A DNA stretch of 64,000 nt from Geopsychrobacter electrodiphilus DSM 16401 (GTDB lineage: Bacteria; Desulfobacterota; Desulfuromonadia; Desulfuromonadales; Geopsychrobacteraceae). The stretch spans positions 4,004,501-4,068,500 of the forward strand of contig NZ_ARWE01000001.1 in assembly GCF_000384395.1 (NCBI RefSeq). Reading direction: 5' to 3'. The position numbers and the translations under genes were made by a program. A model generated the notes under the pieces. It searched no databases. It was not told the DNA's origin and saw only the letters and a program-made list of their open reading frames with translations. Positions within the stretch are counted from its first letter, which is position 1, and each line of letters begins with the position of its first letter. Below, in pieces: positions 1 to 64,000 of this stretch.

Positions 1-1046
1 AATCGACCGGAGGTATTGGGCCTTTCGGGTATATGTGGAAGGACAAGAAACTCGTTCCAAACCCAGCAGAAGTTCCAATCGTAAAGCGGGCCTTTGATCT
101 ATATCTGGAGCTTGGCAGACTGAAAGCTGTTTGCGCACAACTCAAAGAAGAGGGATATTGCGCTCGAAAAAGCGACTTCAAACCCCAGACCCTCAAAAGA
201 GTCCTTACTGACACGACATACAAGGGCTTACGCCGAGCCAACTACAGCAAAAGCAAAGGGAACAAAAAGTCCTGGGTCCTCAAGCCTGAAGAAGATTGGA
301 TATTTATCGAAGTAGAACCTCTGATAGATAAAGACCTATGGGAGACTGTCAACGCTCTCGTTGCTCAAAGAGCCCAGCCATTCTCTAAGATCATCCACAA
401 GAAGAGCCAATATCTGTTTGGAGGCAATCTGGTTTGTTCATGCGGTACCAAAATGTATGTTCAATCGTACTCGGGCATGAAAATTCCACGTTACAGGTGC
501 CGGTCATGCCACTTCAAACTGAATGAAGATGTTTTGGAAGATCATTTCCTGAAAATTCTTAAAACCATAATTGTTCGTCCAGAGGAATTGAAGACTAACA
601 AGGATGCCGATGGAGAAAAAAGAGAAAAGGAAGGGCGGCTGGATCTATTAAGAAGAGAACTCAGAAAGATCGACCTCAAGATTGACACCCTTGTGGATCT
701 TGTTGGAGATCAAACAATAGACCGATCTACCTTCACGGAAAGATTCCTTCCGCTTAAGGAACGTAAGGGAAACATCCAGGAAGAGCTCCCTCGCATTCAG
801 GCCGAAATCGACTATCTTGAGACCAGTTCAATCTCCAGAGATTACCTGATTGAGCAGGCAACCACTTTCGCATCAATGTGGCCAGTGCTGAATTATACAG
901 AAAAAACCAAGTTAATAGATGAGCTGGTCGAGAAGATTGAAATCCAGAACGACACCCTCCATTTCACCCTGACTTATACCCCCCCATTTAGGACACTTGG
1001 TAAAGGGGTCCACAACTCCAGGGATTCATTGCCGCAACCAACATAA
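1..1046 (+). CDS. Large serine recombinase, C-terminal part (integrase of an element inserted in comM)
   Basis: The reading frame is open from the window edge, so the N-terminal catalytic resolvase domain lies upstream. The first visible residues (TGGIGPFGY) match the conserved start of the Recombinase domain of large serine recombinases. The zinc-ribbon region follows, with paired cysteines CSC...CRSC at about residues 135-158 counted from the Met at 33. After that comes a Lys/Glu/Leu-rich coiled coil at about 190-260 ([19 protein letters not shown]), the usual tail of these integrases. The family catalyses site-specific integration and excision of phages and mobilisable elements. The last codons and the TAA run into host comM DNA, so the gene lies exactly at the element border. 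Lysine-rich codon use differs from the neighbouring core genes. The family assignment is firm; the type of element cannot be told from this end alone. Confidence 0.9.
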
Positions 1047-2073
1047 AATTAGCGGGATAGGTCAAACTAAGGGCGGCACGGCTGATCGAAACCTGTCCAT
1101 CTTCGAGGGGTTGACGCAGCATCTCCAGGACATTTTTTTTGAACTCGGGAAATTCATCCAAAAACAGAATACCCCGGTGGGCCAGGGAGACTTCACCTGG
1201 TCGCGGGTAGCTGCCGCCACCAATCAAGCCTGCATCAGAGATGCTGTGATGAGGAGATCGAAACGGCCGCCTGCGTACCAGGGCATCATGATTCAACAAC
1301 AAACCGGCGACGGAGTGGATCTTGGTAGTTTCGAGTGCTTCGGCGAAAGAAAAATCTGGCAATATCGTCGGCAGCCGTCGAGCCAGCATGGTTTTGCCGC
1401 TACCGGGCGGACCTGACATCAGGATATTATGCGAACCTGCCGCAGCGACTTCGAGAGCGCGTTTAACCTGTTCTTGACCGCGCACCTCGGAGAAATCATC
1501 CTGTCCGCCACTGAACTGATCTTCAGCAGGGTCTGCTTCACAACGATAGGGTGCGATCTCAATCTCACCGTTAATCAGCGCGACAACCTGACCCAGATCG
1601 CTGACCGCATAGATATCGGGACCGTTGGCCACAGCACCCTCGGCGGCATTCTCCAGCGGGAGTATCAGCCCCTTTTTCTGCCATTTCAGTGCTGATATCG
1701 CCACGGGGAGCACGCCGTGCACCGGCTTGATACGGCCATCAAGAGAGAGTTCCCCCATCAATACGAAATTTTCGAGCGCCTTGGCGTCGACCAGCCCGGT
1801 GGCGCAAAGAATACCAATGGCAATCGGCAGGTCGAAGGCGGCGCCTTCTTTACGAATATCAGCGGGGGCAAGGTTTATGGTGATGCGGCGGGTGGGAAAA
1901 TCGTAGCCGGAATTTTTGATAGCTGATTTGACGCGATCCTTGCTCTCTTTAACCGCGCCTTCGGGGAGACCAACCGTCGAGAACTGAGGCAAGCCCTGAG
2001 CGATGTCAACTTCGACCTCTACCGGGTAAGCTTCGATCCCGATCAGGGCACCGGATGTAACTTTTGCCAACAT
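988..2073 (-). pseudogene. comM: comM/yifB (Mg-chelatase-like AAA+ ATPase), 5' fragment truncated by insertion
   Basis: ComM is a hexameric AAA+ helicase that promotes branch migration during natural transformation. The fragment keeps the N-terminal ChlI/Lon-like domain (about residues 15-150) and the first part of the ATPase core, with Walker A GPPGSGKT and Walker B LFLDEF. It then breaks after AAMNP. Only about 361 codons remain of the roughly 500 expected; the missing part holds the rest of the AAA+ and C-terminal domains. I start at the ATG at 2073, which has a GGAGGGGG Shine-Dalgarno, and not at the in-frame ATG 15 nt upstream that contains this site. The 3' half presumably survives beyond the other end of the element. 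The gene should be non-functional while the element is integrated. Confidence 0.88.
1010..1035. other. Integration junction (att site) of the serine-recombinase element in comM
   Basis: On the minus strand the comM frame is intact up to the codons for AAMNP (about 1040 to 1020). It then diverges to an unrelated 10-residue tail and stop, where ComM proteins normally continue with a CPCG motif. To the left lies the end of the recombinase gene. The crossover is therefore near 1018-1024. The exact core dinucleotide cannot be fixed without the other end of the element or an empty site. Confidence 0.7.
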
Positions 2074-2191
2074 GGAATCCCCCTCCATTTTAGAAGCAGT
2101 GAGGCGTGAAGAGGGAAGAGTAAGGCGGAGAGCTAAATCTCTTGTGCTGAGACTTACTCCTTTCTCCTCACCTTTTACTCCCCACTGTCCT

Positions 2192-3127
2192 TCAGCTGTG
2201 TTTCAGTTCTTCGAGATACTTTTCGGCCTGAGTCGCGGCCACAGCGCCATCACCGACGGCGGTTGAAACCTGCTTGAGCACGCTGGTCCGGCAATCACCG
2301 GCGACGAAAATTCCCGGCACCGATGTGCGGGTATTTTCACTCGCCTTGATATAACCGCTCTTGTCCAGTTCAACCAGATCTTTTAAAAACCCGGAAATCG
2401 GCGTGACACCGACCGCGACGAACATACCGACGGCGTTGAGTTGGCGTTGTTCGCCGCTCTTGACATTTTTAACCGTGATTCCGGTCAGGCCTGTATTATC
2501 AGAATCAAGCCCTGAAACAACCGAATCCCAAACCATTTCGATTTTTTCACTCTCAAAGACACGATTTTGCAGAATTTTCGTGGTTCGCATCTTGTCACGA
2601 CGGTGAACCATGTAGACCTTACTGGCAAAACGCGTCAGAAAGACAGCTTCTTCAGCCGCCGTATCACCAGCTCCGATCACGGCAATCGGCACGTTACGAA
2701 AAAAAGCACCGTCGCAGGTCGCACAGTAGGAGACCCCGCGCCCAACCAGCGCCTCTTCCCCTTCAATACCCAGCTTGCGCGGGTTGGCGCCGGTAGCGAT
2801 AATCACCGCCTTGCATAGATATTCCTTGCCATCGATGATCAGGCGTTTCTGCTTGCCAAGATCTTCGATTTTTTCAACTTCACCGGTTCTGGTCTCGAGA
2901 CCGAATTCGACACAGTGCGTCTGAAAGCGCATCATCAGTTCCGGACCATCTATACCACCGGGATAACCGGGCCAGTTTTCGACCAGGGTCGCGGTCATCA
3001 TTTGCCCGCCCATAATCATCTTTTCGACCAGCAAGGTTTTCAACTCAGACCGTGAAGCATAGAGGCCAGCTGTCATACCGGCCGGACCACCCCCAATAAT
3101 AATGATGTCATATTCCTGTGCGCTCAT
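2192..3127 (-). CDS. trxB: Thioredoxin reductase (NADPH)
   Basis: This 311-residue flavoprotein has the FAD-binding GGGPAG motif at about residues 11-16, the redox-active CATC at about 137-140, the NADPH-binding GAGDTA with HRRDKMR, and the C-terminal FAD motif GIFVAGDCR. Both length and motif order are those of bacterial low-molecular-weight TrxB. It transfers electrons from NADPH through FAD and the CATC disulfide to thioredoxin in the cytoplasm. It is transcribed in the same direction as comM and 118 nt upstream of it, and diverges from the small membrane protein gene at 3276. The HRRxxxR motif supports NADPH rather than reduced ferredoxin as donor, although related ferredoxin-dependent enzymes exist in anaerobes. 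Confidence 0.95.
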
Positions 3128-3275
3128 CTAAATCTCAACTCCTGGATAAAGGGATCAAGCCGCAGATTTATTACCACAGCAGCGGGCAAAAAGAAACCCG
3201 CCATCACGAATCTGGCCTTGAGTTCGAGCGCACGGTCCGGGTAGTATGTGGAGCACTTTTCAAAGGAAGAATCTT

Positions 3276-3635
3276 ATGTTCAAACTCACTCGCTGGTTTC
3301 TCTGGGGGCTCTTCTCCCTGCTGCTCCTGACGATTCTGGATCAGGTCCTGCTGCGCGTAAATTTACCGGTCCCCGGCTATACAGAAGTCCATGAATTTTA
3401 CATCGATTTTCGTAGCCGGCTGATCGAACTGGTCGACAAGGACCCTGTGGCACGCGTGATCTCGACAAACAAATCAGAGAAGTCGGAGCAGGTAAAAAAG
3501 ACGATTTCAACGAACACCAAACAAAAAACTCAGCGCTACCTCTATGTTGATGCCGAAGGCGCCCTGCAGTTTGCTGACAGTCTTGAGCAGGTTCCACTGC
3601 AATATCGTCGGGATGCTCAACCCATGTCTGAATAG
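3276..3635 (+). CDS. Small membrane-anchored protein of unknown function
   Basis: I do not recognise this protein of about 119 residues. It starts MFKLTRWFLWG, with one hydrophobic segment at residues 5-24 (signal anchor). A charged Lys/Ser-rich linker at about 65-85 and a short C-terminal motif (RYLYVDAEGALQFADS) follow; the motif resembles the aromatic-containing repeat of DUF4124-like envelope proteins. The start at 3276 is preferred over the upstream ATG at 3246 because AGGAAG lies 5 nt before it. It is convergent with the nitrilase gene, with only 3 nt between the stops. The N-terminal anchor implies a periplasmic location for the tail. The function is open. Confidence 0.6.
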   Translation: MFKLTRWFLWGLFSLLLLTILDQVLLRVNLPVPGYTEVHEFYIDFRSRLIELVDKDPVARVISTNKSEKSEQVKKTISTNTKQKTQRYLYVDAEGALQFADSLEQVPLQYRRDAQPMSE

Positions 3636-3638
3636 GGT

Positions 3639-4427
3639 TCAGGGCGTTCCATAAACATCGGACCGACGATCGCCAAGAATATTAATTTGGTGCCGATATT
3701 GCGCCATCTCATCAAAGTCAAAGTCGGCGACCAGTTCAGCCTCCTCCTCACCCGCAAAGGCCAAAACCCTCCCCAGTGGTGAAATCAGCTGACTACGCCC
3801 GAAGAAATCGAGGGGGCCCTGCACACCACAACAGTTAGCCGCCACAACAAATAGTTGATTTTCGATCGCACGCGCCCTGATCAAGGTGTCCCAGTGTTCC
3901 TGACGCGGCTTGGGCCATTCTGCCGGAAGACAGATAATTTCAGCGCCAGCCAGGGACAATTTGCGAAAAAGTTCGGGAAAGCGCAGATCATAGCAGATGG
4001 CTATTCCCAACCGTGCGATCGAGGTCTCAACCACCAGCATCTCATCCCCCGCGGCCAGATACTTATCCTCGTTCATGGTCGAAAACAGATGCAGCTTGCG
4101 GTATCTCCCTATGACTTCGCCGCAATCGATCACATAAGCAGTATTGTAAATTTTTTCGCCGGCAATTTCAGGTAGACTGCCGACTGAAACCAGGCCGGTA
4201 TCACGACAGGTCTGCTGCCAATGTTCGAGGACCTGTGGCGTTTGTTCCGCCAAAGCTGTCATATGCCGAAAATCATAGGCACAACTCCACATCTCAGGCA
4301 GAACCGCGAGTTGCGCACCCTGTTGGGCAGCTCGCCGCAGCCCCTCAGCCGCTTTTGCCAGATTAATTTGGATGGCACCAGGTTTAATGTTGAACTGAAC
4401 CGCCGCAGCGCGAATTTGTCTTGGCAT
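3639..4427 (-). CDS. Carbon-nitrogen hydrolase (nitrilase superfamily, omega-amidase-like)
   Basis: The nitrilase-superfamily catalytic triad is visible: Glu in LPEMW (about residue 45), Lys in YRKLHLF (about 111) and Cys in ICYDLRFPE (about 146). The length of 262 residues fits a single-domain amidase. These enzymes hydrolyse C-N bonds of small amides. The CYDLRFPELFR signature is typical of the Nit2/YafV (omega-amidase) and Nit1 (deaminated glutathione amidase) branch, which repairs metabolite by-products in the cytoplasm. The start has GGAG 8 nt upstream. It stands alone in its strand context, convergent with the small membrane protein gene. The exact substrate cannot be decided from sequence. 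Confidence 0.88.
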   Translation of the reverse strand: MPRQIRAAAVQFNIKPGAIQINLAKAAEGLRRAAQQGAQLAVLPEMWSCAYDFRHMTALAEQTPQVLEHWQQTCRDTGLVSVGSLPEIAGEKIYNTAYVIDCGEVIGRYRKLHLFSTMNEDKYLAAGDEMLVVETSIARLGIAICYDLRFPELFRKLSLAGAEIICLPAEWPKPRQEHWDTLIRARAIENQLFVVAANCCGVQGPLDFFGRSQLISPLGRVLAFAGEEEAELVADFDFDEMAQYRHQINILGDRRSDVYGTP

Positions 4428-4661
4428 CAGCTGATCTCCGCAAGGCTTTGTAACTCTGTTTTAGTTTTCAAACTGACAGCTTAAAGATACTTTCTCACGA
4501 GTATACGATGCTCTTACACCAGCGACAACCTCTTAGATTTTCGGTTTCACTTGACCCTCTCTGATGCCGATGATAGAAACTAGAAACCGCATATCGGGCA
4601 AAGATCGCGGTATATTTATTTCGACCAATGCGGTCGCTTTTAATGAAAAAAGGGAGAGAAC
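4428..4661. promoter_or_regulatory. Divergent intergenic region between the amidase gene and nhaD
   Basis: These 234 nt hold the upstream regions of both divergent genes. A TTGACC at about 4551, followed after 17 nt by an AT-rich TAGAAA, could be a weak promoter for nhaD. The nhaD Shine-Dalgarno is AAGGGAGAG just before 4662. I see no clear hairpin or known riboswitch here. Confidence 0.3.
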
Positions 4662-6104
4662 ATGAAAAAGCTGGGGCTGCTTCTGCTGCCGATGTTATCG
4701 CTAGCTTCCGTTGCTTTCGGCAGTGAAGGGGCCAAGATCAACACCGAACTGATCCATACAGGGATGGGTTATCTGGCCCTGTTTATTTTTGTCGGCGCCT
4801 ATGCTCTGGTCATTCTCGAAGAGAACCTCCACCTGCGTAAAAGTAAACCGGTCATGGTTGCCGCCGGAATCATCTGGATTCTGGTTGCGCTGACCTATGC
4901 CTCCATAGGAGATCACCACTCCCCGGAAGAGGCGATTCGTGGCAACCTGACAGAATACGCCGAACTCTTCCTCTTTCTATTATCCGCGATGACCTACATC
5001 AACGCCCTGACCGAACGCAATGTCTTTCAGGCGCTGCGCTCCTGGCTGGTGCTCAAAGGCTTCACCCTGCGCACCGTTTTCTGGATCACCGGCCTGCTCG
5101 CCTTTCTGATCTCACCCATTGCCGACAACCTGACCACCGCCCTTTTGATGGGTGCCGTGGTTATGGCGGTCGCCAAAGATAATAAAAAGTTTGTCGTGGT
5201 TGCCTGCATCAATGTGGTCGTCGGCGCCAATGCGGGGGGCGCCTTCTCCCCCTTTGGTGACATTACCACCCTGATGGTCTGGCAGAAAGGGCAGGTTCAA
5301 TTTCTCGAATTCTTCGATATTTTTCTCCCTTCCCTGGTCAACTGGCTGATCCCGGCGCTCATCATGAGTTTCACCATCGCCAAGGAACGTCCAGAAGCCC
5401 ACGGCGAACCAGTCCAGATGAAGGTCGGCGCACGCCGCATTATGGCTCTCTTCCTGCTGACCATCATAACCGCGGTCTCGTTTCACCAGTTTCTCAACCT
5501 GCCGCCAGCTGTCGGCATGATGCTCGGTCTCGGATATCTGTCCTTCTTCGCTTACTATCTGAAGAAAAAGGAGCTGCGCGAATTTCACAACAGTTCTGCC
5601 CTTGATATGACGGGAGGCGACCTTCACGAAGGGGGACACCCCCCTATCGGCTTCGACCTGTTCCAAAAGATCGCCAAGGCTGAGTGGGACACACTGCTCT
5701 TCTTCTACGGGGTTATCCTCTGTGTTGGAGGTCTCTCGCAATTCGGCTATTTAGCAATCACCTCTGACTTTCTTTACAACGGCCTTGGGGCCACCTGGGC
5801 CAACGTAACGGTCGGCTTGCTCTCGGCGATTGTCGATAATATACCGGTGATGTTCGCCGTTTTGACCATGAACCCCCACATGTCCCACGGTCAGTGGCTG
5901 CTGGTAACCCTGACCGCCGGGGTTGGCGGCAGTTTGCTTTCCATCGGCAGCGCCGCAGGGGTTGGTCTGATGGGGACCGCCCGTGGCGTCTACACCTTCG
6001 GTCAGCACATGAAATGGACCTGGGCAATAGCTCTCGGTTATGCTGCCGCAATTCTGATGCATCTCTGGTTTAATGCGGAGCTGATGACGATTTTCAACCA
6101 CTAA
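4662..6104 (+). CDS. nhaD: Na+/H+ antiporter, NhaD family (first of two tandem copies)
   Basis: This 480-residue polytopic membrane protein has an N-terminal cleavable-looking signal (MKKLGLLLLPMLSLASVAFG), as many NhaD proteins do, then about 12-13 hydrophobic segments. The NhaD/arsenite-permease (IT superfamily) signatures ADNLTTALLMG (about residue 150), NAGGAFSPFGDITTLM (about 190) and AIVDNIPVMFA (about 390) are present. NhaD exchanges cytoplasmic Na+ (or Li+) for external H+ and contributes to pH and salt homeostasis. A second nhaD follows in the same direction after a hairpin, so the two copies are adjacent but probably separately transcribed. The family assignment is secure; ion preference and direction are inferred from the family. 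Confidence 0.93.
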   Translation: MKKLGLLLLPMLSLASVAFGSEGAKINTELIHTGMGYLALFIFVGAYALVILEENLHLRKSKPVMVAAGIIWILVALTYASIGDHHSPEEAIRGNLTEYAELFLFLLSAMTYINALTERNVFQALRSWLVLKGFTLRTVFWITGLLAFLISPIADNLTTALLMGAVVMAVAKDNKKFVVVACINVVVGANAGGAFSPFGDITTLMVWQKGQVQFLEFFDIFLPSLVNWLIPALIMSFTIAKERPEAHGEPVQMKVGARRIMALFLLTIITAVSFHQFLNLPPAVGMMLGLGYLSFFAYYLKKKELREFHNSSALDMTGGDLHEGGHPPIGFDLFQKIAKAEWDTLLFFYGVILCVGGLSQFGYLAITSDFLYNGLGATWANVTVGLLSAIVDNIPVMFAVLTMNPHMSHGQWLLVTLTAGVGGSLLSIGSAAGVGLMGTARGVYTFGQHMKWTWAIALGYAAAILMHLWFNAELMTIFNH

Positions 6105-6145
6105 AGACAGAACTATAGATAGGCACTCAGGGCAAAATCCATCCA

Positions 6146-6177
6146 CATCAGGGCCGTCCATTGCGTCGGTCCTGATG
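6146..6177 (+). terminator. Hairpin downstream of first nhaD
   Basis: A 10-bp stem (CATCAGGGCC / GGTCCTGATG with one G-T pair) and a 12-nt loop lie 42 nt after the nhaD stop. A short T-rich run (TCTTTCTGG) follows. It is compatible with a weak intrinsic terminator separating the two nhaD genes. Confidence 0.5.
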
Positions 6178-6378
6178 TCTTTCTGGAGAGAATCTTTACG
6201 GCCTTCAAACACCCATGCTTAAAAACAATCTTCTTGACGGTCAACCCACGTTTCCTTTTTTATTGGCGGGCCCTCATAAGTCCTTTATAGTCGTCGCACC
6301 CCTCCTAAAAGCGCCGACAGGAACCCAATAACAAGGAGTAGTTATCTGCTCCCTTCGCCATAATACGCAGGAGTAATC

Positions 6379-7668
6379 ATGCTCACCTTACTGGTTGTTA
6401 TCTTCGTACTTGCGTATACCGCAATCGCCCTTGAACACCCCCTCAAGGTCAACAAATCTGCGTCCGCGCTGATCGGCGCTGGCCTTCTCTGGACGGTCTA
6501 TGCCCTGGCGACCGGCGACCATCAACTGGTTTCACAACAACTGAATGAGTCCCTCTCTAACACAGCTCAAATCATCTTCTTCCTGATGGGGGCCATGACC
6601 ATTGTCGAACTGGTCGATGCCCACCAGGGTTTTGTGGTCATCACCTCCCGAATCACCACGACCCGACTAACGACTCTGCTCTGGCTGATCGGGTTTGTAA
6701 CCTTTTTTCTCAGTGCGATGCTCGACAACCTGACGACCACCATCGTGATGATCTCACTGATTAAAAAGCTGCTCGACAAACATGAAGATCGCCTGTTTTT
6801 TGCCGGGATCATCGTCATTGCCGCCAACGCTGGTGGTGCCTGGTCCCCCATCGGCGACGTCACGACAACAATGCTCTGGATCGGCGGTCAGATCACCACC
6901 CTGGCGATTATGAAAGGGGTTTTCCTGGCCTCTCTGGCGAACCTGCTGATCCCCCTGGCGGTGACCAGCTATGTTCTGCGCGGCAAACTGGTGGAGGCGC
7001 CAACATTTGTTGAACGCCGGGGTGCTGGCGTCGTCACCACCACATTCGAACGCAACCTGATGTTCTGCTGCGGGATCGGCACCCTGGTTGCGGTACCGAT
7101 CTTCAAGACCCTGACCCACCTGCCGCCTTTCATGGGTATCCTGTTCGGATTGGGTATCCTCTGGCTGGTTGGCGAACTGGTCCACCGCAACAAGAAAGAC
7201 GAGGAGAAACAACATCTGACTCTGGTTCATGCCCTGGCCCACATCGACATGAGTTCGGTGGTCTTTTTCATCGGCATTCTGTTGGCGGTCGCGACGCTGG
7301 AACAAACCCACATCCTCACCAACGTGGCGGCATGGCTTGACAGGGTCGTGGGCAGTCAGGGCCTGATTGTTACGATCATCGGCATGATCAGCGCGATCGT
7401 CGACAACGTACCCCTGGTCGCTGCTTCCATGGGGATGTACGATATGAGTCAGTTCCACCCGGATAGTTTTCTCTGGGAATTCATGGCCTATTGTGCCGGA
7501 ACCGGGGGCTCGATTTTGATTATAGGTTCGGCCGCCGGAGTGGCGGCCATGGGGCTGGAAAAGATTCACTTCTTCTGGTACGTCAAAAGAATCAGCGGGC
7601 TGGCTTTGCTCGGCTATTTTTCCGGAGCGCTGGTTTATGTTATTCAATACAGCCTGTTGCGAGGGTAA
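6379..7668 (+). CDS. nhaD: Na+/H+ antiporter, NhaD family (second tandem copy)
   Basis: This 429-residue paralogue of the preceding protein has the same three signatures: MLDNLTTTIVMI, NAGGAWSPIGDVTTTM and AIVDNVPLVAASMGM. It starts directly with a membrane segment (MLTLLVVIFVLAYTAIAL) and lacks the signal-peptide-like extension of copy 1. Divergence is substantial over the whole length, so this is an old duplication or separate acquisition, not a recent tandem repeat. The start has CAGGAG 6 nt upstream. The 274-nt upstream gap contains a hairpin and a possible own promoter (TTGACG, 17 nt, TTTTTA at about 6235-6265). It probably differs from copy 1 in ion affinity or pH range; that is inference. 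Confidence 0.92.
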   Translation: MLTLLVVIFVLAYTAIALEHPLKVNKSASALIGAGLLWTVYALATGDHQLVSQQLNESLSNTAQIIFFLMGAMTIVELVDAHQGFVVITSRITTTRLTTLLWLIGFVTFFLSAMLDNLTTTIVMISLIKKLLDKHEDRLFFAGIIVIAANAGGAWSPIGDVTTTMLWIGGQITTLAIMKGVFLASLANLLIPLAVTSYVLRGKLVEAPTFVERRGAGVVTTTFERNLMFCCGIGTLVAVPIFKTLTHLPPFMGILFGLGILWLVGELVHRNKKDEEKQHLTLVHALAHIDMSSVVFFIGILLAVATLEQTHILTNVAAWLDRVVGSQGLIVTIIGMISAIVDNVPLVAASMGMYDMSQFHPDSFLWEFMAYCAGTGGSILIIGSAAGVAAMGLEKIHFFWYVKRISGLALLGYFSGALVYVIQYSLLRG

Positions 7669-7747
7669 CAAGATGTTGCGTGCGCTTTCGAAAGCCTTGA
7701 TAGCTAAGGGACAGAATCCTCCCTACCAACGAAAACTGCTGCTCTAG

Positions 7748-8875
7748 ATGGCCGGACTCTACCTGCACGTCCCCTTCTGTCAGCAAAAATGTCATTACTG
7801 TGATTTCTTCTCGGCCCCCCCCCTGGGGGACCAACTGACCTCCTGGCATCAACTGTTAGAACGCAACCTGCACCTGATTGCCCAGGAGTATAGGCCTCTC
7901 CTTGAAACAGTTTTTTTCGGTGGCGGGACCCCTTCCCTGCTGACTCCGTCCCAGATAGCAACCATTCTGAGCAGTTGCCAAAAACTTTTTCCGGTCAGTA
8001 GTGGCGCCGAAATCTCACTTGAAGCCAACCCCGGAACACTGACGGTGACAAATCTGAAAGGTTATCTTTCCGCAGGCATAAACCGGCTCTCAATCGGCGT
8101 CCAGAGTTTCGATGATGAGACGTTAGACCTTCTAGGTCGCAGGCACAATGCAGCAGAAGCCCGGCAGATCTTCATCCAAGCCCGTTCCCTTGGCTTTACC
8201 AATATCTCCCTCGACCTGATCTTCGCCCTGCCGGGACAAAGTCTCGCGGCCCTTGATCGGGAACTGGAGCAACTGCTTGAACTGTCTCCTGAGCACGTTG
8301 GGATCTACGGTTTGTCGATCGAACCCGGGACTCACCTGGCGAAATTGATCAATAAAGGTCAACTACGGGAGACCACGGATGAGGCCTATGCCGAAGCCTA
8401 TCTGCATCTTCATCGGCGGCTAACAGCCGAAGGCTACGACCATTATGAAATTTCAAACTTTGCCCGCCCCGGCTACCGGTGTCGCCACAACCAGGGCTAT
8501 TGGCAACGGAAACCTTGTCTTGCCGCCGGCGCCGGCGCACATGGCTTTAACCCCACCGGTTACGGACAGCGCAACGCCATCCCCAATGACCTGCTCCGTT
8601 ATCAGCAGAAACTTGACGCGGGGGAGAACCCGGCCGAACTGCTGGAAGAATTCGATCAACAGCTGGCGATGGTAGAAACCCTCTATCTGGGCCTACGCAC
8701 CAGCGATGGAGTGGATCGCACTGATTTTGCGCAAAAATTCGGTAGCTTCCCTGAGGTTGCTTTTCCTGCCGCCTTCCATAGCCTCGGATCCAAACTCCAT
8801 CTCGAAAAGAACCGCTATTTTTTTAACCCTGAAGAGTGGCTGCTATACGATCACCTGATCAGCCATTTTCTTTAG
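7748..8875 (+). CDS. hemW: Radical SAM haem chaperone HemW (HemN-like)
   Basis: The protein of 375 residues begins LYLHVPFCQQKCHYCDFFS, with the CxxxCxxC radical-SAM cluster motif followed by the GGGTPS SAM-binding glycine motif at about residue 58. The C-terminal HemN domain follows, with HYEISNFARPG at about 235. The N-terminal motif ends CDF, as in HemW proteins, and the protein is shorter than true coproporphyrinogen dehydrogenase HemN. HemW binds haem and inserts it into respiratory enzymes; many databases still call it oxygen-independent coproporphyrinogen III oxidase. It lies 79 nt after nhaD and just upstream of the heat-shock operon promoter. Confidence 0.92.
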   Translation: MAGLYLHVPFCQQKCHYCDFFSAPPLGDQLTSWHQLLERNLHLIAQEYRPLLETVFFGGGTPSLLTPSQIATILSSCQKLFPVSSGAEISLEANPGTLTVTNLKGYLSAGINRLSIGVQSFDDETLDLLGRRHNAAEARQIFIQARSLGFTNISLDLIFALPGQSLAALDRELEQLLELSPEHVGIYGLSIEPGTHLAKLINKGQLRETTDEAYAEAYLHLHRRLTAEGYDHYEISNFARPGYRCRHNQGYWQRKPCLAAGAGAHGFNPTGYGQRNAIPNDLLRYQQKLDAGENPAELLEEFDQQLAMVETLYLGLRTSDGVDRTDFAQKFGSFPEVAFPAAFHSLGSKLHLEKNRYFFNPEEWLLYDHLISHFL

Positions 8876-8911
8876 TCCGAAATTCTCGGCTATCATCACT
8901 TGGATAACGGC

Positions 8912-8940
8912 TTGACAAAGTCTGGAGCGATTGATACCTT
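8912..8940 (+). promoter_or_regulatory. Sigma-70-type promoter of the hrcA-grpE-dnaK-dnaJ operon
   Basis: TTGACA at 8912-8917 and TACCTT at 8935-8940 are separated by 17 nt. The CIRCE operator begins 3 nt further on, so it covers the expected transcription start. Confidence 0.7.
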
Positions 8941-8943
8941 CTA

Positions 8944-8970
8944 TTAGCACTCGCTTGCGTTGAGTGCTAA
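8944..8970 (+). promoter_or_regulatory. CIRCE element (HrcA operator)
   Basis: A perfect match to the consensus inverted repeat: TTAGCACTC, 9-nt spacer, GAGTGCTAA. HrcA, encoded by the next gene, binds this site and represses the operon until heat shock engages GroEL away from HrcA. The position over the start site fits repression by promoter occlusion. Confidence 0.97.
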
Positions 8971-9005
8971 TCTTGTTTTAGCCCTAATTTTGTGAGCAAA
9001 AGCGG

Positions 9006-10046
9006 ATGGGTTCTCCTTTAAACGAGCGCAGTCAAAATATCCTCGAAGCGATTGTTGAGGACTATATTCAAACCGCAGAACCTGTCGGTAGCCGGGCGAT
9101 CACCAGGCGCCACGCCTTTGACCTGTCGCCGGCAACGGTGCGCAACGTCATGTCAGATCTGGAAGAGATGGGTTTTCTCATCTCGCCGCACACCTCGGCT
9201 GGGCGCATTCCAACTGAAAAAGGCTATCAGTATTACGTCGAATCCTTGTTGCAGGTGCGTGATCTATCTCAGGAATGCCGCGACAACCTGGAAGATGGCT
9301 CGCGCTTTGCGGGCAAGAACATGGAAGACATCATGCAGGAGGTGGGTAATCTGCTCTCCGGCATATCAAGTTACACCGGACTGGTCATGGCTCCACGATT
9401 CAACTCCACCATCTTTCGCCAGATCGACTTTATCCGCCTGTCCAAGGGACGTCTGCTGGTCATTTTTGTCTCGGAATCCGGGCTGGTGCAAAACAAGGTC
9501 ATTGAACCGGGATTTGATTTTACTCAACGTGAACTGGAATCGATCACCAACTATCTGAACCACAGACTCCCCGGCATGACCATCACCCAGGTCCGGGAGC
9601 GGATAGCAGTGGAACTTCGTGAAGAGAAAACACGCCTGAACAAATTGCAAAAACAAGCCTTCGAACTATCTGACAAGGCTCTCCAGGGAGATATCTCAGA
9701 CCAGGTTTATGTCGCCGGGACGTCACGCATGCTTGAGCAACCCGACTTCAGTTCGCATGACTCGATGATGAAGATTATGCGCACCCTCGAAAGCAAGCAG
9801 CAATTAATTCACCTGCTCGACAGCAGTCAGTCGGTCGGTGGTGTTCAGATATTTATCGGTAGCCAGTCTACCCACGCCAAACTTGATGGCTGCAGTTTGA
9901 TTACAGCCCCTTTTTCGGGGCATAAAGGTGCGATTGGCACTCTAGGCGTCATCGGACCGGTTCGCATGAATTATTCACAGGTTATCCCGATCGTCGATTT
10001 TACGGCCAATCTGGTCAGCCGGATTCTCGATCGCGAAACTCGCTAA
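9006..10046 (+). CDS. hrcA: Heat-inducible transcription repressor HrcA
   Basis: This 346-residue repressor has an N-terminal winged helix (about residues 5-75: LEAIVEDYIQTAEPVGSRAI, then SPATVRNVMSDLEEMGFL) and the GAF-like HrcA domain with conserved IGSQSTHAKLDGCSLI near residue 280. It represses the operon through the CIRCE site 36 nt upstream of its start. It is the first gene of hrcA-grpE-dnaK-dnaJ, the usual order in deltaproteobacteria and Gram-positives. The grpE Shine-Dalgarno overlaps its stop codon, which suggests translational coupling. Confidence 0.97.
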   Translation: MGSPLNERSQNILEAIVEDYIQTAEPVGSRAITRRHAFDLSPATVRNVMSDLEEMGFLISPHTSAGRIPTEKGYQYYVESLLQVRDLSQECRDNLEDGSRFAGKNMEDIMQEVGNLLSGISSYTGLVMAPRFNSTIFRQIDFIRLSKGRLLVIFVSESGLVQNKVIEPGFDFTQRELESITNYLNHRLPGMTITQVRERIAVELREEKTRLNKLQKQAFELSDKALQGDISDQVYVAGTSRMLEQPDFSSHDSMMKIMRTLESKQQLIHLLDSSQSVGGVQIFIGSQSTHAKLDGCSLITAPFSGHKGAIGTLGVIGPVRMNYSQVIPIVDFTANLVSRILDRETR

Positions 10047-10061
10047 AGGAGTTTTTAAACG

Positions 10062-10754
10062 GTGGCGAAAAAGAAGCAAGAACAGACATCCAAGGAACTA
10101 AGCGCTGAAGAATTAGCGGAAATTGAAGAATTAACCGCACACCTCGGACCGGAAATCGAAGTCGTGCCAGCGCAGTTGAATGAACCAGGCGAAACCGCGC
10201 CTGATAAAGAGTCAGAAGGGTTAGAGCTGGAGGGCGATAACCTTCAACTTGACCTTGATGCAGCGCGCGAAGAAGCACGCAATAACCAGGAACTCTATCT
10301 ACGCGCCTTGGCCGAAATGGACAACCTGCGCAAACGTCAACTCCGCGAAAAGGAGGATATCTTCAAATTCGGCAACGAAAATATCCTGCGTGACCTGCTG
10401 CCGGTGATCGACAATCTTGAACGGGCCGTTGACCACGCGGCCAATCAAGAAGGGGGTGAGGCTCTGCTTGAAGGGGTTCAGATGACCCTCACCCAATTCA
10501 GCAGTGTCCTCAAAAAGTTTGGGGTTGAAACCCTTACGTCGGTCGGCCAGGCCTTTGATCCGGCCCACCATCAGGCGGTAGGACAGCTCGAAAGCCATGA
10601 ATTCCCGAGCAATCATGTTGCTCAGGAGTTGCAGAAAGGCTATCTGCTCAATAGCCGCCTGCTCCGTCCGGCGATGGTCATGGTCGCCAAGACCGCCCAG
10701 ACCAGCCTAAACAACGATGCGACCCCCGCGCCTGCCGAAGACGGCGGCGAATAA
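10062..10754 (+). CDS. grpE: Nucleotide exchange factor GrpE
   Basis: This 230-residue GrpE starts at GTG, with AAAGGAG overlapping the hrcA stop. An acidic, low-complexity N-terminus (about residues 1-70) precedes the long dimerisation coiled coil, then the conserved LRDLLPVIDNLERA and the beta-wing domain (GVETLTSVGQAFDPAHHQAV). It releases ADP from DnaK. The N-terminal acidic extension makes it longer than E. coli GrpE (197 residues), a common variation. It is the second gene of the heat-shock operon, 72 nt before dnaK. Confidence 0.96.
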   Translation: MAKKKQEQTSKELSAEELAEIEELTAHLGPEIEVVPAQLNEPGETAPDKESEGLELEGDNLQLDLDAAREEARNNQELYLRALAEMDNLRKRQLREKEDIFKFGNENILRDLLPVIDNLERAVDHAANQEGGEALLEGVQMTLTQFSSVLKKFGVETLTSVGQAFDPAHHQAVGQLESHEFPSNHVAQELQKGYLLNSRLLRPAMVMVAKTAQTSLNNDATPAPAEDGGE

Positions 10755-10826
10755 AACAGAGCATTTCATCCACAAGAACCCGGGTCCCAGAACCCGAAAG
10801 AACACTTATAAGGAGGAACGAAAATC

Positions 10827-12716
10827 ATGAGTAAAGTTATTGGAATCGACCTCGGCACCACCAACTCGTGTGTGTCGGTTATGGAGGGTGGCGAACCAGT
10901 TGTTATCGCAAACTCTGAGGGAGCACGAACGACCCCTTCGATGGTTGCCATCGCCGAAAATGGTGAGCGCCTAGTTGGACAGCAAGCCAAGCGTCAAGCG
11001 GTCACCAACCCGGAGAACACCCTGTTTGCAATCAAGCGGCTGATCGGACGTAAATTCGACTCCGAGCAGGTCAAAAAAGATATCGTCATCAGCCCCTTCT
11101 CTATTATTCAGGCCGACAATGGTGACGCCTGGGTCGAGGCCCGCGGGAAACAGTACAGTCCGCAGGAGATATCAGCCATGGTTCTGCAGAAAATGAAGCA
11201 GACGGCTGAAGACTACCTGGGTGAAACAGTCACCGACGCCGTCATCACGGTGCCGGCCTACTTTAACGATTCGCAACGCCAGGCGACCAAAGACGCCGGC
11301 AAAATTGCGGGGCTTAATGTCCAACGCATCATCAACGAGCCGACCGCTGCCGCACTGGCCTATGGCCTCGATAAAAAAGAAGAGATGACCATCGCGGTCT
11401 TTGACCTGGGTGGCGGGACCTTCGATATTTCGATCCTCGAACTGGGTGATGGCGTTTTCGAAGTCAAATCCACTAACGGCGACACCTTTCTGGGGGGCGA
11501 AGACTTCGACCAGCGAATTATTGATTATATCGCCGACGAGTTCAAAAAAGATCAGGGGATCAACCTGCGTGGCGACAAAATGGCCCTGCAGCGCCTGAAA
11601 GAGAGCGCAGAAAAGGCCAAGATAGAACTCTCTTCATCAATGGAGACCGATGTCAATCTGCCCTTCATCACGGCCGACCAGACCGGACCGAAGCACCTGA
11701 ACATCAAACTTTCCCGCGCCAAGCTCGAAAGTATCTGCTCTGATCTAATCGAAAACCTGGTAGCCCCCTGTCGGATGGCGATCAAAGATGCGGGAATTTC
11801 GGCCAGCGATATCAACGAAGTTTTATTGGTCGGCGGCATGTCCCGGATGCCGATTGTTCAGCAGAAGGTCAAGGAGATCTTCGGCAAGGATCCGAGTAAA
11901 GGGGTAAATCCAGATGAAGTTGTCGCCATTGGCGCCGCCATTCAGGGCGGGGTTTTAACTGGTGATGTCAAAGACGTTCTGCTGCTCGACGTGACTCCGC
12001 TTTCACTGGGGATTGAAACCTTAGGTGGCGTCATGACCAAGCTGATCGAAAAGAACACCACCGTTCCGTGCAAAAAGAGCCAGGTCTTCTCGACCGCAGC
12101 CGACAATCAACCCGCTGTTTCAGTGCATGTTCTGCAGGGCGAGCGTGAGATGTCGGTCGACAACAAGACGATCGGTAATTTTGAGCTGGTCGGTCTGCCG
12201 CCGGCACCCCGTGGGGTTCCGCAGATCGAGGTCACCTTCGATATCGACGCTAACGGTATTCTGCACGTCTCTGCCAAGGATCTTGGCACCGGCAAAGTAC
12301 AGTCGATTCAGATCACCGCTTCAAGCGGCCTCTCAAAGGACGAGATCGAACGGATGGTCAAAGATGCCGAATCGCATGCTACGGACGATAAGAAAAAGCG
12401 TGAGTTAATCGAGGCGCGCAATCAGGCCGATGGCCTGATGTACACTACTGAAAAAGCGCTGAAGGAGCATGCCGAAAAGATTGACAGCCAGACTAAAACG
12501 TCCATTGAAACAGCTCTTGCAGATTTAAAAACTGCGGTTGCCGGTGACGATCCGGCCGAGATCCAGAAAAAAACCGAAGCGCTGGCCCAGGCTTCGCATA
12601 AATTGGCCGAAACCATGTATGCAGATGGCAAAACTGACACCGACACTCCTGCTTCGGCGGCTGATGACGGTGTTGTTGATGCAGAGTTTGAGGACGTTGC
12701 TGACGACAAGAAGTAA
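10827..12716 (+). CDS. dnaK: Molecular chaperone DnaK (Hsp70)
   Basis: Full-length Hsp70 of 629 residues. The N-terminal phosphate-binding loop [39 protein letters not shown] and the 340-region motif VGGMSRMP mark the ATPase domain. The linker [18 protein letters not shown] leads to the substrate-binding domain, and the lid ends in the acidic tail DAEFEDV. It has a strong AAGGAGG Shine-Dalgarno. It works with the neighbouring GrpE and DnaJ in ATP-driven folding of client proteins. The gene is followed by a GC-rich hairpin and then dnaJ. Confidence 0.98.
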
Positions 12717-12767
12717 ATTTGCAGCACCAAAGACTGAGTGCCTGGGGGAACAACCCAACTGAACCCG

Positions 12768-12795
12768 CAGCCCGGCAGGCTATACTGCCGGGCTG
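12768..12795 (+). terminator. Perfect 11-bp hairpin between dnaK and dnaJ (attenuator or processing stem)
   Basis: The stem CAGCCCGGCAG / CTGCCGGGCTG is perfect, with a 6-nt loop GCTATA. No T-run follows; instead the AGGAAG Shine-Dalgarno of dnaJ starts 5 nt later. It is therefore better read as a structure that stabilises the dnaK message or lowers dnaJ translation than as a full terminator. Confidence 0.6.
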
Positions 12796-12813
12796 TACTA
12801 GGAAGATTAGATT

Positions 12814-13932
12814 TTGGCCAAACGTGACTATTACGAAATTCTCGAGGTCAACCGCAACGCCAGCGAGACCGAGATCAAAAAAGCCTATCGCCGCCTGGCG
12901 ATTAAATATCACCCTGACAAGAACCAGGGTGACAAGGCAGCCGAGGAGAAGTTCAAAGAACTGACCGAGGCCTATGCCGTGCTATCCGATGCACAGAAAC
13001 GCGTCACCTACGATCAGTTCGGTCATGCCGGGATGAACGGCGGCGGATTCTCGAGTGGCGGTTTTGATTTTGGCGGAGGGTCCCCCTTCGAAGACATCTT
13101 CGGCGACATTTTCGGAGACATCTTCGGTGGCGGTTCGCGCCGTGGAAGCACTCGCGGTCGTCGCGGCGATGATCTTCGCTATAATCTGACCATCTCATTC
13201 GAAGACGCCGCTTTCGGTGCAGAAAAGAATCTGCAGCTCCCCCGCAAGCAGGCCTGCGAAAGCTGTGGCGGATCCGGCGCACGCAAAGGAACCGAAGCCC
13301 GGGCTTGCAGTACCTGTCGCGGAGTTGGCCAGGTGCGGTTTCAACAGGGCTTTTTCACCATGACCAGGCCCTGTCCCGACTGCCATGGCGAAGGGACCAT
13401 TATTGCTGATCCCTGCCCTGACTGCCATGGTTCCGGTCTTATTAAAAAGAAACGCAACCTCTCGCTTAAAATTCCGGCTGGGGTTGAAACTGATACGCGT
13501 CTTAAACTCAGCGGCGAAGGTGAAGCCGGAACACAAGGAGGCCCCGCCGGGGACCTCTACGTAGTCATCACCGTTGAAGAGCACTCAATCTTTGAACGTG
13601 AAGGGCAGGACGTCATCTGCGAAGTGCCTATTTCGTTTGTACAGGCGGCTCTCGGTTGCGAAATTGAGGTTCCCACCCTCGAAGGCAAGGTCGCCCTTAA
13701 AGTCCCCGCCGGCACCCAGAGTGGTAAAATTTTCAAATTAAGCGGCAAAGGAATTGTTTCGTTACAAGGCTATGGACGGGGCGATCAGATGGTTGTACTG
13801 CGCGTCGAGGTTCCAACCAAGCTCGATGCTCGCCAACGCGAACTTTTGAATGAATTTGCTGCGGTCAGTGGGGAAGATATCCACCCTATCGGCAAGGGTT
13901 TCTTCGACAAGGTGAAGGAACTGTTCGGCTGA
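12814..13932 (+). CDS. dnaJ: Chaperone protein DnaJ (Hsp40)
   Basis: This 372-residue protein starts at TTG with AGGAAG 8 nt upstream. The J-domain (residues 1-70) has the HPD motif (YHPDKNQGD). A Gly/Phe-rich region (about 75-115, [12 protein letters not shown]) follows. Next come four CxxCxGxG-type zinc-finger repeats ([36 protein letters not shown]) at about 143-210, and then the C-terminal substrate-binding domains. The domain order is that of class I DnaJ. It delivers clients to DnaK and stimulates its ATPase. It is the last gene of the CIRCE-controlled operon; the unusual TTG start and preceding hairpin suggest lower expression than dnaK. Confidence 0.97.
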
Positions 13933-13964
13933 AAAGCTGTCACATTCTACCAACGGATTTCGGT

Positions 13965-15878
13965 ATGAAAACCTCTCTGCTGCGGCTATCGTTTCTGGTT
14001 CTACTGGCTTTCGTCAGCCTTGCGAACTCCTCTTTTGCCGCGGAGGTACAGGGGGTTGCCCTCAGGGCCGCCGCGCAAGAGACCTTTGCCGCGGCTGAAG
14101 CCGCATACCGCGAGGGAAACCAAGCCCTTGCGTTATCACGCTTTCGCAGTTTTGTTCTGAGCCACCACGATTCCGAGTTGACCCCCGTAGCCTATACCTA
14201 CCTCGGGCGTATTTTTATCCAGCAGCATCGTTATACCGATGCCCTGCTCTATCTCGAAAGAGTCGCTAAAAACGCCCGCCTGCCCGAAGTTCAGCTTCTG
14301 AGCGGCTATAGCCTGATCATGGCCGGAGAAAACGATCCGGGCTTCTCACAGCTGCTAGGAATAGCCGGCCAAACCTTCTCGCCAGCCGATCAGCAACTTC
14401 TGGACGAAGGCCTGGCGCTGGCTTACAGTCGCCGGGACGAACCCTTGAAAGCGCTCTACTTTTATCAACAGGCGCTACCTGGTGCGACCGACCCGCAAAA
14501 GCTCCTGCAGAGCGCTCACCATATTCTGAAAAACAACATTGACAGCAGTATGTTGCGTGAAGCGAGCTTCCTTTTCAGCGCCGGCCCGATTGGTCAGGAT
14601 GCACGACTGCAACTCGCGCGCTATGCCCTGACGGAAAAAGATCAAAAAAGCGCGCTCAATTATCTGAGTCAAATTTTAGCCAGCCCGATCTCTTTCCCCT
14701 GGCGAACCGAAGCCGCTCAATTAATGGATCGTTTCAGTCAGGGGAGTTGGCTTCAAAAAGATGCCATTGGCGTGCTGCTCCCTTTAAGCGGCCGCTACGA
14801 AACGTACGGTAAAATGGTCAAACGCGGAATTGACCTGGCTTTAAAGCTGCACAACGCAGAAAAACCTCCCCTGCGTCTACTTTACCGAGACACAGAAGCT
14901 GATCCGACCAAGGCACGCCAGGCAACCATGGCCCTGGCCAATGAAGAACGGGTCATGGCGATCCTCGGACCGTTAACCAGTGGTGCAGCGCTCTCGGCCG
15001 CAACCAGCGCCCAGCAAAATAGAACCCCCCTGCTCGCGTTTTCACAACGCGCTGCAATCCCTGAAATTGGACCCTATATTTTTCGCGATTCTTTGACGCC
15101 CCGCATGCAGGCACGGGCTCTGGCGCGTTATGCGATTCTGGAGAAAGGCTTTCATTCCTTCGGGATTCTTGCCCCTGAAAATCGTCTCGGTCGTGAGATG
15201 TCAGAACTCTTCACCGAAGAAGTTATCAAGCTCGGCGGACTGGTTATCGATGAACAAACCTATGCCGAAGATGCCAATGATTTTCGGCCGCAAATTCTTC
15301 ACCTGATGGGAAAATCTGCCGAACATGAAAAAACCGATTATCGACAGAAGACAGAGACGCAACGCCTCGATGACCTGTTTGTGCCTGACGAACCCGACTA
15401 CCCACCAACAACCTTTGATGCCCTGTTTATTCCCGATTACGCCAACCATATCGGTTTGATTGCCCCACAACTTGCCTTTTACGGGATTCAAAATTTCCCC
15501 CTGCTCGGGATCAGCGGCTGGAATTCTCCCGAACTTCTGCGCCTGGCTGGCCGTTACGTCGAAGGTGCGGTCTTCGTCGACGGATTCTTTCTTGATAGCC
15601 CTTACCCCTTTGTCAAAGAGTTCATCGACCTTTACGTCGAAACTTATGGCGAGCCCCCATCGCTACTCGAAGCACAGGCCTTCGACTGTGCCAACATCCT
15701 CTTTGCCCAACTAGAAAGCCCCACTGTTACTGATCGCGACAGTTTGCGTGCGGCTTTGGCCAAATTGCAAAACTACCCAGGGGTCACAGGGTCCACCAGC
15801 TTTGATTTCACCGGCGAAGCAGATAAGGTTCTGTTTCAACTACAAATTAAGGATGGCGCAATCAGGCAATTAAACTGA
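13965..15878 (+). CDS. LpoA-like penicillin-binding protein activator / periplasmic ligand-binding protein with TPR region
   Basis: This 637-residue protein has a signal peptide (residues 1-26, ending SSFAAE) but no lipobox. Residues of about 30-265 form helical, TPR-like repeats (AEAAYREGNQALALSRFRSF and later ones). A type I periplasmic-binding-protein domain at about 270-635 (IGVLLPLSGRYETYGKMVKRG; AILGPLTSGAALSA) completes it. This two-part architecture is that of LpoA, the outer-membrane activator of PBP1A in gammaproteobacteria, and of LivK-like proteins in deltaproteobacteria. It starts 32 nt after dnaJ but is not functionally linked to it. Without a lipobox, outer-membrane anchoring is unlikely, so the role is inferred from fold only. 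Confidence 0.78.
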   Translation: MKTSLLRLSFLVLLAFVSLANSSFAAEVQGVALRAAAQETFAAAEAAYREGNQALALSRFRSFVLSHHDSELTPVAYTYLGRIFIQQHRYTDALLYLERVAKNARLPEVQLLSGYSLIMAGENDPGFSQLLGIAGQTFSPADQQLLDEGLALAYSRRDEPLKALYFYQQALPGATDPQKLLQSAHHILKNNIDSSMLREASFLFSAGPIGQDARLQLARYALTEKDQKSALNYLSQILASPISFPWRTEAAQLMDRFSQGSWLQKDAIGVLLPLSGRYETYGKMVKRGIDLALKLHNAEKPPLRLLYRDTEADPTKARQATMALANEERVMAILGPLTSGAALSAATSAQQNRTPLLAFSQRAAIPEIGPYIFRDSLTPRMQARALARYAILEKGFHSFGILAPENRLGREMSELFTEEVIKLGGLVIDEQTYAEDANDFRPQILHLMGKSAEHEKTDYRQKTETQRLDDLFVPDEPDYPPTTFDALFIPDYANHIGLIAPQLAFYGIQNFPLLGISGWNSPELLRLAGRYVEGAVFVDGFFLDSPYPFVKEFIDLYVETYGEPPSLLEAQAFDCANILFAQLESPTVTDRDSLRAALAKLQNYPGVTGSTSFDFTGEADKVLFQLQIKDGAIRQLN

Positions 15879-15909
15879 TAATTGTCTGAGACACCTTTAC
15901 ACCCGTCGT

Positions 15910-15926
15910 TGCAAAGTCCCTTTGCA
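15910..15926 (+). terminator. Short hairpin after the LpoA-like gene
   Basis: A 7-bp stem TGCAAAG / CTTTGCA with a 3-nt loop lies 31 nt after the stop codon. It is GC-poor and has no clean T-run, so terminator function is only possible. Confidence 0.3.
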
Positions 15927-15933
15927 GGGTTAG

Positions 15934-16230
15934 AGTTTTCGCGACGTTCTAACTGTTGCCATTTGTATACTGTCAGTCAACCAGGACGATCTGATCGACA
16001 ACCTCGGTGATAGTCTTAATTTTGTCGGTGATGAAAAAATCACCCCCTGGAATCACGCCGTCGAACTTATTACCGGCTATCTCGCCTCAGAGGTAGTTGG
16101 ATGGTGCTGAGCCGACAAAACATCCTTGTTCATCGGACGCGATGTTTAACACCCATTGCCCTCTCTCTGACTGTAACCACCCACCCCAGACAATCCAGTC
16201 TATCTGCATCTCAAAGACGGTCTGCTGTAT
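15934..16230 (+). pseudogene. Decayed PAS-domain sensor gene (PAS / diguanylate-cyclase-type remnant)
   Basis: The 456-nt gap before the histidine kinase contains translated fragments of one PAS-type protein in two frames. The frame at 15979-16110 encodes a 43-residue stretch with DNLGDSLNFVGDEKITPWN and VELITGYLASEVVGWC, then a stop; it is very like the first PAS half of many PAS-GGDEF proteins. A second frame at about 16116-16175 gives QNILVHRTRCLTPIALSLTV, matching the part that normally follows. The first frame resumes at about 16189 with DNPVYLHLKDG. Two frameshifts and several stops separate the pieces. No start codon or downstream catalytic domain is visible. I am fairly sure that it is a relic; the original output domain is unknown. 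Confidence 0.55.
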
Positions 16231-16334
16231 TGAACAAAAAATACTGGTCGCACCCACATGACACTCACATGAAGAACGTCCCTCAGACCATAATGATTTG
16301 CGCGAGGTGTTTATTTAATCAAGAAGGAGGGGTC

Positions 16335-18773
16335 TTAATCGGGCAGGGGGAAGCTTAATTCCACCAAGGTCCCTTCGCCCAGGGTGCTACGGATTGTGAT
16401 CGTACCGCCATGCCCTTCGACGATCTGCTTGACGATGCTCATCCCTATTCCCAGGCCGCTGGTTTTAGTGTTGCTATAATCGACGCGGTAAAATTTGTCA
16501 AAGATTTGCGCAATCTGCTCTGGCAGCATGCCGATCCCAAAGTCTTCTATCTGGATCAGATAGCTCTGTCCATGTCGCCTGCCGCTGATCCGGATTGGTT
16601 TCTCACCGCTGGAATATTTAACCGCATTACTCAACAGATTTTCCAGGGCCTGCTGCATTCTTCCTGTATCAAGTGCCATATAGACGCTTCTATCTGGTAA
16701 TTCCAGTTCAAACCAATACGACTGCGAGGTTAGAATGAACTGTTTAACCACCCGTTCTAACACCCTGGAAATATCAGCCGTAGAAAGCTCTAACACAAGT
16801 GGCTGCCCCGACTCAATCCGGCTGATACTGAGAAGATCATCAATAATCCGCGCCAGGGTTTCTGCTCGCTCGAGGATTTCCTGCAGAAAATCACGCTTCT
16901 CTTCTGGAGAGAATCGATCCTCATTGGTCGGCTCAAGCATCAACTCGCTATAGCCCAGAATCGAGGCCAAAGGCGTGCGCAGTTCATGGGCTGCGGTTGA
17001 AATAAATTCATTTTTCATCTGGTCCATACTGCGCTCACGCGAAACATCACGTAGCAACATCACCAGACCAATGACATGCTCATGACCATCAAAAACCGCC
17101 GAAGCATGCGCTTGTATCACACTGAGAACCCCAGTCTCGGCTGAAAGCAGAGGGACATCGAGGGTGCGTCCGGAGCCTCCCTTCTCTTCGAGCAAACGCA
17201 GGGCAATCTCCCGTACCCTGATTTTGGCTTCGGCGCCTAAAAGTTTTTCGGCCGGATTGTTTATCAGTTGGATATTTCCTTGTAGATCAACCACAACCAA
17301 TCCATCGGGCACCGAACGCAACAGAACATCAACCCGGCGCCGGGCCTCTTCAGCCATCAGCAGCGCCTTCTCTCGAGAATCTCGCGCGGCCATCAATTCA
17401 GTCACATCTTTTAAGATGCAGACGACTCCGAGTTCATCGCGCTCATTCCCGCAGGGAGCACTCGAAAAGAGGACGGAAATATTTTCCCCTTTGGCGCCGC
17501 GAATTTTTGTTTCAAGGTTGCTGACGGGACAACAAATAAGGCCCGTCGAAAATGTCGTGCGCCGCAAAACGCCCGGAGTATCAAGAAACAGATCGGCCAG
17601 GGGTCGATGGATAATTCTTGCAGAATCACAGCCGAAAAGCTGCAGTGTCGCCTGATTTACCTGCACGACCAAGCCTTGCGAATCCGTCACAATCAAAGGA
17701 TCGATTATCGTTTGAATGATCTTTTGCAGATCCTCGATTGAACGTCGGTGCTCCTCAAGCTCAATAACCATCCGGTTCAGTGCATTGTTCAGTCGATTGA
17801 ACTCTTCGCTCGAATCGAGAGGAAGTTGTTGATGATAATCCCCGTGTCCAACCCGATCAGCAAAATCAACCAACCGATCGAGATTACGCGTCAGCAGCCT
17901 GGTCAATTTCCAGGTTAAAACAGTGGCAAGCAGGATCACCAAAAAACTGAACCCGATCGCCATGGCGCGAATTTTATTGACCTCAGCCCGGTACCTTTGC
18001 CAGGGGACTGAAGCCATAACCTGCCAGCCTCCGACCTCGACCTTTTGGGCAACCAGAACCAGATCCTCATCAAAGAGTTGGTGGCGAACCGGCTCTTCTT
18101 CCGGTCGATAGGTCAATTTTTGAAAAACCAATTCAGTGCGATGATAGGTCAACAGCTCTTCCTGATCAGAAAGCAGGGAGAGTGATGCGACCTCATTCCG
18201 GGAAATTTTCTGCAAGGATTGTTCAAAACGATCCAGCGGCAGCGTCAGTAACAGAGTGCCGAAAAATTGGCGGCCTGAATGGCTAGTAAAGGTATAAGCC
18301 AGAGAAACTGAAGCTTTACCAAGGAGAGGGTCTTGTCTTCCAGAGCCGATGCTCAGTTGATTCGGGTGACGACGGGCGCTTTGGACCACCGGATCGTACT
18401 GAAAATTTAAATATTCTGCTTGGGGCTTTCCATTAATCAACCTAGCTATTTCGTTACCATTTTTATCCAGCAGACTAACGACAGGAAACTCTTGCGCCAG
18501 CCCCTCGAAATAGGCGAGAAAATGTTTCTCTTGCGGTAAATCGCCGTAACGTTGATAAAAGGTCTCCATATCGAACCCCTTTATCTGACGCTCCCGGTCG
18601 CGAAGAACCGCCCTGATCTCCTTCGCTCCTTCTCTGGCCAGAGAGACGAGATGACGTCCCTGCAAATCTTCCAGAGCAGAAATCAGGACCAGATGCGCTC
18701 CCCCGACCAACAAAATCGCCATCAGGAGCACGATCATAATTTGAATTAAGAGAAGACGGTTACGAAAATTCAA
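16335..18773 (-). CDS. Membrane sensor histidine kinase (double-TM sensor, HAMP, two PAS, HisKA, HATPase)
   Basis: About 812 residues from the TTG at 18773 (weak AAGG upstream). The frame stays open to another TTG at 18887 with no ribosome site, so the start is uncertain. In order: TM helix (about 6-30); a periplasmic double-Cache-like sensor (about 30-285); a second TM segment; HAMP (about 305-360); two PAS domains (IDPLIVTDSQGLVVQVNQAT and VPDGLVVVDLQGNIQLINNP); HisKA with the phospho-accepting His in STAAHELRTPLAS; and HATPase with N-box ENLLSNAVKYS and G-boxes EDFGIGM and GLGIGMS. It autophosphorylates in response to an extracellular signal. No response regulator gene is adjacent, so the partner is unknown. 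Confidence 0.9.
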   Translation of the reverse strand: MNFRNRLLLIQIMIVLLMAILLVGGAHLVLISALEDLQGRHLVSLAREGAKEIRAVLRDRERQIKGFDMETFYQRYGDLPQEKHFLAYFEGLAQEFPVVSLLDKNGNEIARLINGKPQAEYLNFQYDPVVQSARRHPNQLSIGSGRQDPLLGKASVSLAYTFTSHSGRQFFGTLLLTLPLDRFEQSLQKISRNEVASLSLLSDQEELLTYHRTELVFQKLTYRPEEEPVRHQLFDEDLVLVAQKVEVGGWQVMASVPWQRYRAEVNKIRAMAIGFSFLVILLATVLTWKLTRLLTRNLDRLVDFADRVGHGDYHQQLPLDSSEEFNRLNNALNRMVIELEEHRRSIEDLQKIIQTIIDPLIVTDSQGLVVQVNQATLQLFGCDSARIIHRPLADLFLDTPGVLRRTTFSTGLICCPVSNLETKIRGAKGENISVLFSSAPCGNERDELGVVCILKDVTELMAARDSREKALLMAEEARRRVDVLLRSVPDGLVVVDLQGNIQLINNPAEKLLGAEAKIRVREIALRLLEEKGGSGRTLDVPLLSAETGVLSVIQAHASAVFDGHEHVIGLVMLLRDVSRERSMDQMKNEFISTAAHELRTPLASILGYSELMLEPTNEDRFSPEEKRDFLQEILERAETLARIIDDLLSISRIESGQPLVLELSTADISRVLERVVKQFILTSQSYWFELELPDRSVYMALDTGRMQQALENLLSNAVKYSSGEKPIRISGRRHGQSYLIQIEDFGIGMLPEQIAQIFDKFYRVDYSNTKTSGLGIGMSIVKQIVEGHGGTITIRSTLGEGTLVELSFPLPD

Positions 18774-19087
18774 CTTAAAAACCTTGCAGGGTTTTGAATG
18801 AGATGAAAATGATTCCGAATTTTCGGATGCCGTAGCTGCGCCGTGCCTCAACAGCCCTCGACACCTCAGGCCCAGCAGGAGAGTCAATCAGAAAAATTAA
18901 ATCACAGTTGAAATTCAAAAAAATCAGTCCCGATTTCCGCGCAACAGTAAGTAAGAAGCAAGGGTTCAGAGCTGACATGATTCAGAGAACTAGCCCCGCA
19001 TAGGGCCACTTCAGATGGTTAGGATAGCCGTATTTATGGATTTTTGGAACAGAGAAGTCAGGGTGAGGTCCAGCAGGAGGACAAAGA
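18774..19087. other. Intergenic region without a recognised gene
   Basis: The region lies between the carbonic anhydrase stop and the kinase start, both on the minus strand. I see a short GGCCC / GGGGC pairing at about 19000-19016 but no T-run, no tRNA-like fold and no convincing promoter. Part of it may be the untranslated leader of the kinase gene. Confidence 0.3.
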
Positions 19088-19735
19088 TCAAAAATTATGT
19101 TTTTCGACCAGAACTTCAAAGCGACCAGCCTCAGGTCGGTAAACCGAAAGCTCACCGCGCTCGATCACAAAATACCAACCATGTAAGTCTAACTCACCAG
19201 CCAAAAGTCGCTTTTTTAGCCAAGGAAAAGTTTGCAGGTTCGTCAACGAAGTCAGGATCGCTTCCTGTTCACAGACACAGCTTAAATCGTTAGATTCCCC
19301 TGCTGCAACCCGCGCCATGGCACGATCCCGCGCGTCTGAAGCGATATCGACCCAGCGTCCAACAAACTCGCCAACCATATTGCCATCGGCACCAAGGAGT
19401 AACCCTTCGATCCCGCCACAACCGGAATGACCGAGCACGATAATATCTTCAACCTTCAGAAAACAGACGGCATATTCAAGCGCCGCACTTACTCCGTGAT
19501 AGGCATTATCCAGTTCGTACGGCGGAACGAGATTGGCAATATTCCGCACGGTAAAGATATCTCCCGGGGAACAACCCATCAATAGCGCCGGATCAACGCG
19601 AGAATCCGAACAAGAAATAACCAGTGTTTTCGGACTCTGTCCCTTTGCCAGCTGAGCAGCCAGTAGTTCATTGTCTCCATAAAGTTGCTGCTGAAATAGT
19701 TTGAAGCCGTTGATAAAACGATGGATATTTCCCAT
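19088..19735 (-). CDS. Beta-class carbonic anhydrase
   Basis: The protein of about 215 residues carries the zinc ligands and Asp-Arg dyad of beta-carbonic anhydrases: CSDSRVDP (about residue 42), then GHSGCGGIEG (about 100-110). It interconverts CO2 and bicarbonate in the cytoplasm, supplying carboxylating enzymes. The start at ATG 19735 (MGNIHRF) is preferred over the GTG 24 nt upstream because an AGAGG sequence lies 7 nt before it. It is a single gene on the minus strand, upstream of the sensor kinase with a 314-nt gap. The family assignment is firm. Confidence 0.94.
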   Translation of the reverse strand: MGNIHRFINGFKLFQQQLYGDNELLAAQLAKGQSPKTLVISCSDSRVDPALLMGCSPGDIFTVRNIANLVPPYELDNAYHGVSAALEYAVCFLKVEDIIVLGHSGCGGIEGLLLGADGNMVGEFVGRWVDIASDARDRAMARVAAGESNDLSCVCEQEAILTSLTNLQTFPWLKKRLLAGELDLHGWYFVIERGELSVYRPEAGRFEVLVEKHNF

Positions 19736-19796
19736 GTAGTCGCCTCTTCGCTTCCCCACAGCTGTGACCTGGATACAGAATATAATTTAGCAAAAC

Positions 19797-19828
19797 GAAA
19801 AATGGCGCCCTGTCGGGCAACAGGGCGC
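19797..19828 (-). terminator. Intrinsic terminator on the minus strand
   Basis: The perfect 9-bp stem GCGCCCTGT / ACAGGGCGC has a 6-nt loop at 19805-19828. On the minus strand it is followed by CATTTTTCGTTTTG. It lies upstream of the carbonic anhydrase start and about 45 nt downstream of the small minus-strand frame ending at 19872. It must therefore end a transcript coming from 19.85-20.05 kb. Confidence 0.7.
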
Positions 19829-19871
19829 AAAAAGGAGAGACATAAATGAAGCGGTCACAGCGTCTGTTATT

Positions 19872-20018
19872 TTAGCCCTGCAAGCCGCATCCACGGCGCT
19901 CAATATACCCCGCAACAGTGTTTTGATCAAGAATATATTTACCATTGATAAATTTTTTTATCTCGAGTAAAAATCTGGTTCTCTCTGCGACAAATCTAAC
20001 AGAGCTACACCCCCGCAA
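19872..20018 (-). CDS. Possible small protein (about 48 codons) with its own terminator
   Basis: The frame ends ...ILDQNTVAGYIERRGCGLQG and is open from just after a stop at 20027. The only start in the upstream part is a TTG at 20018, without a good ribosome site, so the true start may be further in. The tail looks protein-like (KKFINGKYILDQNT). The transcript would end at the strong minus-strand hairpin 45 nt later, which has no other visible client. It could be a real small gene, the tail of a decayed gene, or the DNA of a small RNA. I do not recognise a family. The rest of the 317-nt gap up to aroC contains only likely promoter sequence. Confidence 0.3.
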   Translation of the reverse strand: MRGCSSVRFVAERTRFLLEIKKFINGKYILDQNTVAGYIERRGCGLQG

Positions 20019-20076
20019 ATAAATCTGTTATATTCTTCCTTCGATCGACACCCTAAACAAGGAGATTGAAAACAGA

Positions 20077-21162
20077 ATGTCGAGTAGCCTTGGTACCCTT
20101 TTACGTATTTCAACCTTCGGCGAATCCCATTGTGCGGGTGTCGGCGTAGTGATTGATGGCGTTCCGCCACGGATGGAACTAAAGTCGGCGGATATCCAGA
20201 TTCAACTGGATCGCCGCCGCCCCGGGCAAAGCAAGCTTTCAACCGACCGCGATGAAGCCGACCAGGTCGAGATCCTCTCCGGCGTCGAGAACGGGCTGAC
20301 CCTTGGCTCACCAATCGGGCTCCTGGTGCGCAACAAAGACCAGAGGCCTCAAGATTACAATTCCATGGTGCAAATTCCACGCCCCTCGCATGCGGATTTA
20401 ACTTACCGCCAAAAATATGGCATCCATGCCTCAAGCGGGGGCGGTCGTTCCAGTGCCCGGGAAACTATCGGCCGTGTTGCGGCCGGCGCGATCGCCGAAA
20501 AATTTCTGCGCGAACAGTACGGTATTGAAATTGTCGCCTGGGTCAGCTCCGTCGGCAGTATTGAGGCTGCTGCAGTCGATTTTTCGACTGTGACTCGCGC
20601 CCAGGTGGATGCCAACGATGTGCGTTGCCCTGATCAGAACGTGGCTGAACGGATGTCGGAGCAAATTCTGGCCACCCGCGCCGACAACGACTCGATCGGT
20701 GGCGTTCTCACCTGCGTCTGCCGCAACCTGCCGCCAGGCCTCGGTGAACCGGCTTTCGATCGTCTGGAAGCACGCCTGGCCCACGCAATGCTCTCGATTC
20801 CAGCAACCAAAGGCTTTGAAATTGGCTCCGGCTTTTCCGGCGCAGCAATGCGCGGATCAGCTCACAATGATCCCTACTGTTTTAAAAATGGGCGTCTCGG
20901 GACCCTCACCAATCACAGCGGAGGCGTTCAGGGGGGTATCTCCAACGGTGAAAATGTCTTTTTTCGAGTCGCATTCAAGCCGCCTGCAACTATCGGTCAA
21001 GCCCAGAAAACCGTCGATTATAAAGGACAGGATGCAATCCTCGAAGCCAAGGGACGTCATGATCCCTGTGTGGTGCCGCGCGCGGTACCAATTGTTGAAG
21101 CGATGGCCGCCTTGGTGATTGCCGACTTGGCATTAATCCAAAAAATGCGCCTACCTCTCTGA
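20077..21162 (+). CDS. aroC: Chorismate synthase
   Basis: Full-length AroC of 361 residues with the family signatures [17 protein letters not shown] (about residue 13), the [10 protein letters not shown] region and [22 protein letters not shown] (split here for description: [14 protein letters not shown], then [12 protein letters not shown]). The C-terminal part contains [14 protein letters not shown], the FMN/substrate region. It converts 5-enolpyruvylshikimate 3-phosphate to chorismate using reduced FMN, the last step of the shikimate pathway. AAGGAG lies 12 nt before the start, and a TATATT at about 20028 could be its -10. It is followed 35 nt later by a periplasmic thiol protein. Confidence 0.97.
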
Positions 21163-21197
21163 ATTTTAATATGATTAACAACAAAGTGGAGTTCTTT

Positions 21198-22052
21198 ATG
21201 CGTTTAGGTACCCTGATTCTTCTCGTTTTACTCAGTATAGCCACCCCCGCTTTTTCAGGAGTGATAAATCTGCGGGAGCTCAACACCATTCAGCTTGATG
21301 CCACACCAAAGCAGGTCACCAGCACCGTCGATGGTCGCCGCATGTATGTCCTCACTCAGGATAATAATCTTCTGGTTTACACCCTCGGAGGTGAACTTCA
21401 GGGCCAACTGAGCGTTGACCCGGCTATCGACCGGATTACGCCCCTCGGCCCACAGCACCTGCTGCTGCAGAAAACCGCCAAGAAGCAGGCGGTTATCGCA
21501 ATAGTCGAAGTCTCCCAGCCGATAGATATCAGTAATGCCCCGGTTCTCGGTGATGAGTCCGCTCCGGTCACACTGGCCGTCTTTGACGACTTTGAATGCC
21601 CCTACTGCGCCAAAACTGTTCCGCTTCTGAAACAGGTCGTTGAAAAGTACCAGGGTAAGGTCAAACTGGTGTTCAAAAACTTCCCGCTTACCATTCATCG
21701 TGATTCGCGTAATGCCGCGCTGACGGCTCTTGCCGCCAACAAACAGGGGAAATTCTGGAATGTTTATGATCTCTTCTATGCAAACTACAATAGTCTAAAC
21801 CCGCAAAAAATAGATGAACTGGCAGCCCAGACCGGACTGGATATGGAGCAATTAAAAAAAGACCGTCTCGATCCGCGGTTGAATGCGCAAATTGAGAGCG
21901 ATATCGCCGAAGGGACCAGAATTGGTGTGCGTGGTACGCCGACGGTCTTTGTCAATGGCCGACTGTTGCAAGAGCGGAGCATGGCCGGGTTCAGCCAATT
22001 AATCGATGAAGAGCTGAATCGGCTTTCTTCGCCTCAGAAATCAGGACAATAA
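21198..22052 (+). CDS. Periplasmic DsbA-family thiol oxidoreductase/disulfide isomerase
   Basis: The start at 21198 (MRLGTLILLVLLSIATPAFS) gives a proper signal peptide and has GTGGAG 6 nt upstream; the ATG 27 nt earlier does not. After an N-terminal region of about 80 residues that reads like beta-propeller strands (TSTVDGRRMYVLTQDNNLLVYT), a DsbA/thioredoxin fold begins near residue 110. It has the active site DFECPYCAK (CPYC) and the cis-proline motif VRGTPTVFVNG. It resembles the DSBA-like thioredoxin_4 family that handles cysteine pairs of exported proteins. In this organism c-type cytochrome and hydrogenase cysteines are plausible clients; that is inference. Confidence 0.87.
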   Translation: MRLGTLILLVLLSIATPAFSGVINLRELNTIQLDATPKQVTSTVDGRRMYVLTQDNNLLVYTLGGELQGQLSVDPAIDRITPLGPQHLLLQKTAKKQAVIAIVEVSQPIDISNAPVLGDESAPVTLAVFDDFECPYCAKTVPLLKQVVEKYQGKVKLVFKNFPLTIHRDSRNAALTALAANKQGKFWNVYDLFYANYNSLNPQKIDELAAQTGLDMEQLKKDRLDPRLNAQIESDIAEGTRIGVRGTPTVFVNGRLLQERSMAGFSQLIDEELNRLSSPQKSGQ

Positions 22053-22066
22053 GCTGGAGGTCCTTC

Positions 22067-22798
22067 TTGCAATTGACCTTTCTTGGCAGCGGCGATGCCT
22101 TCTCAAGTGGTGGGCGTTTACAAAGCGGGATCTATCTCTCTACAGGTAAAAAAGGGTTGCTCCTCGATTGTGGAGCAACCCTGCTGGCCGGACTGCATCG
22201 TTGCGGGCTCGCCACGGAGCAGATCGATGACATTGCCATCAGCCATCTGCACGGTGATCATTTTAGCGGTATCCCCTTTTTCTTCCTCGATGCCCTCTTC
22301 GTTCAACAACGCCGTAAACCCTTAAATATATTCGGCCCGACTGGACTTGAAGAACGTGTGGTCTCTACCTGCCATGCGCTCTACCCCGGTGCCCTCGATG
22401 GCCCTTTTCCGTTTACACTCAACTATCACATCCTGACCCCGCCAAAAACCACGGTCACAGAATTGTTCAAAGTTTCAACCTTCGCAGCCCGCCATGGACA
22501 GGCCCCCGCTCTCTCGATGCGGCTCGAATTCGGCACATGTACTATCGCCTACAGTGGCGATACCGAATGGCACCCGGACCTGATCAAGCTCGCCAGGGGG
22601 AGCGATCTTTTCATCTGCGAGTGCAGCAGCTACGACAATTCTGTCCCGGGTCATCTCAATTATAAAACCCTCGTCCAACACCTCACTGAGCTTGAATCCA
22701 ACCGGATTATTCTGACCCATACCGGCCCACAGATTGACGCCCAGCGTCACCAGATCGTCCTTGAAGTCGCGCAGGATGGCCTGCAAATTCGACTCTAG
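22067..22798 (+). CDS. Metallo-beta-lactamase-fold hydrolase (RNase Z-like)
   Basis: This 243-residue protein starts at TTG with CTGGAGG 6 nt upstream. Metal-binding motifs of the MBL superfamily are present: SHLHGDHFSG (about residue 62), YSGDTEWHPD (about 165) and ILTHTGP near the C-terminus. The overall shape (LTFLGSGDAFSSGGR at the N-terminus) is that of RNase Z and the related cyclic-nucleotide phosphodiesterases. It lacks a clear flexible arm needed for tRNA binding, so a tRNA-processing role should not be assumed. It sits 14 nt after the DsbA-like gene and is convergent with the permease pair. Confidence 0.85.
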   Translation: MQLTFLGSGDAFSSGGRLQSGIYLSTGKKGLLLDCGATLLAGLHRCGLATEQIDDIAISHLHGDHFSGIPFFFLDALFVQQRRKPLNIFGPTGLEERVVSTCHALYPGALDGPFPFTLNYHILTPPKTTVTELFKVSTFAARHGQAPALSMRLEFGTCTIAYSGDTEWHPDLIKLARGSDLFICECSSYDNSVPGHLNYKTLVQHLTELESNRIILTHTGPQIDAQRHQIVLEVAQDGLQIRL

Positions 22799-22804
22799 AG
22801 GCAC

Positions 22805-23326
22805 CTAATTTCTCTCATCCTCCGGCATCAATCGTTCCACCGCGAGACCCAGCGGAATCGCCAGCATCAACGTCAGCCCCCCGCGCACCAGCGCAAAGGG
22901 CAAACCCAGAAATTGGGCCTCAACCGGTAACATCTGCGGCTTCAGCCCATAGGCCGCCAGCACAATGGCAACCACGGCCCAGCGCGCCCCCAGACGACGT
23001 AAACTCATCAACAATGGAAATATCACAAAAGAGGGGCCGATCAGAATCGCTCCGCACCCGACCCCCAGCAACAACCCCTTGAAGCCCCCCTCCCGTCCGA
23101 GTACGCGCCCAATCATTTCCCGTCCGATCCAGGTCTGAAGTAATCCAGCCATCGCGAAAACGGCAATGATCAAAATCGTGACTGACAGGAACAGGTGATA
23201 TCCGGCCTGAAATGCGGCCAGGGTTTTCTGAGGTGAAACCAGCCAGGTCCCGAGATATAACGCGCCCACGAACAGGAGCATGCGCTGGCGGAGCAGACCC
23301 ATAAAAAACTTGGTCAAGGCTGTCAC
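22805..23326 (-). CDS. Permease half-protein B (ArsP/DUF318-like)
   Basis: This 173-residue membrane protein has about five hydrophobic segments, and a central GVGCGAILIGPSFVIFPLLM stretch that mirrors GGLLGAVSIGPPLASYPIAG in its upstream partner. The two genes overlap by 4 nt (ATGA), so they are co-translated and probably assemble together. Predicted permeases of the DUF318/ArsP group normally contain two such halves in one chain; here they are separate. The substrate is unknown. The gene is convergent with the MBL-fold hydrolase, 6 nt between stops. Confidence 0.75.
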   Translation of the reverse strand: MTALTKFFMGLLRQRMLLFVGALYLGTWLVSPQKTLAAFQAGYHLFLSVTILIIAVFAMAGLLQTWIGREMIGRVLGREGGFKGLLLGVGCGAILIGPSFVIFPLLMSLRRLGARWAVVAIVLAAYGLKPQMLPVEAQFLGLPFALVRGGLTLMLAIPLGLAVERLMPEDERN

Positions 23327-23811
23327 AATAATCCTCCAAGGAAGAGTCCGGATATGAGTGCGGCGACCAGGGTCAAACTGTTCCGCACCAGGGCGAAGCG
23401 CCAGGTGAATATTCTGGCTTCAAAGGGGAGGGTTACCACACCGACGGAAATCCACGACATGATGAAGGCCGCCACCGCAGGCGGCCAGGCACCATGACTT
23501 AGCAAGGACCCTGCGATGGGATAGGATGCCAATGGCGGGCCGATTGAAACCGCCCCGAGCAACCCGCCGACAAGTAAGGAGAGCGCGGGGTTTCCAGTTC
23601 CCATCACGGATTCAATCATCTCAGCTGGAAGAAATTCCTGAAACAGCCCGACCAGGGCAAAAATGGCAAACAGCATGGGGAGCAAGTTCAATAAAGATGT
23701 CGCACCAGCCTTAATTGAATCACGAGCCTTATCTGGATCACGCCCAAAGGCCCAAATGTAGGCGCAGGTGACCAAAAGCAGATAGATCAGACCGATAGTT
23801 TTTATTCCCAT
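23323..23811 (-). CDS. Permease half-protein A (ArsP/DUF318-like)
   Basis: This 162-residue membrane protein is the upstream member of the pair. It has an N-terminal TM (MGIKTIGLIYLLLVTCAYIW), then NLLPMLFAIFALVGLFQEFL, the glycine/proline-rich GGLLGAVSIGPPLASYPIAG and two further TM segments. The repeated G-x-x-x-IGP-S/P-x-x-x-P motif in both halves suggests an inverted-repeat transporter built from two chains. It is divergent from the rubrerythrin gene. The family is predicted permease; no metal or anion substrate can be assigned from sequence. Confidence 0.75.
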   Translation of the reverse strand: MGIKTIGLIYLLLVTCAYIWAFGRDPDKARDSIKAGATSLLNLLPMLFAIFALVGLFQEFLPAEMIESVMGTGNPALSLLVGGLLGAVSIGPPLASYPIAGSLLSHGAWPPAVAAFIMSWISVGVVTLPFEARIFTWRFALVRNSLTLVAALISGLFLGGLL

Positions 23812-23870
23812 AATTTTCTTCTCTCACGCAAGCGGGGCCAACGGCATTTCAGTATAAAAGAAAACCGGTG

Positions 23871-23898
23871 TTGACAGCAGAAACTATTCAGGTATAAT
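23871..23898 (+). promoter_or_regulatory. Strong sigma-70 promoter of the rubrerythrin gene
   Basis: TTGACA (23871-23876) and TATAAT (23893-23898) are both consensus, with a 16-nt spacer. An AT-rich imperfect dyad TTAGTAATATTTTAA just downstream (about 23910-23924) could be a Fur/PerR-type operator; this is a weak suggestion. Confidence 0.8.
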
Positions 23899-23956
23899 CC
23901 GGACCGATTTAGTAATATTTTAATCCTATTCCCCCTCATTCAAGGAGATTTCCCCG

Positions 23957-24505
23957 ATGAAAAAGTTTGTCTGCACAATCTGCGGTTATGTTCACGAAGG
24001 CGACACTGCTCCGGACTGTTGCCCGCAGTGTAATGCACCCGCAGAAAAATTTGCCCTGGTCGATCCAAACGCCACCCTGACCTGGGCCGACGAGCACCGT
24101 ATCGGCGTTGCTCAAGGGGTTGATGCTGAAATTCTCGAGGGTCTGCGTGCCAACTTTACCGGTGAGTGCACCGAGGTCGGTATGTATCTGGCGATGAGCC
24201 GTCAAGCCGATCGTGAAGGCTATCCCGAGATTGCCGAAGCCTACAAGCGGATTGCATTCGAAGAAGCTGAACATGCCTCCCGCTTTGCAGAACTGCTCGG
24301 CGAGTGCGTTGTTGCTGACACCAAGACCAACCTTCAGGCACGGGTTGAAGCAGAGCACGGCGCCTGTGCGGGCAAGAAAAAACTGGCCACTCGCGCCAAA
24401 GAACTCAACCTTGATGCGATCCATGATACCGTTCACGAAATGTGCAAAGATGAAGCCCGTCACGGCTCTGCTTTTGCCGGTCTGCTGAAACGTTACTTCG
24501 CCTGA
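23957..24505 (+). CDS. Reverse rubrerythrin (rubredoxin domain first)
   Basis: This 182-residue protein has a rubredoxin-like FeS4 domain at the N-terminus ([14 protein letters not shown], then [12 protein letters not shown], residues 5-35). The ferritin-like diiron four-helix domain follows, with the ExxH-type ligands in [30 protein letters not shown] and [15 protein letters not shown]. Classic rubrerythrins have the opposite domain order. Reverse rubrerythrins reduce H2O2 and protect anaerobes against oxygen. It is a monocistronic gene between a near-consensus promoter and a strong terminator, suggesting high expression. Confidence 0.94.
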
Positions 24506-24524
24506 GTCATTTAAATATCCGTCT

Positions 24525-24562
24525 AAAAAGGGTGGTGAGTTATCAACTCACCACCCTTTTTT
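24525..24562 (+). terminator. Rho-independent terminator of rubrerythrin
   Basis: A perfect long stem AAAGGGTGGTGAGTT / AACTCACCACCCTTT with a 3-nt loop ends in TTTTTTAT. It lies 20 nt after the stop codon. Confidence 0.95.
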
Positions 24563-24642
24563 ATAGGGTCAAACAATAATCGACGTAGACATTTTAGCCG
24601 CTTCGCCAGTATTCTGCCGGACTGCCTGAATGGATATGCCTT

Positions 24643-25524
24643 ATGCCAACTAATCCTCATCTGCGTGGCCTGCTGATTACGGTCGCAGCGGTTCTGATTC
24701 TGAGTCCTGACGCCCTGCTGGTCAAGCTAATGCAGACCGATGCCTGGACCATGCTTTTTTGGCGAAGCTTGATCTCTAGCGCAAGCCTCCTGGTTGGACT
24801 CACGGTTATTTATCGACGCAAAATTTTTTGGATTTTCAGGAAATCTGGACGCTTGGGCCTGACTTCCGGCATCATCACTGCCTGGGGTTCGCTTCTGTTT
24901 ATCGGGGCGCTCTACCACACCACCGCGGCAAATACCCTGGTGATTCTGGCCGCAACTCCTCTCTTTGCAGCCTTGATTGGACGCCTGAGCGGTCAGGACC
25001 GGATCTCACGGTTAACATTATTGACTGCTTGCTCTGTTTTTGGCGGAATCGCCCTGCTTTTTATTGAAAGTTTTTCAGCTGACAATCTGCTAGGGAACCT
25101 GATGGCCCTGGGTGCATCGAGCCTTTGGGGCGGGAATCTGGTGGTCCTTCGCCAGGCCCGGGAACGCAACATGATTCCCGCGGTTGCTCTGGGTGCAATT
25201 TTGGCGGTGCCGTTAAGCCTGCTGTTCGGAGCTGCCCCGCTCAGCATTGGAGCACATGATCTTCTGCTCCTCAGCCTGCAGGGGACGCTGGTACTGCCGA
25301 TCTCATTCGCGTTGATCACCAGCGGAGCACGAGATCTGCCGGCGGCGGAGGTCAGCCTGATTCTGTTGCTGGAAACCCTGCTCGGACCTCTCTGGGTCTG
25401 GCTGGTAGTCGGCGAGGCGCCTGGGTCACTGACTCTCGGAGCAGGAATTTTTGTCCTCTGCGCCCTTGCCCTGCATTCCCTGATCTCACTCCGCCTCAGA
25501 CAAAGCCACCTGATCCTTGATTAA
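24643..25524 (+). CDS. DMT-superfamily transporter (EamA family)
   Basis: This 293-residue protein has ten hydrophobic segments arranged as two EamA repeats. Examples are LRGLLITVAAVLILSPDALL at the start, ALYHTTAANTLVILAATPLF at the end of the first repeat and LLLETLLGPLWVWLVVGEAP in the second. EamA proteins export metabolites or small organic compounds; the substrate is unknown. The stop overlaps the stop of the convergent GlxA-type regulator gene by 4 nt. The start has no strong Shine-Dalgarno; an in-frame ATG at 24631 is an alternative. Confidence 0.88.
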   Translation: MPTNPHLRGLLITVAAVLILSPDALLVKLMQTDAWTMLFWRSLISSASLLVGLTVIYRRKIFWIFRKSGRLGLTSGIITAWGSLLFIGALYHTTAANTLVILAATPLFAALIGRLSGQDRISRLTLLTACSVFGGIALLFIESFSADNLLGNLMALGASSLWGGNLVVLRQARERNMIPAVALGAILAVPLSLLFGAAPLSIGAHDLLLLSLQGTLVLPISFALITSGARDLPAAEVSLILLLETLLGPLWVWLVVGEAPGSLTLGAGIFVLCALALHSLISLRLRQSHLILD

Positions 25525-26504
25525 CCTCCTCGCAACTCCACAAAACGACGACGATAAACCGTCGGTGAAACTCCAACAATCTGTTTGAAGAGGCGACGGA
25601 AGGAACTGGCGTCTTCATAACCAACGGCACCAGTAATCAATTCAATGCGGGTTTCACCCCGTTCCAATAAACGCTTTGCTGCTTCAACCCGCAAGCGTTG
25701 CAGATATTCCAACGGTGAATCACCAGTCGCCTTCTTGAATCGCCGCAAAAAGGTGCGCTCAACCATTTGCGCCATTCCGGCCATCTCGACCACACTGGTC
25801 CGGTCTGTAAGATGTTGTTCAAGGTGGCGTTGCACCAGAGCAATCGACTCATCACCATGATTTTTGTGTCGGCGAAAGCGGATATAGGGTGCCTGCTGAC
25901 GTCGCACTCGATCGATCAGCATCATCCGCGCGCAGCTATCTGCCAGGTCGGTCGAACCGTATTTTTCCAACAGGTAAATCGCCAAGTCCTGATGAGCGCT
26001 CGTCCCGCCGGCGCAGATGTAATCCCCTCCATCAATCAGAATTTGATCCGCCTGCAACTTCACTTTGGGATAGGTCTGGCGAAACCGCTCCGCCAATTGC
26101 CAGTGCGTGGTCGCTTCGCGTCCATTTAAAATTCCGGCCTCCGCAGACAGAAATGCTCCAGCGCAGATACTCGCGATAACGACCCCCCGCGCATGTTGAT
26201 CTTTAAGCCAGGCAATTGCTTGTTTCTCCTGTCGCAACGCCTCGATGTTCCCTAGCACTGAAGGCAGAATTATCAGGTCGGGTTGCCGACACGCGTGGAT
26301 TGAACAATGAGGAACCAGAGGGTCCTGGCTGAAGCAGACGACCGGACCCCCATCTACAGTCAGGACTTCCCAGCGACAAAAAGGTGAGGGATCTGTCTTA
26401 TTTCGCTTCTTTTTTTCCCAATTCGCCACCGTAAACAGATCCAGCGGGCCGGCAATGCTGGATTGCAGGCAATTATCAAAGGCCAGTATGGCGACGTTGA
26501 GCAT
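25521..26504 (-). CDS. GlxA-family transcriptional regulator (DJ-1/PfpI domain + AraC HTH)
   Basis: The start at ATG 26504 (MLNVAILAFDNCL) is preceded by AGGAGG; the longer frame is not supported. Residues of about 1-190 form a DJ-1/PfpI-like amidotransferase fold with the nucleophile-elbow ASICAGAFLSAEAG. The C-terminal 100 residues are an AraC-type double helix-turn-helix (FLRRFKKATGDSPLEYLQRL; YEDASSFRRLFKQIVGVSPT). Such regulators control catabolic or stress genes, often divergent transporters. Here the convergent EamA transporter is a neighbour but not obviously a target. The ligand is unknown. Confidence 0.9.
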   Translation of the reverse strand: MLNVAILAFDNCLQSSIAGPLDLFTVANWEKKKRNKTDPSPFCRWEVLTVDGGPVVCFSQDPLVPHCSIHACRQPDLIILPSVLGNIEALRQEKQAIAWLKDQHARGVVIASICAGAFLSAEAGILNGREATTHWQLAERFRQTYPKVKLQADQILIDGGDYICAGGTSAHQDLAIYLLEKYGSTDLADSCARMMLIDRVRRQQAPYIRFRRHKNHGDESIALVQRHLEQHLTDRTSVVEMAGMAQMVERTFLRRFKKATGDSPLEYLQRLRVEAAKRLLERGETRIELITGAVGYEDASSFRRLFKQIVGVSPTVYRRRFVELRGG

Positions 26505-26602
26505 GGTTGTCCCTCCTGTCTTAAATGTCTTTTCGGACAGGATACGCGATTTCAAGGAGATTGTCAGTTTGAGTTTGTTAAACGGCAGGAACCCGAAACT
26601 GT

Positions 26603-28405
26603 TCAGTGCGGGTGATGATGCTCATCCTCTTCATGGCCCGGATGACTATGGTCATGGTATCGAGTTTGCGTCGGATGTTGGTGAGAACCGGCATCTCCAT
26701 GCACGTGCGTGAAACTGTGCTGATGTTCATGCTCATGTTCGTGGAGATGACTGTGAACAGTCTCACCATGTCGATGAAGATGTTCATGCCGATGTTTGTG
26801 TGCATGAGCATGTTCGTGCTTGTGCTGCAGGTCACGAATCCTCAAGGTACAGCGGTCGCGATAGGTATAATCGAGACCATTGAGGCTGGTCAGGTTCCTG
26901 TCATTGATGAAATCCTTTGTCGAATAATCATGGCTAATCAGGCCGTCGTGCATCACCAGCGTGCGCTCGCTGAGTTGACGCACAAAGAAGATGTCATGAC
27001 TCACCAGCACCAGTGTCGCATCAATGCCGCCTAAAATTTCGAGCAGTAACTCCTCACCCTGGGGATCGAGGCCCGCGGTCGGTTCATCGAGGATCAGCAA
27101 TTGCGGCTGGAGGCTTAAAACGCTCGCCAAGGCCAGACGCTTGCGCTCCCCTCCCGAGAGGTGTAGTGGAATCCGTTCGGCGAAATCGTCAAGTTTAACC
27201 ATTTTAAGGGCAGATGCGACAAGTTTCCCTACCTCATCTTCTTTAATCCCGAACTGACGCGGGGCAAAGGCTACTTCGTCATAGCAGGTGGGACAGATCA
27301 ACTGGTCGGCACTATCTTGAAAAACCATGCCGGTCTCTTGCCAAACCAGACGCCCCTTGCCGGGCAGAACCTGTCGACCACCAAAGCGATAATCTCCATG
27401 AAACGGAATCAGACCCAGCAAGGCCATCAGCAGCGTGCTCTTACCGGCACCGTTTTCTCCCACGATGGCCAGCCGCTCACCGGGCTGAATTCTCAGATCA
27501 ACCCCGCGCAGAGCGGGTGTTCCATCAGGATAATTGTAACGGAGCGCTTTGACCTCGATCAAAGGGAGTTCCGCTGGCTGCGCTGCTGCCTTGGCCGTAG
27601 CAGCGGTTGCGGCTGCCAACGCCCGATCGGCCGCAGCATCCTCGGCAAAACGAAAGGAGAAATCGAGTCCGTGCTCACGCAATGAGGGGCGGTGCTCTAC
27701 CAGTTCTTTCAACTGAAAATCATGATGTACCCGGCCGTTATCAAGCACCAGGGCACGTTCGCATAGTTCGTAGAGGAAGATCAGATCATGGCTGATCAGC
27801 ACCAGGGTCCCCTGGTAATCTTTAAGCAGGTCGAGAAAGATCTGTTCTTGCAGCGGGTCCAGATTAGCTGTCGGTTCATCCAGTATCAGCAGTTCGGGCT
27901 GCATCGCCAGCAGGCCGGCTAAGGCCGCGCGCTTCTTTTGTCCGTAGCTTAAGGAATGCGGCGGCTTAAACAGCAGTTCGGTCAGCCCAACATCGCTGAC
28001 GGCCTGACGCACCGCCAGATCGACTTCCTTCTCGGACAGACCCTGATTGCGCGGCCCAAAAGCCACATCTTCATAAATGTTGTGACCGAAGAGTTGATCA
28101 TCCGGATCCTGAAACAGAATCCCTATCTCCAGACGTACCCGTTTCAGCTGTTCTGCCGTGAGCTGCTCTCCCCGAAATGTGATCTGCCCCTCTTGCGGGG
28201 TCAGCAGACCACAGAGCTGCTTGACAAGAGTGGTCTTGCCTGAACCATTATGCCCGACCAGAGCGATGCGATCCCTGACGCGAATCTGCAGATTGATGTC
28301 ACTAAGCGCCTGGGTCCCGTCCGGGTAGGTATAACTTAGGCCGGACGCCTGCAGGAGCAAGGTATCGTTCTGCGCTGTGATGATTGTTTGTGCCAGCTGA
28401 TGCAT
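26603..28405 (-). CDS. cbiO: Nickel/cobalt ECF transporter ATPase, fused double ABC domains with His-rich tail (CbiO/NikO)
   Basis: 600 residues containing two complete ABC ATPase domains. Domain 1 (about 17-250) has Walker A GHNGSGKTT, signature LSYGQKKRAAL and Walker B LLILDEPTA. Domain 2 (about 285-510) has GENGAGKST, LSGGERKRLAL and LLILDEPTA. The last 73 or so residues contain 29 histidines, in alternating HxHxH patterns, a metal-binding tail not found in ordinary CbiO. ECF transporters need two ATPase subunits; here one chain provides both. It is the last gene of nikK-nikL-cbiM-cbiQ-cbiO and energises Ni2+ uptake. Nickel is preferred over cobalt because NikK and NikL accompany it. Confidence 0.93.
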   Translation of the reverse strand: MHQLAQTIITAQNDTLLLQASGLSYTYPDGTQALSDINLQIRVRDRIALVGHNGSGKTTLVKQLCGLLTPQEGQITFRGEQLTAEQLKRVRLEIGILFQDPDDQLFGHNIYEDVAFGPRNQGLSEKEVDLAVRQAVSDVGLTELLFKPPHSLSYGQKKRAALAGLLAMQPELLILDEPTANLDPLQEQIFLDLLKDYQGTLVLISHDLIFLYELCERALVLDNGRVHHDFQLKELVEHRPSLREHGLDFSFRFAEDAAADRALAAATAATAKAAAQPAELPLIEVKALRYNYPDGTPALRGVDLRIQPGERLAIVGENGAGKSTLLMALLGLIPFHGDYRFGGRQVLPGKGRLVWQETGMVFQDSADQLICPTCYDEVAFAPRQFGIKEDEVGKLVASALKMVKLDDFAERIPLHLSGGERKRLALASVLSLQPQLLILDEPTAGLDPQGEELLLEILGGIDATLVLVSHDIFFVRQLSERTLVMHDGLISHDYSTKDFINDRNLTSLNGLDYTYRDRCTLRIRDLQHKHEHAHAHKHRHEHLHRHGETVHSHLHEHEHEHQHSFTHVHGDAGSHQHPTQTRYHDHSHPGHEEDEHHHPH

Positions 28406-28414
28406 GATTGTTCC

Positions 28415-29335
28415 TTAGAATCCGGCCGGGAGCAGTTGATCCCAGATCACCAGCAACAGGCCACAGCCCACAACCAACAGCGTTTTTAAATAGTCGGCAG
28501 GACAGGACTTAAAGCGGAAAGGCTGAGGCCAGGTGCCCTGGTAGCCGCGTGCCAGCATCGCCATGTGCACCCGCTCGGTGCGTTCAAAACTGCGCACAAA
28601 GAGCATGCCGACATAGTTTCCAACCGAACGCAGGGTGGCCATATTGGTCGCTTTATGAAAACCGCGCACATCCATACCGATCTGCATGCGCCTGGCTTCG
28701 TGCATAAAAACATAGAGGTAGCGGTGGCTAATCAGCAGCAGTTCTGAGATGCGCTGCGGCACCCCCATCCGCGAGAGTCCCGCCAGGGTTTCAGGCAGCG
28801 GGGCCGTCGCCAGCAGAGGCTCCATCAACAGCGCTACGCTTGCTGCACGCAATATAATCAGGAGCGCAAGATCAAGTCCGCGCAGGTTGAAGGTTAGCCA
28901 GCCGAGTCCGTTAAAACCGATAAGCTGGTCGCCCGCCAGATGTACCGCCGTCAGGGGCAGCATCAGCAGAAACATCGACAAAAAGCCGGTCATCCCGACC
29001 AGACGCTTCAGCCCCCGCCGCCAGGGGATGGCAGCCATACGGTTGCCGATCAGGGCCAAAAGGACTGCAACCGCTGCCGATTGCGGATGTTTAAGTGAAA
29101 CCGCCAGAAAGGCGACAAAGAGAAAACTAGCCAATTTAAAGCGGATGTCCCAACGGTGTACCGGCGAATCGCCGCCAGCAAATTCTATTTGCGGCACTGA
29201 CCAGTCACGCTCCCTGCCGCCTTGTTCCTTACGTGCAAACCCGAGCAGCATGCGAAATCCGAAATAGACCGTCAGGGGCAACAGCAGGAGCACCAGTAGC
29301 CAGAGTGGAGAAACGATCAGGAGGGTTGCATTCAC
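28415..29335 (-). CDS. cbiQ: ECF transporter transmembrane (T) subunit CbiQ/NikQ
   Basis: 306 residues with about six hydrophobic segments and the two coupling-helix motifs of EcfT proteins: ARRMQIGMDVRGFHK and FERTERVHMAMLARGYQG (the second Ala-Arg-Gly motif). The T subunit transmits ATPase movement to the substrate-binding component CbiM. The gene overlaps the end of cbiM by 4 nt and is 9 nt before the ATPase gene, so the set is co-translated. It is longer at the N-terminus than typical CbiQ (about 225-260 residues) because of an extra hydrophobic segment. Confidence 0.92.
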   Translation of the reverse strand: MNATLLIVSPLWLLVLLLLPLTVYFGFRMLLGFARKEQGGRERDWSVPQIEFAGGDSPVHRWDIRFKLASFLFVAFLAVSLKHPQSAAVAVLLALIGNRMAAIPWRRGLKRLVGMTGFLSMFLLMLPLTAVHLAGDQLIGFNGLGWLTFNLRGLDLALLIILRAASVALLMEPLLATAPLPETLAGLSRMGVPQRISELLLISHRYLYVFMHEARRMQIGMDVRGFHKATNMATLRSVGNYVGMLFVRSFERTERVHMAMLARGYQGTWPQPFRFKSCPADYLKTLLVVGCGLLLVIWDQLLPAGF

Positions 29336-29952
29336 TTTTGGCCCTTAAGTGCAAAAGGGGTCTCGAGCAGTTCAGGCTTCACCTTGAGTAAAAAGGAGAC
29401 AATCATTGCGGTGACCCCGGTTTCGATCAACACCACCGGGATGTGCGCGATCAGAGCCAGTTTGGCGACGCCGTAAAAATCCTCGCCGCCGCTGGCCAGA
29501 AGCAACGCCAGAAGTAAGGCCGCAAACACAGTCGCCCCGCCGCCGCAAAGAGCTCCGACAAAAATCCGCTGTTTCCTGCTCCGCCCTTTAAAATGATAAA
29601 AAAACCAGCCCGCCAATAACGCAGGCAGACCCATCATCAACATATTAGCCCCCAAGGCAGTCAACCCGCCAAACTGAAACAGCAGGCACTGCAGCACCAG
29701 TCCGAGAGCGATGGCTAAAAAAGCCGATGGGCCTAGCAGCGCACCGACTAGGCCGGGAATGATCAAATGCACACTGGTCGGGCCGAAGGGCAGATGAATC
29801 AACGAAGCGACAAAGAATGCCGCGGTCAGCACCGCCACCTTGGGCAGGTCTTCACTCCGGGTGCGTTTAACACTCCAGGTACAGATCCCCGCACTGACAA
29901 CATAGGTGCCAATAGCGACTGATATAGGGAGAACTCCGTCAGAAATATGCAT
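29332..29952 (-). CDS. cbiM: ECF transporter substrate-capture protein CbiM/NikM
   Basis: 206 residues starting MHISDGVLP. The N-terminal Met-x-His motif is the metal-coordinating element that inserts into the binding pocket in NikM/CbiM, and it must remain at the extreme N-terminus, which fixes the start codon. The remaining sequence has about six TM segments with FLVASLIHLPFGPTSVHLI-like family features (IHLPFGPTSVHLIIPGLVG). It lacks a CbiN-like partner; the neighbouring NikL and NikK replace it. It captures Ni2+ (or Co2+) from the periplasm. Confidence 0.94.
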   Translation of the reverse strand: MHISDGVLPISVAIGTYVVSAGICTWSVKRTRSEDLPKVAVLTAAFFVASLIHLPFGPTSVHLIIPGLVGALLGPSAFLAIALGLVLQCLLFQFGGLTALGANMLMMGLPALLAGWFFYHFKGRSRKQRIFVGALCGGGATVFAALLLALLLASGGEDFYGVAKLALIAHIPVVLIETGVTAMIVSFLLKVKPELLETPFALKGQK

Positions 29953-30034
29953 AGCATCCCAGAGTAAAAGTAAAAACTAAAACGGAGAAGAAGGGTCCAC
30001 GCCAAAAAAAGCGCCTGTGAATTGTTGCCCTGCC

Positions 30035-30328
30035 TCAGACATCCCGCCGCGCCCGCTTTCGCGCGTCGATCATCATAGCGACACCGCTGAGACCAAAGAT
30101 CAGACCAAGACCACCAAAGACCTGGGGCCAACCGGCTTTCTGTTCTTTGTTACGTTCCAGCGCGAGGGCCCGTCGGGCCTCGCGCAACTGCTGGTGTAGA
30201 TGCTCATTCTGTTGTTCGAGTTGGGCAATCCTGGCGCCAGCATCGACGATAGGATCTGCGGCACTAAGAGGGCCTGCCAGACAGAAAAGCATCACCATCA
30301 GGGGGAGGAGGAGGCGAAGATCTGTCAT
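30035..30328 (-). CDS. nikL: NikL C-terminal module as a separate protein (coiled coil plus TM)
   Basis: 97 residues: a signal peptide or TM (LLLPLMVMLFCLAGPLSAAD), a coiled coil (ARIAQLEQQNEHLHQQLREA) and a C-terminal TM helix (VFGGLGLIFGLSGVAMMI) followed by basic residues. In nickel ECF operons NikL usually has a periplasmic beta domain, a coiled coil and a terminal GG-x-G-Y-I-F-G-L-A-G-type helix in one chain. Here the second half is a separate gene overlapping the first by 4 nt (ATGA) and equipped with its own export signal. The assignment rests on architecture and position. Confidence 0.7.
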   Translation of the reverse strand: MTDLRLLLPLMVMLFCLAGPLSAADPIVDAGARIAQLEQQNEHLHQQLREARRALALERNKEQKAGWPQVFGGLGLIFGLSGVAMMIDARKRARRDV

Positions 30329-30657
30329 TTGCCCGCCTCAATTTCGGCTTTTTTCAGGATGAAGCTGTTCCGGTGTCCCATACTCGCGCTGATCACTATC
30401 TTGAGATCCTCGACCTCGGGGATTGCAATCTGGTAACGACCGGAATCATCGGTCGCTCCCGCAACCAGGAGCTGATCCTGGTTGTCAAAAATTTCAATCC
30501 GTCCCTGTTTGACCTTTTTCCCGTCGGGGAAATAACTTTCAGTGTAGATGACGCCGCCTTCAACGTAGGCGAACAGATTGACCTTATGGGCCAGCGCCGG
30601 GCTGACACACAACAAACACAGAACAAGCGACAAACTTAGCAGCTGTAATGACCGCAT
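30325..30657 (-). CDS. nikL: NikL N-terminal module as a separate periplasmic protein
   Basis: 110 residues with a signal peptide (MRSLQLLSLSLVLCLLCVSP...ALA) followed directly by HKVNLFAYVEGG; the mature N-terminus would therefore begin with His. A carboxypeptidase-regulatory-like beta sandwich follows (GRIEIFDNQDQLLVAGATDD, then SGRYQIAIPE) and a conserved MGHRNSF segment. This is the periplasmic part of NikL, the auxiliary component that takes the place of CbiN in NikKMLQO nickel transporters. It lies 18 nt after nikK and overlaps the second nikL module. Confidence 0.78.
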   Translation of the reverse strand: MRSLQLLSLSLVLCLLCVSPALAHKVNLFAYVEGGVIYTESYFPDGKKVKQGRIEIFDNQDQLLVAGATDDSGRYQIAIPEVEDLKIVISASMGHRNSFILKKAEIEAGK

Positions 30658-30675
30658 TTTTTTATCTCCTTGAAA

Positions 30676-31473
30676 TTACTGCAGATCGGTCACATGCACC
30701 CAGTAAACTGCTCCAATTTCAACAGCCTTATCGATGCCGTCATGTTGCAATTTCCAATCTGCTTCACTTAAGGCGGCAAAGCCCCACCAACCGCTTTTCG
30801 GCATGGCAAAGTGAAATACTCCACCGCCATCAGTCTTAACCACCTGAGTCACAAAGGGATCACTCGGCGCATGAATCGGTGCGCCTTCGGCCGCCTCGTT
30901 CAGATATTCAACCTCAACCTCAATAAACGCCGCGGGCTTCCCCTTTAGCAGCACCTGTGCCGAAAAGAGATTCCCCGTCCACAAGCCATAGGGCCGGGTC
31001 AGTGGCACGATTTCAGTTTCCAGGCCGACGGCCTGGTCCCATCCCGTCTGCAAACCAAAAGCATCGACACAAACCTTGGTGTAGTGAAGGATATATTTGT
31101 CCTCGGCGGGCTCCCAGTAGGGGGTTGGTTCTACAAAAAAGGTATAATCGCCGGGTCGCCGGATCTTGTAGTCACCGACCCAGTAGGTAAAATCCCGCGT
31201 TTGAGTCGGACCGCGCCCTTTGCGCGCCTGTAATTTGTCACTCAGATCCGTTATTTTCCCCGCATGAAGCACACCAAAACGCTGCGGCTTCACCATTTCC
31301 AGATAATGCCCTTCATATGGATGAAGAAACTTGACTTGCAAACTGAGGGTCCGATTGTCGGTCTGTGTCAGAATATCATCCGACGGCAGAATCAACCCAA
31401 AATGTGCCATCGCAATGGATGCAGAGCACAGAATCAAAGCGCAAACCAGCAACAACCGCCAACGGTAATCCAT
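30676..31473 (-). CDS. nikK: Periplasmic nickel-transport protein NikK (DUF4198)
   Basis: 265 residues with a signal peptide ending SIAMA; the mature protein begins [12 protein letters not shown], again with an N-terminal His. The DUF4198 fold follows, with [27 protein letters not shown] and a C-terminal beta-sandwich region ([13 protein letters not shown]). It has the family features of NikK, the periplasmic partner found only with nickel-type ECF transporters. It is the first gene of the operon, with GGAGG about 9 nt upstream of its start and a clear promoter at 31521-31549. A direct role in Ni2+ binding is inferred. Confidence 0.85.
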
Positions 31474-31490
31474 AATTTAAATCCTCCGGC

Positions 31491-31549
31491 GTAACACCAA
31501 TGCAATATTCGTGACACCGGATTTTAGGAAAACAGTATTTGCCCGTCAA
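31491..31549 (-). promoter_or_regulatory. Promoter and candidate metalloregulator operator of the nickel operon
   Basis: On the minus strand TTGACG (31549-31544) and TAAAAT (31526-31521) are 17 nt apart. Overlapping the expected start site is GTGTCAC (31517-31511), then 13 nt, then GTGTTAC (31497-31491). The paired heptamers, placed to block transcription, are candidates for NikR or another nickel repressor; the direct orientation is not the textbook NikR palindrome. Confidence 0.55.
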
Positions 31550-31560
31550 GTACAAATGTT

Positions 31561-31638
31561 ACGAAATTAAATTTCGTGCTACAGAAGATTTAGGGTCTTT
31601 TCAAGGCGAGGCATCGCATGCAGTGAAATCAAATTTCG
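31561..31638. repeat. Duplicated GAAATYAAATTTCG motif between msrA and the nik promoter
   Basis: GAAATTAAATTTCG (31563-31576), the core of a perfect 17-bp palindrome ACGAAATT-A-AATTTCGT, recurs as GAAATCAAATTTCG at 31625-31638. The two copies are 62 nt apart start to start. The region is downstream of msrA and upstream of the nickel promoter. Confidence 0.5.
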
Positions 31639-31657
31639 GACGCATTTAGCGCCGAGT

Positions 31658-32110
31658 CTACTTGTCCAGATACTGCTGGTGATAATCTTCAGCACGCCAG
31701 AAAATCCCGGCTGAAGTAATTTCGGTAACGATCGGGGCGGCGTGTCGACCGGAGTCGGTTTCAGCTTGTCGGCTCTTTTCGGCCGCTCTTCGTTGATCTT
31801 CTTCCGTATAAAAAATAGCGCTGCGATATTGGCTGCCAATATCCAGACCCTGATAATTTCTACAAGTCGGGTTATGCAGCCGCCAAAAGTGCTCCAACAG
31901 CCTAGTGTAGCTGACCTGCTGCGGATCAAATTCAACCATGACAGTCTCGGCATGTCCGGTTTCTCCCGTACAGACCTGTGCATAGGCCGGGTTCGGCCAG
32001 TCGCCCCCCATATAACCGACGACGGTCGCAGTCACGCCTGAAACTTCAGCGAATTTCTTTTCCACCCCCCAGAAACAACCAGCTGCGAAATAAGCACGGG
32101 TCATGTTCAT
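31658..32110 (-). CDS. msrA: Peptide methionine sulfoxide reductase A
   Basis: 150 residues with the catalytic-cysteine motif GCFWGVEKKF at about residue 11 and the conserved YMGGDWPNPAYAQVCTGETG (GHAE follows), plus the DIGSQYRS signature at about 100. MsrA reduces the S-epimer of methionine sulfoxide in proteins, using thioredoxin, which links it to trxB at 2.2 kb. The length is close to the short, cytoplasmic MsrA form; it ends in DYHQQYLDK. It overlaps the end of the upstream DUF815 gene by 4 nt, so the two are co-translated. Confidence 0.96.
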   Translation of the reverse strand: MNMTRAYFAAGCFWGVEKKFAEVSGVTATVVGYMGGDWPNPAYAQVCTGETGHAETVMVEFDPQQVSYTRLLEHFWRLHNPTCRNYQGLDIGSQYRSAIFYTEEDQRRAAEKSRQAETDSGRHAAPIVTEITSAGIFWRAEDYHQQYLDK

Positions 32111-32994
32111 TTTTTATCCTTCCGCATACGTCGTCCAACTGAATACTGAGCAAACTGCAGCGCAGTTCGCCCACAACGCTTACTCTTGGCGCGTGACCAT
32201 TCAATCGCCTCGCTACACAGCTCCTTATCCCACAGTGGGGGAATCCCCTGCTGGTGACAGATCCGGGCGAGGGTTTTTTCTACCACTTCAAGATACTGAT
32301 CCTGACTGAAGCTGTTAAACGCGACCCAGAGGCCGAAGCGGTCCGAGAGCGAGATTTTCTCTTCAACCCCCTCGCCGTGATGAATCTCATTATTCACCAT
32401 TTTAGCCCCGAGATTGTCGGTTTCATATTCGGGCAACAGATGACGGCGGTTGGAGGTGACATAGATCCGCACATTTTCTGGCGCAGCATAGACCGAGCCA
32501 TCCAACGCACTCTTCAGCACCTTGTAGCCCGTTTCTCCCGGCTCAAACGAAAGGTCATCGCACAACAGAATGAAACGATACGCCTGTCCGCGAATTGCAG
32601 CAAAGATATCGGGCAGGTAGACAAGATCATCTTTATCGACCTGAATAACGCGCAATCCTGAGGCGGCATAACGATTGAGCAGGGCGCGCACCAGGGTCGA
32701 CTTGCCGGTACCACGCGTCCCCCAGAGCAGGACATTGTTTGACGGGAATCCATCGAGGAACTGACAGGTGTTTTCTTCCAAAATGCGCTTTTGGGCGTCA
32801 ATGCCGAGCAGATCGTCGAGCTGCACTGGATCGAGCGCATCAACCGGATGCAGAAACCCGGCAAAGGACTGGCGACGCCAGCTCGCGGCATGGCAAGACT
32901 GCCAGTCAAGCGGCTCAATCGCTGGGGGCAGTAACTGTTCGACGGCAGCCAGCACGCGTTGTAATTGCGTTTTCAAAACAGGATCATCAAACAT
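32107..32994 (-). CDS. AAA-family ATPase, DUF815
   Basis: About 295 residues with the DUF815 arrangement: an N-terminal helical region, LLGIDAQKRILEENTCQFL, Walker A GTRGTGKSTLV (about residue 95), a Walker B-like FILLCDDLSFE and an arginine-containing YVTSNRRHLLPE. DUF815 proteins are single-domain AAA+ ATPases of unknown function. I use the ATG at 32994, with GGAAG upstream; the GTG two codons earlier overlaps that site. It is co-translated with msrA (4-nt overlap) and lies 42 nt after the DUF445 gene. Confidence 0.87.
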   Translation of the reverse strand: MFDDPVLKTQLQRVLAAVEQLLPPAIEPLDWQSCHAASWRRQSFAGFLHPVDALDPVQLDDLLGIDAQKRILEENTCQFLDGFPSNNVLLWGTRGTGKSTLVRALLNRYAASGLRVIQVDKDDLVYLPDIFAAIRGQAYRFILLCDDLSFEPGETGYKVLKSALDGSVYAAPENVRIYVTSNRRHLLPEYETDNLGAKMVNNEIHHGEGVEEKISLSDRFGLWVAFNSFSQDQYLEVVEKTLARICHQQGIPPLWDKELCSEAIEWSRAKSKRCGRTALQFAQYSVGRRMRKDKK

Positions 32995-33036
32995 GACCAC
33001 TTCCTTTCACCAGATCCTGCCGGGCAGGGTCAGCCT

Positions 33037-34638
33037 TCAGATCAACCGGAGGAGAAACAGATTGAGCAGGCCGATCAGAAACCCAAGCAGCCCCCCGAAC
33101 AGATTGATGTATTTAAACTGCTCCTGCATGATCCCCATCAGCAGCCCTTCAACCTGAAGCAGATCCAGACTGTTGACCTTCTCTTCGACCATCCGCTGCA
33201 CATTCAGGGTTTCGACCAGGCGCGGAGCTTCCCTTTTCAACAGATCCTCGACCAGCTGACAAAGAGCCGTTTCGAGTTCCTGACGCAGATCATGCGGCAT
33301 CCGCGCCGAGAGCAGTCCGAGTGGTTTTCGATACAGCCATGCTTCACTTTGCTCAAGGAGTACGCGCTCAAGGGTTTGCTGTGCCTGAGGTGAACGGAGC
33401 AATTCAAGTAACTGGTCGGCCAACTGCTTCTGCAAGGTTTCGAGCGTGCCAGCCGGCAGACTTGCGCGCAGCATGCTGTCGAATGAGCGGTCTTTGAGCC
33501 GGTCCAGGGCCGTCTCGGCCAAGCCTAATGCGGTATCTGCGGTGCGCCTGGACTGCAGGGCAACGAGCGCCTGTTTCCGCACAAACCCGCGCATGCCACT
33601 GACCTTTTCATGGGAGAGCTTGTCCAGATAGCTCGCCAAGGGACGCTCCAGCAGCGCTTCTATCCGTTCACGCATCGCTCCGGCCAGTTGCTGCTGGGTC
33701 TTCTCCTCTTTCAACCAGGCGGCGACCTCGTCCCCGGCCTTGTCCAGAAATTCGGGGATCTTTGCATAGATCTTGTTCAGATCCATAAATCCGCTCAGCA
33801 GCCCCGCCAGCCCCCCCAAAGAATCGAGAAAGGAATCGACCGCACCCTTCCCTTTTGTGACCAGTCTTTCGCGAAAGTCAGGATCATAAAGCATCCCGCC
33901 GAAACGTTCGATCAGGGGAGGTATTTCCCGTTCAAGTTGATTCAGCAGCAGTTCAACCAGCTCTGGCGGCAGAAGTTCACGCAGGGGGCGCTGGCTGGCG
34001 ATAAGCCGTTGCGTCTTGTGATCAACATACTGACCGACGGTTTCTGCCAATTCCGGAGATTGAAAAAAAGCACTCAGCTTCGTATCAAGATGCTGCTGCA
34101 GAAGCTGATAACGCTCCGGGGTAAGAAACCCCTTAAGATCTCGGGCCAGCCACTGATCGGTCTGACACAAAAGATAGGTGCGCAGCTGCTCTTCAAATTG
34201 CTCGCTCTGCAGATAGGCAAAGATCAACTTTGCCAGTTTCGTGCGCACCAGTGCGACCAGCTCCCGAAAGCGCGGACGAAAGCGCGCCGGCACCAGGGTC
34301 TCGAGCGGCCCAAGCTCACGGTCAAGCAGCGTTCCGAGCTTGTCCGTGACCGCCATGCGTAATTCGCGCTGGATACCTTCCTTTGCGAAGGCGCGCCCGA
34401 CATCATCTGCGGTCAACAGGTGATCACCGACCATATCGCCCATTTTGCGCGCCAGTTCCCCGCGCTTGGCCGGGATAATTCCAGGGGTCAAAGGCAAGCG
34501 AATGCCGAAGATGCGCCAGGCCCTTAAAGGCCGGAACAGCATGCGGATGGCAATATAGTTGGTGACATACCCGATCAGCGCCCCAAGCAGAGGGGGGACC
34601 AGATAGGGTAGTATCTGCTCGATGGTCATTCCGTTCAC
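33037..34638 (-). CDS. DUF445 membrane protein
   Basis: 533 residues. The N-terminus is the DUF445 signature region: a TM helix, then GALIGYVTNYIAIRMLFRPL and PLTPGIIPAKRGELARKMGD. A long helical middle contains repeated amphipathic segments (LLELLRSPQAQQTLERVLLE), and a C-terminal TM follows (FGGLLGFLIGLLNLFLL). The two terminal membrane helices with a large soluble middle are typical. The family occurs widely, with no agreed biochemical role. It starts at GTG with AAGGG 6 nt upstream, 9 nt after the nucleotidyltransferase gene, in the same operon-like run. Confidence 0.88.
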   Translation of the reverse strand: MNGMTIEQILPYLVPPLLGALIGYVTNYIAIRMLFRPLRAWRIFGIRLPLTPGIIPAKRGELARKMGDMVGDHLLTADDVGRAFAKEGIQRELRMAVTDKLGTLLDRELGPLETLVPARFRPRFRELVALVRTKLAKLIFAYLQSEQFEEQLRTYLLCQTDQWLARDLKGFLTPERYQLLQQHLDTKLSAFFQSPELAETVGQYVDHKTQRLIASQRPLRELLPPELVELLLNQLEREIPPLIERFGGMLYDPDFRERLVTKGKGAVDSFLDSLGGLAGLLSGFMDLNKIYAKIPEFLDKAGDEVAAWLKEEKTQQQLAGAMRERIEALLERPLASYLDKLSHEKVSGMRGFVRKQALVALQSRRTADTALGLAETALDRLKDRSFDSMLRASLPAGTLETLQKQLADQLLELLRSPQAQQTLERVLLEQSEAWLYRKPLGLLSARMPHDLRQELETALCQLVEDLLKREAPRLVETLNVQRMVEEKVNSLDLLQVEGLLMGIMQEQFKYINLFGGLLGFLIGLLNLFLLRLI

Positions 34639-34647
34639 TGTATCCCT

Positions 34648-35643
34648 TTACTGATCCATTTCAATGATCGAGTGATCACCAATATTCATCCGCCGAGGCG
34701 AGCCGACCAGGGTCACCACATCACCCAACAAGGATTGATCCAGGATCATATTGGTGACGTGATTTTCGGCATTGATAATCGAATCGGAGATGACGCTCTT
34801 GTCTATTCTACTCCCAGCCGCAACCGAGACATTCGGCCCGATAATTGAATTTTTTATAATGGCGCCCTGTTCAATATGTACCGGTTCAATCAGAACCGAA
34901 TTTTCCACCACACCATGGTTATGATGCCGACCCTGTAGCAGGAAGCGGTTGGTTTCGAGCAAGGTTTCGGGTTTGCCACAATCGAGCCAGGCTTCGATCT
35001 CGGGGGCGCGGAGAGTCTGACCAGCGGCGATCATGCGCATAAAGACCGCAGGCAGGTAATATTCCCCCTTCACCGTATCTCCTGCGGTGATGGTCTGTTC
35101 GATCACCTTCATGAAGCCGCGACCATCCTTCAGATAGTAGAGCCCGACCTGTGCCAGGCGCGAGATCGGCTTATCTGGCTTTTCGACCATATCGACAATC
35201 CGCCCGTCACGCACCACATTGACGCCAAAGCGCTGGTAATCTTCAACCTCTTTGGAATAGATCAGGCCGTCAGCGTCGGTACAGAGTTGTGGAATTTTGG
35301 TCAGATCGGCGACAAAAATCGTGTCATTGAAGACCACCAGCAGATCGTCTCCGTCCTCAATCGCCGGGGCCGCTAAAGCCACGGCGTGAGCCGGTCCCAG
35401 GCGTTGCTGCTGGACAAAATAGCGACACTTCAAGTGGGGAAATTTACGCTCCATGAAATTTTGCACCTGCTGCCCGTTTTCATCGGTTATAAACAGATAT
35501 TCACTGACGGGGAGAGGCTCAAGACGACTGATGATATGTTCCAGGACGGTTTTGCCGGCGACATGCACCAGAGACTTGGCTTTGGTGTGAGTGTGCGGGC
35601 GCAGGCGGGTCCCTTTGCCGGCGACAGGTAGAATGACCTTCAT
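34648..35643 (-). CDS. Sugar-phosphate nucleotidyltransferase with left-handed beta-helix
   Basis: 331 residues. The N-terminal nucleotidyltransferase motif LPVAGKGTRLRPHTHTKAKS (GxGTRLRP) and VEKPDKP (about residue 157) define the NTP_transferase fold. The C-terminal part (about 235-325) has hexapeptide-like repeats (VLIEPVHIEQGAIIKNSIIG). It resembles long glucose-1-phosphate thymidylyltransferases and archaeal-type bifunctional sugar-1-phosphate nucleotidylyltransferases. It makes an NDP-sugar for envelope polysaccharide or protein glycosylation; the exact sugar is undetermined. The 4-nt overlap with the lipoprotein gene upstream is notable. Confidence 0.88.
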   Translation of the reverse strand: MKVILPVAGKGTRLRPHTHTKAKSLVHVAGKTVLEHIISRLEPLPVSEYLFITDENGQQVQNFMERKFPHLKCRYFVQQQRLGPAHAVALAAPAIEDGDDLLVVFNDTIFVADLTKIPQLCTDADGLIYSKEVEDYQRFGVNVVRDGRIVDMVEKPDKPISRLAQVGLYYLKDGRGFMKVIEQTITAGDTVKGEYYLPAVFMRMIAAGQTLRAPEIEAWLDCGKPETLLETNRFLLQGRHHNHGVVENSVLIEPVHIEQGAIIKNSIIGPNVSVAAGSRIDKSVISDSIINAENHVTNMILDQSLLGDVVTLVGSPRRMNIGDHSIIEMDQ

Positions 35644-36131
35644 TTTTTTACTCCCTTGTCGGTGGTTGATCCCTTCTGAAGGAGCTGCATTTCAAGCGGC
35701 GCCCCCTCTCCGGCCACAGCGTTAAAGGTTATATTGCTTGAATTCACCCCTGAACTCTTCAGATAGGTTTGCATGACGATTAGCCGCGCGTCAGCAAGAC
35801 TCTGGTCATAGGCCTTTCCTTCTCCAGTTTTCGCGCGCAATGTCAGCTGCCAGGTGCGATGAGAGTCTTTCATCAGGCGGATCATAGGATCAAGCATGTC
35901 CGGACCACCGGGCATTGGTAAAACGGAGCCGGTCGCAAATAGGGTCCCCACCGGAAACCTGACAGTCAAAGGGTCGGTGCCAGAGACCAGAACTCCGGGA
36001 AGCTGGGACAGTCCGGCGCGCAACTGGGGAAGGTCGATTAGGCTTTCGGGTTCAACCCCGGCCTTCGGATGAGTCCCAGCTGCGCAGGCCGCCAGCAGCG
36101 AACAGATCAGCAAAAATATATATTTGCGCAT
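35640..36131 (-). CDS. OmpA-like lipoprotein (small)
   Basis: 163 residues with a lipoprotein signal (MRKYIFLLICSLLAAC, lipobox LLAAC with Cys at 16). The mature part has a predicted OmpA/MotB-like arrangement (VRFPVGTLFATGSVLPMPGG; later SLADARLIVMQTYLKSSGV), although the peptidoglycan-binding Asp/Arg pair is less clear than in true OmpA domains. It probably sits on the inner leaflet of the outer membrane. It lies 1 nt after the Gx transporter stop and overlaps the nucleotidyltransferase start. Confidence 0.65.
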   Translation of the reverse strand: MRKYIFLLICSLLAACAAGTHPKAGVEPESLIDLPQLRAGLSQLPGVLVSGTDPLTVRFPVGTLFATGSVLPMPGGPDMLDPMIRLMKDSHRTWQLTLRAKTGEGKAYDQSLADARLIVMQTYLKSSGVNSSNITFNAVAGEGAPLEMQLLQKGSTTDKGVKK

Positions 36132-36132
36132 G

Positions 36133-36720
36133 CTATTTTTCCTCAGTCGGAAAATGATATCCGAACCCTTTACGGACGGTGGAAAAGGCCGGATGCCGCA
36201 GCAGGTAATCGACCAGCAGGTCAGAAACCAAACCGTTAATCACTCCGCTGACCAGGGCAACCAGCAGGAAAACCGGTAACAGCAGCCAGATCGCCTGGTG
36301 CTGCACCACAACCAGATCGGCAATCAGCAATTGCCCAAAAACATGCCCAGTAGCGCCCAGTACCGAAAGCCCGACCAGCCCGATTCCTCGCTTGAGCAAG
36401 ATAGCCCCGGCACTCATCAGCAGGCAGGCCCCCAGAACACCGGTGAATGAGAGGAGAAACCCCGGACCGAAGAGGTTGCCGATCAGGAGGCTACCGATGA
36501 AAACCCGGCTGAGACTAAGAATCCACATCGCCCGCAATCCATAGAAGGAGAGCGCTGTCAACGCCAGGATATTTGCAAGCCCGATACGAAACCAGGGGAG
36601 TGGATTCGGCAGCAGAACCTCAAAGGTGTGCAAGCCGACCGCCAGAGCGATAAACAGCGCCATGAAAACGCGCTGCCGGGTCTGGGCCAGATGCTGATCG
36701 TCACCGACTGAGCAGGTCAT
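36133..36720 (-). CDS. Gx transporter family membrane protein (heptaprenyl diphosphate synthase component I-like)
   Basis: About 195 residues with five to six TM segments and the family motif FRIGLANILALTALSFYGLR, as in Hpre_diP_synt_I / Gx transporter proteins. The name comes from Gram-positive HepS1, but the fold resembles ECF S-components. The start at ATG 36720, preceded by a GGGGGG run, overlaps the end of the NusG-II gene by 20 nt. Grouping with NusG-domain-II and ApbE genes is recurrent and suggests a flavin- or electron-transfer-related membrane function; that is inference. Confidence 0.82.
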   Translation of the reverse strand: MTCSVGDDQHLAQTRQRVFMALFIALAVGLHTFEVLLPNPLPWFRIGLANILALTALSFYGLRAMWILSLSRVFIGSLLIGNLFGPGFLLSFTGVLGACLLMSAGAILLKRGIGLVGLSVLGATGHVFGQLLIADLVVVQHQAIWLLLPVFLLVALVSGVINGLVSDLLVDYLLRHPAFSTVRKGFGYHFPTEEK

Positions 36721-37087
36721 ATCCCCCCGCAGCTTCCCCTTCAATCCTCACCACCACTCGATTGGGCACGCAGGCCAGAAGATCTCCACTGCGATGAACC
36801 TCCCCCATGCCGATACAGATTTTGCGCGGACAAGGGGATGCCAGCACCCGAACCTGCCCCCCTTTAATTTCAATTTCTGTCTTTCCGAGTGGCCCCTGAA
36901 ATTCAAGTTGGCGATTCTGGTTGAGGGGTCCGACAAAAGCGATCTTCTCCCCCGTATAAACAATCACCTGCTCTCCAGGGGGACGGCCGAGGCTCAAAAA
37001 AAGGCTGATAAGCAGGGCCGACACCAGCAGACAGATGACCCAACAATCAGTGCGAGTAATCCGTTGCCAGAGCGAAGTCACCGCCAT
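36701..37087 (-). CDS. NusG domain II-containing membrane-anchored protein
   Basis: 128 residues: an N-terminal TM helix (CWVICLLVSALLISLFLSLG) followed by a small NusG_II-type beta domain. That domain has EFQGPLGKTEIEIKGGQVRV and the conserved cysteine pair SPCPRKICIGMGEV, then the CVPNRVVVRIEG ending. It is unrelated in function to transcription factor NusG; the domain is extracytoplasmic. The gene sits between apbE (10-nt overlap) and the Gx transporter (20-nt overlap), so the three are tightly coupled. Confidence 0.85.
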   Translation of the reverse strand: MAVTSLWQRITRTDCWVICLLVSALLISLFLSLGRPPGEQVIVYTGEKIAFVGPLNQNRQLEFQGPLGKTEIEIKGGQVRVLASPCPRKICIGMGEVHRSGDLLACVPNRVVVRIEGEAAGGYDLLSR

Positions 37088-38073
37088 TTTAGCCGATCCT
37101 TAAGACCACTGGTCATGACGGCATGCCCATCAGCGGCTACGATCAGACCTTCGACATCAGGATATTTCTCGAGAAAGGCCAACCCCGCTTGGGGGCCAAG
37201 AACAAAAGTTGCGGTTGCCAGTGCATCCGCTTCGCCGACGGTTGCGGCGATAACCGTGACACTCTGGCACCCCCGCGCAGGCATCCCGGTTTGTGGATCA
37301 AAGATATGATGATAACGCACTCCATCCTGCATAAAGAATCGTTCGTAATCGCCTGAAGTCACTATCGCGCGCTCACGCAGTTCGATCGTCGCCAACAACT
37401 CACCAGCTTTGCGCGGATGCTGAATGCCGATCTTCCATGGCCGTTCACCGTGACCACCCAATAAACCTATATCTCCACCGGCGTTAATGCTCGCCGAAAC
37501 GAGACCTGCAGCGCGTAAAACCTCCAGCGCCCGATCGACCGCATAGCCCTTGGCAATCCCACCCAAATCAAGCTGAACGCGCGGATCAAGGCGCTTGACC
37601 TGCATACCCTTGATCTCCAGCTGATTTTCGGGACTCACTGGAATCAACGCCCTGATCTGCTCTTCTGTCGGCGCCTGTGGGTGAAGAGCCTGAAAATTCC
37701 ACAGCTTGACCAGCCCACCCAGGCCCATATTGAAGGCACCGTGTGATTCCCGCGCAACCTTCAGCCCCAGGTGCAGCACCTCCACGACCTGTGCATCGAC
37801 GGCAACCGGCCCCGTTGCCTTGTTGATCGCGGAAATCTGACTGGTTTCAATCTCCGGCGAAAACCGTTGTTCCTCGTCACGCATCACTGCAAATGCGGCG
37901 GATATCGCCCTTTCTATATTTTTTACGTCAGTGCCAACAACTTTGATCTCGACCAGAGTCCCCATAATCAAAGCCGTACGAGCGACCTCGGTCGAAGGCT
38001 CAGGGCGCTGCCACCAGACCAGCAACAGGATAAGGAAAAACCCGAGAATCAGGGTTAAGGGACGATTCAGCAC
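37078..38073 (-). CDS. apbE: FAD:protein FMN transferase (ApbE)
   Basis: 331 residues with an N-terminal TM or signal anchor (LILGFFLILLLVWWQ) and no obvious lipobox, then the ApbE fold. Visible motifs include LIMGTLVEIKVVG, DLGGIAKGYAVDRAL, INAGGDIGLLGG and HHIFDPQTGMPARG with TSGDYERFF, which bind FAD and Mg2+. The enzyme attaches FMN through a phosphoester bond to a Ser/Thr of exported flavoproteins. No target with the flavinylation motif is visible in the immediate neighbours, so its client lies elsewhere. It overlaps rimO by 7 nt and NusG-II by 10 nt. Confidence 0.94.
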   Translation of the reverse strand: MLNRPLTLILGFFLILLLVWWQRPEPSTEVARTALIMGTLVEIKVVGTDVKNIERAISAAFAVMRDEEQRFSPEIETSQISAINKATGPVAVDAQVVEVLHLGLKVARESHGAFNMGLGGLVKLWNFQALHPQAPTEEQIRALIPVSPENQLEIKGMQVKRLDPRVQLDLGGIAKGYAVDRALEVLRAAGLVSASINAGGDIGLLGGHGERPWKIGIQHPRKAGELLATIELRERAIVTSGDYERFFMQDGVRYHHIFDPQTGMPARGCQSVTVIAATVGEADALATATFVLGPQAGLAFLEKYPDVEGLIVAADGHAVMTSGLKDRLKWR

Positions 38074-39416
38074 CCCGAGTCCTCGACGATTTCACCAATA
38101 AGATCATACTCCGATGAATCAGAAATCCGCAGTTCGACCATCTCCCCGACCTCTGCCTGTCCGGCGGTTATCAGACAGCACCCATCGACATCTGGAGCCT
38201 GCCCGGCGCTCCGTGCCTTAAGAAGCAGTTCGGTCTCTTCACTGAAACCCTCGACCAGAACTTTTTTTATACTCCCGACCAGGGCCTGGTTATGCTCAAA
38301 GGAGATTTTGGCCTGTGCGATCATCAAACGTCTCAACCGGCTCTGTTTGGTGCGATCCGGGATCTGCCCTTTAAGCTTGGCAGCGCCAGTCCCTTCTTCA
38401 CGCGAGTAGGCGAACACTCCGACCCGCTCGAAATGGCCCTCTTCAACGAAGTGGAGCAATTTTTCAAATTGTGCGGCGCTCTCCCCCGGAAATCCGACGA
38501 TAAATGAGGTCCGGAGGGTCAAATCAGGGATCTGTTGTCGCAGCCTTTGCAAAAGGCGTTTCACCCCGGCGGAGTCGAGACGCCGATTCATCTGCTTGAG
38601 AATCTGATCATCAATATGCTGAAGCGGGATATCCAGATAGTTACAAATTTTCTCCTCACCTGCGATCAGGGCAATCAACTCATCGCTAATTCCGTCCGGA
38701 TAGGCATATAAAAGGCGAATCCAGTCCAACTTTTCAATTTTTACCAGCTCACGCAACAGCGGTTCAATCGCCGCCCCGTCCTGCCGATCGGCACCATAGG
38801 CAGTGATATCCTGTGCGATCAGGTTAATTTCACGGACCCCTTTTTCGGCTAGGGCCCGGGCCTCCGTGACGACGGATTCAACACTTCGTGAGCGTAAAGC
38901 GCCGCGTAACTGCGGGATGATACAGTATGAACAATGGTTGGAGCAGCCATCGGCGATCTTGATATAGTTGGTATAAAAGGGGGAAGAATTCAAACGCGGG
39001 GTGCTGTGATCATAGAGGTAATCCGGTATGCCGATTTCCGTCGAACTCTCTTTGCGACCGAACTGACGATCGATCAACGCGACAATCCGCGGCGCATCAC
39101 TGGTTCCCATAAACAGATCAACTTCGGGGAGCTGTTCGGCCAGCTCTTCTTGATAACGCTGAGGCAGGCAGCCACTGACGATCAACATCCGGCATTTCCC
39201 GGTTTGCTTGTAATCAGCGACATCCAGAATAGTCTCGATCGACTCTTCTTTGGCGTCCTGGATAAAAGAACAGGTGTTAACGACAATAATATCGGCCAAC
39301 TCATCTTCAGCGATAATCTCAAAGCGTTCTGCCGGCAAATGACCGAGCATAACTTCTGCATCCACCAGGTTTTTCGGGCAGCCAAGGCTGACCAGGCTGA
39401 TTTTCAATTTTTTCAC
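38067..39416 (-). CDS. rimO: Ribosomal protein S12 methylthiotransferase RimO
   Basis: 449 residues from the GTG at 39416, which has AAGGA 5 nt upstream; the open frame begins further back, but the family N-terminus is KISLVSLGCPKNLVDAE. An N-terminal MTTase domain with three cluster cysteines, the radical-SAM CSNHCSYCIIP motif at about residue 150 and a C-terminal TRAM domain are all present. RimO adds a methylthio group to Asp of ribosomal protein S12, using SAM and an auxiliary iron-sulfur cluster. The gene follows yajQ by 37 nt. Confidence 0.95.
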   Translation of the reverse strand: MKKLKISLVSLGCPKNLVDAEVMLGHLPAERFEIIAEDELADIIVVNTCSFIQDAKEESIETILDVADYKQTGKCRMLIVSGCLPQRYQEELAEQLPEVDLFMGTSDAPRIVALIDRQFGRKESSTEIGIPDYLYDHSTPRLNSSPFYTNYIKIADGCSNHCSYCIIPQLRGALRSRSVESVVTEARALAEKGVREINLIAQDITAYGADRQDGAAIEPLLRELVKIEKLDWIRLLYAYPDGISDELIALIAGEEKICNYLDIPLQHIDDQILKQMNRRLDSAGVKRLLQRLRQQIPDLTLRTSFIVGFPGESAAQFEKLLHFVEEGHFERVGVFAYSREEGTGAAKLKGQIPDRTKQSRLRRLMIAQAKISFEHNQALVGSIKKVLVEGFSEETELLLKARSAGQAPDVDGCCLITAGQAEVGEMVELRISDSSEYDLIGEIVEDSGC

Positions 39417-39453
39417 AGGTGTCCTTTGGTCATCATCGTTCTGTTCACACGGA

Positions 39454-39939
39454 TCAGGAACGCATATTTTCAAATTGAAGTTCGACGTCAAAATCTTTCT
39501 GTTTAAGCAACTGCATTACGGCCTGTAGATCATCAATTTTTTTACCAGCCACCCGCACCTGTTCTTCCATTATCTGAGCCTGAACCTTGAGCTTCGACTC
39601 TTTGATTGCTTTGACAATCTCCTTCCCCTTCTCTTTACTGATCCCTTGTACGATCGTGGCCTTCTGACGCACGGCCCCTGCCGAGGCATTCTCTTCGGCA
39701 CCATAATTGAAGCACTTGGGCGAAACCTGCCGCCGCACCAGTTTTTCTATCAGAATCTCTTTTATCGCCTTAAGCTTATATTCGTCGGCTGCCAATATTT
39801 TAAGCCCCTCGGCCACCAGTTCGACTTCGTTGGTTGTCCCCTTGAAATCATAACGGGTGCCGATCTCCTTGACGGCCTGATTGACGGCATTGTCCACTTC
39901 TTGCATATCGACCTTGGAAACCACATCAAAACTTGGCAT
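39454..39939 (-). CDS. yajQ: YajQ-family nucleotide-binding protein
   Basis: 161 residues, full length for the family, starting [20 protein letters not shown] and containing RYDFKGT (about residue 34) and the ending [15 protein letters not shown]. YajQ proteins have two ferredoxin-like domains that bind nucleotides; a c-di-GMP-binding role is known for a Xanthomonas member. GAAGGAG precedes the start. It heads the run yajQ-rimO-apbE-NusG_II-Gx and is separated from the lolA-like gene by a terminator. Confidence 0.95.
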
Positions 39940-40008
39940 GGCAAAAATCTCCTTCTTTCAAATTGAGCGGGGCAGAACGCGCCCGGAAACCATGACATAT
40001 AACACAAA

Positions 40009-40040
40009 GGCCGCCCCGGATAAAAGTTCCGGGACGGTCC
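40009..40040 (-). terminator. Terminator after the LolA-like gene
   Basis: A 12-bp stem (GGACCGTCCCGG... on the minus strand, with G-T pairs) and a 7-nt loop are followed by TTTGTGTT on the minus strand. On the plus strand TTATTTT follows. It lies 54 nt after the lolA-like stop and separates it from yajQ. Confidence 0.75.
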
Positions 40041-40093
40041 TTATTTTGCCATTCATATTAGCGCGAACTGACGGAGATCCCCGCCAGTAATAA

Positions 40094-40870
40094 CTAGAAG
40101 CCCATCTTCGTTCCGGTAGGTCGCACCACGTCAACCCCCGCGGGCTGGATAAACTGAAAAAAGCTGGTTGGGAGGCCACGGTTGAATCTAACGTTTGAGA
40201 ATTCGATGGACGTACTATTATTGGCCGGATCAACAACGGTGGTGGCCAGAATTGGAAAATAATTTCCGACCTGATGATGTTCGACATAATCGGTCACTGC
40301 TCGACGATCGACCACAATCTGCAGCGAGTTAATCAGGCTTGAGACCCGATGCGGTTTCAGTTCAAGCACATAATTGCCATCCTGGTCATGATCCGGAATC
40401 GCCCAGCGTACGCTGAAATCCCGTGACAGGTTCCCAAGACCGGTCAGAAAGGTCATCGGGTTATCGGCGTGTTGCTGGGTCGCCTGTGCGATATCACTGA
40501 CTATAACCTGCCGATTCTCCGGAAGATAGACCCACATGGTCTCGGCGTTAGAGACGACTTCCTGACGGGCCGGCTCCTGGTATTCCCAGCGAAACATCGC
40601 CAGCGGCACCTGTGATCCTCCCCGGTAATCGAAACGGAAGCTAACGTAGCCACTGCCACGTTGAATGCGGTCGATTGCGGCGATTTTTGATTGTTGAAAA
40701 AAATCAGCCTGAAAATCAAAGATTCCCGACTTGTCACTGCCACGCGCCTGGACAACACCTGGCTTAAACGGCTTTTGCAGTGCCTCGGCAACATCATTCA
40801 GACTGATATTGACGGCACCGCAAACTCCGGGGACTAATATGAGTAGCAACAGGATGATATATTTTTTCAT
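40094..40870 (-). CDS. LolA-like outer-membrane lipoprotein carrier protein
   Basis: 258 residues with a signal peptide (MKKYIILLLLILVPGVCGA) and a LolA/LppX-type half-barrel: FDFQADFFQQSKIAAIDRIQ, SYVSF-like RGSGYVSFRFDY, MFRWEYQEPARQEVVS with YLPENRQVIV, and a C-terminal TSIEFSNVRFNRGLP. These elements match LolA order (about 180-200 residues); the extra length is mainly C-terminal. LolA shuttles lipoproteins across the periplasm to LolB. The start has AAGGAG 6 nt upstream. It lies just downstream of the chemotaxis cluster, with 115 nt between, and probably has its own promoter. Confidence 0.85.
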   Translation of the reverse strand: MKKYIILLLLILVPGVCGAVNISLNDVAEALQKPFKPGVVQARGSDKSGIFDFQADFFQQSKIAAIDRIQRGSGYVSFRFDYRGGSQVPLAMFRWEYQEPARQEVVSNAETMWVYLPENRQVIVSDIAQATQQHADNPMTFLTGLGNLSRDFSVRWAIPDHDQDGNYVLELKPHRVSSLINSLQIVVDRRAVTDYVEHHQVGNYFPILATTVVDPANNSTSIEFSNVRFNRGLPTSFFQFIQPAGVDVVRPTGTKMGF

Positions 40871-40985
40871 TTCAAGCTCCTTCGGATTTAATCATGGTTT
40901 AATCCGTTTTTTCTATTTTTTCGAAAGTCTAACAGATTTCTGGACTACCTGACTGGCAAAACACTTTTCCTCCCCAACTGACCGC

Positions 40986-41504
40986 CTACCCCGCCAGCAG
41001 AATATCCAGGGCCGGGCTATCAAGACCAACCAGTACCTGTCCTCGCTCCAAACAGGAACTCCAATAGAACTCGGCCCAGAAAAGGCTGTCAAACACTGGA
41101 GGGTCTTGCCTGACAAAACTCAAATCTGGTGGTGTCGGCATAGTTCTCAGGCCCTGGTGCTGATCGAAGTGAACAACAAAAGCTGAGGCCAGAATATTAC
41201 CGAACTCCTTGATCGCTGAACGGGCCTGCTCATCAAGAAGGGAGGGGTGGGCGTCGGCAGTCAGTTTTTTTACGATCTCTACCGCCAGCATCTCTGGTAA
41301 CAGGATAGTAACACCTCCGGTGAGCGCACCATTCAGCCCAAGGCTGACGCAAACGCCAACTAGACTTACCTCAGGCGTGATAATCCCAATCCGGATATTG
41401 CCATCCAACAACATTTTCAGGGTTTTACCTGCAGCGTCAAGTCCGGCCTGAACCGACCGCTCCAGTCGAAGAAGTTGTTGAGTATTTAATTTTTGGCGTG
41501 TCAT
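40986..41504 (-). CDS. CheC-family chemotaxis phosphatase-like protein
   Basis: 172 residues from the ATG at 41504, 16 nt after cheA, with GGGAGT upstream; the longer open frame overlaps cheA and is discarded. The CheC/CheX/FliY phosphatase motif S-x3-E-x2-N is visible once, in ARSAIKEFGNILASAFV at about residue 95. Classical CheC has two such sites. The LLPEMLAVEIVKKLT segment matches the CheC middle. It probably dephosphorylates the adjacent CheY. The last gene of the chemotaxis run. Confidence 0.8.
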   Translation of the reverse strand: MTRQKLNTQQLLRLERSVQAGLDAAGKTLKMLLDGNIRIGIITPEVSLVGVCVSLGLNGALTGGVTILLPEMLAVEIVKKLTADAHPSLLDEQARSAIKEFGNILASAFVVHFDQHQGLRTMPTPPDLSFVRQDPPVFDSLFWAEFYWSSCLERGQVLVGLDSPALDILLAG

Positions 41505-41520
41505 TTTCCGACTCCCGGGA

Positions 41521-43341
41521 TCAGCGTCGGCGTTCGAGTAAACCTTGAATATCAAGGATAAAAACAATCCGTCCATCCCCCAGGATAGTTCCTCCTCCCA
41601 GCCCGTGTAAACGATCCACCGGACTCGGCACCTTCTGCACAAAAACCTCTCGCTGACCGGAAAAGCCATCGACAACCAAGCCAATTTTGCGGCCGAGAAC
41701 TTCGGTCACCACGACAGCAACAAATTCTGCCGCCTTAGGGATCGGTAAATTGAGGATTTTACGCAACGAAATCAGCGGGAGCAGCTCTTCATGGTGAGAA
41801 AAGACCCGTTGCTTGCCACTGATTTGAATCTGGTGCCGGTCGACCTCAATTGTCTGCAGCACGCGAGTTATCGGGAGAGCGACCTGTTTCCCGTCAACAT
41901 GTAACAACAGGACCTTAATGATGGCGACAGAGAGGGGCAGTTTCAGGGTAAAGCGCGTCCCACGTCCCTGAACCGCGTCAATGTGCAGCACCCCACCCAG
42001 CTTCTCGACAGCGGACTTCACCACGTCCATTCCCACACCGCGACCAGAAGTTTCTGTGACCTGAGGGGCGGTTGAAAAGCCGGGAAGGCAAATCAGCTGT
42101 AAAGCATCATAGTCGCGCATCGCCTCCAACTGCGCCTGACTGATGAGCCCTTTCTCGAACGCACGTCGCCGCAGGGTCTCAGGATTCATTCCCGCGCCGT
42201 TGTCCGCAACCTGCAGCATAACCTGATCACGCTGGCGCCAGGCCCGCACCGTTATCGTCCCCTTCTGCTCTATCCCGTGGTCGATGGCATTGCGGACCAT
42301 ATGGACAAGGGGGTCAGTCAACTCTTCCAAGATGGAGCGGTCAAGTTCGATCCCGGTCCCCTCAAGTTCGAGACGGATATCCTTATTCGATTTACGTGAC
42401 AAATCACGAACCAAGCGCGGCAGCCGCCCGGTGACTGTGTCAATCGGCATCATACGGACCTGCAACACCTGATGATGCAGATCCTTAACCAGGCGCGCAA
42501 GACGTCCAAGACCATCTTTCATGGCGCCCCAGTCTTTTGCTCCAGCAGCGCTCTGAAGCATGTAACGGCTCGTAATCAACTCACCGGTCAAACTGATAAA
42601 GCGGTCCAGGAGATCAGTACCAACTCTTACCGTTGCACCTGCAGAACCTGCACCCTGGGCGGCTGGTTTCGTTTCTGGCAAGGCCACGTCACTATTAGAA
42701 ATTTCAGAATAATTTTTGAGACAGGCCTTAATAGCCCCGATATCCAGAGAGGTTTGAAGAGTCAGATCAAGATGGCGAACAACACCACCACGCAGGATTT
42801 GTTCCTGAGTCGGGTCACTAGTTAACACCTTTCCCAAGGTTGACAGATGTCGCAAAATAACCAGAAATCGAGCCGCAGGTGAAACGACTTTGTCGTGCAG
42901 ACTCAGCTGGAGCCGAAATTTCTCTTCGACTACCGTTGGGGATACAGTACCAGCATCCGCAACCTCAGCCACTTCATGGCGAAGCTCTTTGGCATGATAG
43001 AACTCTTCGACCTTACGCTCTTCTCGATCGGCATCAATATCCTCGAGTAAAGCTTCCAGCAAATCGACTCCCGCTAAAAGAGAGTCGATCGCCTCAGGCG
43101 TAATATGCCCCTTCTGCCGAAAGAGATCCAGGGTGTCTTCGAGGTGATGCGCCAACCCTGCCGTCTGCATGAACCCCATCGAAGCGGCCATCCCTTTTAT
43201 GGAATGAGCCTGACGAAACAAGGCATCAATCCCATTCTGATTTGAGGGATCCGCTTCAACTGTCACCAGTTGGGCACTCATTTTCTGCAGATGTTCCCGC
43301 GCCTCAGTGAGAAACATCACTTTGTATTTCGACATATCCAT
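41521..43341 (-). CDS. cheA: Chemotaxis histidine kinase CheA
   Basis: 606 residues. P1 (HPt) carries the phosphorylation site in FRQAHSIKGMAAS (about residue 47). A P2-like domain at about 140-210 (FRLQLSLHDKVVSPAARFLV) follows, then the P3 dimerisation helices, and the P4 ATPase with N-box HMVRNAIDHGIEQKG, ADNGAGMNPE and GRGVGMDVVKS. P5 is CheW-like at about 465-600 (VALPITRVLQTIEV). It receives signal from the receptor through CheW and phosphorylates CheY. All five domains are present in order. The gene is 15 nt downstream of cheY. Confidence 0.97.
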   Translation of the reverse strand: MDMSKYKVMFLTEAREHLQKMSAQLVTVEADPSNQNGIDALFRQAHSIKGMAASMGFMQTAGLAHHLEDTLDLFRQKGHITPEAIDSLLAGVDLLEALLEDIDADREERKVEEFYHAKELRHEVAEVADAGTVSPTVVEEKFRLQLSLHDKVVSPAARFLVILRHLSTLGKVLTSDPTQEQILRGGVVRHLDLTLQTSLDIGAIKACLKNYSEISNSDVALPETKPAAQGAGSAGATVRVGTDLLDRFISLTGELITSRYMLQSAAGAKDWGAMKDGLGRLARLVKDLHHQVLQVRMMPIDTVTGRLPRLVRDLSRKSNKDIRLELEGTGIELDRSILEELTDPLVHMVRNAIDHGIEQKGTITVRAWRQRDQVMLQVADNGAGMNPETLRRRAFEKGLISQAQLEAMRDYDALQLICLPGFSTAPQVTETSGRGVGMDVVKSAVEKLGGVLHIDAVQGRGTRFTLKLPLSVAIIKVLLLHVDGKQVALPITRVLQTIEVDRHQIQISGKQRVFSHHEELLPLISLRKILNLPIPKAAEFVAVVVTEVLGRKIGLVVDGFSGQREVFVQKVPSPVDRLHGLGGGTILGDGRIVFILDIQGLLERRR

Positions 43342-43356
43342 GTCAGACAGGCCTAT

Positions 43357-43719
43357 TCAACCCATTACCCGCCGCACAACTTCCAAAACCTGCTCGCGCT
43401 TAAACGGTTTAACAATAAAATCTCTGGCGCCATTTTGCAGTGCCTCCATCACCATGCTCTCCTGCCCAAGGGCACTGCACATGACCACCAGAGCCCGCGA
43501 ATCGATTGCGATAATATCCTGCAAGGCCTCAATGCCGTTGCGTTCAGGCATGACAATATCCATCGTTACCAGATCAGGACTAACCTCCTGATACTTTTGC
43601 CAGGCTTCATGTCCATCTGCCGCTTCACCGGCGATTTCCCAGCCCGCTGAAGAGAAAATATCGCGCAATAAATTGCGCATAAACTGGGCGTCATCCACGA
43701 TCAAAACTCGTGATGGCAT
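43357..43719 (-). CDS. cheY: Chemotaxis response regulator CheY
   Basis: 120 residues, a stand-alone receiver domain. The acidic pair in LIVDDAQFMR, phospho-acceptor Asp in VTMDIVMPERNG (about residue 54), the Ser/Thr in VVMCSALGQ and Lys in IVKPFKRE are all present. The start at ATG 43719 has GGAGGTG upstream and overlaps the 3' end of cheW by 29 nt; the longer frame into cheW is not used. It is phosphorylated by CheA and would act on the flagellar switch or a pilus motor. Confidence 0.95.
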   Translation of the reverse strand: MPSRVLIVDDAQFMRNLLRDIFSSAGWEIAGEAADGHEAWQKYQEVSPDLVTMDIVMPERNGIEALQDIIAIDSRALVVMCSALGQESMVMEALQNGARDFIVKPFKREQVLEVVRRVMG

Positions 43720-44152
43720 GTTCACCTCCGGGAGAACTACATTTCGCCTCAACCAGCTTTTGCAGCCGTTGCAAATCAAGCAGACTGATCATCTGCCCCT
43801 GCCAGTTCAGCACCGCACCAATACAATCGTCCGGGCCGTCTTCCTGGGTCAGGACCGCTTGTTCAAAATCGACACTGATCAGGGCCTCCATTTGACCTAC
43901 AGCCAGAACCATCTGAAAATCGCGCCCCGACAGCACAATCATCCTTGCGCTCCAACCGACCGGTGAAAACCCGAGGCAGAGGGGCAGATCAAGAACAGGG
44001 AGAATACGTCCGTGAACATTGACCGCTGCTATAATTTCCGGTGGTGCGCCGGGGAGATAATGGGGCGTGGCCCCTTCGACGACCTCCTGAATATCGGTCA
44101 GTTTAAGGCCATAGCGCTCGTCACCGAGCAGAAAAGGGAGAAGCAGCGTCAT
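43691..44152 (-). CDS. cheW: Chemotaxis coupling protein CheW
   Basis: 153 residues, a single CheW domain: LLLPFLLGDERYGLKLTDIQ, EVVEGATPHYLPGAPPEIIA and the VNVHGRILPVLDL beta-strand motif at about residue 50. It links the receptor to CheA in the signalling array. It overlaps the mcp stop by 1 nt and the cheY start by 29 nt, so translation of mcp, cheW and cheY is coupled. Confidence 0.93.
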   Translation of the reverse strand: MTLLLPFLLGDERYGLKLTDIQEVVEGATPHYLPGAPPEIIAAVNVHGRILPVLDLPLCLGFSPVGWSARMIVLSGRDFQMVLAVGQMEALISVDFEQAVLTQEDGPDDCIGAVLNWQGQMISLLDLQRLQKLVEAKCSSPGGEHAITSFDRG

Positions 44153-45435
44153 CAGCTGCCACTCTCCTCGTCACTGCCAAGATTAAAACTGCTGACCGAC
44201 GTCAGGAGCTCATCGGCCAGTTGCGCCAGTTTCTGAGAGGCATAAGTCAGCTCTTCCATCGAGGCCGACTGCTCTTCGGTTGCGGCAGAAACCTCTTCGG
44301 TCCCCGCGGCATTATCCTCGGCTACCCGGGCAATCTCTTCGATCGCGGTAACAATGTCGCCCGAACCACGATTCTGCCTTTCGGCCAGAATTGTAATATT
44401 ATTGGCTTTCCCTTGAGCATCTTCCGCTTTTTCAATAATCGCCAAAAACACACCACTCGTGGTATCGATCGCTTCGCGACCAGAATCGATGGAACGCACA
44501 CTTTCGAGCATCGATTGATGGACCCGCTGACTCTCCTCTCGGGTCGTGTCGATCAAGCGAGTGATCTCGGCCGCCGACTCACTGGTACTATCAGCCAATT
44601 TGCTGATCTCCTCAGCGACAACTGCAAAACCATGCCCATACTCGCCGGCGCGGGCTGCTTCAATGGTTGCGTTTAACGCTAGAAGGTTGGTCTTCTGCGC
44701 GATATTTGTGATAACCCCGATAATCGATCCGATCTTCTGCACGTGCTCGCTGAACGACACCATCTGACGACCGTTATTTTCAACCACACCGAGAACATGT
44801 TTCATTTTTTCAAGAGTCGTATCGGTCAGCCTTCCGCCCTCTTTCGCGGTGCGCGTAGTCTCCTCCGCCGAGAGAGAGAGGATCTGACTTGACGCTGTAA
44901 TCTTCTCAATCGAGTCGGCCATCTCCCGGATAACCCTTGAAACCCTCTCCACCATTTCAGCCTGAGTCTCAGCGCCACGACTGATCTGCTCAATTGCGCC
45001 AGCAACCTCGTGCGAGGACGCGGTCATCTCTTCTGCCGAGGCACTTAACCCCCGAGAAGACTCGTTGACCCGAACTGAAGAGCTTCGAATCTTCCCCACC
45101 AGCTTGCGCAAACTGTCGACAACCTGATTCAAGGATTCAGCGAGGTCTTCCGTTTCATCAGAGAACAGACTTTTGCTCAATTTAAGTTTACGACTCAGGT
45201 CTCCCTGACTAAGACGTTCTGCACCGGTAGTCAAGACCCCGATATTCGAAGTAAAGGCCTTGGAAAAAATCCAGCCGAAGATCAGACCGACCAGCAGAGC
45301 CCCGAGGGTGGTGACAAATTGTTGAAAACTTGGCGGGATGAAACCGATGGTGGGAACCAGATAGTTGAGGAAAACGATCGACCCGACCACCACCACGAAT
45401 CCGAGGACAAATTTGTGACTGATTTCGATGCGCAT
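44152..45435 (-). CDS. Methyl-accepting chemotaxis protein without a periplasmic sensor
   Basis: 427 residues. Two TM helices near the N-terminus ([19 protein letters not shown] and [16 protein letters not shown]) are separated by only about 20 residues, so there is no periplasmic ligand domain. A HAMP domain (about 55-115) and the cytoplasmic signalling coiled coil with the conserved hairpin tip [20 protein letters not shown] follow. The C-terminus (GSDEESGS) lacks a CheR-docking pentapeptide. It may sense membrane or cytoplasmic state, or be driven by a partner. It lies between cheR and cheW. Confidence 0.92.
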
Positions 45436-45482
45436 GGAACAGACTCCTGCTCAGATAAATGTCACTTAATGGCTGACAAGGA

Positions 45483-46382
45483 CTAAATGTTCGACACCAA
45501 GGTCGCTTCATTCCGTTTGCGATAGATTCGTTCAGCAGGATCTACGCAGGTAAAAAGTTCACGACAATCATTGACCAGCGTTTCGGCGCGTCCCAGTACC
45601 AATAAGCCTTCGGGTGCCAGGGTTGCAGCCAGAGAGCGCAAAATCCGTTCTTGTTCCTGTCGTGAAAAGTAGATCAGCATGTTTCGACAGAGAATCAGAT
45701 CGGCTCGAGGGAAATGCCGATCCTGTAAAATATCATGTCTTATAAAACGAACTTTGGCGCAAATTCGACTTTGTAGACGGTAATTCAGACCTTCCTGGGT
45801 GAAATACTGATGCAGAACCGAAGCAGGAACTTCAACCAGCCGATGCGCTTCATACAGGCCCGCTTTTGCTCTTTTCAGAATATCTGCGCTGACATCGCTC
45901 CCGATAATAGAAACCTGATCCTCGGGACCACATAGTTCATCACACAACAAGGCAATCGAGTAAGGCTCTTCTCCTCCCGCGCAACCTACACTCCAGACCC
46001 TTAAACCACCAACTTGTCCACGTCTCTTCTTGAGCAGCAGCGGCAGGATGGTCTTTTCCAGAACGGTAAAGGTTGTGGGGTTACGAAAAAACTGCGAGAC
46101 ATGGATCGTTATCGCTTCGAGCAGTTCACCCTGTTCCTTCTCCTGTAGCGTCAGGAGCCTTATGTAGTCCGAGGCATTTCCATACCCCAAGGTTCTGATA
46201 CGCAAGGCGATCCGGCGCTTGATGCAGCGATCCTTGTATCCATCAAGATCAAAACCCCGTCCTGCAAACAGAATATCGCGAATTTCGGCAAAATCAGTAT
46301 CGGAGAGATGACTCCCGACAAAATGTTTCTCTCCGACATACCTTGATGGTTTTTCGCTGCTGTCTGAAGAATTATTATTCAC
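45483..46382 (-). CDS. cheR: Chemotaxis protein methyltransferase CheR
   Basis: 299 residues. The N-terminal helical domain (LSDTDFAEIRDILFAGRGFD) precedes the SAM-binding methyltransferase core, with VWSVGCAGGEEPYSIALL (about residue 128), DVSADILKRAKAGLY and ILCRNMLIYFSRQEQERIL. It methylates glutamates of chemoreceptors to set adaptation. No cheB (methylesterase) or cheD is seen in this cluster, so demethylation must be provided elsewhere. It is first in the cluster, 6 nt after thiL. Confidence 0.95.
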   Translation of the reverse strand: MNNNSSDSSEKPSRYVGEKHFVGSHLSDTDFAEIRDILFAGRGFDLDGYKDRCIKRRIALRIRTLGYGNASDYIRLLTLQEKEQGELLEAITIHVSQFFRNPTTFTVLEKTILPLLLKKRRGQVGGLRVWSVGCAGGEEPYSIALLCDELCGPEDQVSIIGSDVSADILKRAKAGLYEAHRLVEVPASVLHQYFTQEGLNYRLQSRICAKVRFIRHDILQDRHFPRADLILCRNMLIYFSRQEQERILRSLAATLAPEGLLVLGRAETLVNDCRELFTCVDPAERIYRKRNEATLVSNI

Positions 46383-46388
46383 ACTGGG

Positions 46389-47375
46389 TCAGTCCTTGAT
46401 AGCACTAAAATGATCAAATGCGGTCAGTTGAGGTTGGTAAACCTGGCCATTTTTCAAATAAATTTGTCGTTCTGAACCGCTGGTAATCTGACCAATCCGC
46501 TGCAAGGGGAGCCGCACTTCGTGTGAAATCTCTGCGATCTCTGTACGAGCGGTGATGTTGGCGCTGAAGAGCAGCTCATAATCTTCGCCCCCACAAAGGG
46601 CAAGATCAAACAACGCAGGATCTGCCTTAACCGCCGAACGAAACTCCCCGGAAAGAGGAATTTTCTCTAGTTCAACCCGCGCCCCAACCTTTGAAGCTCT
46701 CAGCATATGCCCAAGGTCCCCACAGAGCCCATCGGATAGATCCAGCATCGCCGTTGCGGTCTTTTGGGCTAAAAGTCGTTCTCCAAGTTGGACCCTGGCC
46801 ACCGGCCGAAAGTGCCGATCCGCCAAAAAAGTGGAGACCGGACAGCCGCCCTGCAGCCGGCGCAAGGCCAAGGCGCTATCACCGAGAGTTCCGGAGACCC
46901 AGAGATCATCACCCGAAGCGGCACCACCGCGAGTAATGGCCCGATTCCGCAGAGCGCTCCCTTGAACCGTAACCGAAATTATCAAGGGCCCAGTTGAACG
47001 ACTGGTGTCGCCTCCGGCCAACGACAGATCATAGGTTTGTAAGCCTGCAAATATTCCATCTAACAACGCTTCAACCTGAGCGTCTCTAAAATCGAGCGGT
47101 AGCCCAACCCCGAGGTAGAGCGCAAGAGGCGTTCCGCCCATAGCAGCTATATCACTGACATTAACCGCAACAGCCTTAAGTCCGAGACTCCTCAGGTCGG
47201 TCCAGTCGAGACGAAAGTGAACACCCTCCAGCAGCAAATCAGTACTGGTCAGCAGTTCATGCTCTGGAGAGATCAGAAGCGCGGAACAATCATCGCCGAT
47301 CCCCAACCGCACCTCGGCTCTACCGCTCGCGCGCTGACTAATTTTATCGATCAGCGTAAATTCGCCCGTGAGCAT
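46389..47375 (-). CDS. thiL: Thiamine-monophosphate kinase
   Basis: 328 residues. The N-terminal substrate and Mg2+ region EFTLIDKISQRASG, the GIGDDCSALLIS motif (about residue 25), DLLLEGVHFRLDW, VNVSDIAAMGGTPL and the C-terminal GEDYELLFS are ThiL/PurM-fold signatures. It phosphorylates thiamine monophosphate to the diphosphate cofactor. It lies upstream of cheR by 6 nt in the same direction, an unrelated function carried on the same transcript. Confidence 0.95.
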   Translation of the reverse strand: MLTGEFTLIDKISQRASGRAEVRLGIGDDCSALLISPEHELLTSTDLLLEGVHFRLDWTDLRSLGLKAVAVNVSDIAAMGGTPLALYLGVGLPLDFRDAQVEALLDGIFAGLQTYDLSLAGGDTSRSTGPLIISVTVQGSALRNRAITRGGAASGDDLWVSGTLGDSALALRRLQGGCPVSTFLADRHFRPVARVQLGERLLAQKTATAMLDLSDGLCGDLGHMLRASKVGARVELEKIPLSGEFRSAVKADPALFDLALCGGEDYELLFSANITARTEIAEISHEVRLPLQRIGQITSGSERQIYLKNGQVYQPQLTAFDHFSAIKD

Positions 47376-47478
47376 CTGGTGTACTCCACCCTGAACCGCA
47401 TCTTTCTAATATTTCAGAAGCTTAGGCCGTCATTATTATTTTTGTTTTAACTTCTGTCAAGGTCAGACATTCCGCCAT

Positions 47479-47516
47479 AAAAGAAGGCGCCTGATCACTA
47501 TCAGCCGCCTTCTTTT
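47479..47516 (-). terminator. Strong terminator after pckA
   Basis: The perfect 11-bp outer stem AAAAGAAGGCG / CGCCTTCTTTT encloses a further 5-bp stem CTGAT / ATCAG. T-runs on both strands make it bidirectional. It lies 26 nt after the pckA stop, upstream of thiL. Confidence 0.9.
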
Positions 47517-47541
47517 CAAGCTCATATTTTCAGAAGCGAAC

Positions 47542-49119
47542 TCAGAGCTTCGGCCCGTATTGGGTAAAGTCAACATCACCCTTAATCACGTACTTTTTAA
47601 AGTTGTCGACAAACATCCCCGCCAGCTTTTTGGCGGTGGCATCAAAGAGTTCTTTGTCAGCCCAGGCGTTACGTGGGTTCAGTAGCTTGGTGTCGACACC
47701 GGGGAGCTCTTTAGGAATGCTCAACATGAAGAACGGCGTCTTCTCAAATTTCGCGTCATTGATTGACCCGTCAAGGATAGCATTAATACAAGCCCGCGTC
47801 CCCTTGATACTCATCCTCTGCCCAACACCGTAACCGCCGCCGACCCATCCGGTATTGACCAGATAGGCGTTGACACCATGTTCTTCCATCTTCTGGCCGA
47901 GAAGCTTGCCATAGACTGTTGGGTGAAGCGGCAAGAAAGCTTCCCCGAAACAGGCCGAAAAAGTCGCACTCGGCTCGGTCACGCCGCGCTCGGTTCCGGC
48001 AACCTTGGCGGTATAGCCTGAAAGGAAATAATACATCGCCTGCTCTTTGGTCAACTTGGAAACTGGTGGCAGTACGCCGAAAGCGTCACAGGTTAGAAAA
48101 ATAATGTTCTGCGGATGTCCAGCCTTAAGGGTCGGCTCATGGTTGTCGATATGCTCGATCGGGTAGGAGACTCGGGTATTTTCGGTCTTGGCGCCGCTGT
48201 TGTAGTCAATGATTCCGTCATCGTCGTAAACGACATTTTCCAACAGGGCATCACGCCTGATGGCGCCAAAGATTTCCGGCTCACTTTCGGGTGAGAGATT
48301 AATGCACTTGGCGTAGCAACCACCTTCGAAGTTAAAGACCCCTGAAGCATCCCACCCATGCTCGTCATCCCCGATTAATTTACGCTTGGCATCGGTTGAT
48401 AGAGTGGTCTTCCCCGTGCCGGAGAGGCCGAAGAACAGCGCCACATCACCGCCTTTGCCAACATTGGCCGAGCAATGCATAGAGAGGATCCCTTCCAACG
48501 GGAGCCAGTAGTTCATCATGGTGAAGATGCCCTTTTTCATCTCCCCGCCATACCAGGTGCCTCCGATGATGGCAATATTCTTTTCAATATTGAAGATGAC
48601 GAAGACTTCGGAGTTGAGTCCGTGCTTCTGCCATTTTGCGTTCGGCATCCCAGCTGCGTTGTAAACTCTGAAATTAGGGGAAAAACCAGGGAGATCTGCT
48701 GCGTCAGGTCGGATGAACATGTTCTTGACAAAATGTGACTGCCAGGCGATCTCGGTAATAAATCTCACCGATTTGCGTGTATCCTGGTTAGCGCCACTGT
48801 AACCATCGGTGACATAGAGATCTTTACCCGACAGATATTCAACAGTATCGGCATAGAGTTCATCAAAGACTTCGGCTCTGACAGGCTGGTTAATTTTGCC
48901 CCAGGCAACATTCTCCTGCGAAGGGGACTGCTGGACAAAATACTTGTCTTTAGGGGAGCGTCCGGTAAATTTACCCGTGTCGACCATCATGGTGCCATTA
49001 ATAGAAATAGCCCCCTCCTGACGCTCTTGTTCATGCTTGAACAGTTCGTCATAGCCTAGATTGTGGTAGAGGCGACCGACACTCTTCAGCCCCAGATCTG
49101 ATGCTTTCAGTTGGCTCAT
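47542..49119 (-). CDS. pckA: Phosphoenolpyruvate carboxykinase (ATP)
   Basis: 525 residues from ATG 49119 ([11 protein letters not shown]), with GGGAGTG upstream; the open frame extends 22 codons further but is not supported. Motifs of the ATP-type enzyme are present: [12 protein letters not shown] (residue 52 region), the P-loop [11 protein letters not shown] (about 240), the ATP-binding [11 protein letters not shown] and [11 protein letters not shown]. It interconverts oxaloacetate and PEP with ATP/ADP; in anaerobes this can serve gluconeogenesis. A promoter TTGTTT-17-TATAGT lies at 49198-49226. It is monocistronic, with its own terminator. Confidence 0.97.
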
Positions 49120-49197
49120 CTGAACACTCCCTGAAGGAAAACGGAAAAGAAAAGTTATTGACCTAAACGATAGAAAATCGATCATATAAACGGCTGG

Positions 49198-49226
49198 ACT
49201 ATAGCGTAAACTTTAATTTGAAACAA
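49198..49226 (-). promoter_or_regulatory. Probable pckA promoter
   Basis: On the minus strand TTGTTT (49226-49221) and TATAGT (49203-49198) have a 17-nt spacer, about 80 nt before the pckA start. Confidence 0.55.
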
Positions 49227-49312
49227 TGGATTGAAGGAATTATTTTCCAGGGGATTTAAACCAGAATCCTGCAGACAATATAAAATGATCTACTGGAAGA
49301 TTTCTACCTGGT

Positions 49313-49732
49313 TCAATAGATCGGAATATTCCCCGCCCGATAGCGTATAAACGCTACAAGCTCCCAAATTTGCTCCGCACTTAAGTGCTGCCCCCAGGGA
49401 GGCATGACAGAGCCTGCACTGCGAAAAGGTTCTCTTCTGTTCCCATGCTCGATACGCAGGTAAAGATATCCAGGAATGGCCGTTCGATAGCGAAGTTCAT
49501 GGAAATCTGGTGCAGCCAGGCTGAACCCTGCGGTGCGGTGGGTCCGACCTTCAGCCAGACTACCATGGCATTCGGCACAATGAGCCTTAAACAGCAGTTG
49601 CCCCTGTTCGATCTGCCGCTGGTTCCCCAAAAGTTTTGGCGGCGGGATCGGCAGCTCGCCTTTGTGGGTCTCACCACAAGCGGACAGCAATAGCAACAGA
49701 ATCAGGAAAAAGGCCTCTTTGATCGTCAGCAT
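49313..49732 (-). CDS. Mono-haem c-type cytochrome lipoprotein
   Basis: About 139 residues from ATG 49732 with AAGGG upstream. A lipoprotein signal (MLTIKEAFFLILLLLLSAC, Cys at about 19) precedes a single class-I cytochrome c domain. The haem-binding CAECHG is at about residue 51 and a distal Met is likely in GSVMPPWGQHLSAEQIW. It is predicted to be anchored to the outer membrane or inner membrane outer face, carrying one electron. It stands alone between pckA and the hydrogenase operon, with no visible partner. The long leader upstream in the open frame is not part of the protein. Confidence 0.85.
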   Translation of the reverse strand: MLTIKEAFFLILLLLLSACGETHKGELPIPPPKLLGNQRQIEQGQLLFKAHCAECHGSLAEGRTHRTAGFSLAAPDFHELRYRTAIPGYLYLRIEHGNRREPFRSAGSVMPPWGQHLSAEQIWELVAFIRYRAGNIPIY

Positions 49733-49901
49733 TGAAATCCCTTTTTGCCTGCACGAACTTATAGTGGAAACGAAAATTCGATGCCTGCCCTCAGAATTTT
49801 GGATCACTTGCGAAGTCACAGCGCCTGCTTAGGGGGTAGACAGGACTAACTCACCAGAAAACTTCGTGCCCCTCCTCCGGGCCAAAAAATTGCCAAGTTG
49901 T

Positions 49902-49935
49902 CAGAAAAATGGGGCCACCTTACGATGGCCCCATT
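49902..49935 (-). terminator. Terminator of the hydrogenase operon
   Basis: The perfect 10-bp stem AATGGGGCCA / TGGCCCCATT with an 8-nt loop is followed by TTTTTCTG on the minus strand. It lies 25 nt after the hyaD stop. Confidence 0.9.
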
Positions 49936-49959
49936 CCATACGAGGGTTTCCTTGGTGAT

Positions 49960-50436
49960 TCAAGCAGCACGCAACGGCTGGCCCCAATCCTTTAGTTCAG
50001 TCAAAACCCCAGCGATCACCTCTTCAAAAGCCGCCGCGACCTTGGGTGACAGTTCCATACGCATTTCGACCAGAGCCGACTGTGCCCCGATCACCACCAA
50101 AACACCCGGCAGGTTCCCCTGAAGTTCAGCGACCGCCAGCAGATCCTGCAGTCCCATCTGATGAACGGATAATTTATTGGCAAAGGCCCGTGGAACCTCT
50201 TCCCCTTCAAGACGAAATACAACGCCTGGCTCCGCCCCCATCTCCAGGGCATCGATAATCAACAGTTTTTCGATCCCCTCAAGACGCGGAAGCAGATCAA
50301 GCCCCAGAGTACCACCATCCAGCAAACTCACCTCTTCACACGGCACGAAACGTCTCTCAAGTTCGGTAATCACGCGGCTCCCGAGCCCATCATCACTCAT
50401 CAGCAGATTACCAAGGCCCATCACCAGAATCGACAT
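49960..50436 (-). CDS. hyaD: [NiFe]-hydrogenase maturation endopeptidase (HyaD type)
   Basis: About 158 residues with the HycI/HyaD/HybD signatures: ILVMGLGNLLMSDDGLGSRV at the N-terminus, LLIIDALEMGAEPG with the metal-binding Asp (about residue 62) and the SVHQMGLQDLL histidine motif. It removes the C-terminal tail of the large subunit after nickel has been inserted. The natural substrate is the neighbouring HyaB, whose tail after DPCLACAVH is visible. Its ATG overlaps the hyaC TGA (TGATG). Confidence 0.95.
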   Translation of the reverse strand: MSILVMGLGNLLMSDDGLGSRVITELERRFVPCEEVSLLDGGTLGLDLLPRLEGIEKLLIIDALEMGAEPGVVFRLEGEEVPRAFANKLSVHQMGLQDLLAVAELQGNLPGVLVVIGAQSALVEMRMELSPKVAAAFEEVIAGVLTELKDWGQPLRAA

Positions 50437-51089
50437 CAAAGATCCTTCGGATCAATAAACTTGTAGCCGCCGAAGATCGAACCGAGTGTGCCATTCTTCT
50501 CTTTCACATCCATCAGCCAGCCGCTGTAGACATGGTGGATAGCAAAACCGATGAGTAGCCACATGATCATATGGTGGGTCAGCCTCAGCCCCTGATTACT
50601 AAAGAGACTCAAGAATGGTGCCGTCACGCTCGCCCAGAGACCATTAGGATCGTACTGCCCGTAGAGCGCAAAGCCGCTGACAATCTGCAGCGTAAAGAGC
50701 ACAAAGACAAAGGAATAAGCTATGCCCGCCAATGCATTATGCCCAACGACGTAGGGAACTTTTCTGCGCAAGAAGGTGTACCAGGAGAAAGTGCCAATAA
50801 TATTCCGCCAACCCTCTTTCGAGGCCCAAGGTATAAAAGCCGTCCACCTCGCATACTTGTTCCCAAAAAACATCCAGAGCAGCCGCACGACGAACGAAAC
50901 GGCAAAGAGATAGGCAAAACCGAAATGGACCGCACGCATCCAGCCCATGACAAATGAGCTGGTTTTTGGAACAGACAAATTCGGATTGCCAATATAAATC
51001 CCGGTCACGGACAGGGCAATGATCGAGAGGACAATAAACCAGTGGGTCAGGCGTACCGGCCATTCCCAGACGTAGCGTCTTTGCAGCAT
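50436..51089 (-). CDS. hyaC: Hydrogenase cytochrome b subunit (HyaC)
   Basis: 217 residues with four TM helices and haem-b ligand histidines in RLTHWFIVLS (about 15), MRAVHFGFAY, GHNALAGIAY and LTHHMIMWLL / AIHHVYSGW. It matches Ni/Fe-hydrogenase b-type cytochromes. It anchors the small subunit at the periplasmic face and passes electrons from H2 oxidation to the quinone pool. It lies 18 nt after hyaB and overlaps hyaD by 1 nt. Confidence 0.94.
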   Translation of the reverse strand: MLQRRYVWEWPVRLTHWFIVLSIIALSVTGIYIGNPNLSVPKTSSFVMGWMRAVHFGFAYLFAVSFVVRLLWMFFGNKYARWTAFIPWASKEGWRNIIGTFSWYTFLRRKVPYVVGHNALAGIAYSFVFVLFTLQIVSGFALYGQYDPNGLWASVTAPFLSLFSNQGLRLTHHMIMWLLIGFAIHHVYSGWLMDVKEKNGTLGSIFGGYKFIDPKDL

Positions 51090-51107
51090 GAGTCGATCCT
51101 CCTCGCG

Positions 51108-52820
51108 CTAAAGGGCCCTGACCTTGATAATTTCATTCCCGCGGCCATCAAACAAGTGAACCGCACAGGCGAGACAAGGATCAAACGAATGAATAGTCCG
51201 CAAAATCTCAAGCGGTTGCTCCTCGTTGGCGATGGGTGTTCCGACCAGCGCAGATTCATATGGACCCATCTGGCCGGCGGCATCACGTGGCCCGGCATTC
51301 CAGGTCGAAGGCACCACCGCCTGGTAATTGGCAATTGCGCCATCTTCGATGCGGATCCAGTGCCCCAGTGCGCCCCGCGGTGCTTCATGGTAACCGAAGC
51401 CCTGGGCCTCTTTCGGCCAGGTAGATGGATCCCATTTTTCGGCATTATGAACTTCGAGAATGCCGCGCCCCATATTGTCGATCAGCTGCTTCAACCAGAG
51501 CTCTGTCTTTTGGGCCAGCATCAGACAGTCGATGCCGCGAGCCGCGGTCCGTCCAAGGGTCGAAAAGAGGGCTTCGGGCCCAACACCAAGCGTCTTGAGA
51601 ACATGCCCAACGATCGCCTTCGCATCTTCATTCCCGCTGGCATATGCCACCAGCACGCGAGCCAGAGGCCCAACTTCCATTGGTTGATCCATGTATCGCG
51701 GTGACTTGACCCAGGAATATTTACCGTCGGTATCCAGGAATTCATAAGGCGGTTTAGGCCCGGTATAGTTGGGCGTAGTTTCACCATCGTAGGGGTGCTT
51801 GCCCTTGGCATCGCCACCGCTGTAGCTGTACCATGAATTTGTAACGTATTCTGTAATCTTCTTCTCGTCCATCTCCAGCACATTGGCAATATCCTTACCC
51901 ATAATTACGCCACGCTGAAAGTAGAGGCTGTCTGTCCCACCACTGTTGTCCATCGGATAATCGCCGTAGGAGAGATAATTACCAACCCCACCACCAATCG
52001 CGGCCCAATCCTTGTAAAAAGAAGCCACCGCCAGCAGATCCGGGATATAGACATTCTCGACAAATTTTCGCGCCCTTTTAAGCAACTTACCGATCAGTGC
52101 CAACCTGTCGTCGTTCAAGGCATTCTGACTATTCGGATCCATAGGAATCGCCATCCCGCCAACTAGAAATGTCTGGGGATGTGGATTTTTAGAGCCAAGA
52201 ATCGCATGGATCTTGATAACATCCTTTTGCCATTCAAGGGCTTCCAGATAGTGCGCAACCGCCATCAAATTGGCTTCCGGCGGCAATTTATAGGCGCTAT
52301 GCCCCCAGTAGGCGTTCGAAAAAGGTCCGAGACGACCGGTCCCGACAAAGGCCTTGACGCGCTCCTGAATCCCCTTGAAATACTTGGCGCTAGACAACGG
52401 CCAATCAGACACCGATTGCGCCAACTGAGCAGTTTTTTGCGGGTCTGCAGAGAGGGCGCTGACGATATCGACCCAATCTAAGGCATGCAGGTGATAGAAG
52501 TGAATAACGTGATCCTGCATATTCTGAATCGCCATAATGATGTTGCGGATCAGGCGGGCATTGTCAGGAATCTGAATCTTTAGCGCATCTTCAACGGCCC
52601 GAATGCTCGCCATCGAATGGACCGTGGTACAGACTCCACAGAAGCGCTGGGTGAAGTGGTGTGCATCGCGGGGATCACGCCCTTTCAGAATGGTTTCAAT
52701 GCCGCGAAAGGCCGTCGAGGAACTCCAGGCATCCAGAATGCGCCCCCCTTCGACTTTCGCCTCAATCCGCAAATGGCCCTCAATGCGGGTAATGGGGTCA
52801 ACTACAATCTTCTTGGCCAT
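51108..52820 (-). CDS. hyaB: [NiFe]-hydrogenase large subunit (HyaB)
   Basis: 570 residues. The L1 motif RFCGVCTTVHS (about residue 60) and L2 motif DPCLACAVH (about 550) supply the four cysteines that bind the Ni-Fe(CN)2CO centre. After the L2 histidine, the tail LFDGRGNEIIKVRAL is the segment removed by HyaD. The size and RIEGHLRIEAKVE start are those of membrane-bound group 1 uptake enzymes. Located at the periplasmic side with HyaA, exported by its partner's Tat signal. It oxidises H2. Confidence 0.97.
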   Translation of the reverse strand: MAKKIVVDPITRIEGHLRIEAKVEGGRILDAWSSSTAFRGIETILKGRDPRDAHHFTQRFCGVCTTVHSMASIRAVEDALKIQIPDNARLIRNIIMAIQNMQDHVIHFYHLHALDWVDIVSALSADPQKTAQLAQSVSDWPLSSAKYFKGIQERVKAFVGTGRLGPFSNAYWGHSAYKLPPEANLMAVAHYLEALEWQKDVIKIHAILGSKNPHPQTFLVGGMAIPMDPNSQNALNDDRLALIGKLLKRARKFVENVYIPDLLAVASFYKDWAAIGGGVGNYLSYGDYPMDNSGGTDSLYFQRGVIMGKDIANVLEMDEKKITEYVTNSWYSYSGGDAKGKHPYDGETTPNYTGPKPPYEFLDTDGKYSWVKSPRYMDQPMEVGPLARVLVAYASGNEDAKAIVGHVLKTLGVGPEALFSTLGRTAARGIDCLMLAQKTELWLKQLIDNMGRGILEVHNAEKWDPSTWPKEAQGFGYHEAPRGALGHWIRIEDGAIANYQAVVPSTWNAGPRDAAGQMGPYESALVGTPIANEEQPLEILRTIHSFDPCLACAVHLFDGRGNEIIKVRAL

Positions 52821-52823
52821 CGT

Positions 52824-53930
52824 TTAATCCTCCTTCTCATGCGGACCAGAATCATCCTTGCGCAGTGCGCTCACAACTCCATGGGCCCCGAAGGCCACCG
52901 CCGTCGCCGCCGCAATACCCAGGCCGATCTTATCCGCCGTCGCCTCGATTCCAAAACCTGGGACATTCGGCAACCGCTTATAGAATGGCGTCATCGTATC
53001 CCAGAACTGTGGCTCACTGCAGCCGATGCAGCCATGCCCTGACTGGACTGGCCAGCTGGTCCCTTCGTTATAACGAACGGTCGGGCAGTTATGGAAGGTT
53101 TCCGGTCCCTTGCAGCCCAGCTTGTAGAGACACCAGCCCTGCCTATGACCGGCATCGCCGAAACCTTCGGCATATTGGCCAGCATCAAAATGGGCGCGAC
53201 GTTCGCAATTGTCGTGAATCCGTTTGCCATAGGCAAACTTTGGCCGGCCCAGATTGTCGGTTGCCGGAAGTTTGCCGAAAGTCAGAAAATGAACGATGGT
53301 CGCCGTCAGATTAGTAGCATTGAGCGGGCACCCCGGCAAATTCAACACAGTTGCGCCCGGAACGGCCTTTGAAACCGAGATTGCGCCGGTTGGATTGGGC
53401 GCTGCAGCAGGGATTCCCCCGAAGCAGGCGCAAGTACCTACCGCAATCGTGGCCGCAGCATTGCCGCAGACTTCACGCGTGATATTCAAGGCAGAGTTTC
53501 CGCCAATCGTGCAATGAATACCCCCCTCGACGGTCGGGATCGAACCCTCAACGATAGCGATATATTTCCCCTTGTACTTCTCCATCGTCTGACGTCTGGC
53601 GGCCTCGGCCTGGTGCCCGGCGGCGGCCATGAGGGTTTCATGATAATCGATCGACAGATAATCAAGAATAATTGCGGTTGCTGTCGGTTCATTAGCGCGC
53701 AGGAAGGCTTCTGTATCTCCAGTGCATCCCAGAAACTCCATCCAGATCACGGATGGCCGATTGTCGGCCTCAATTGCCTCGGCAATCCTCCCCATCATCG
53801 TCATCGGCAAAGCGAGTGTTGCGGTCATCACCGAGCAGAATTTCATAAAATCCCGACGGCTAACGCCACGTGTTTCCCAGCGCCGCAGAATCTCTTCCGG
53901 AATCTGGGCATTTTGCTGCTGACTCGTCAT
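52824..53930 (-). CDS. hyaA: [NiFe]-hydrogenase small subunit (HyaA) with Asp at a proximal-cluster position
   Basis: 368 residues. A Tat signal (SRRDFMKF at residues 24-31), then the iron-sulfur domains: GCTGDTEAF (residues 68-76), GTCACFGG, LNLPGCP, and the medial/distal cluster region with CLYKLGCKGP and GHGCIGCSEPQFW. A C-terminal TM anchor (IGLGIAAATAVAFGA) follows. The usual proximal-cluster motif is C-T-x-C; here the second Cys is Asp (codon GAT at 53717-53715). It carries electrons from HyaB to HyaC. First gene of hyaABCD; divergent from the epimerase gene with a long regulatory gap. Confidence 0.97.
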   Translation of the reverse strand: MTSQQQNAQIPEEILRRWETRGVSRRDFMKFCSVMTATLALPMTMMGRIAEAIEADNRPSVIWMEFLGCTGDTEAFLRANEPTATAIILDYLSIDYHETLMAAAGHQAEAARRQTMEKYKGKYIAIVEGSIPTVEGGIHCTIGGNSALNITREVCGNAAATIAVGTCACFGGIPAAAPNPTGAISVSKAVPGATVLNLPGCPLNATNLTATIVHFLTFGKLPATDNLGRPKFAYGKRIHDNCERRAHFDAGQYAEGFGDAGHRQGWCLYKLGCKGPETFHNCPTVRYNEGTSWPVQSGHGCIGCSEPQFWDTMTPFYKRLPNVPGFGIEATADKIGLGIAAATAVAFGAHGVVSALRKDDSGPHEKED

Positions 53931-54218
53931 TTATTTTCTCCTTTCGCCATGCGTTATTTGTGTTTTTGAAGGTCTAAAAATCAGACTATTTTCTGATAGG
54001 AATTTTTTATTTTTTAGATTGTATAGCGCAAAGGGCTCTATAGAATAACTTAAAACAACGTTTTGTATACTACCCGGGTCAAAAAAGAGTCAAGACAATC
54101 ATCGCATATGATGCATACGCTATACTATAAATGGTATATGGTGGCGTATGCGATTAATCCGTACCAAAATGATAGACTAGGATGGTTGAGATGCAACATT
54201 ATTTGGGGGAGCATAAAT
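53931..54218. promoter_or_regulatory. Divergent regulatory region of hyaA and the epimerase gene
   Basis: 288 nt. A palindromic box TTGTATACTA (54063-54072) fits the FadR/GntR consensus TnGTnnACnA. An inverted repeat ATCGCATA (54101-54108) / TATGCGAT (54147-54154) encloses GCATACGC (54113-54120) / GCGTATGC (54144-54151) and TATAC / GTATA (54121-54125, 54134-54138). TATACA on the minus strand near 54024 and TATACT at 54121 on the plus strand are possible -10 boxes. Both genes are probably controlled here. Confidence 0.55.
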
Positions 54219-55115
54219 ATGGACATCTTTTTGACCGGAGGGAGTGGCTTTGTCGGGCGGGCGCTCTGTCGAGTATTAATTGGAAGAGGGCACAGTGTTA
54301 AATGCCTGGTCAGAGTCGGATCGGAACATCGACTTCTTGAATCGCCTCTGATTAAACCTGTTCCTGGTGATCTCTTGAATAGTGCTCAGCTTGCAGAACT
54401 TATCCCCGGCTGTGGGGCCGTTATCCAACTGGTTGGAATTATCCGTGAATTTCCAGCAAAAGGGATCACCTTCAACAGCGTACACCGAGATACCACCATA
54501 TCGATTGTCGCAGCGTGCCAGAAGGCCGGGATCAAACGCTACCTGCACATGAGCGCTAACGGGACCCGTGATCATGCTCATACGGCCTACCACCGCACCA
54601 AATGGCAAGCCGAAGAAACAGTGCGCAACAGCGACCTCGATTGGACCATTTTTCGCCCTTCACTCATTTATGGAGAAGAAGATCAATTTATCACCATGAT
54701 TTCGGGTTTAATCCGCAAACTCCCGCTGGTTCCAGTAATCGGTGATGGCTCATATCGTCTACAACCGGTCCCGGTTGAAACCATTGCCGCCGGATTTGCA
54801 AACGCCCTTAGCCGACCAAAAACGATCGGCAAAATCTACCACTGTGGTGGTGCAGATTGCCTTAGTTATGATCAACTGCTTGACGAAGTTGGCCGTGCTC
54901 TCGGGAAACCCAAGGTCAGAAAACTTCATCACCCACTCGCGCTAATGGAACCTCTGGTTGAATTACTCCAGCACCTTGCCATCTTTCCGCTGACCTCCGG
55001 TCAACTAAAGATGCTGCTAGAGGGAAACTGTTGCGACAACACTGACTGGCTTGAAGATCTTGATCTTACAGAGACCAGCATTCGCAAAGGGTTTGAATAT
55101 CTGAAACAGCAATAA
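54219..55115 (+). CDS. NAD(P)-dependent epimerase/dehydratase (NDUFA9-like SDR)
   Basis: 298 residues from ATG 54219 with GGGGGAG 8 nt upstream; the open frame begins 52 codons earlier, inside the regulatory region. The Rossmann glycine motif GGSGFVGRALCR is at residues 7-18. YHRTKWQAEE (YxxxK) is the active-site pair and IFRPSLIYGEEDQF a substrate-loop motif. It belongs to atypical/extended SDRs related to NDUFA9, which bind NAD(P)H and may act on sugar nucleotides or ubiquinone-linked steps. The substrate is unknown. It ends in a strong terminator. Confidence 0.88.
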   Translation: MDIFLTGGSGFVGRALCRVLIGRGHSVKCLVRVGSEHRLLESPLIKPVPGDLLNSAQLAELIPGCGAVIQLVGIIREFPAKGITFNSVHRDTTISIVAACQKAGIKRYLHMSANGTRDHAHTAYHRTKWQAEETVRNSDLDWTIFRPSLIYGEEDQFITMISGLIRKLPLVPVIGDGSYRLQPVPVETIAAGFANALSRPKTIGKIYHCGGADCLSYDQLLDEVGRALGKPKVRKLHHPLALMEPLVELLQHLAIFPLTSGQLKMLLEGNCCDNTDWLEDLDLTETSIRKGFEYLKQQ

Positions 55116-55147
55116 AAAAGCCCCGGCAAGAAGGCCGAGGCTTTTTT
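55114..55147 (+). terminator. Terminator of the epimerase gene
   Basis: AAAAAAGCCCCGGC pairs with GCCGAGGCTTTTTT (one internal mismatch) around a 6-nt loop. It overlaps the stop codon region and, reading both ways, also serves the convergent YfaZ-like gene. Confidence 0.9.
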
Positions 55148-55170
55148 ATTGTAAGTTGAGGGGCAGAAGT

Positions 55171-55737
55171 TCAGAACGAGAAACTCACCCCGAAGCGAAC
55201 TGTTTCATCGAGATCATAATTTCCAGTGTTTTTGAACTGGGTCTGGATATTTTGAAATGCCAGAGTGACTTTCGCATTCGGCAAGACATGATACCCCGCT
55301 CCGAATCCCCACTCGAAATAATCCTTGCAATCCAGAAAAGTAAAAATTTCAGGTGAATAGACCAGGTGAGCCTCGAGGTCAAACCCTGGTATAACCGGAG
55401 GGGCATACTGAGTTGACAATCCAATTCCAAAAGCCATAAATTTTTGGTCACTGGTTGCCTGGCCACCATTCAACGCCACATCAATGCCCAACTTCAATCC
55501 ATCAATGTTCCCTGGAGTTCCGATGACACCGCCGGCAACACCCGCAAGGTTAGTATCTGTGTGATCATTATAGAGATAGCGAACCTTTGCAACAGTGTCC
55601 CCGTAGGCCTGTGCTTGTATTTTTTGAACATACCCGAACTGGGTACTATTATCGTTGAAATCAAACGAAAAACTCCCGGCCCAGCATGGAACGCTTACAG
55701 CCAAAAGCATTAACAGACTAGCAATAAGTGATTTCAT
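55171..55737 (-). CDS. YfaZ-like outer-membrane beta-barrel protein
   Basis: 188 residues with a signal peptide (MKSLIASLLMLLAVSVPCWA) and alternating hydrophobic strands typical of small outer-membrane barrels. The sequence has glycine-rich features (DGLKLGIDVALNGGQATSD) and ends in RFGVSFSF, with C-terminal Phe for BAM recognition. It resembles the YfaZ family, porin-like proteins of unknown role. It is convergent with the epimerase gene and follows the gntR gene by 18 nt in the same direction, so both may share a promoter. Confidence 0.75.
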   Translation of the reverse strand: MKSLIASLLMLLAVSVPCWAGSFSFDFNDNSTQFGYVQKIQAQAYGDTVAKVRYLYNDHTDTNLAGVAGGVIGTPGNIDGLKLGIDVALNGGQATSDQKFMAFGIGLSTQYAPPVIPGFDLEAHLVYSPEIFTFLDCKDYFEWGFGAGYHVLPNAKVTLAFQNIQTQFKNTGNYDLDETVRFGVSFSF

Positions 55738-55755
55738 TACGACTCCTCCTAAGTT

Positions 55756-56460
55756 TTAACCGTCGTTACGTTGATCAAGACTTGACGCTCGCCCCTGGCC
55801 AGCATCGGTCATACCCTCCAATAAAACCTGGCCACCAATCGCAGCGGTCTGTTTTACCAGATCTTCAGCCAGATCACCATCCTGATTTTTAAACGCCTCA
55901 ATTAATCTGTCATGCTCGACCACCGAGATACTCATGCGTCCCGAAATTGAGAGGGACGCCATGCGCAAACGGTTAAATTTCATCCCCAGTTGGGTAATCA
56001 GTTCGGCCAGTTTATGATTGCCGGCGGCGCGCACAAACAGATCGTGAAATTCGTTGTGAATCCGGAAAAAAGCCTTAACATCGCCATCAACGGCCAGATT
56101 TCTAAGTTTTTCATTAATTGTTTGCAGCTTCTCGATATCCTTGATCGTCAATCTAGTTGCTGCCAACTCAGCAGCATAACCTTCGAGGATACTCTTAATC
56201 GCATAAAACTCCTGGACATCCTGCTCGGAAAGAGCGGTCACTACTGCCCCTTTACGCGGAATAACAGTTAGGTAGCCTTCGGATTCAAGTTGACGAAAAG
56301 CTTCACGAATTGGGGTGCGACTGATTCCGAATCGTTCAGCCAATTCAGGCTCAGCTACCTTCTCCCCCGGCCTTAGTGTCCCTTTAAGAATGGCTTCTCG
56401 AATTGTCTCAAGAATCTTCTCACGTAAGGTCTGATGCCTTTCGATAAATTTACTTTTCAA
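55756..56460 (-). CDS. GntR-family transcriptional regulator (FadR subfamily, FCD domain)
   Basis: 234 residues. The N-terminal winged helix-turn-helix (residues 10-75) contains AEPELAERFGISRTPIREAF and LESEGYLTVIPRKGAVVT. The C-terminal FCD all-helical ligand domain (about 85-215) contains metal-type ligands in IHNEFHDLFVRAAGNHKL and VVEHDRLIEAF. FCD regulators typically respond to organic acids. A tandem-palindrome operator lies just upstream of its start (56495-56510), suggesting autoregulation. A similar box lies upstream of the hydrogenase operon. The effector is unknown. Confidence 0.92.
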   Translation of the reverse strand: MKSKFIERHQTLREKILETIREAILKGTLRPGEKVAEPELAERFGISRTPIREAFRQLESEGYLTVIPRKGAVVTALSEQDVQEFYAIKSILEGYAAELAATRLTIKDIEKLQTINEKLRNLAVDGDVKAFFRIHNEFHDLFVRAAGNHKLAELITQLGMKFNRLRMASLSISGRMSISVVEHDRLIEAFKNQDGDLAEDLVKQTAAIGGQVLLEGMTDAGQGRASSLDQRNDG

Positions 56461-56494
56461 AGCAATTCTCCCCGCTTAAAACGTTTGCTTAGAA

Positions 56495-56510
56495 TTGTAT
56501 ACAGTATACA
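56495..56510. promoter_or_regulatory. Candidate GntR operator at the gntR promoter
   Basis: The sequence TGTATACAGTATACA is a near-perfect palindrome with two GTATAC cores 7 nt apart (56497-56502 and 56504-56509), containing the TTGTATAC half of the box seen at 54063-54072. It lies 35 nt upstream of the gntR start and between gntR and the divergent potassium channel gene. Confidence 0.6.
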
Positions 56511-56614
56511 GAGCAAGTCAATCCTTTTCTTTTCGCCTGCCCTTCAACTCGGCATTTGCGTTGTTTTTTGTCGGGACTGCCGCTATATTCTTTGTTTAAT
56601 TTGAGGGATTTTTT

Positions 56615-57628
56615 ATGGATCCAATGCGTAAATTTTGTTTTTCTCTTTTGACCCTGTTCATCGTTATCCTTGGCGGTACGATCGGTTATACCCTGGTTGA
56701 AGGCTGGCCCCCCTTTGAATCGCTTTATATGACGGTTATTACAGTAGCTACTGTCGGTTTCAAGGAGATCCATGAGCTCTCAGACCATGGAAAAATATTT
56801 ACCATTATACTGATCATCTTCGGCGCCAGCAGTCTGGCATATACCCTTGGGACTCTGTTTCAATTTATGGTTGAAGGGCAGTTACGCACGATTCTGGGGA
56901 GGAAGAAATTGGAAAAAAAAATTGAAGCCCTGAAGGGCCATTATATTGTCTGCGGTTATGGCCGCATCGGCCAGCTTATCTGTCGCGAATTTGGCGCGAA
57001 ACCCGTCCCCTTTATCGTCGTTGAGCAGGACGCCGAACTCTGCATGAAACTCGATGAAAATGGTCAACTCTATGTTCACGGCGATGCCACCCGCGACGAA
57101 GTTTTGTTGCGCGCCGGAATTAACCAGGCCAAAGGGTTGATAACCGCCGTCACCTCTGATTCTGCCAACGTCTATATTACCCTGACGGCCCGAGGGTTGA
57201 ACCCCGACATGTTCATTCTTGCTCGCGCCAGTGAGGAAGGTTCCGAAATAAAGCTGAAACGTGCCGGTGCCAATAAAGTCGTTTCGCCGTACACCATCGG
57301 AGCCACACGCATGGCACACGCTATGCTCCGTCCATCGGTGGTCGATTTTATTGAGATTGCCACCGGGGACCAGGAGTTGGAATTACAACTCGAAGAGATC
57401 AGGGTCCTGCCCGCTTCAGCACTCGCCGGTACCACCCTGCTCTCTTCTAATATCCGTAAAAAACATGGCATCATCATCGTCGGCATCCGCAAAGATGGCG
57501 CAAAAATTTTATTTAACCCTGGATCGGACACCCTGATTGCCGCAGGAGACACCCTGATTACCTTAGGTGAACGTCCCGCGATCAAGGAACTCGAACGCAT
57601 TGCATCTGGAGGGTCTTCTGTTTTCTGA
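56615..57628 (+). CDS. Two-TM potassium channel with RCK domains (GsuK/MthK-like)
   Basis: 337 residues. TM1 (FCFSLLTLFIVILGGTIGYT) is followed by a pore loop with the selectivity-filter motif TVATVGFKE (about 48-56), then TM2 (IFTIILIIFGASSLAYTLG). The RCK domain begins with the Rossmann GHYIVCGYGRIGQLICREFG (about 108) and TrkA-N, followed by a TrkA-C-like C-terminal part. This layout is that of tetrameric gated K+ channels such as MthK or the Geobacter GsuK. The filter is TVGF, where TVGYG is usual. It is divergent from gntR with a 154-nt gap and overlaps the next gene. Confidence 0.9.
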   Translation: MDPMRKFCFSLLTLFIVILGGTIGYTLVEGWPPFESLYMTVITVATVGFKEIHELSDHGKIFTIILIIFGASSLAYTLGTLFQFMVEGQLRTILGRKKLEKKIEALKGHYIVCGYGRIGQLICREFGAKPVPFIVVEQDAELCMKLDENGQLYVHGDATRDEVLLRAGINQAKGLITAVTSDSANVYITLTARGLNPDMFILARASEEGSEIKLKRAGANKVVSPYTIGATRMAHAMLRPSVVDFIEIATGDQELELQLEEIRVLPASALAGTTLLSSNIRKKHGIIIVGIRKDGAKILFNPGSDTLIAAGDTLITLGERPAIKELERIASGGSSVF

Positions 57629-58394
57629 TCTCTATATTCATCTTCCGGTTGCCAAACTTCAGGAGAGGTTACCTGATTTCCTTGCTCAAAGATGGCAACC
57701 TGAACTTGCCCTGCTAACTGACGATCTCGATCATCTGACTTCTGCGGATATCGAAAGTATCCGTTTACAGCTGAAAAGAGTAAACCTGCGATGCACGATT
57801 CACGCGCCCTTTCTTGACTTGAATCCAGCCTCCAGCGACCGTGATATCAAACAGATAACCGCCCGCAGGTTTTTGCAAACCCTCGATTTTGCCGCAGCGG
57901 TTGAGGCATCACGCATCGTCTACCACCCTGGTTATGACCCCTGGCGTTATGCCCGTGCCCCTGAATCCTGGTTGAGCAATTCTCTCGCGTTCTGGCCCGA
58001 CCTTGTCCAGCGAGCTAACCATCTTGATATCCTGCTGTGCCTGGAAAACATCTTCGACTCTCAGCCGGCACCACTGTCGGAACTATTGAGCACCATCAAT
58101 TCACCCAACTTGCGACACTGTTTTGACATAGGTCACTGGTTTCTATTTTCACAAACACCCTTGGCAGAATGGTTCGCGCAACTTGGACCCTATCTCTCCC
58201 ATCTGCACCTGCATGATAATCGTGGGCGTGGCGATGACCACCGCCCTGTTGGCAAGGGGAAGATTGATTTCCCTGCTTTCATTGCGCAACTAAAAGCGTC
58301 CAATACCAGCCCCACAGTGACGCTTGAAGCACACAGTCTTAAGGATGCGGTGGCTTCACTGAGGGGGATAGAAAAACTGCTGAAAATGTCATAA
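57600..58394 (+). CDS. TIM-barrel protein of the sugar-phosphate isomerase/epimerase (AP endonuclease 2) family
   Basis: About 264 residues in an AP_endonuc_2 TIM barrel. Metal-ligand motifs are visible: CTIHAPFLDLN, IVYHPGYDP, LCLENIFD, LRHCFDIGHW, SHLHLHDNRGRGDDHRPVGKG and VTLEAHS. The start is uncertain. A GTG at 57567 and a TTG at 57600 lie in frame within the end of the channel gene; a CTG at 57618 has a better ribosome site. Some members of this family (CbiR) remodel cobamides, others are isomerases; I cannot choose. It is probably co-transcribed with the channel. Confidence 0.78.
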   Translation: MHLEGLLFSDLYIHLPVAKLQERLPDFLAQRWQPELALLTDDLDHLTSADIESIRLQLKRVNLRCTIHAPFLDLNPASSDRDIKQITARRFLQTLDFAAAVEASRIVYHPGYDPWRYARAPESWLSNSLAFWPDLVQRANHLDILLCLENIFDSQPAPLSELLSTINSPNLRHCFDIGHWFLFSQTPLAEWFAQLGPYLSHLHLHDNRGRGDDHRPVGKGKIDFPAFIAQLKASNTSPTVTLEAHSLKDAVASLRGIEKLLKMS

Positions 58395-58425
58395 AAAAGG
58401 GCGCCCCGAAAGGAGGCGCCTTTTT
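58391..58425 (+). terminator. Terminator after the TIM-barrel gene
   Basis: AAAAAAGG(G)CGCC-CC pairs with GG-A-GGCGCCTTTTT around a GAAA tetraloop, ending in TTTTT. The hairpin overlaps the stop codon and also serves the convergent atpC. Confidence 0.9.
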
Positions 58426-58452
58426 CAACCAGACTACTTATCATCAATATTT

Positions 58453-58860
58453 TCAGCGCCGCCCGGCGACCTGAATCCGTACCAGAGCCCGTTGCAGTGC
58501 AGCTTCCATCACCGCATAGTTGACGTCTTCCTGAGAGAGCGACTTTAGCGCTTGCTCAGCACGACCAAGAGCTGCCTTGGCTCGCTCGAGATCAATCTCA
58601 TCGGCTTTTTCAGCCGTATCAACCAAAATCGTAACCTTGTCATCGCCCACCTCGAGATAACCCCAGTTGACGGCGACTTTAAACGTATTGCTCCCCTGCC
58701 TGTAGGCCAGTTCGCCTATCTTGAGGGTCGTCAATAAAGGGGTGTGTCCCGGAAGAAGTCCCAACTCCCCAAGGGAGCCTGGGGCCGTAATCTCATCAAC
58801 TTCCTGAGAGAGAATCTTCTTGTAGGGTGTCACCATTTCAAGTGTAAGCTTTTCAGCCAT
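58453..58860 (-). CDS. atpC: ATP synthase F1 subunit epsilon
   Basis: 135 residues: the N-terminal beta sandwich (LTLEMVTPYKKILSQEVDEI, TAPGSLGELGLLPGHTPLLT) and the C-terminal helical pair (ERAKAALGRAEQALKSL) of epsilon. It couples gamma rotation to catalysis and can inhibit ATP hydrolysis. Last gene of the ATP synthase cluster, 35 nt after atpD. Confidence 0.95.
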   Translation of the reverse strand: MAEKLTLEMVTPYKKILSQEVDEITAPGSLGELGLLPGHTPLLTTLKIGELAYRQGSNTFKVAVNWGYLEVGDDKVTILVDTAEKADEIDLERAKAALGRAEQALKSLSQEDVNYAVMEAALQRALVRIQVAGRR

Positions 58861-58895
58861 CAGGACAGTCCTTTTTCAGTTAATCCTGTAATCAA

Positions 58896-60338
<1,443 letters not shown>

Positions 60339-60366
60339 CTATATATTCTAGTTTCTTAACACTTAG

Positions 60367-61236
60367 CTATTTGACCGATTCTGAACCGGAGATAATCTCC
60401 ATCAACTCGGTAGTGATCGCGGCCTGACGTGCACGATTATACTGCAAGGTCAGTTTACCGATCATTTCCGCAGCGTTACGACTGGCACTATCCATCGCAG
60501 CCATCCGTGCGCCATGCTCGGACGCATTCGATTCGAGCAAACCGCGGAAAATTTGAACATCAACCATCTTTGGTAGAATCTGGGACAAAACTTCAGGCCG
60601 ATTCGGTTCGTAGATGTAATCCGTTGCATTTCCTTCGATCTCAGGCGTAGTTTCAGCCTTTATAGGCAACAACTGCTCAAGAGTAACAATCTGACTAATA
60701 GCACTCTCAAAGGCATTATAGATCAGGTATACGGCATCATAAGTCTCGTCTTCGAAAGAACGGACGATCTCCTGGCCCAGCAGCGACGCGGTCTTGTAGT
60801 TAAGATTTGCCCCCAGATTTTCGTGGACCTTGACAATATTGTCCCCGACACGGCTACGTAGAAATTCTTTCCCCTTGCGGCCGGTTATCATCAGGTCAAT
60901 AGCATCGAACCCCTGCACATTCTCACGTATAAAACGCTCGGCGGCTTTCGAAACGTTGGCTGTAAATCCACCGCATAAACCACGATCTGCAGTGATCAGC
61001 AATATCAGCGCACGCCCTTTTCCGCGTTGAACCAATAAGGGATGAGCATCAACCTCTTCACGGCGAGCCAGGTTAAAGAGCACCTGCTGCAGCTTTTCAG
61101 CGTAAGGGCGAGCCGAAACAGCAGCTTCCTGGGCCCTGCGCAACTTCGCCGCAGAGACCATTTTCATCGCCTTTGTGATCTGCTGGGTATTTTTTACCGA
61201 GCTGATCCGTTTTTTTATGTCTTTAAGACTAGCCAT
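60367..61236 (-). CDS. atpG: ATP synthase F1 subunit gamma
   Basis: 289 residues starting [20 protein letters not shown], containing [15 protein letters not shown] (about residue 75) and the C-terminal [20 protein letters not shown] with [16 protein letters not shown]. This is the central rotor shaft. The unchanged GLCGG motif and full length indicate a functional gene. It lies 29 nt after atpA. Confidence 0.97.
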
Positions 61237-61265
61237 GCGTTCAAACCTTTTGTCTGCAGTTTAAA

Positions 61266-62783
<1,518 letters not shown>

Positions 62784-63326
62784 TTACCCCTTTGCTAAGG
62801 TATCTGCGATCTGCTTAAGCTGGGTTTTCACACTTCCATCAAAAAGTTTGCCACCCATTTCCGCTTTGACCCCGCCGATAAGGCTTTGATCAACGGCAAG
62901 ATTGAGAACGACTTTTTTGCCGGTCTGTTTTTCAAGCCCTGCACGGATCGCTTCATTCGTCTGGTCAGAAAGTGAATGAGCGGAGGTCAGCGTTGCGCGA
63001 ACGATTCCCGAGAGCTCGTCTGCGAATCTTCTATAGTTTTCAGAGATTTGTGGAACCTGAGCAATTCGTCCCTTTACGACCAGCAGACCGAGAAAGTCCT
63101 TCATTCCTTCACTCAGTTTCATCAAATCCACGACATCATTCATGATGGCGCTCTTCTTCTCAACCGGAAGGGTTGGGCTATCTAGCAACAGACGCAGCAG
63201 ATCCTGTTTGCTCATGACAGCGGCTACAGACGACAGTTCCTCGGCGTAGGGCTCTACCTGCCCAACTTCTTTGCCGATTGACAGCAGAGCCTTGGCGTAT
63301 CTTATGGCAATCGCACTGTTACTCAA
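62784..63326 (-). CDS. atpH: ATP synthase F1 subunit delta
   Basis: 180 residues: the N-terminal helical bundle (AIRYAKALLSIGKEVGQVEP), the conserved hydrophobic FLGLLVVKGRIAQVPQI and the C-terminal VDQSLIGGVKAEMGGKLFDG signature. It connects F1 to the peripheral stalk. The start overlaps the atpF stop by 4 nt. Confidence 0.95.
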   Translation of the reverse strand: MSNSAIAIRYAKALLSIGKEVGQVEPYAEELSSVAAVMSKQDLLRLLLDSPTLPVEKKSAIMNDVVDLMKLSEGMKDFLGLLVVKGRIAQVPQISENYRRFADELSGIVRATLTSAHSLSDQTNEAIRAGLEKQTGKKVVLNLAVDQSLIGGVKAEMGGKLFDGSVKTQLKQIADTLAKG

Positions 63327-63901
63327 TGTAACTCTCCCACCTTCTGCATATACTCGTCGATCAGACGGGTATCATCTTCGCCGGTAAAGTTCTTTTTCAA
63401 GAGGTCCTCGGCCAGTTCAACGGCCAGATGCACAGCTTCAGCCTGAAGCTGCGTGCGGGCCTTAGCGACCTCGCGAGCAGCTGACTTTTCGGCATCCTGC
63501 TCAATCTTGATCGCCATCTCACGAGCACTGGCAATAATTTTTTCTTTTTCCCGCTCACCTTCGAGCTTGATGCCTGCGCTGATCTGCGCAATTTCTGCAT
63601 TAGCCAAGGTAAGCTTCTGATCATATTCCGCAAATTTGGTTTCGGCATTGAGCTTGATTTGTTCCGCTTCTGCCAACGCCTTTTCGATCTCTTCACGACG
63701 ACCGGAAAGTCCTTTTTTCAAAGGTTTAGCCAGGAAATAAACCAGGATGCCGACTACGATTGCGAAATTGAATACCCGATAGAGAAAATCCTTAAGCAGA
63801 ACTCCACTGTCGACAGCGTGTTCGCTACTCGAGGCATAGACAAGGCCTGTTAGCAGAACCATCAGTGCCAGTGTCAGCAATACTGTTCTTGTTGCGCGCA
63901 T
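63323..63901 (-). CDS. atpF: ATP synthase Fo subunit b
   Basis: 192 residues. The N-terminal signal-like segment (TVLLTLALMVLLTGLVYA) is followed by a second hydrophobic helix (NFAIVVGILVYFLAKPLKKG). A long charged coiled coil follows (REEIEKALAEAEQIKLNAET and onward), forming the peripheral stalk. The leader-like N-terminus and the b' gene upstream match the b/b' pair found in Geobacter-type operons. It overlaps atpH by 4 nt and follows the b' stop by 20 nt. Confidence 0.93.
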   Translation of the reverse strand: MRATRTVLLTLALMVLLTGLVYASSSEHAVDSGVLLKDFLYRVFNFAIVVGILVYFLAKPLKKGLSGRREEIEKALAEAEQIKLNAETKFAEYDQKLTLANAEIAQISAGIKLEGEREKEKIIASAREMAIKIEQDAEKSAAREVAKARTQLQAEAVHLAVELAEDLLKKNFTGEDDTRLIDEYMQKVGELH

Positions 63902-63921
63902 CGATATCCCTTCTTGTATTA

Positions 63922-64000
63922 TCAGACCAGTGCCCGACCGAGTACCTTAGAGGCAATCTGCCCGGCCATCGCTTTGGCTTCACTCTTGAGAATCTGACCA
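63922..64000 (-). CDS. ATP synthase Fo subunit b' (3' end, truncated by window)
   Basis: The last 25 codons read GQILKSEAKAMAGQIASKVL then GRALV and a stop at 63924-63922. This is the usual C-terminus of b-type subunits (DEA-x-x-M-A-x-Q-I-A-S-K-I-L-G). The gene starts beyond the window. A second b-like gene before atpF identifies it as b'. Confidence 0.75.
   Translation of the reverse strand, partial: GQILKSEAKAMAGQIASKVLGRALV

Follow-up and report, generated by a model that had tools for sequence, protein, structure and literature searches.

The window, a stretch of 64,000 nucleotides from the genome of Geopsychrobacter electrodiphilus DSM 16401, encodes on its minus strand a [NiFe] hydrogenase in the order small subunit, large subunit, cytochrome b, protease. 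Family matches bear out the HyaABCD operon type named in the original prediction, which had singled out an aspartate in the small subunit at the place of a proximal-cluster cysteine. In the features below, Asp/Asn rows are 95 aligned small subunits with Asp or Asn at position 72.

52824..53930, minus strand: hyaA, [NiFe] hydrogenase small subunit, 368 aa (TIGR00391, 457 bits; Tat signal, TIGR01409)
53706..53735, minus strand: stretch flagged earlier, residues 66-75, F-L-G-C-T-G-D-T-E-A by translation
53724..53726, minus strand: Cys69, first proximal ligand (Cys in 95 of 95 Asp/Asn rows)
53715..53717, minus strand (plus-strand ATC): Asp72 codon GAT at the second proximal-cluster Cys position (sequence, alignments, controls)
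53430..53432, minus strand: Cys167, third proximal ligand (Cys in 95 of 95 Asp/Asn rows)
53328..53330, minus strand: Cys201, fourth proximal ligand (Cys in 95 of 95 Asp/Asn rows)
51108..52820, minus strand: hyaB, [NiFe] large subunit, 570 aa (RFCGVC and DPCLAC(AVH) motifs; family matches)
50436..51089, minus strand: hyaC, hydrogenase b-type cytochrome (TIGR02125 above cut-off)
49960..50439, minus strand: hyaD-type maturation protease (TIGR00072 above cut-off; TIGR00140 slightly below its cut-off)
49313..49819, minus strand: small cytochrome c-like gene, downstream (match present in 21 of 80 named loci)

In profile searches HyaA scores above cut-off for both TIGR00391 and NiFe_hyd_SSU_C (PF14720), and its C-terminus is a hydrophobic stretch which, on visual inspection and by comparison with HoxK in the alignment, is a putative membrane anchor. 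In HyaB we take RFCGVC and DPCLAC to be the nickel-binding motifs L1 and L2. These motif names also appear in PMC5364354. The small cytochrome c-like gene is a putative member of the hya operon. The genome of the window holds a single small-subunit match of family PF14720, one full-length large subunit with one weak partial match elsewhere, and a full-length HypF. Among the named loci (the best 80 of at least 574 relatives), the order small subunit, large subunit, cytochrome b, protease on one strand is complete in 62; the other 18 are without some part of it, several owing to a contig end. Two arrangements stand out in this set. In Geobacter sp. UBA4057 (L072:8819-9868) a second small subunit gene, its product 60% identical to the window HyaA, stands between the genes for cytochrome b and the protease; L144 has such a second copy too, with Asp, and the first copy of that genome is identical to that of L072. 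In Bacterium BMS3Bbin05 (L052:6457-9916) nearly 3.9 kb separates the small and large subunit genes, a stretch with four plus-strand ORFs of at least 100 aa, one of which bears YVTN-like repeats by eye.

The motif C69-T-G-D72 was read as predicted in the translation of the 368-aa ORF and in the alignments, and the GAT codon is as clear as had been claimed: the plus strand reads ATC at 53715-53717, and the nearest relatives agree. In five alignments shown against solved small subunits, D72 is aligned to the Cys of C-T-G-C or C-T-C-C. The named controls carry Cys at this position in HoxK and E. coli Hyd-1 (both C-T-C-C) and in Hyd-2 (C-T-G-C), in keeping with the expectation that C-T-x-C is standard and C-T-C-C marks the oxygen-tolerant enzymes; they carry Asp in HofK (C-D-G-D) and Asn in Huc (C-S-G-N). 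The two additional cysteines of the oxygen-tolerant [4Fe-3S] type are absent from HyaA by alignments and controls, with G71 and G172 in their places.

Does another cysteine take over the missing ligand? C69, C167 and C201 are all intact in HyaA. Together with six medial and distal cysteines, these positions are Cys in 94-95 of the 95 Asp/Asn rows, the one exception being a gap, and no conserved Cys that could substitute for site 72 was found among these rows. The nearby C169, considered as a replacement ligand, is ruled out, as it is Cys in just 7 of the 95; the alignment check proposed with the original prediction thus left Asp72 without a substitute. An AlphaFold2 model of HyaA alone, built from a 20-row alignment, was of too low a confidence to assess the site: its mean pLDDT was 54.5, and residues 68-106 were below 50.

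We then asked how far the substitution extends among relatives. A relative was found in 155 of 297 genomes of the phylum. In 29 listed loci from other genomes of the phylum, position 72 is Asp in 19, Asn in 2 and Cys in 8; identity to HyaA is highest for the 21 Asp/Asn loci (59-77%), and the Cys loci come next (53-56%). Forty more stretches, hand-picked from the phylum matches, comprise 2 with Asp and 38 with Cys. In two of these 38, L173 (G179) and L176 (G288), it is the first proximal Cys that is replaced by Asp (D-T-G-C), which is an already known kind of change, Cys-to-Asp at proximal position 1 being tabulated for Methanosarcina barkeri (PMC4070099). A pattern scan of a wider genome collection gave at least 597 stretches, at least 574 of them encoding relatives, from which the best 80, the top of a longer ranking, were taken. 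Seventy-eight of these best 80 cover position 72, with 48 Asp, 26 Asn and 4 Cys; L049 and L096, where the position is missing, are outside this count. The four named relatives nearest to the window HyaA, which include a Geopsychrobacter MAG, share 88-90% identity with it.

A tree was computed by a quick method from 149 small-subunit rows (153 minus 4 duplicates) with the motif columns excluded; 58 of its 146 inner branches are unsupported. HyaA falls among other group 1 rows, in a clade of 92 (SH-aLRT 95) that has 64 Asp, 25 Asn and 3 Cys, so that 89 of its 92 rows, drawn from several phyla, are non-Cys at position 72. In the 57 rows outside this clade, Cys prevails with 49; 6 rows have Asp, among them two of group 1h, and 2 have Asn. 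Named members of the clade include Geobacter, Geomonas, Oryzomonas, Trichlorobacter, a Frankiaceae and a Chloroflexaceae MAG, a membership that matches the published description of group 1f (PMC5364354); Asn occurs in several of its Acidobacteriota, Myxococcota and Actinomycetota. The five rows nearest to HyaA and the entire 19-row branch around it carry Asp, which refutes a sequencing or assembly error at codon 72; no support for such an error was found, and its probability is negligible. Over the whole tree, a three-state count requires at least 14 changes among Asp, Asn and Cys, where shuffled labels need 64 on average, so the states are clustered on the tree yet have switched several times; supported branches alone require at least 5 changes for Asn. 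A four-row Asp branch (L102, L103, L107, L111; Nitrospinota/Nitrospirota) sits among Cys rows in the 149-row tree. An independent origin of Asp in this branch is unsupported, since grouping it with the 1f clade fits better (lnL 7.55 higher, p-AU 0.614; 81 thinned rows).

By its clustering with named Geobacter-type Hya sequences, HyaA is placed in the group 1f (Geobacter Hya) type, a label that for the clade rows comes from PMC5364354. It has the group 1f trait, Asp or Asn at proximal position 2. The Geobacter group 1f Hya, termed 'oxygen-protecting' in HydDB, has a like operon, and with named Geobacter, Geomonas and Oryzomonas loci inside the HyaA clade it differs from the window HyaA only in being from another genome. 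HydDB terms the role of group 1f unresolved.

How does HyaA compare with other hydrogenases that lack the cysteine? The parallel drawn at the outset with group 1h of Ralstonia eutropha (now Cupriavidus necator) holds for the residue: HofK of HofK/HofG (PDB 5AA5) likewise has Asp at the proximal position, in C-D-G-D. In sequence, HyaA does not group with HofK, which is remote from it (E 8e-25; branch 2.25 changes per column), sits with one relative on a distant branch and has different gene neighbours. The group 1h enzyme was studied by Schafer and others, whose work the papers used here cite. A group 1h small subunit is reported to have neither Tat signal nor C-terminal membrane helix, and the proximal [4Fe-4S] of the group 1h enzyme to be bound by three Cys and, as fourth ligand, Asp (the latter cited in PMC5364354, as is the former). 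The gene for HofK itself (L115:4963-6018, C. necator pHG1, WP_011153986.1), whose product is identical to PDB 5AA5 chain A, is annotated 'hydrogenase expression protein HypE', and two HofK relatives on other plasmids bear the same label. Huc, the group 2a enzyme of Mycobacterium smegmatis (PDB 7UTD, 7UUR), is also non-Cys at position 72, but differs in having Asn (C-S-G-N), [3Fe-4S] in all three cluster positions and a different complex. The group 1d enzymes HoxK and E. coli Hyd-1 share the small-subunit family, a Tat-type start and a C-terminal extension with HyaA; they have C-T-C-C and two extra Cys for [4Fe-3S], which HyaA does not. The literature covered also included PMC10017518, PMC8498564, PMC4747160, PMC5037454 and PMC8691401.

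The Asp-for-Cys swap is thus genuine, yet it is what this enzyme branch usually carries, and it has been in print since 2014. Table 1 of PMC4070099 (2014) lists Cys to Asp at proximal position 2 for Geobacter metalloreducens and Cys to Asn at the same position for Nostoc punctiforme, and PMC5364354 (2016) states the substitution for the group 1f enzymes of Geobacter, Roseiflexus and Frankia. The original prediction stands as to residue, operon type and 1h parallel; as a surprise it does not, Asp or Asn being the rule in the clade and published in 2014 and 2016. What we report is a known trait in one more genome, and the substitution itself is not new. A count and a tree of the three residues inside the clade were not met in the cited literature; they invite, and do not prove, a functional reading. 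The set brings together rather close relatives with each of Asp, Asn and Cys at the same ligand position and is usable to probe the ligand's effect.

From sequence, alignment, conservation and operon, we infer cluster type, potential, electron route and physiological role as follows. HyaABCD would be membrane-anchored and face the periplasm. H2 would be oxidised in HyaB, and electrons would run along the three FeS clusters of HyaA, proximal, medial and distal, to the cytochrome b HyaC and on to the quinone pool. The proximal cluster would be held by Cys69, Cys167 and Cys201, with Asp72 in fourth place, most likely as an oxygen ligand to one iron of a [4Fe-4S], as reported for group 1h and, in the proximal cluster of a different group, for FrhG. 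We consider it probable that HyaA belongs to a group 1f-type HyaABCD in which Asp72 serves as the O ligand of such a site-differentiated proximal [4Fe-4S], a normal state inherited within the clade and not a mutation of this genome. Searches of solved structures and full-text literature found no structure or spectroscopy of any group 1f enzyme. C81D and C81N variants of the Alteromonas macleodii [NiFe] hydrogenase, homologous to the natural cases, gave measurable H2 evolution; the parent of the Asp variants had already been altered, H2 evolution was their sole assay, and they showed lowered activity and poor small-subunit processing (PMC4070099).

Could the proximal cluster instead be a [3Fe-4S] on the three Cys, with Asp72 close by and not bound to iron, by analogy with the Asn of Huc? 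Because Asn is natural in the clade and Huc, with Asn in C-S-G-N, has only [3Fe-4S] clusters, this has to be considered for HyaA; the repeated interchange of Asp and Asn in the tree and the finding that artificial substitution in PsaC can yield [3Fe-4S] (background in PMC4070099) point the same way. Against it, group 1h has Asp at the matching position and is reported as [4Fe-4S] on three Cys and Asp (PMC5364354). Residue 200, adjoining the ligand Cys201 (window 53331-53333), also gives a weak hint that the two forms are not equivalent: in 71 named rows it is Gly in 46 of 46 with Asp and Ala in 16 of 25 with Asn, a contrast weakened by possible shared descent, since many of those Asn rows form one clade. 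On this evidence we regard a [3Fe-4S] in HyaA as unlikely. The pairing of Asp with [4Fe-4S] in HofK and of Asn with [3Fe-4S] in Huc suggests by analogy that cluster type may go with the residue. Near-neutral drift, in which Asp, Asn and Cys would all be functional and have no oxygen-related role, fits with the tolerance of Asp and Asn in a related hydrogenase (PMC4070099), with Cys in 3 of 92 clade rows and with an Asp-ligated proximal cluster in FrhG of a methanogen. FrhG belongs to the F420-reducing hydrogenase, a group 3 enzyme. There the proximal cluster is held by three Cys and Asp60 (PMC3930138), a likeness to D72 by description and not by alignment. Yet a non-Cys residue in 89 of 92 rows over several phyla exceeds what unconstrained drift would lead one to expect, and we give drift a modest though real chance.

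Does the ligand bear on oxygen? A shift of cluster potential and oxygen response by Asp72, as first proposed, is a plausible hypothesis. Tremblay and Lovley (2012) is said to be the paper on Geobacter Hya and oxidative stress. Asp-ligated iron is described as aerobically labile in Pyrococcus ferredoxin (background in PMC4070099), which would offer a testable, unproven link to oxygen. A simple equation of Asp with O2 protection is disfavoured, because methanogen FrhG is also Asp-ligated and because members of the clade vary in having Asp, Asn or Cys at the position. We surveyed COX1-type oxidases (PF00115, E <1e-50) in genomes that are mostly MAGs by record title, with completeness unstated, and found them in 26 of 26 Asn, 36 of 48 Asp and 1 of 4 Cys genomes (Fisher p 0.006, Asn vs Asp). 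This limit was picked with the data already in view, and a limit of 1e-130 leaves 16 of 26 Asn and 25 of 48 Asp genomes. Supported branches provide 4 lineage-independent pairs, in which the oxidase follows Asn in 0.9 on average and never the opposite, and the sign test is not significant. An assignment of Asn to aerobes and Asp to anaerobes was not adopted, given four independent pairs without significance and two COX1-type oxidases in the Asp-bearing genome of the window.

A ligand switch within the 1f clade is a speculative and rather improbable reading of the same pattern: Asp would give an O-ligated [4Fe-4S] whose labile iron is lost and regained on O2, Asn a fixed, higher-potential [3Fe-4S], and Cys would be kept in a few Chloroflexota. 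If true, it would make the clade a natural series for how the ligand sets catalytic bias and O2 response. Three Chloroflexota members of the clade, L069, L104 and L105, have Cys at position 72 (C-A-G-C) and are natural comparators for the Asp and Asn forms.
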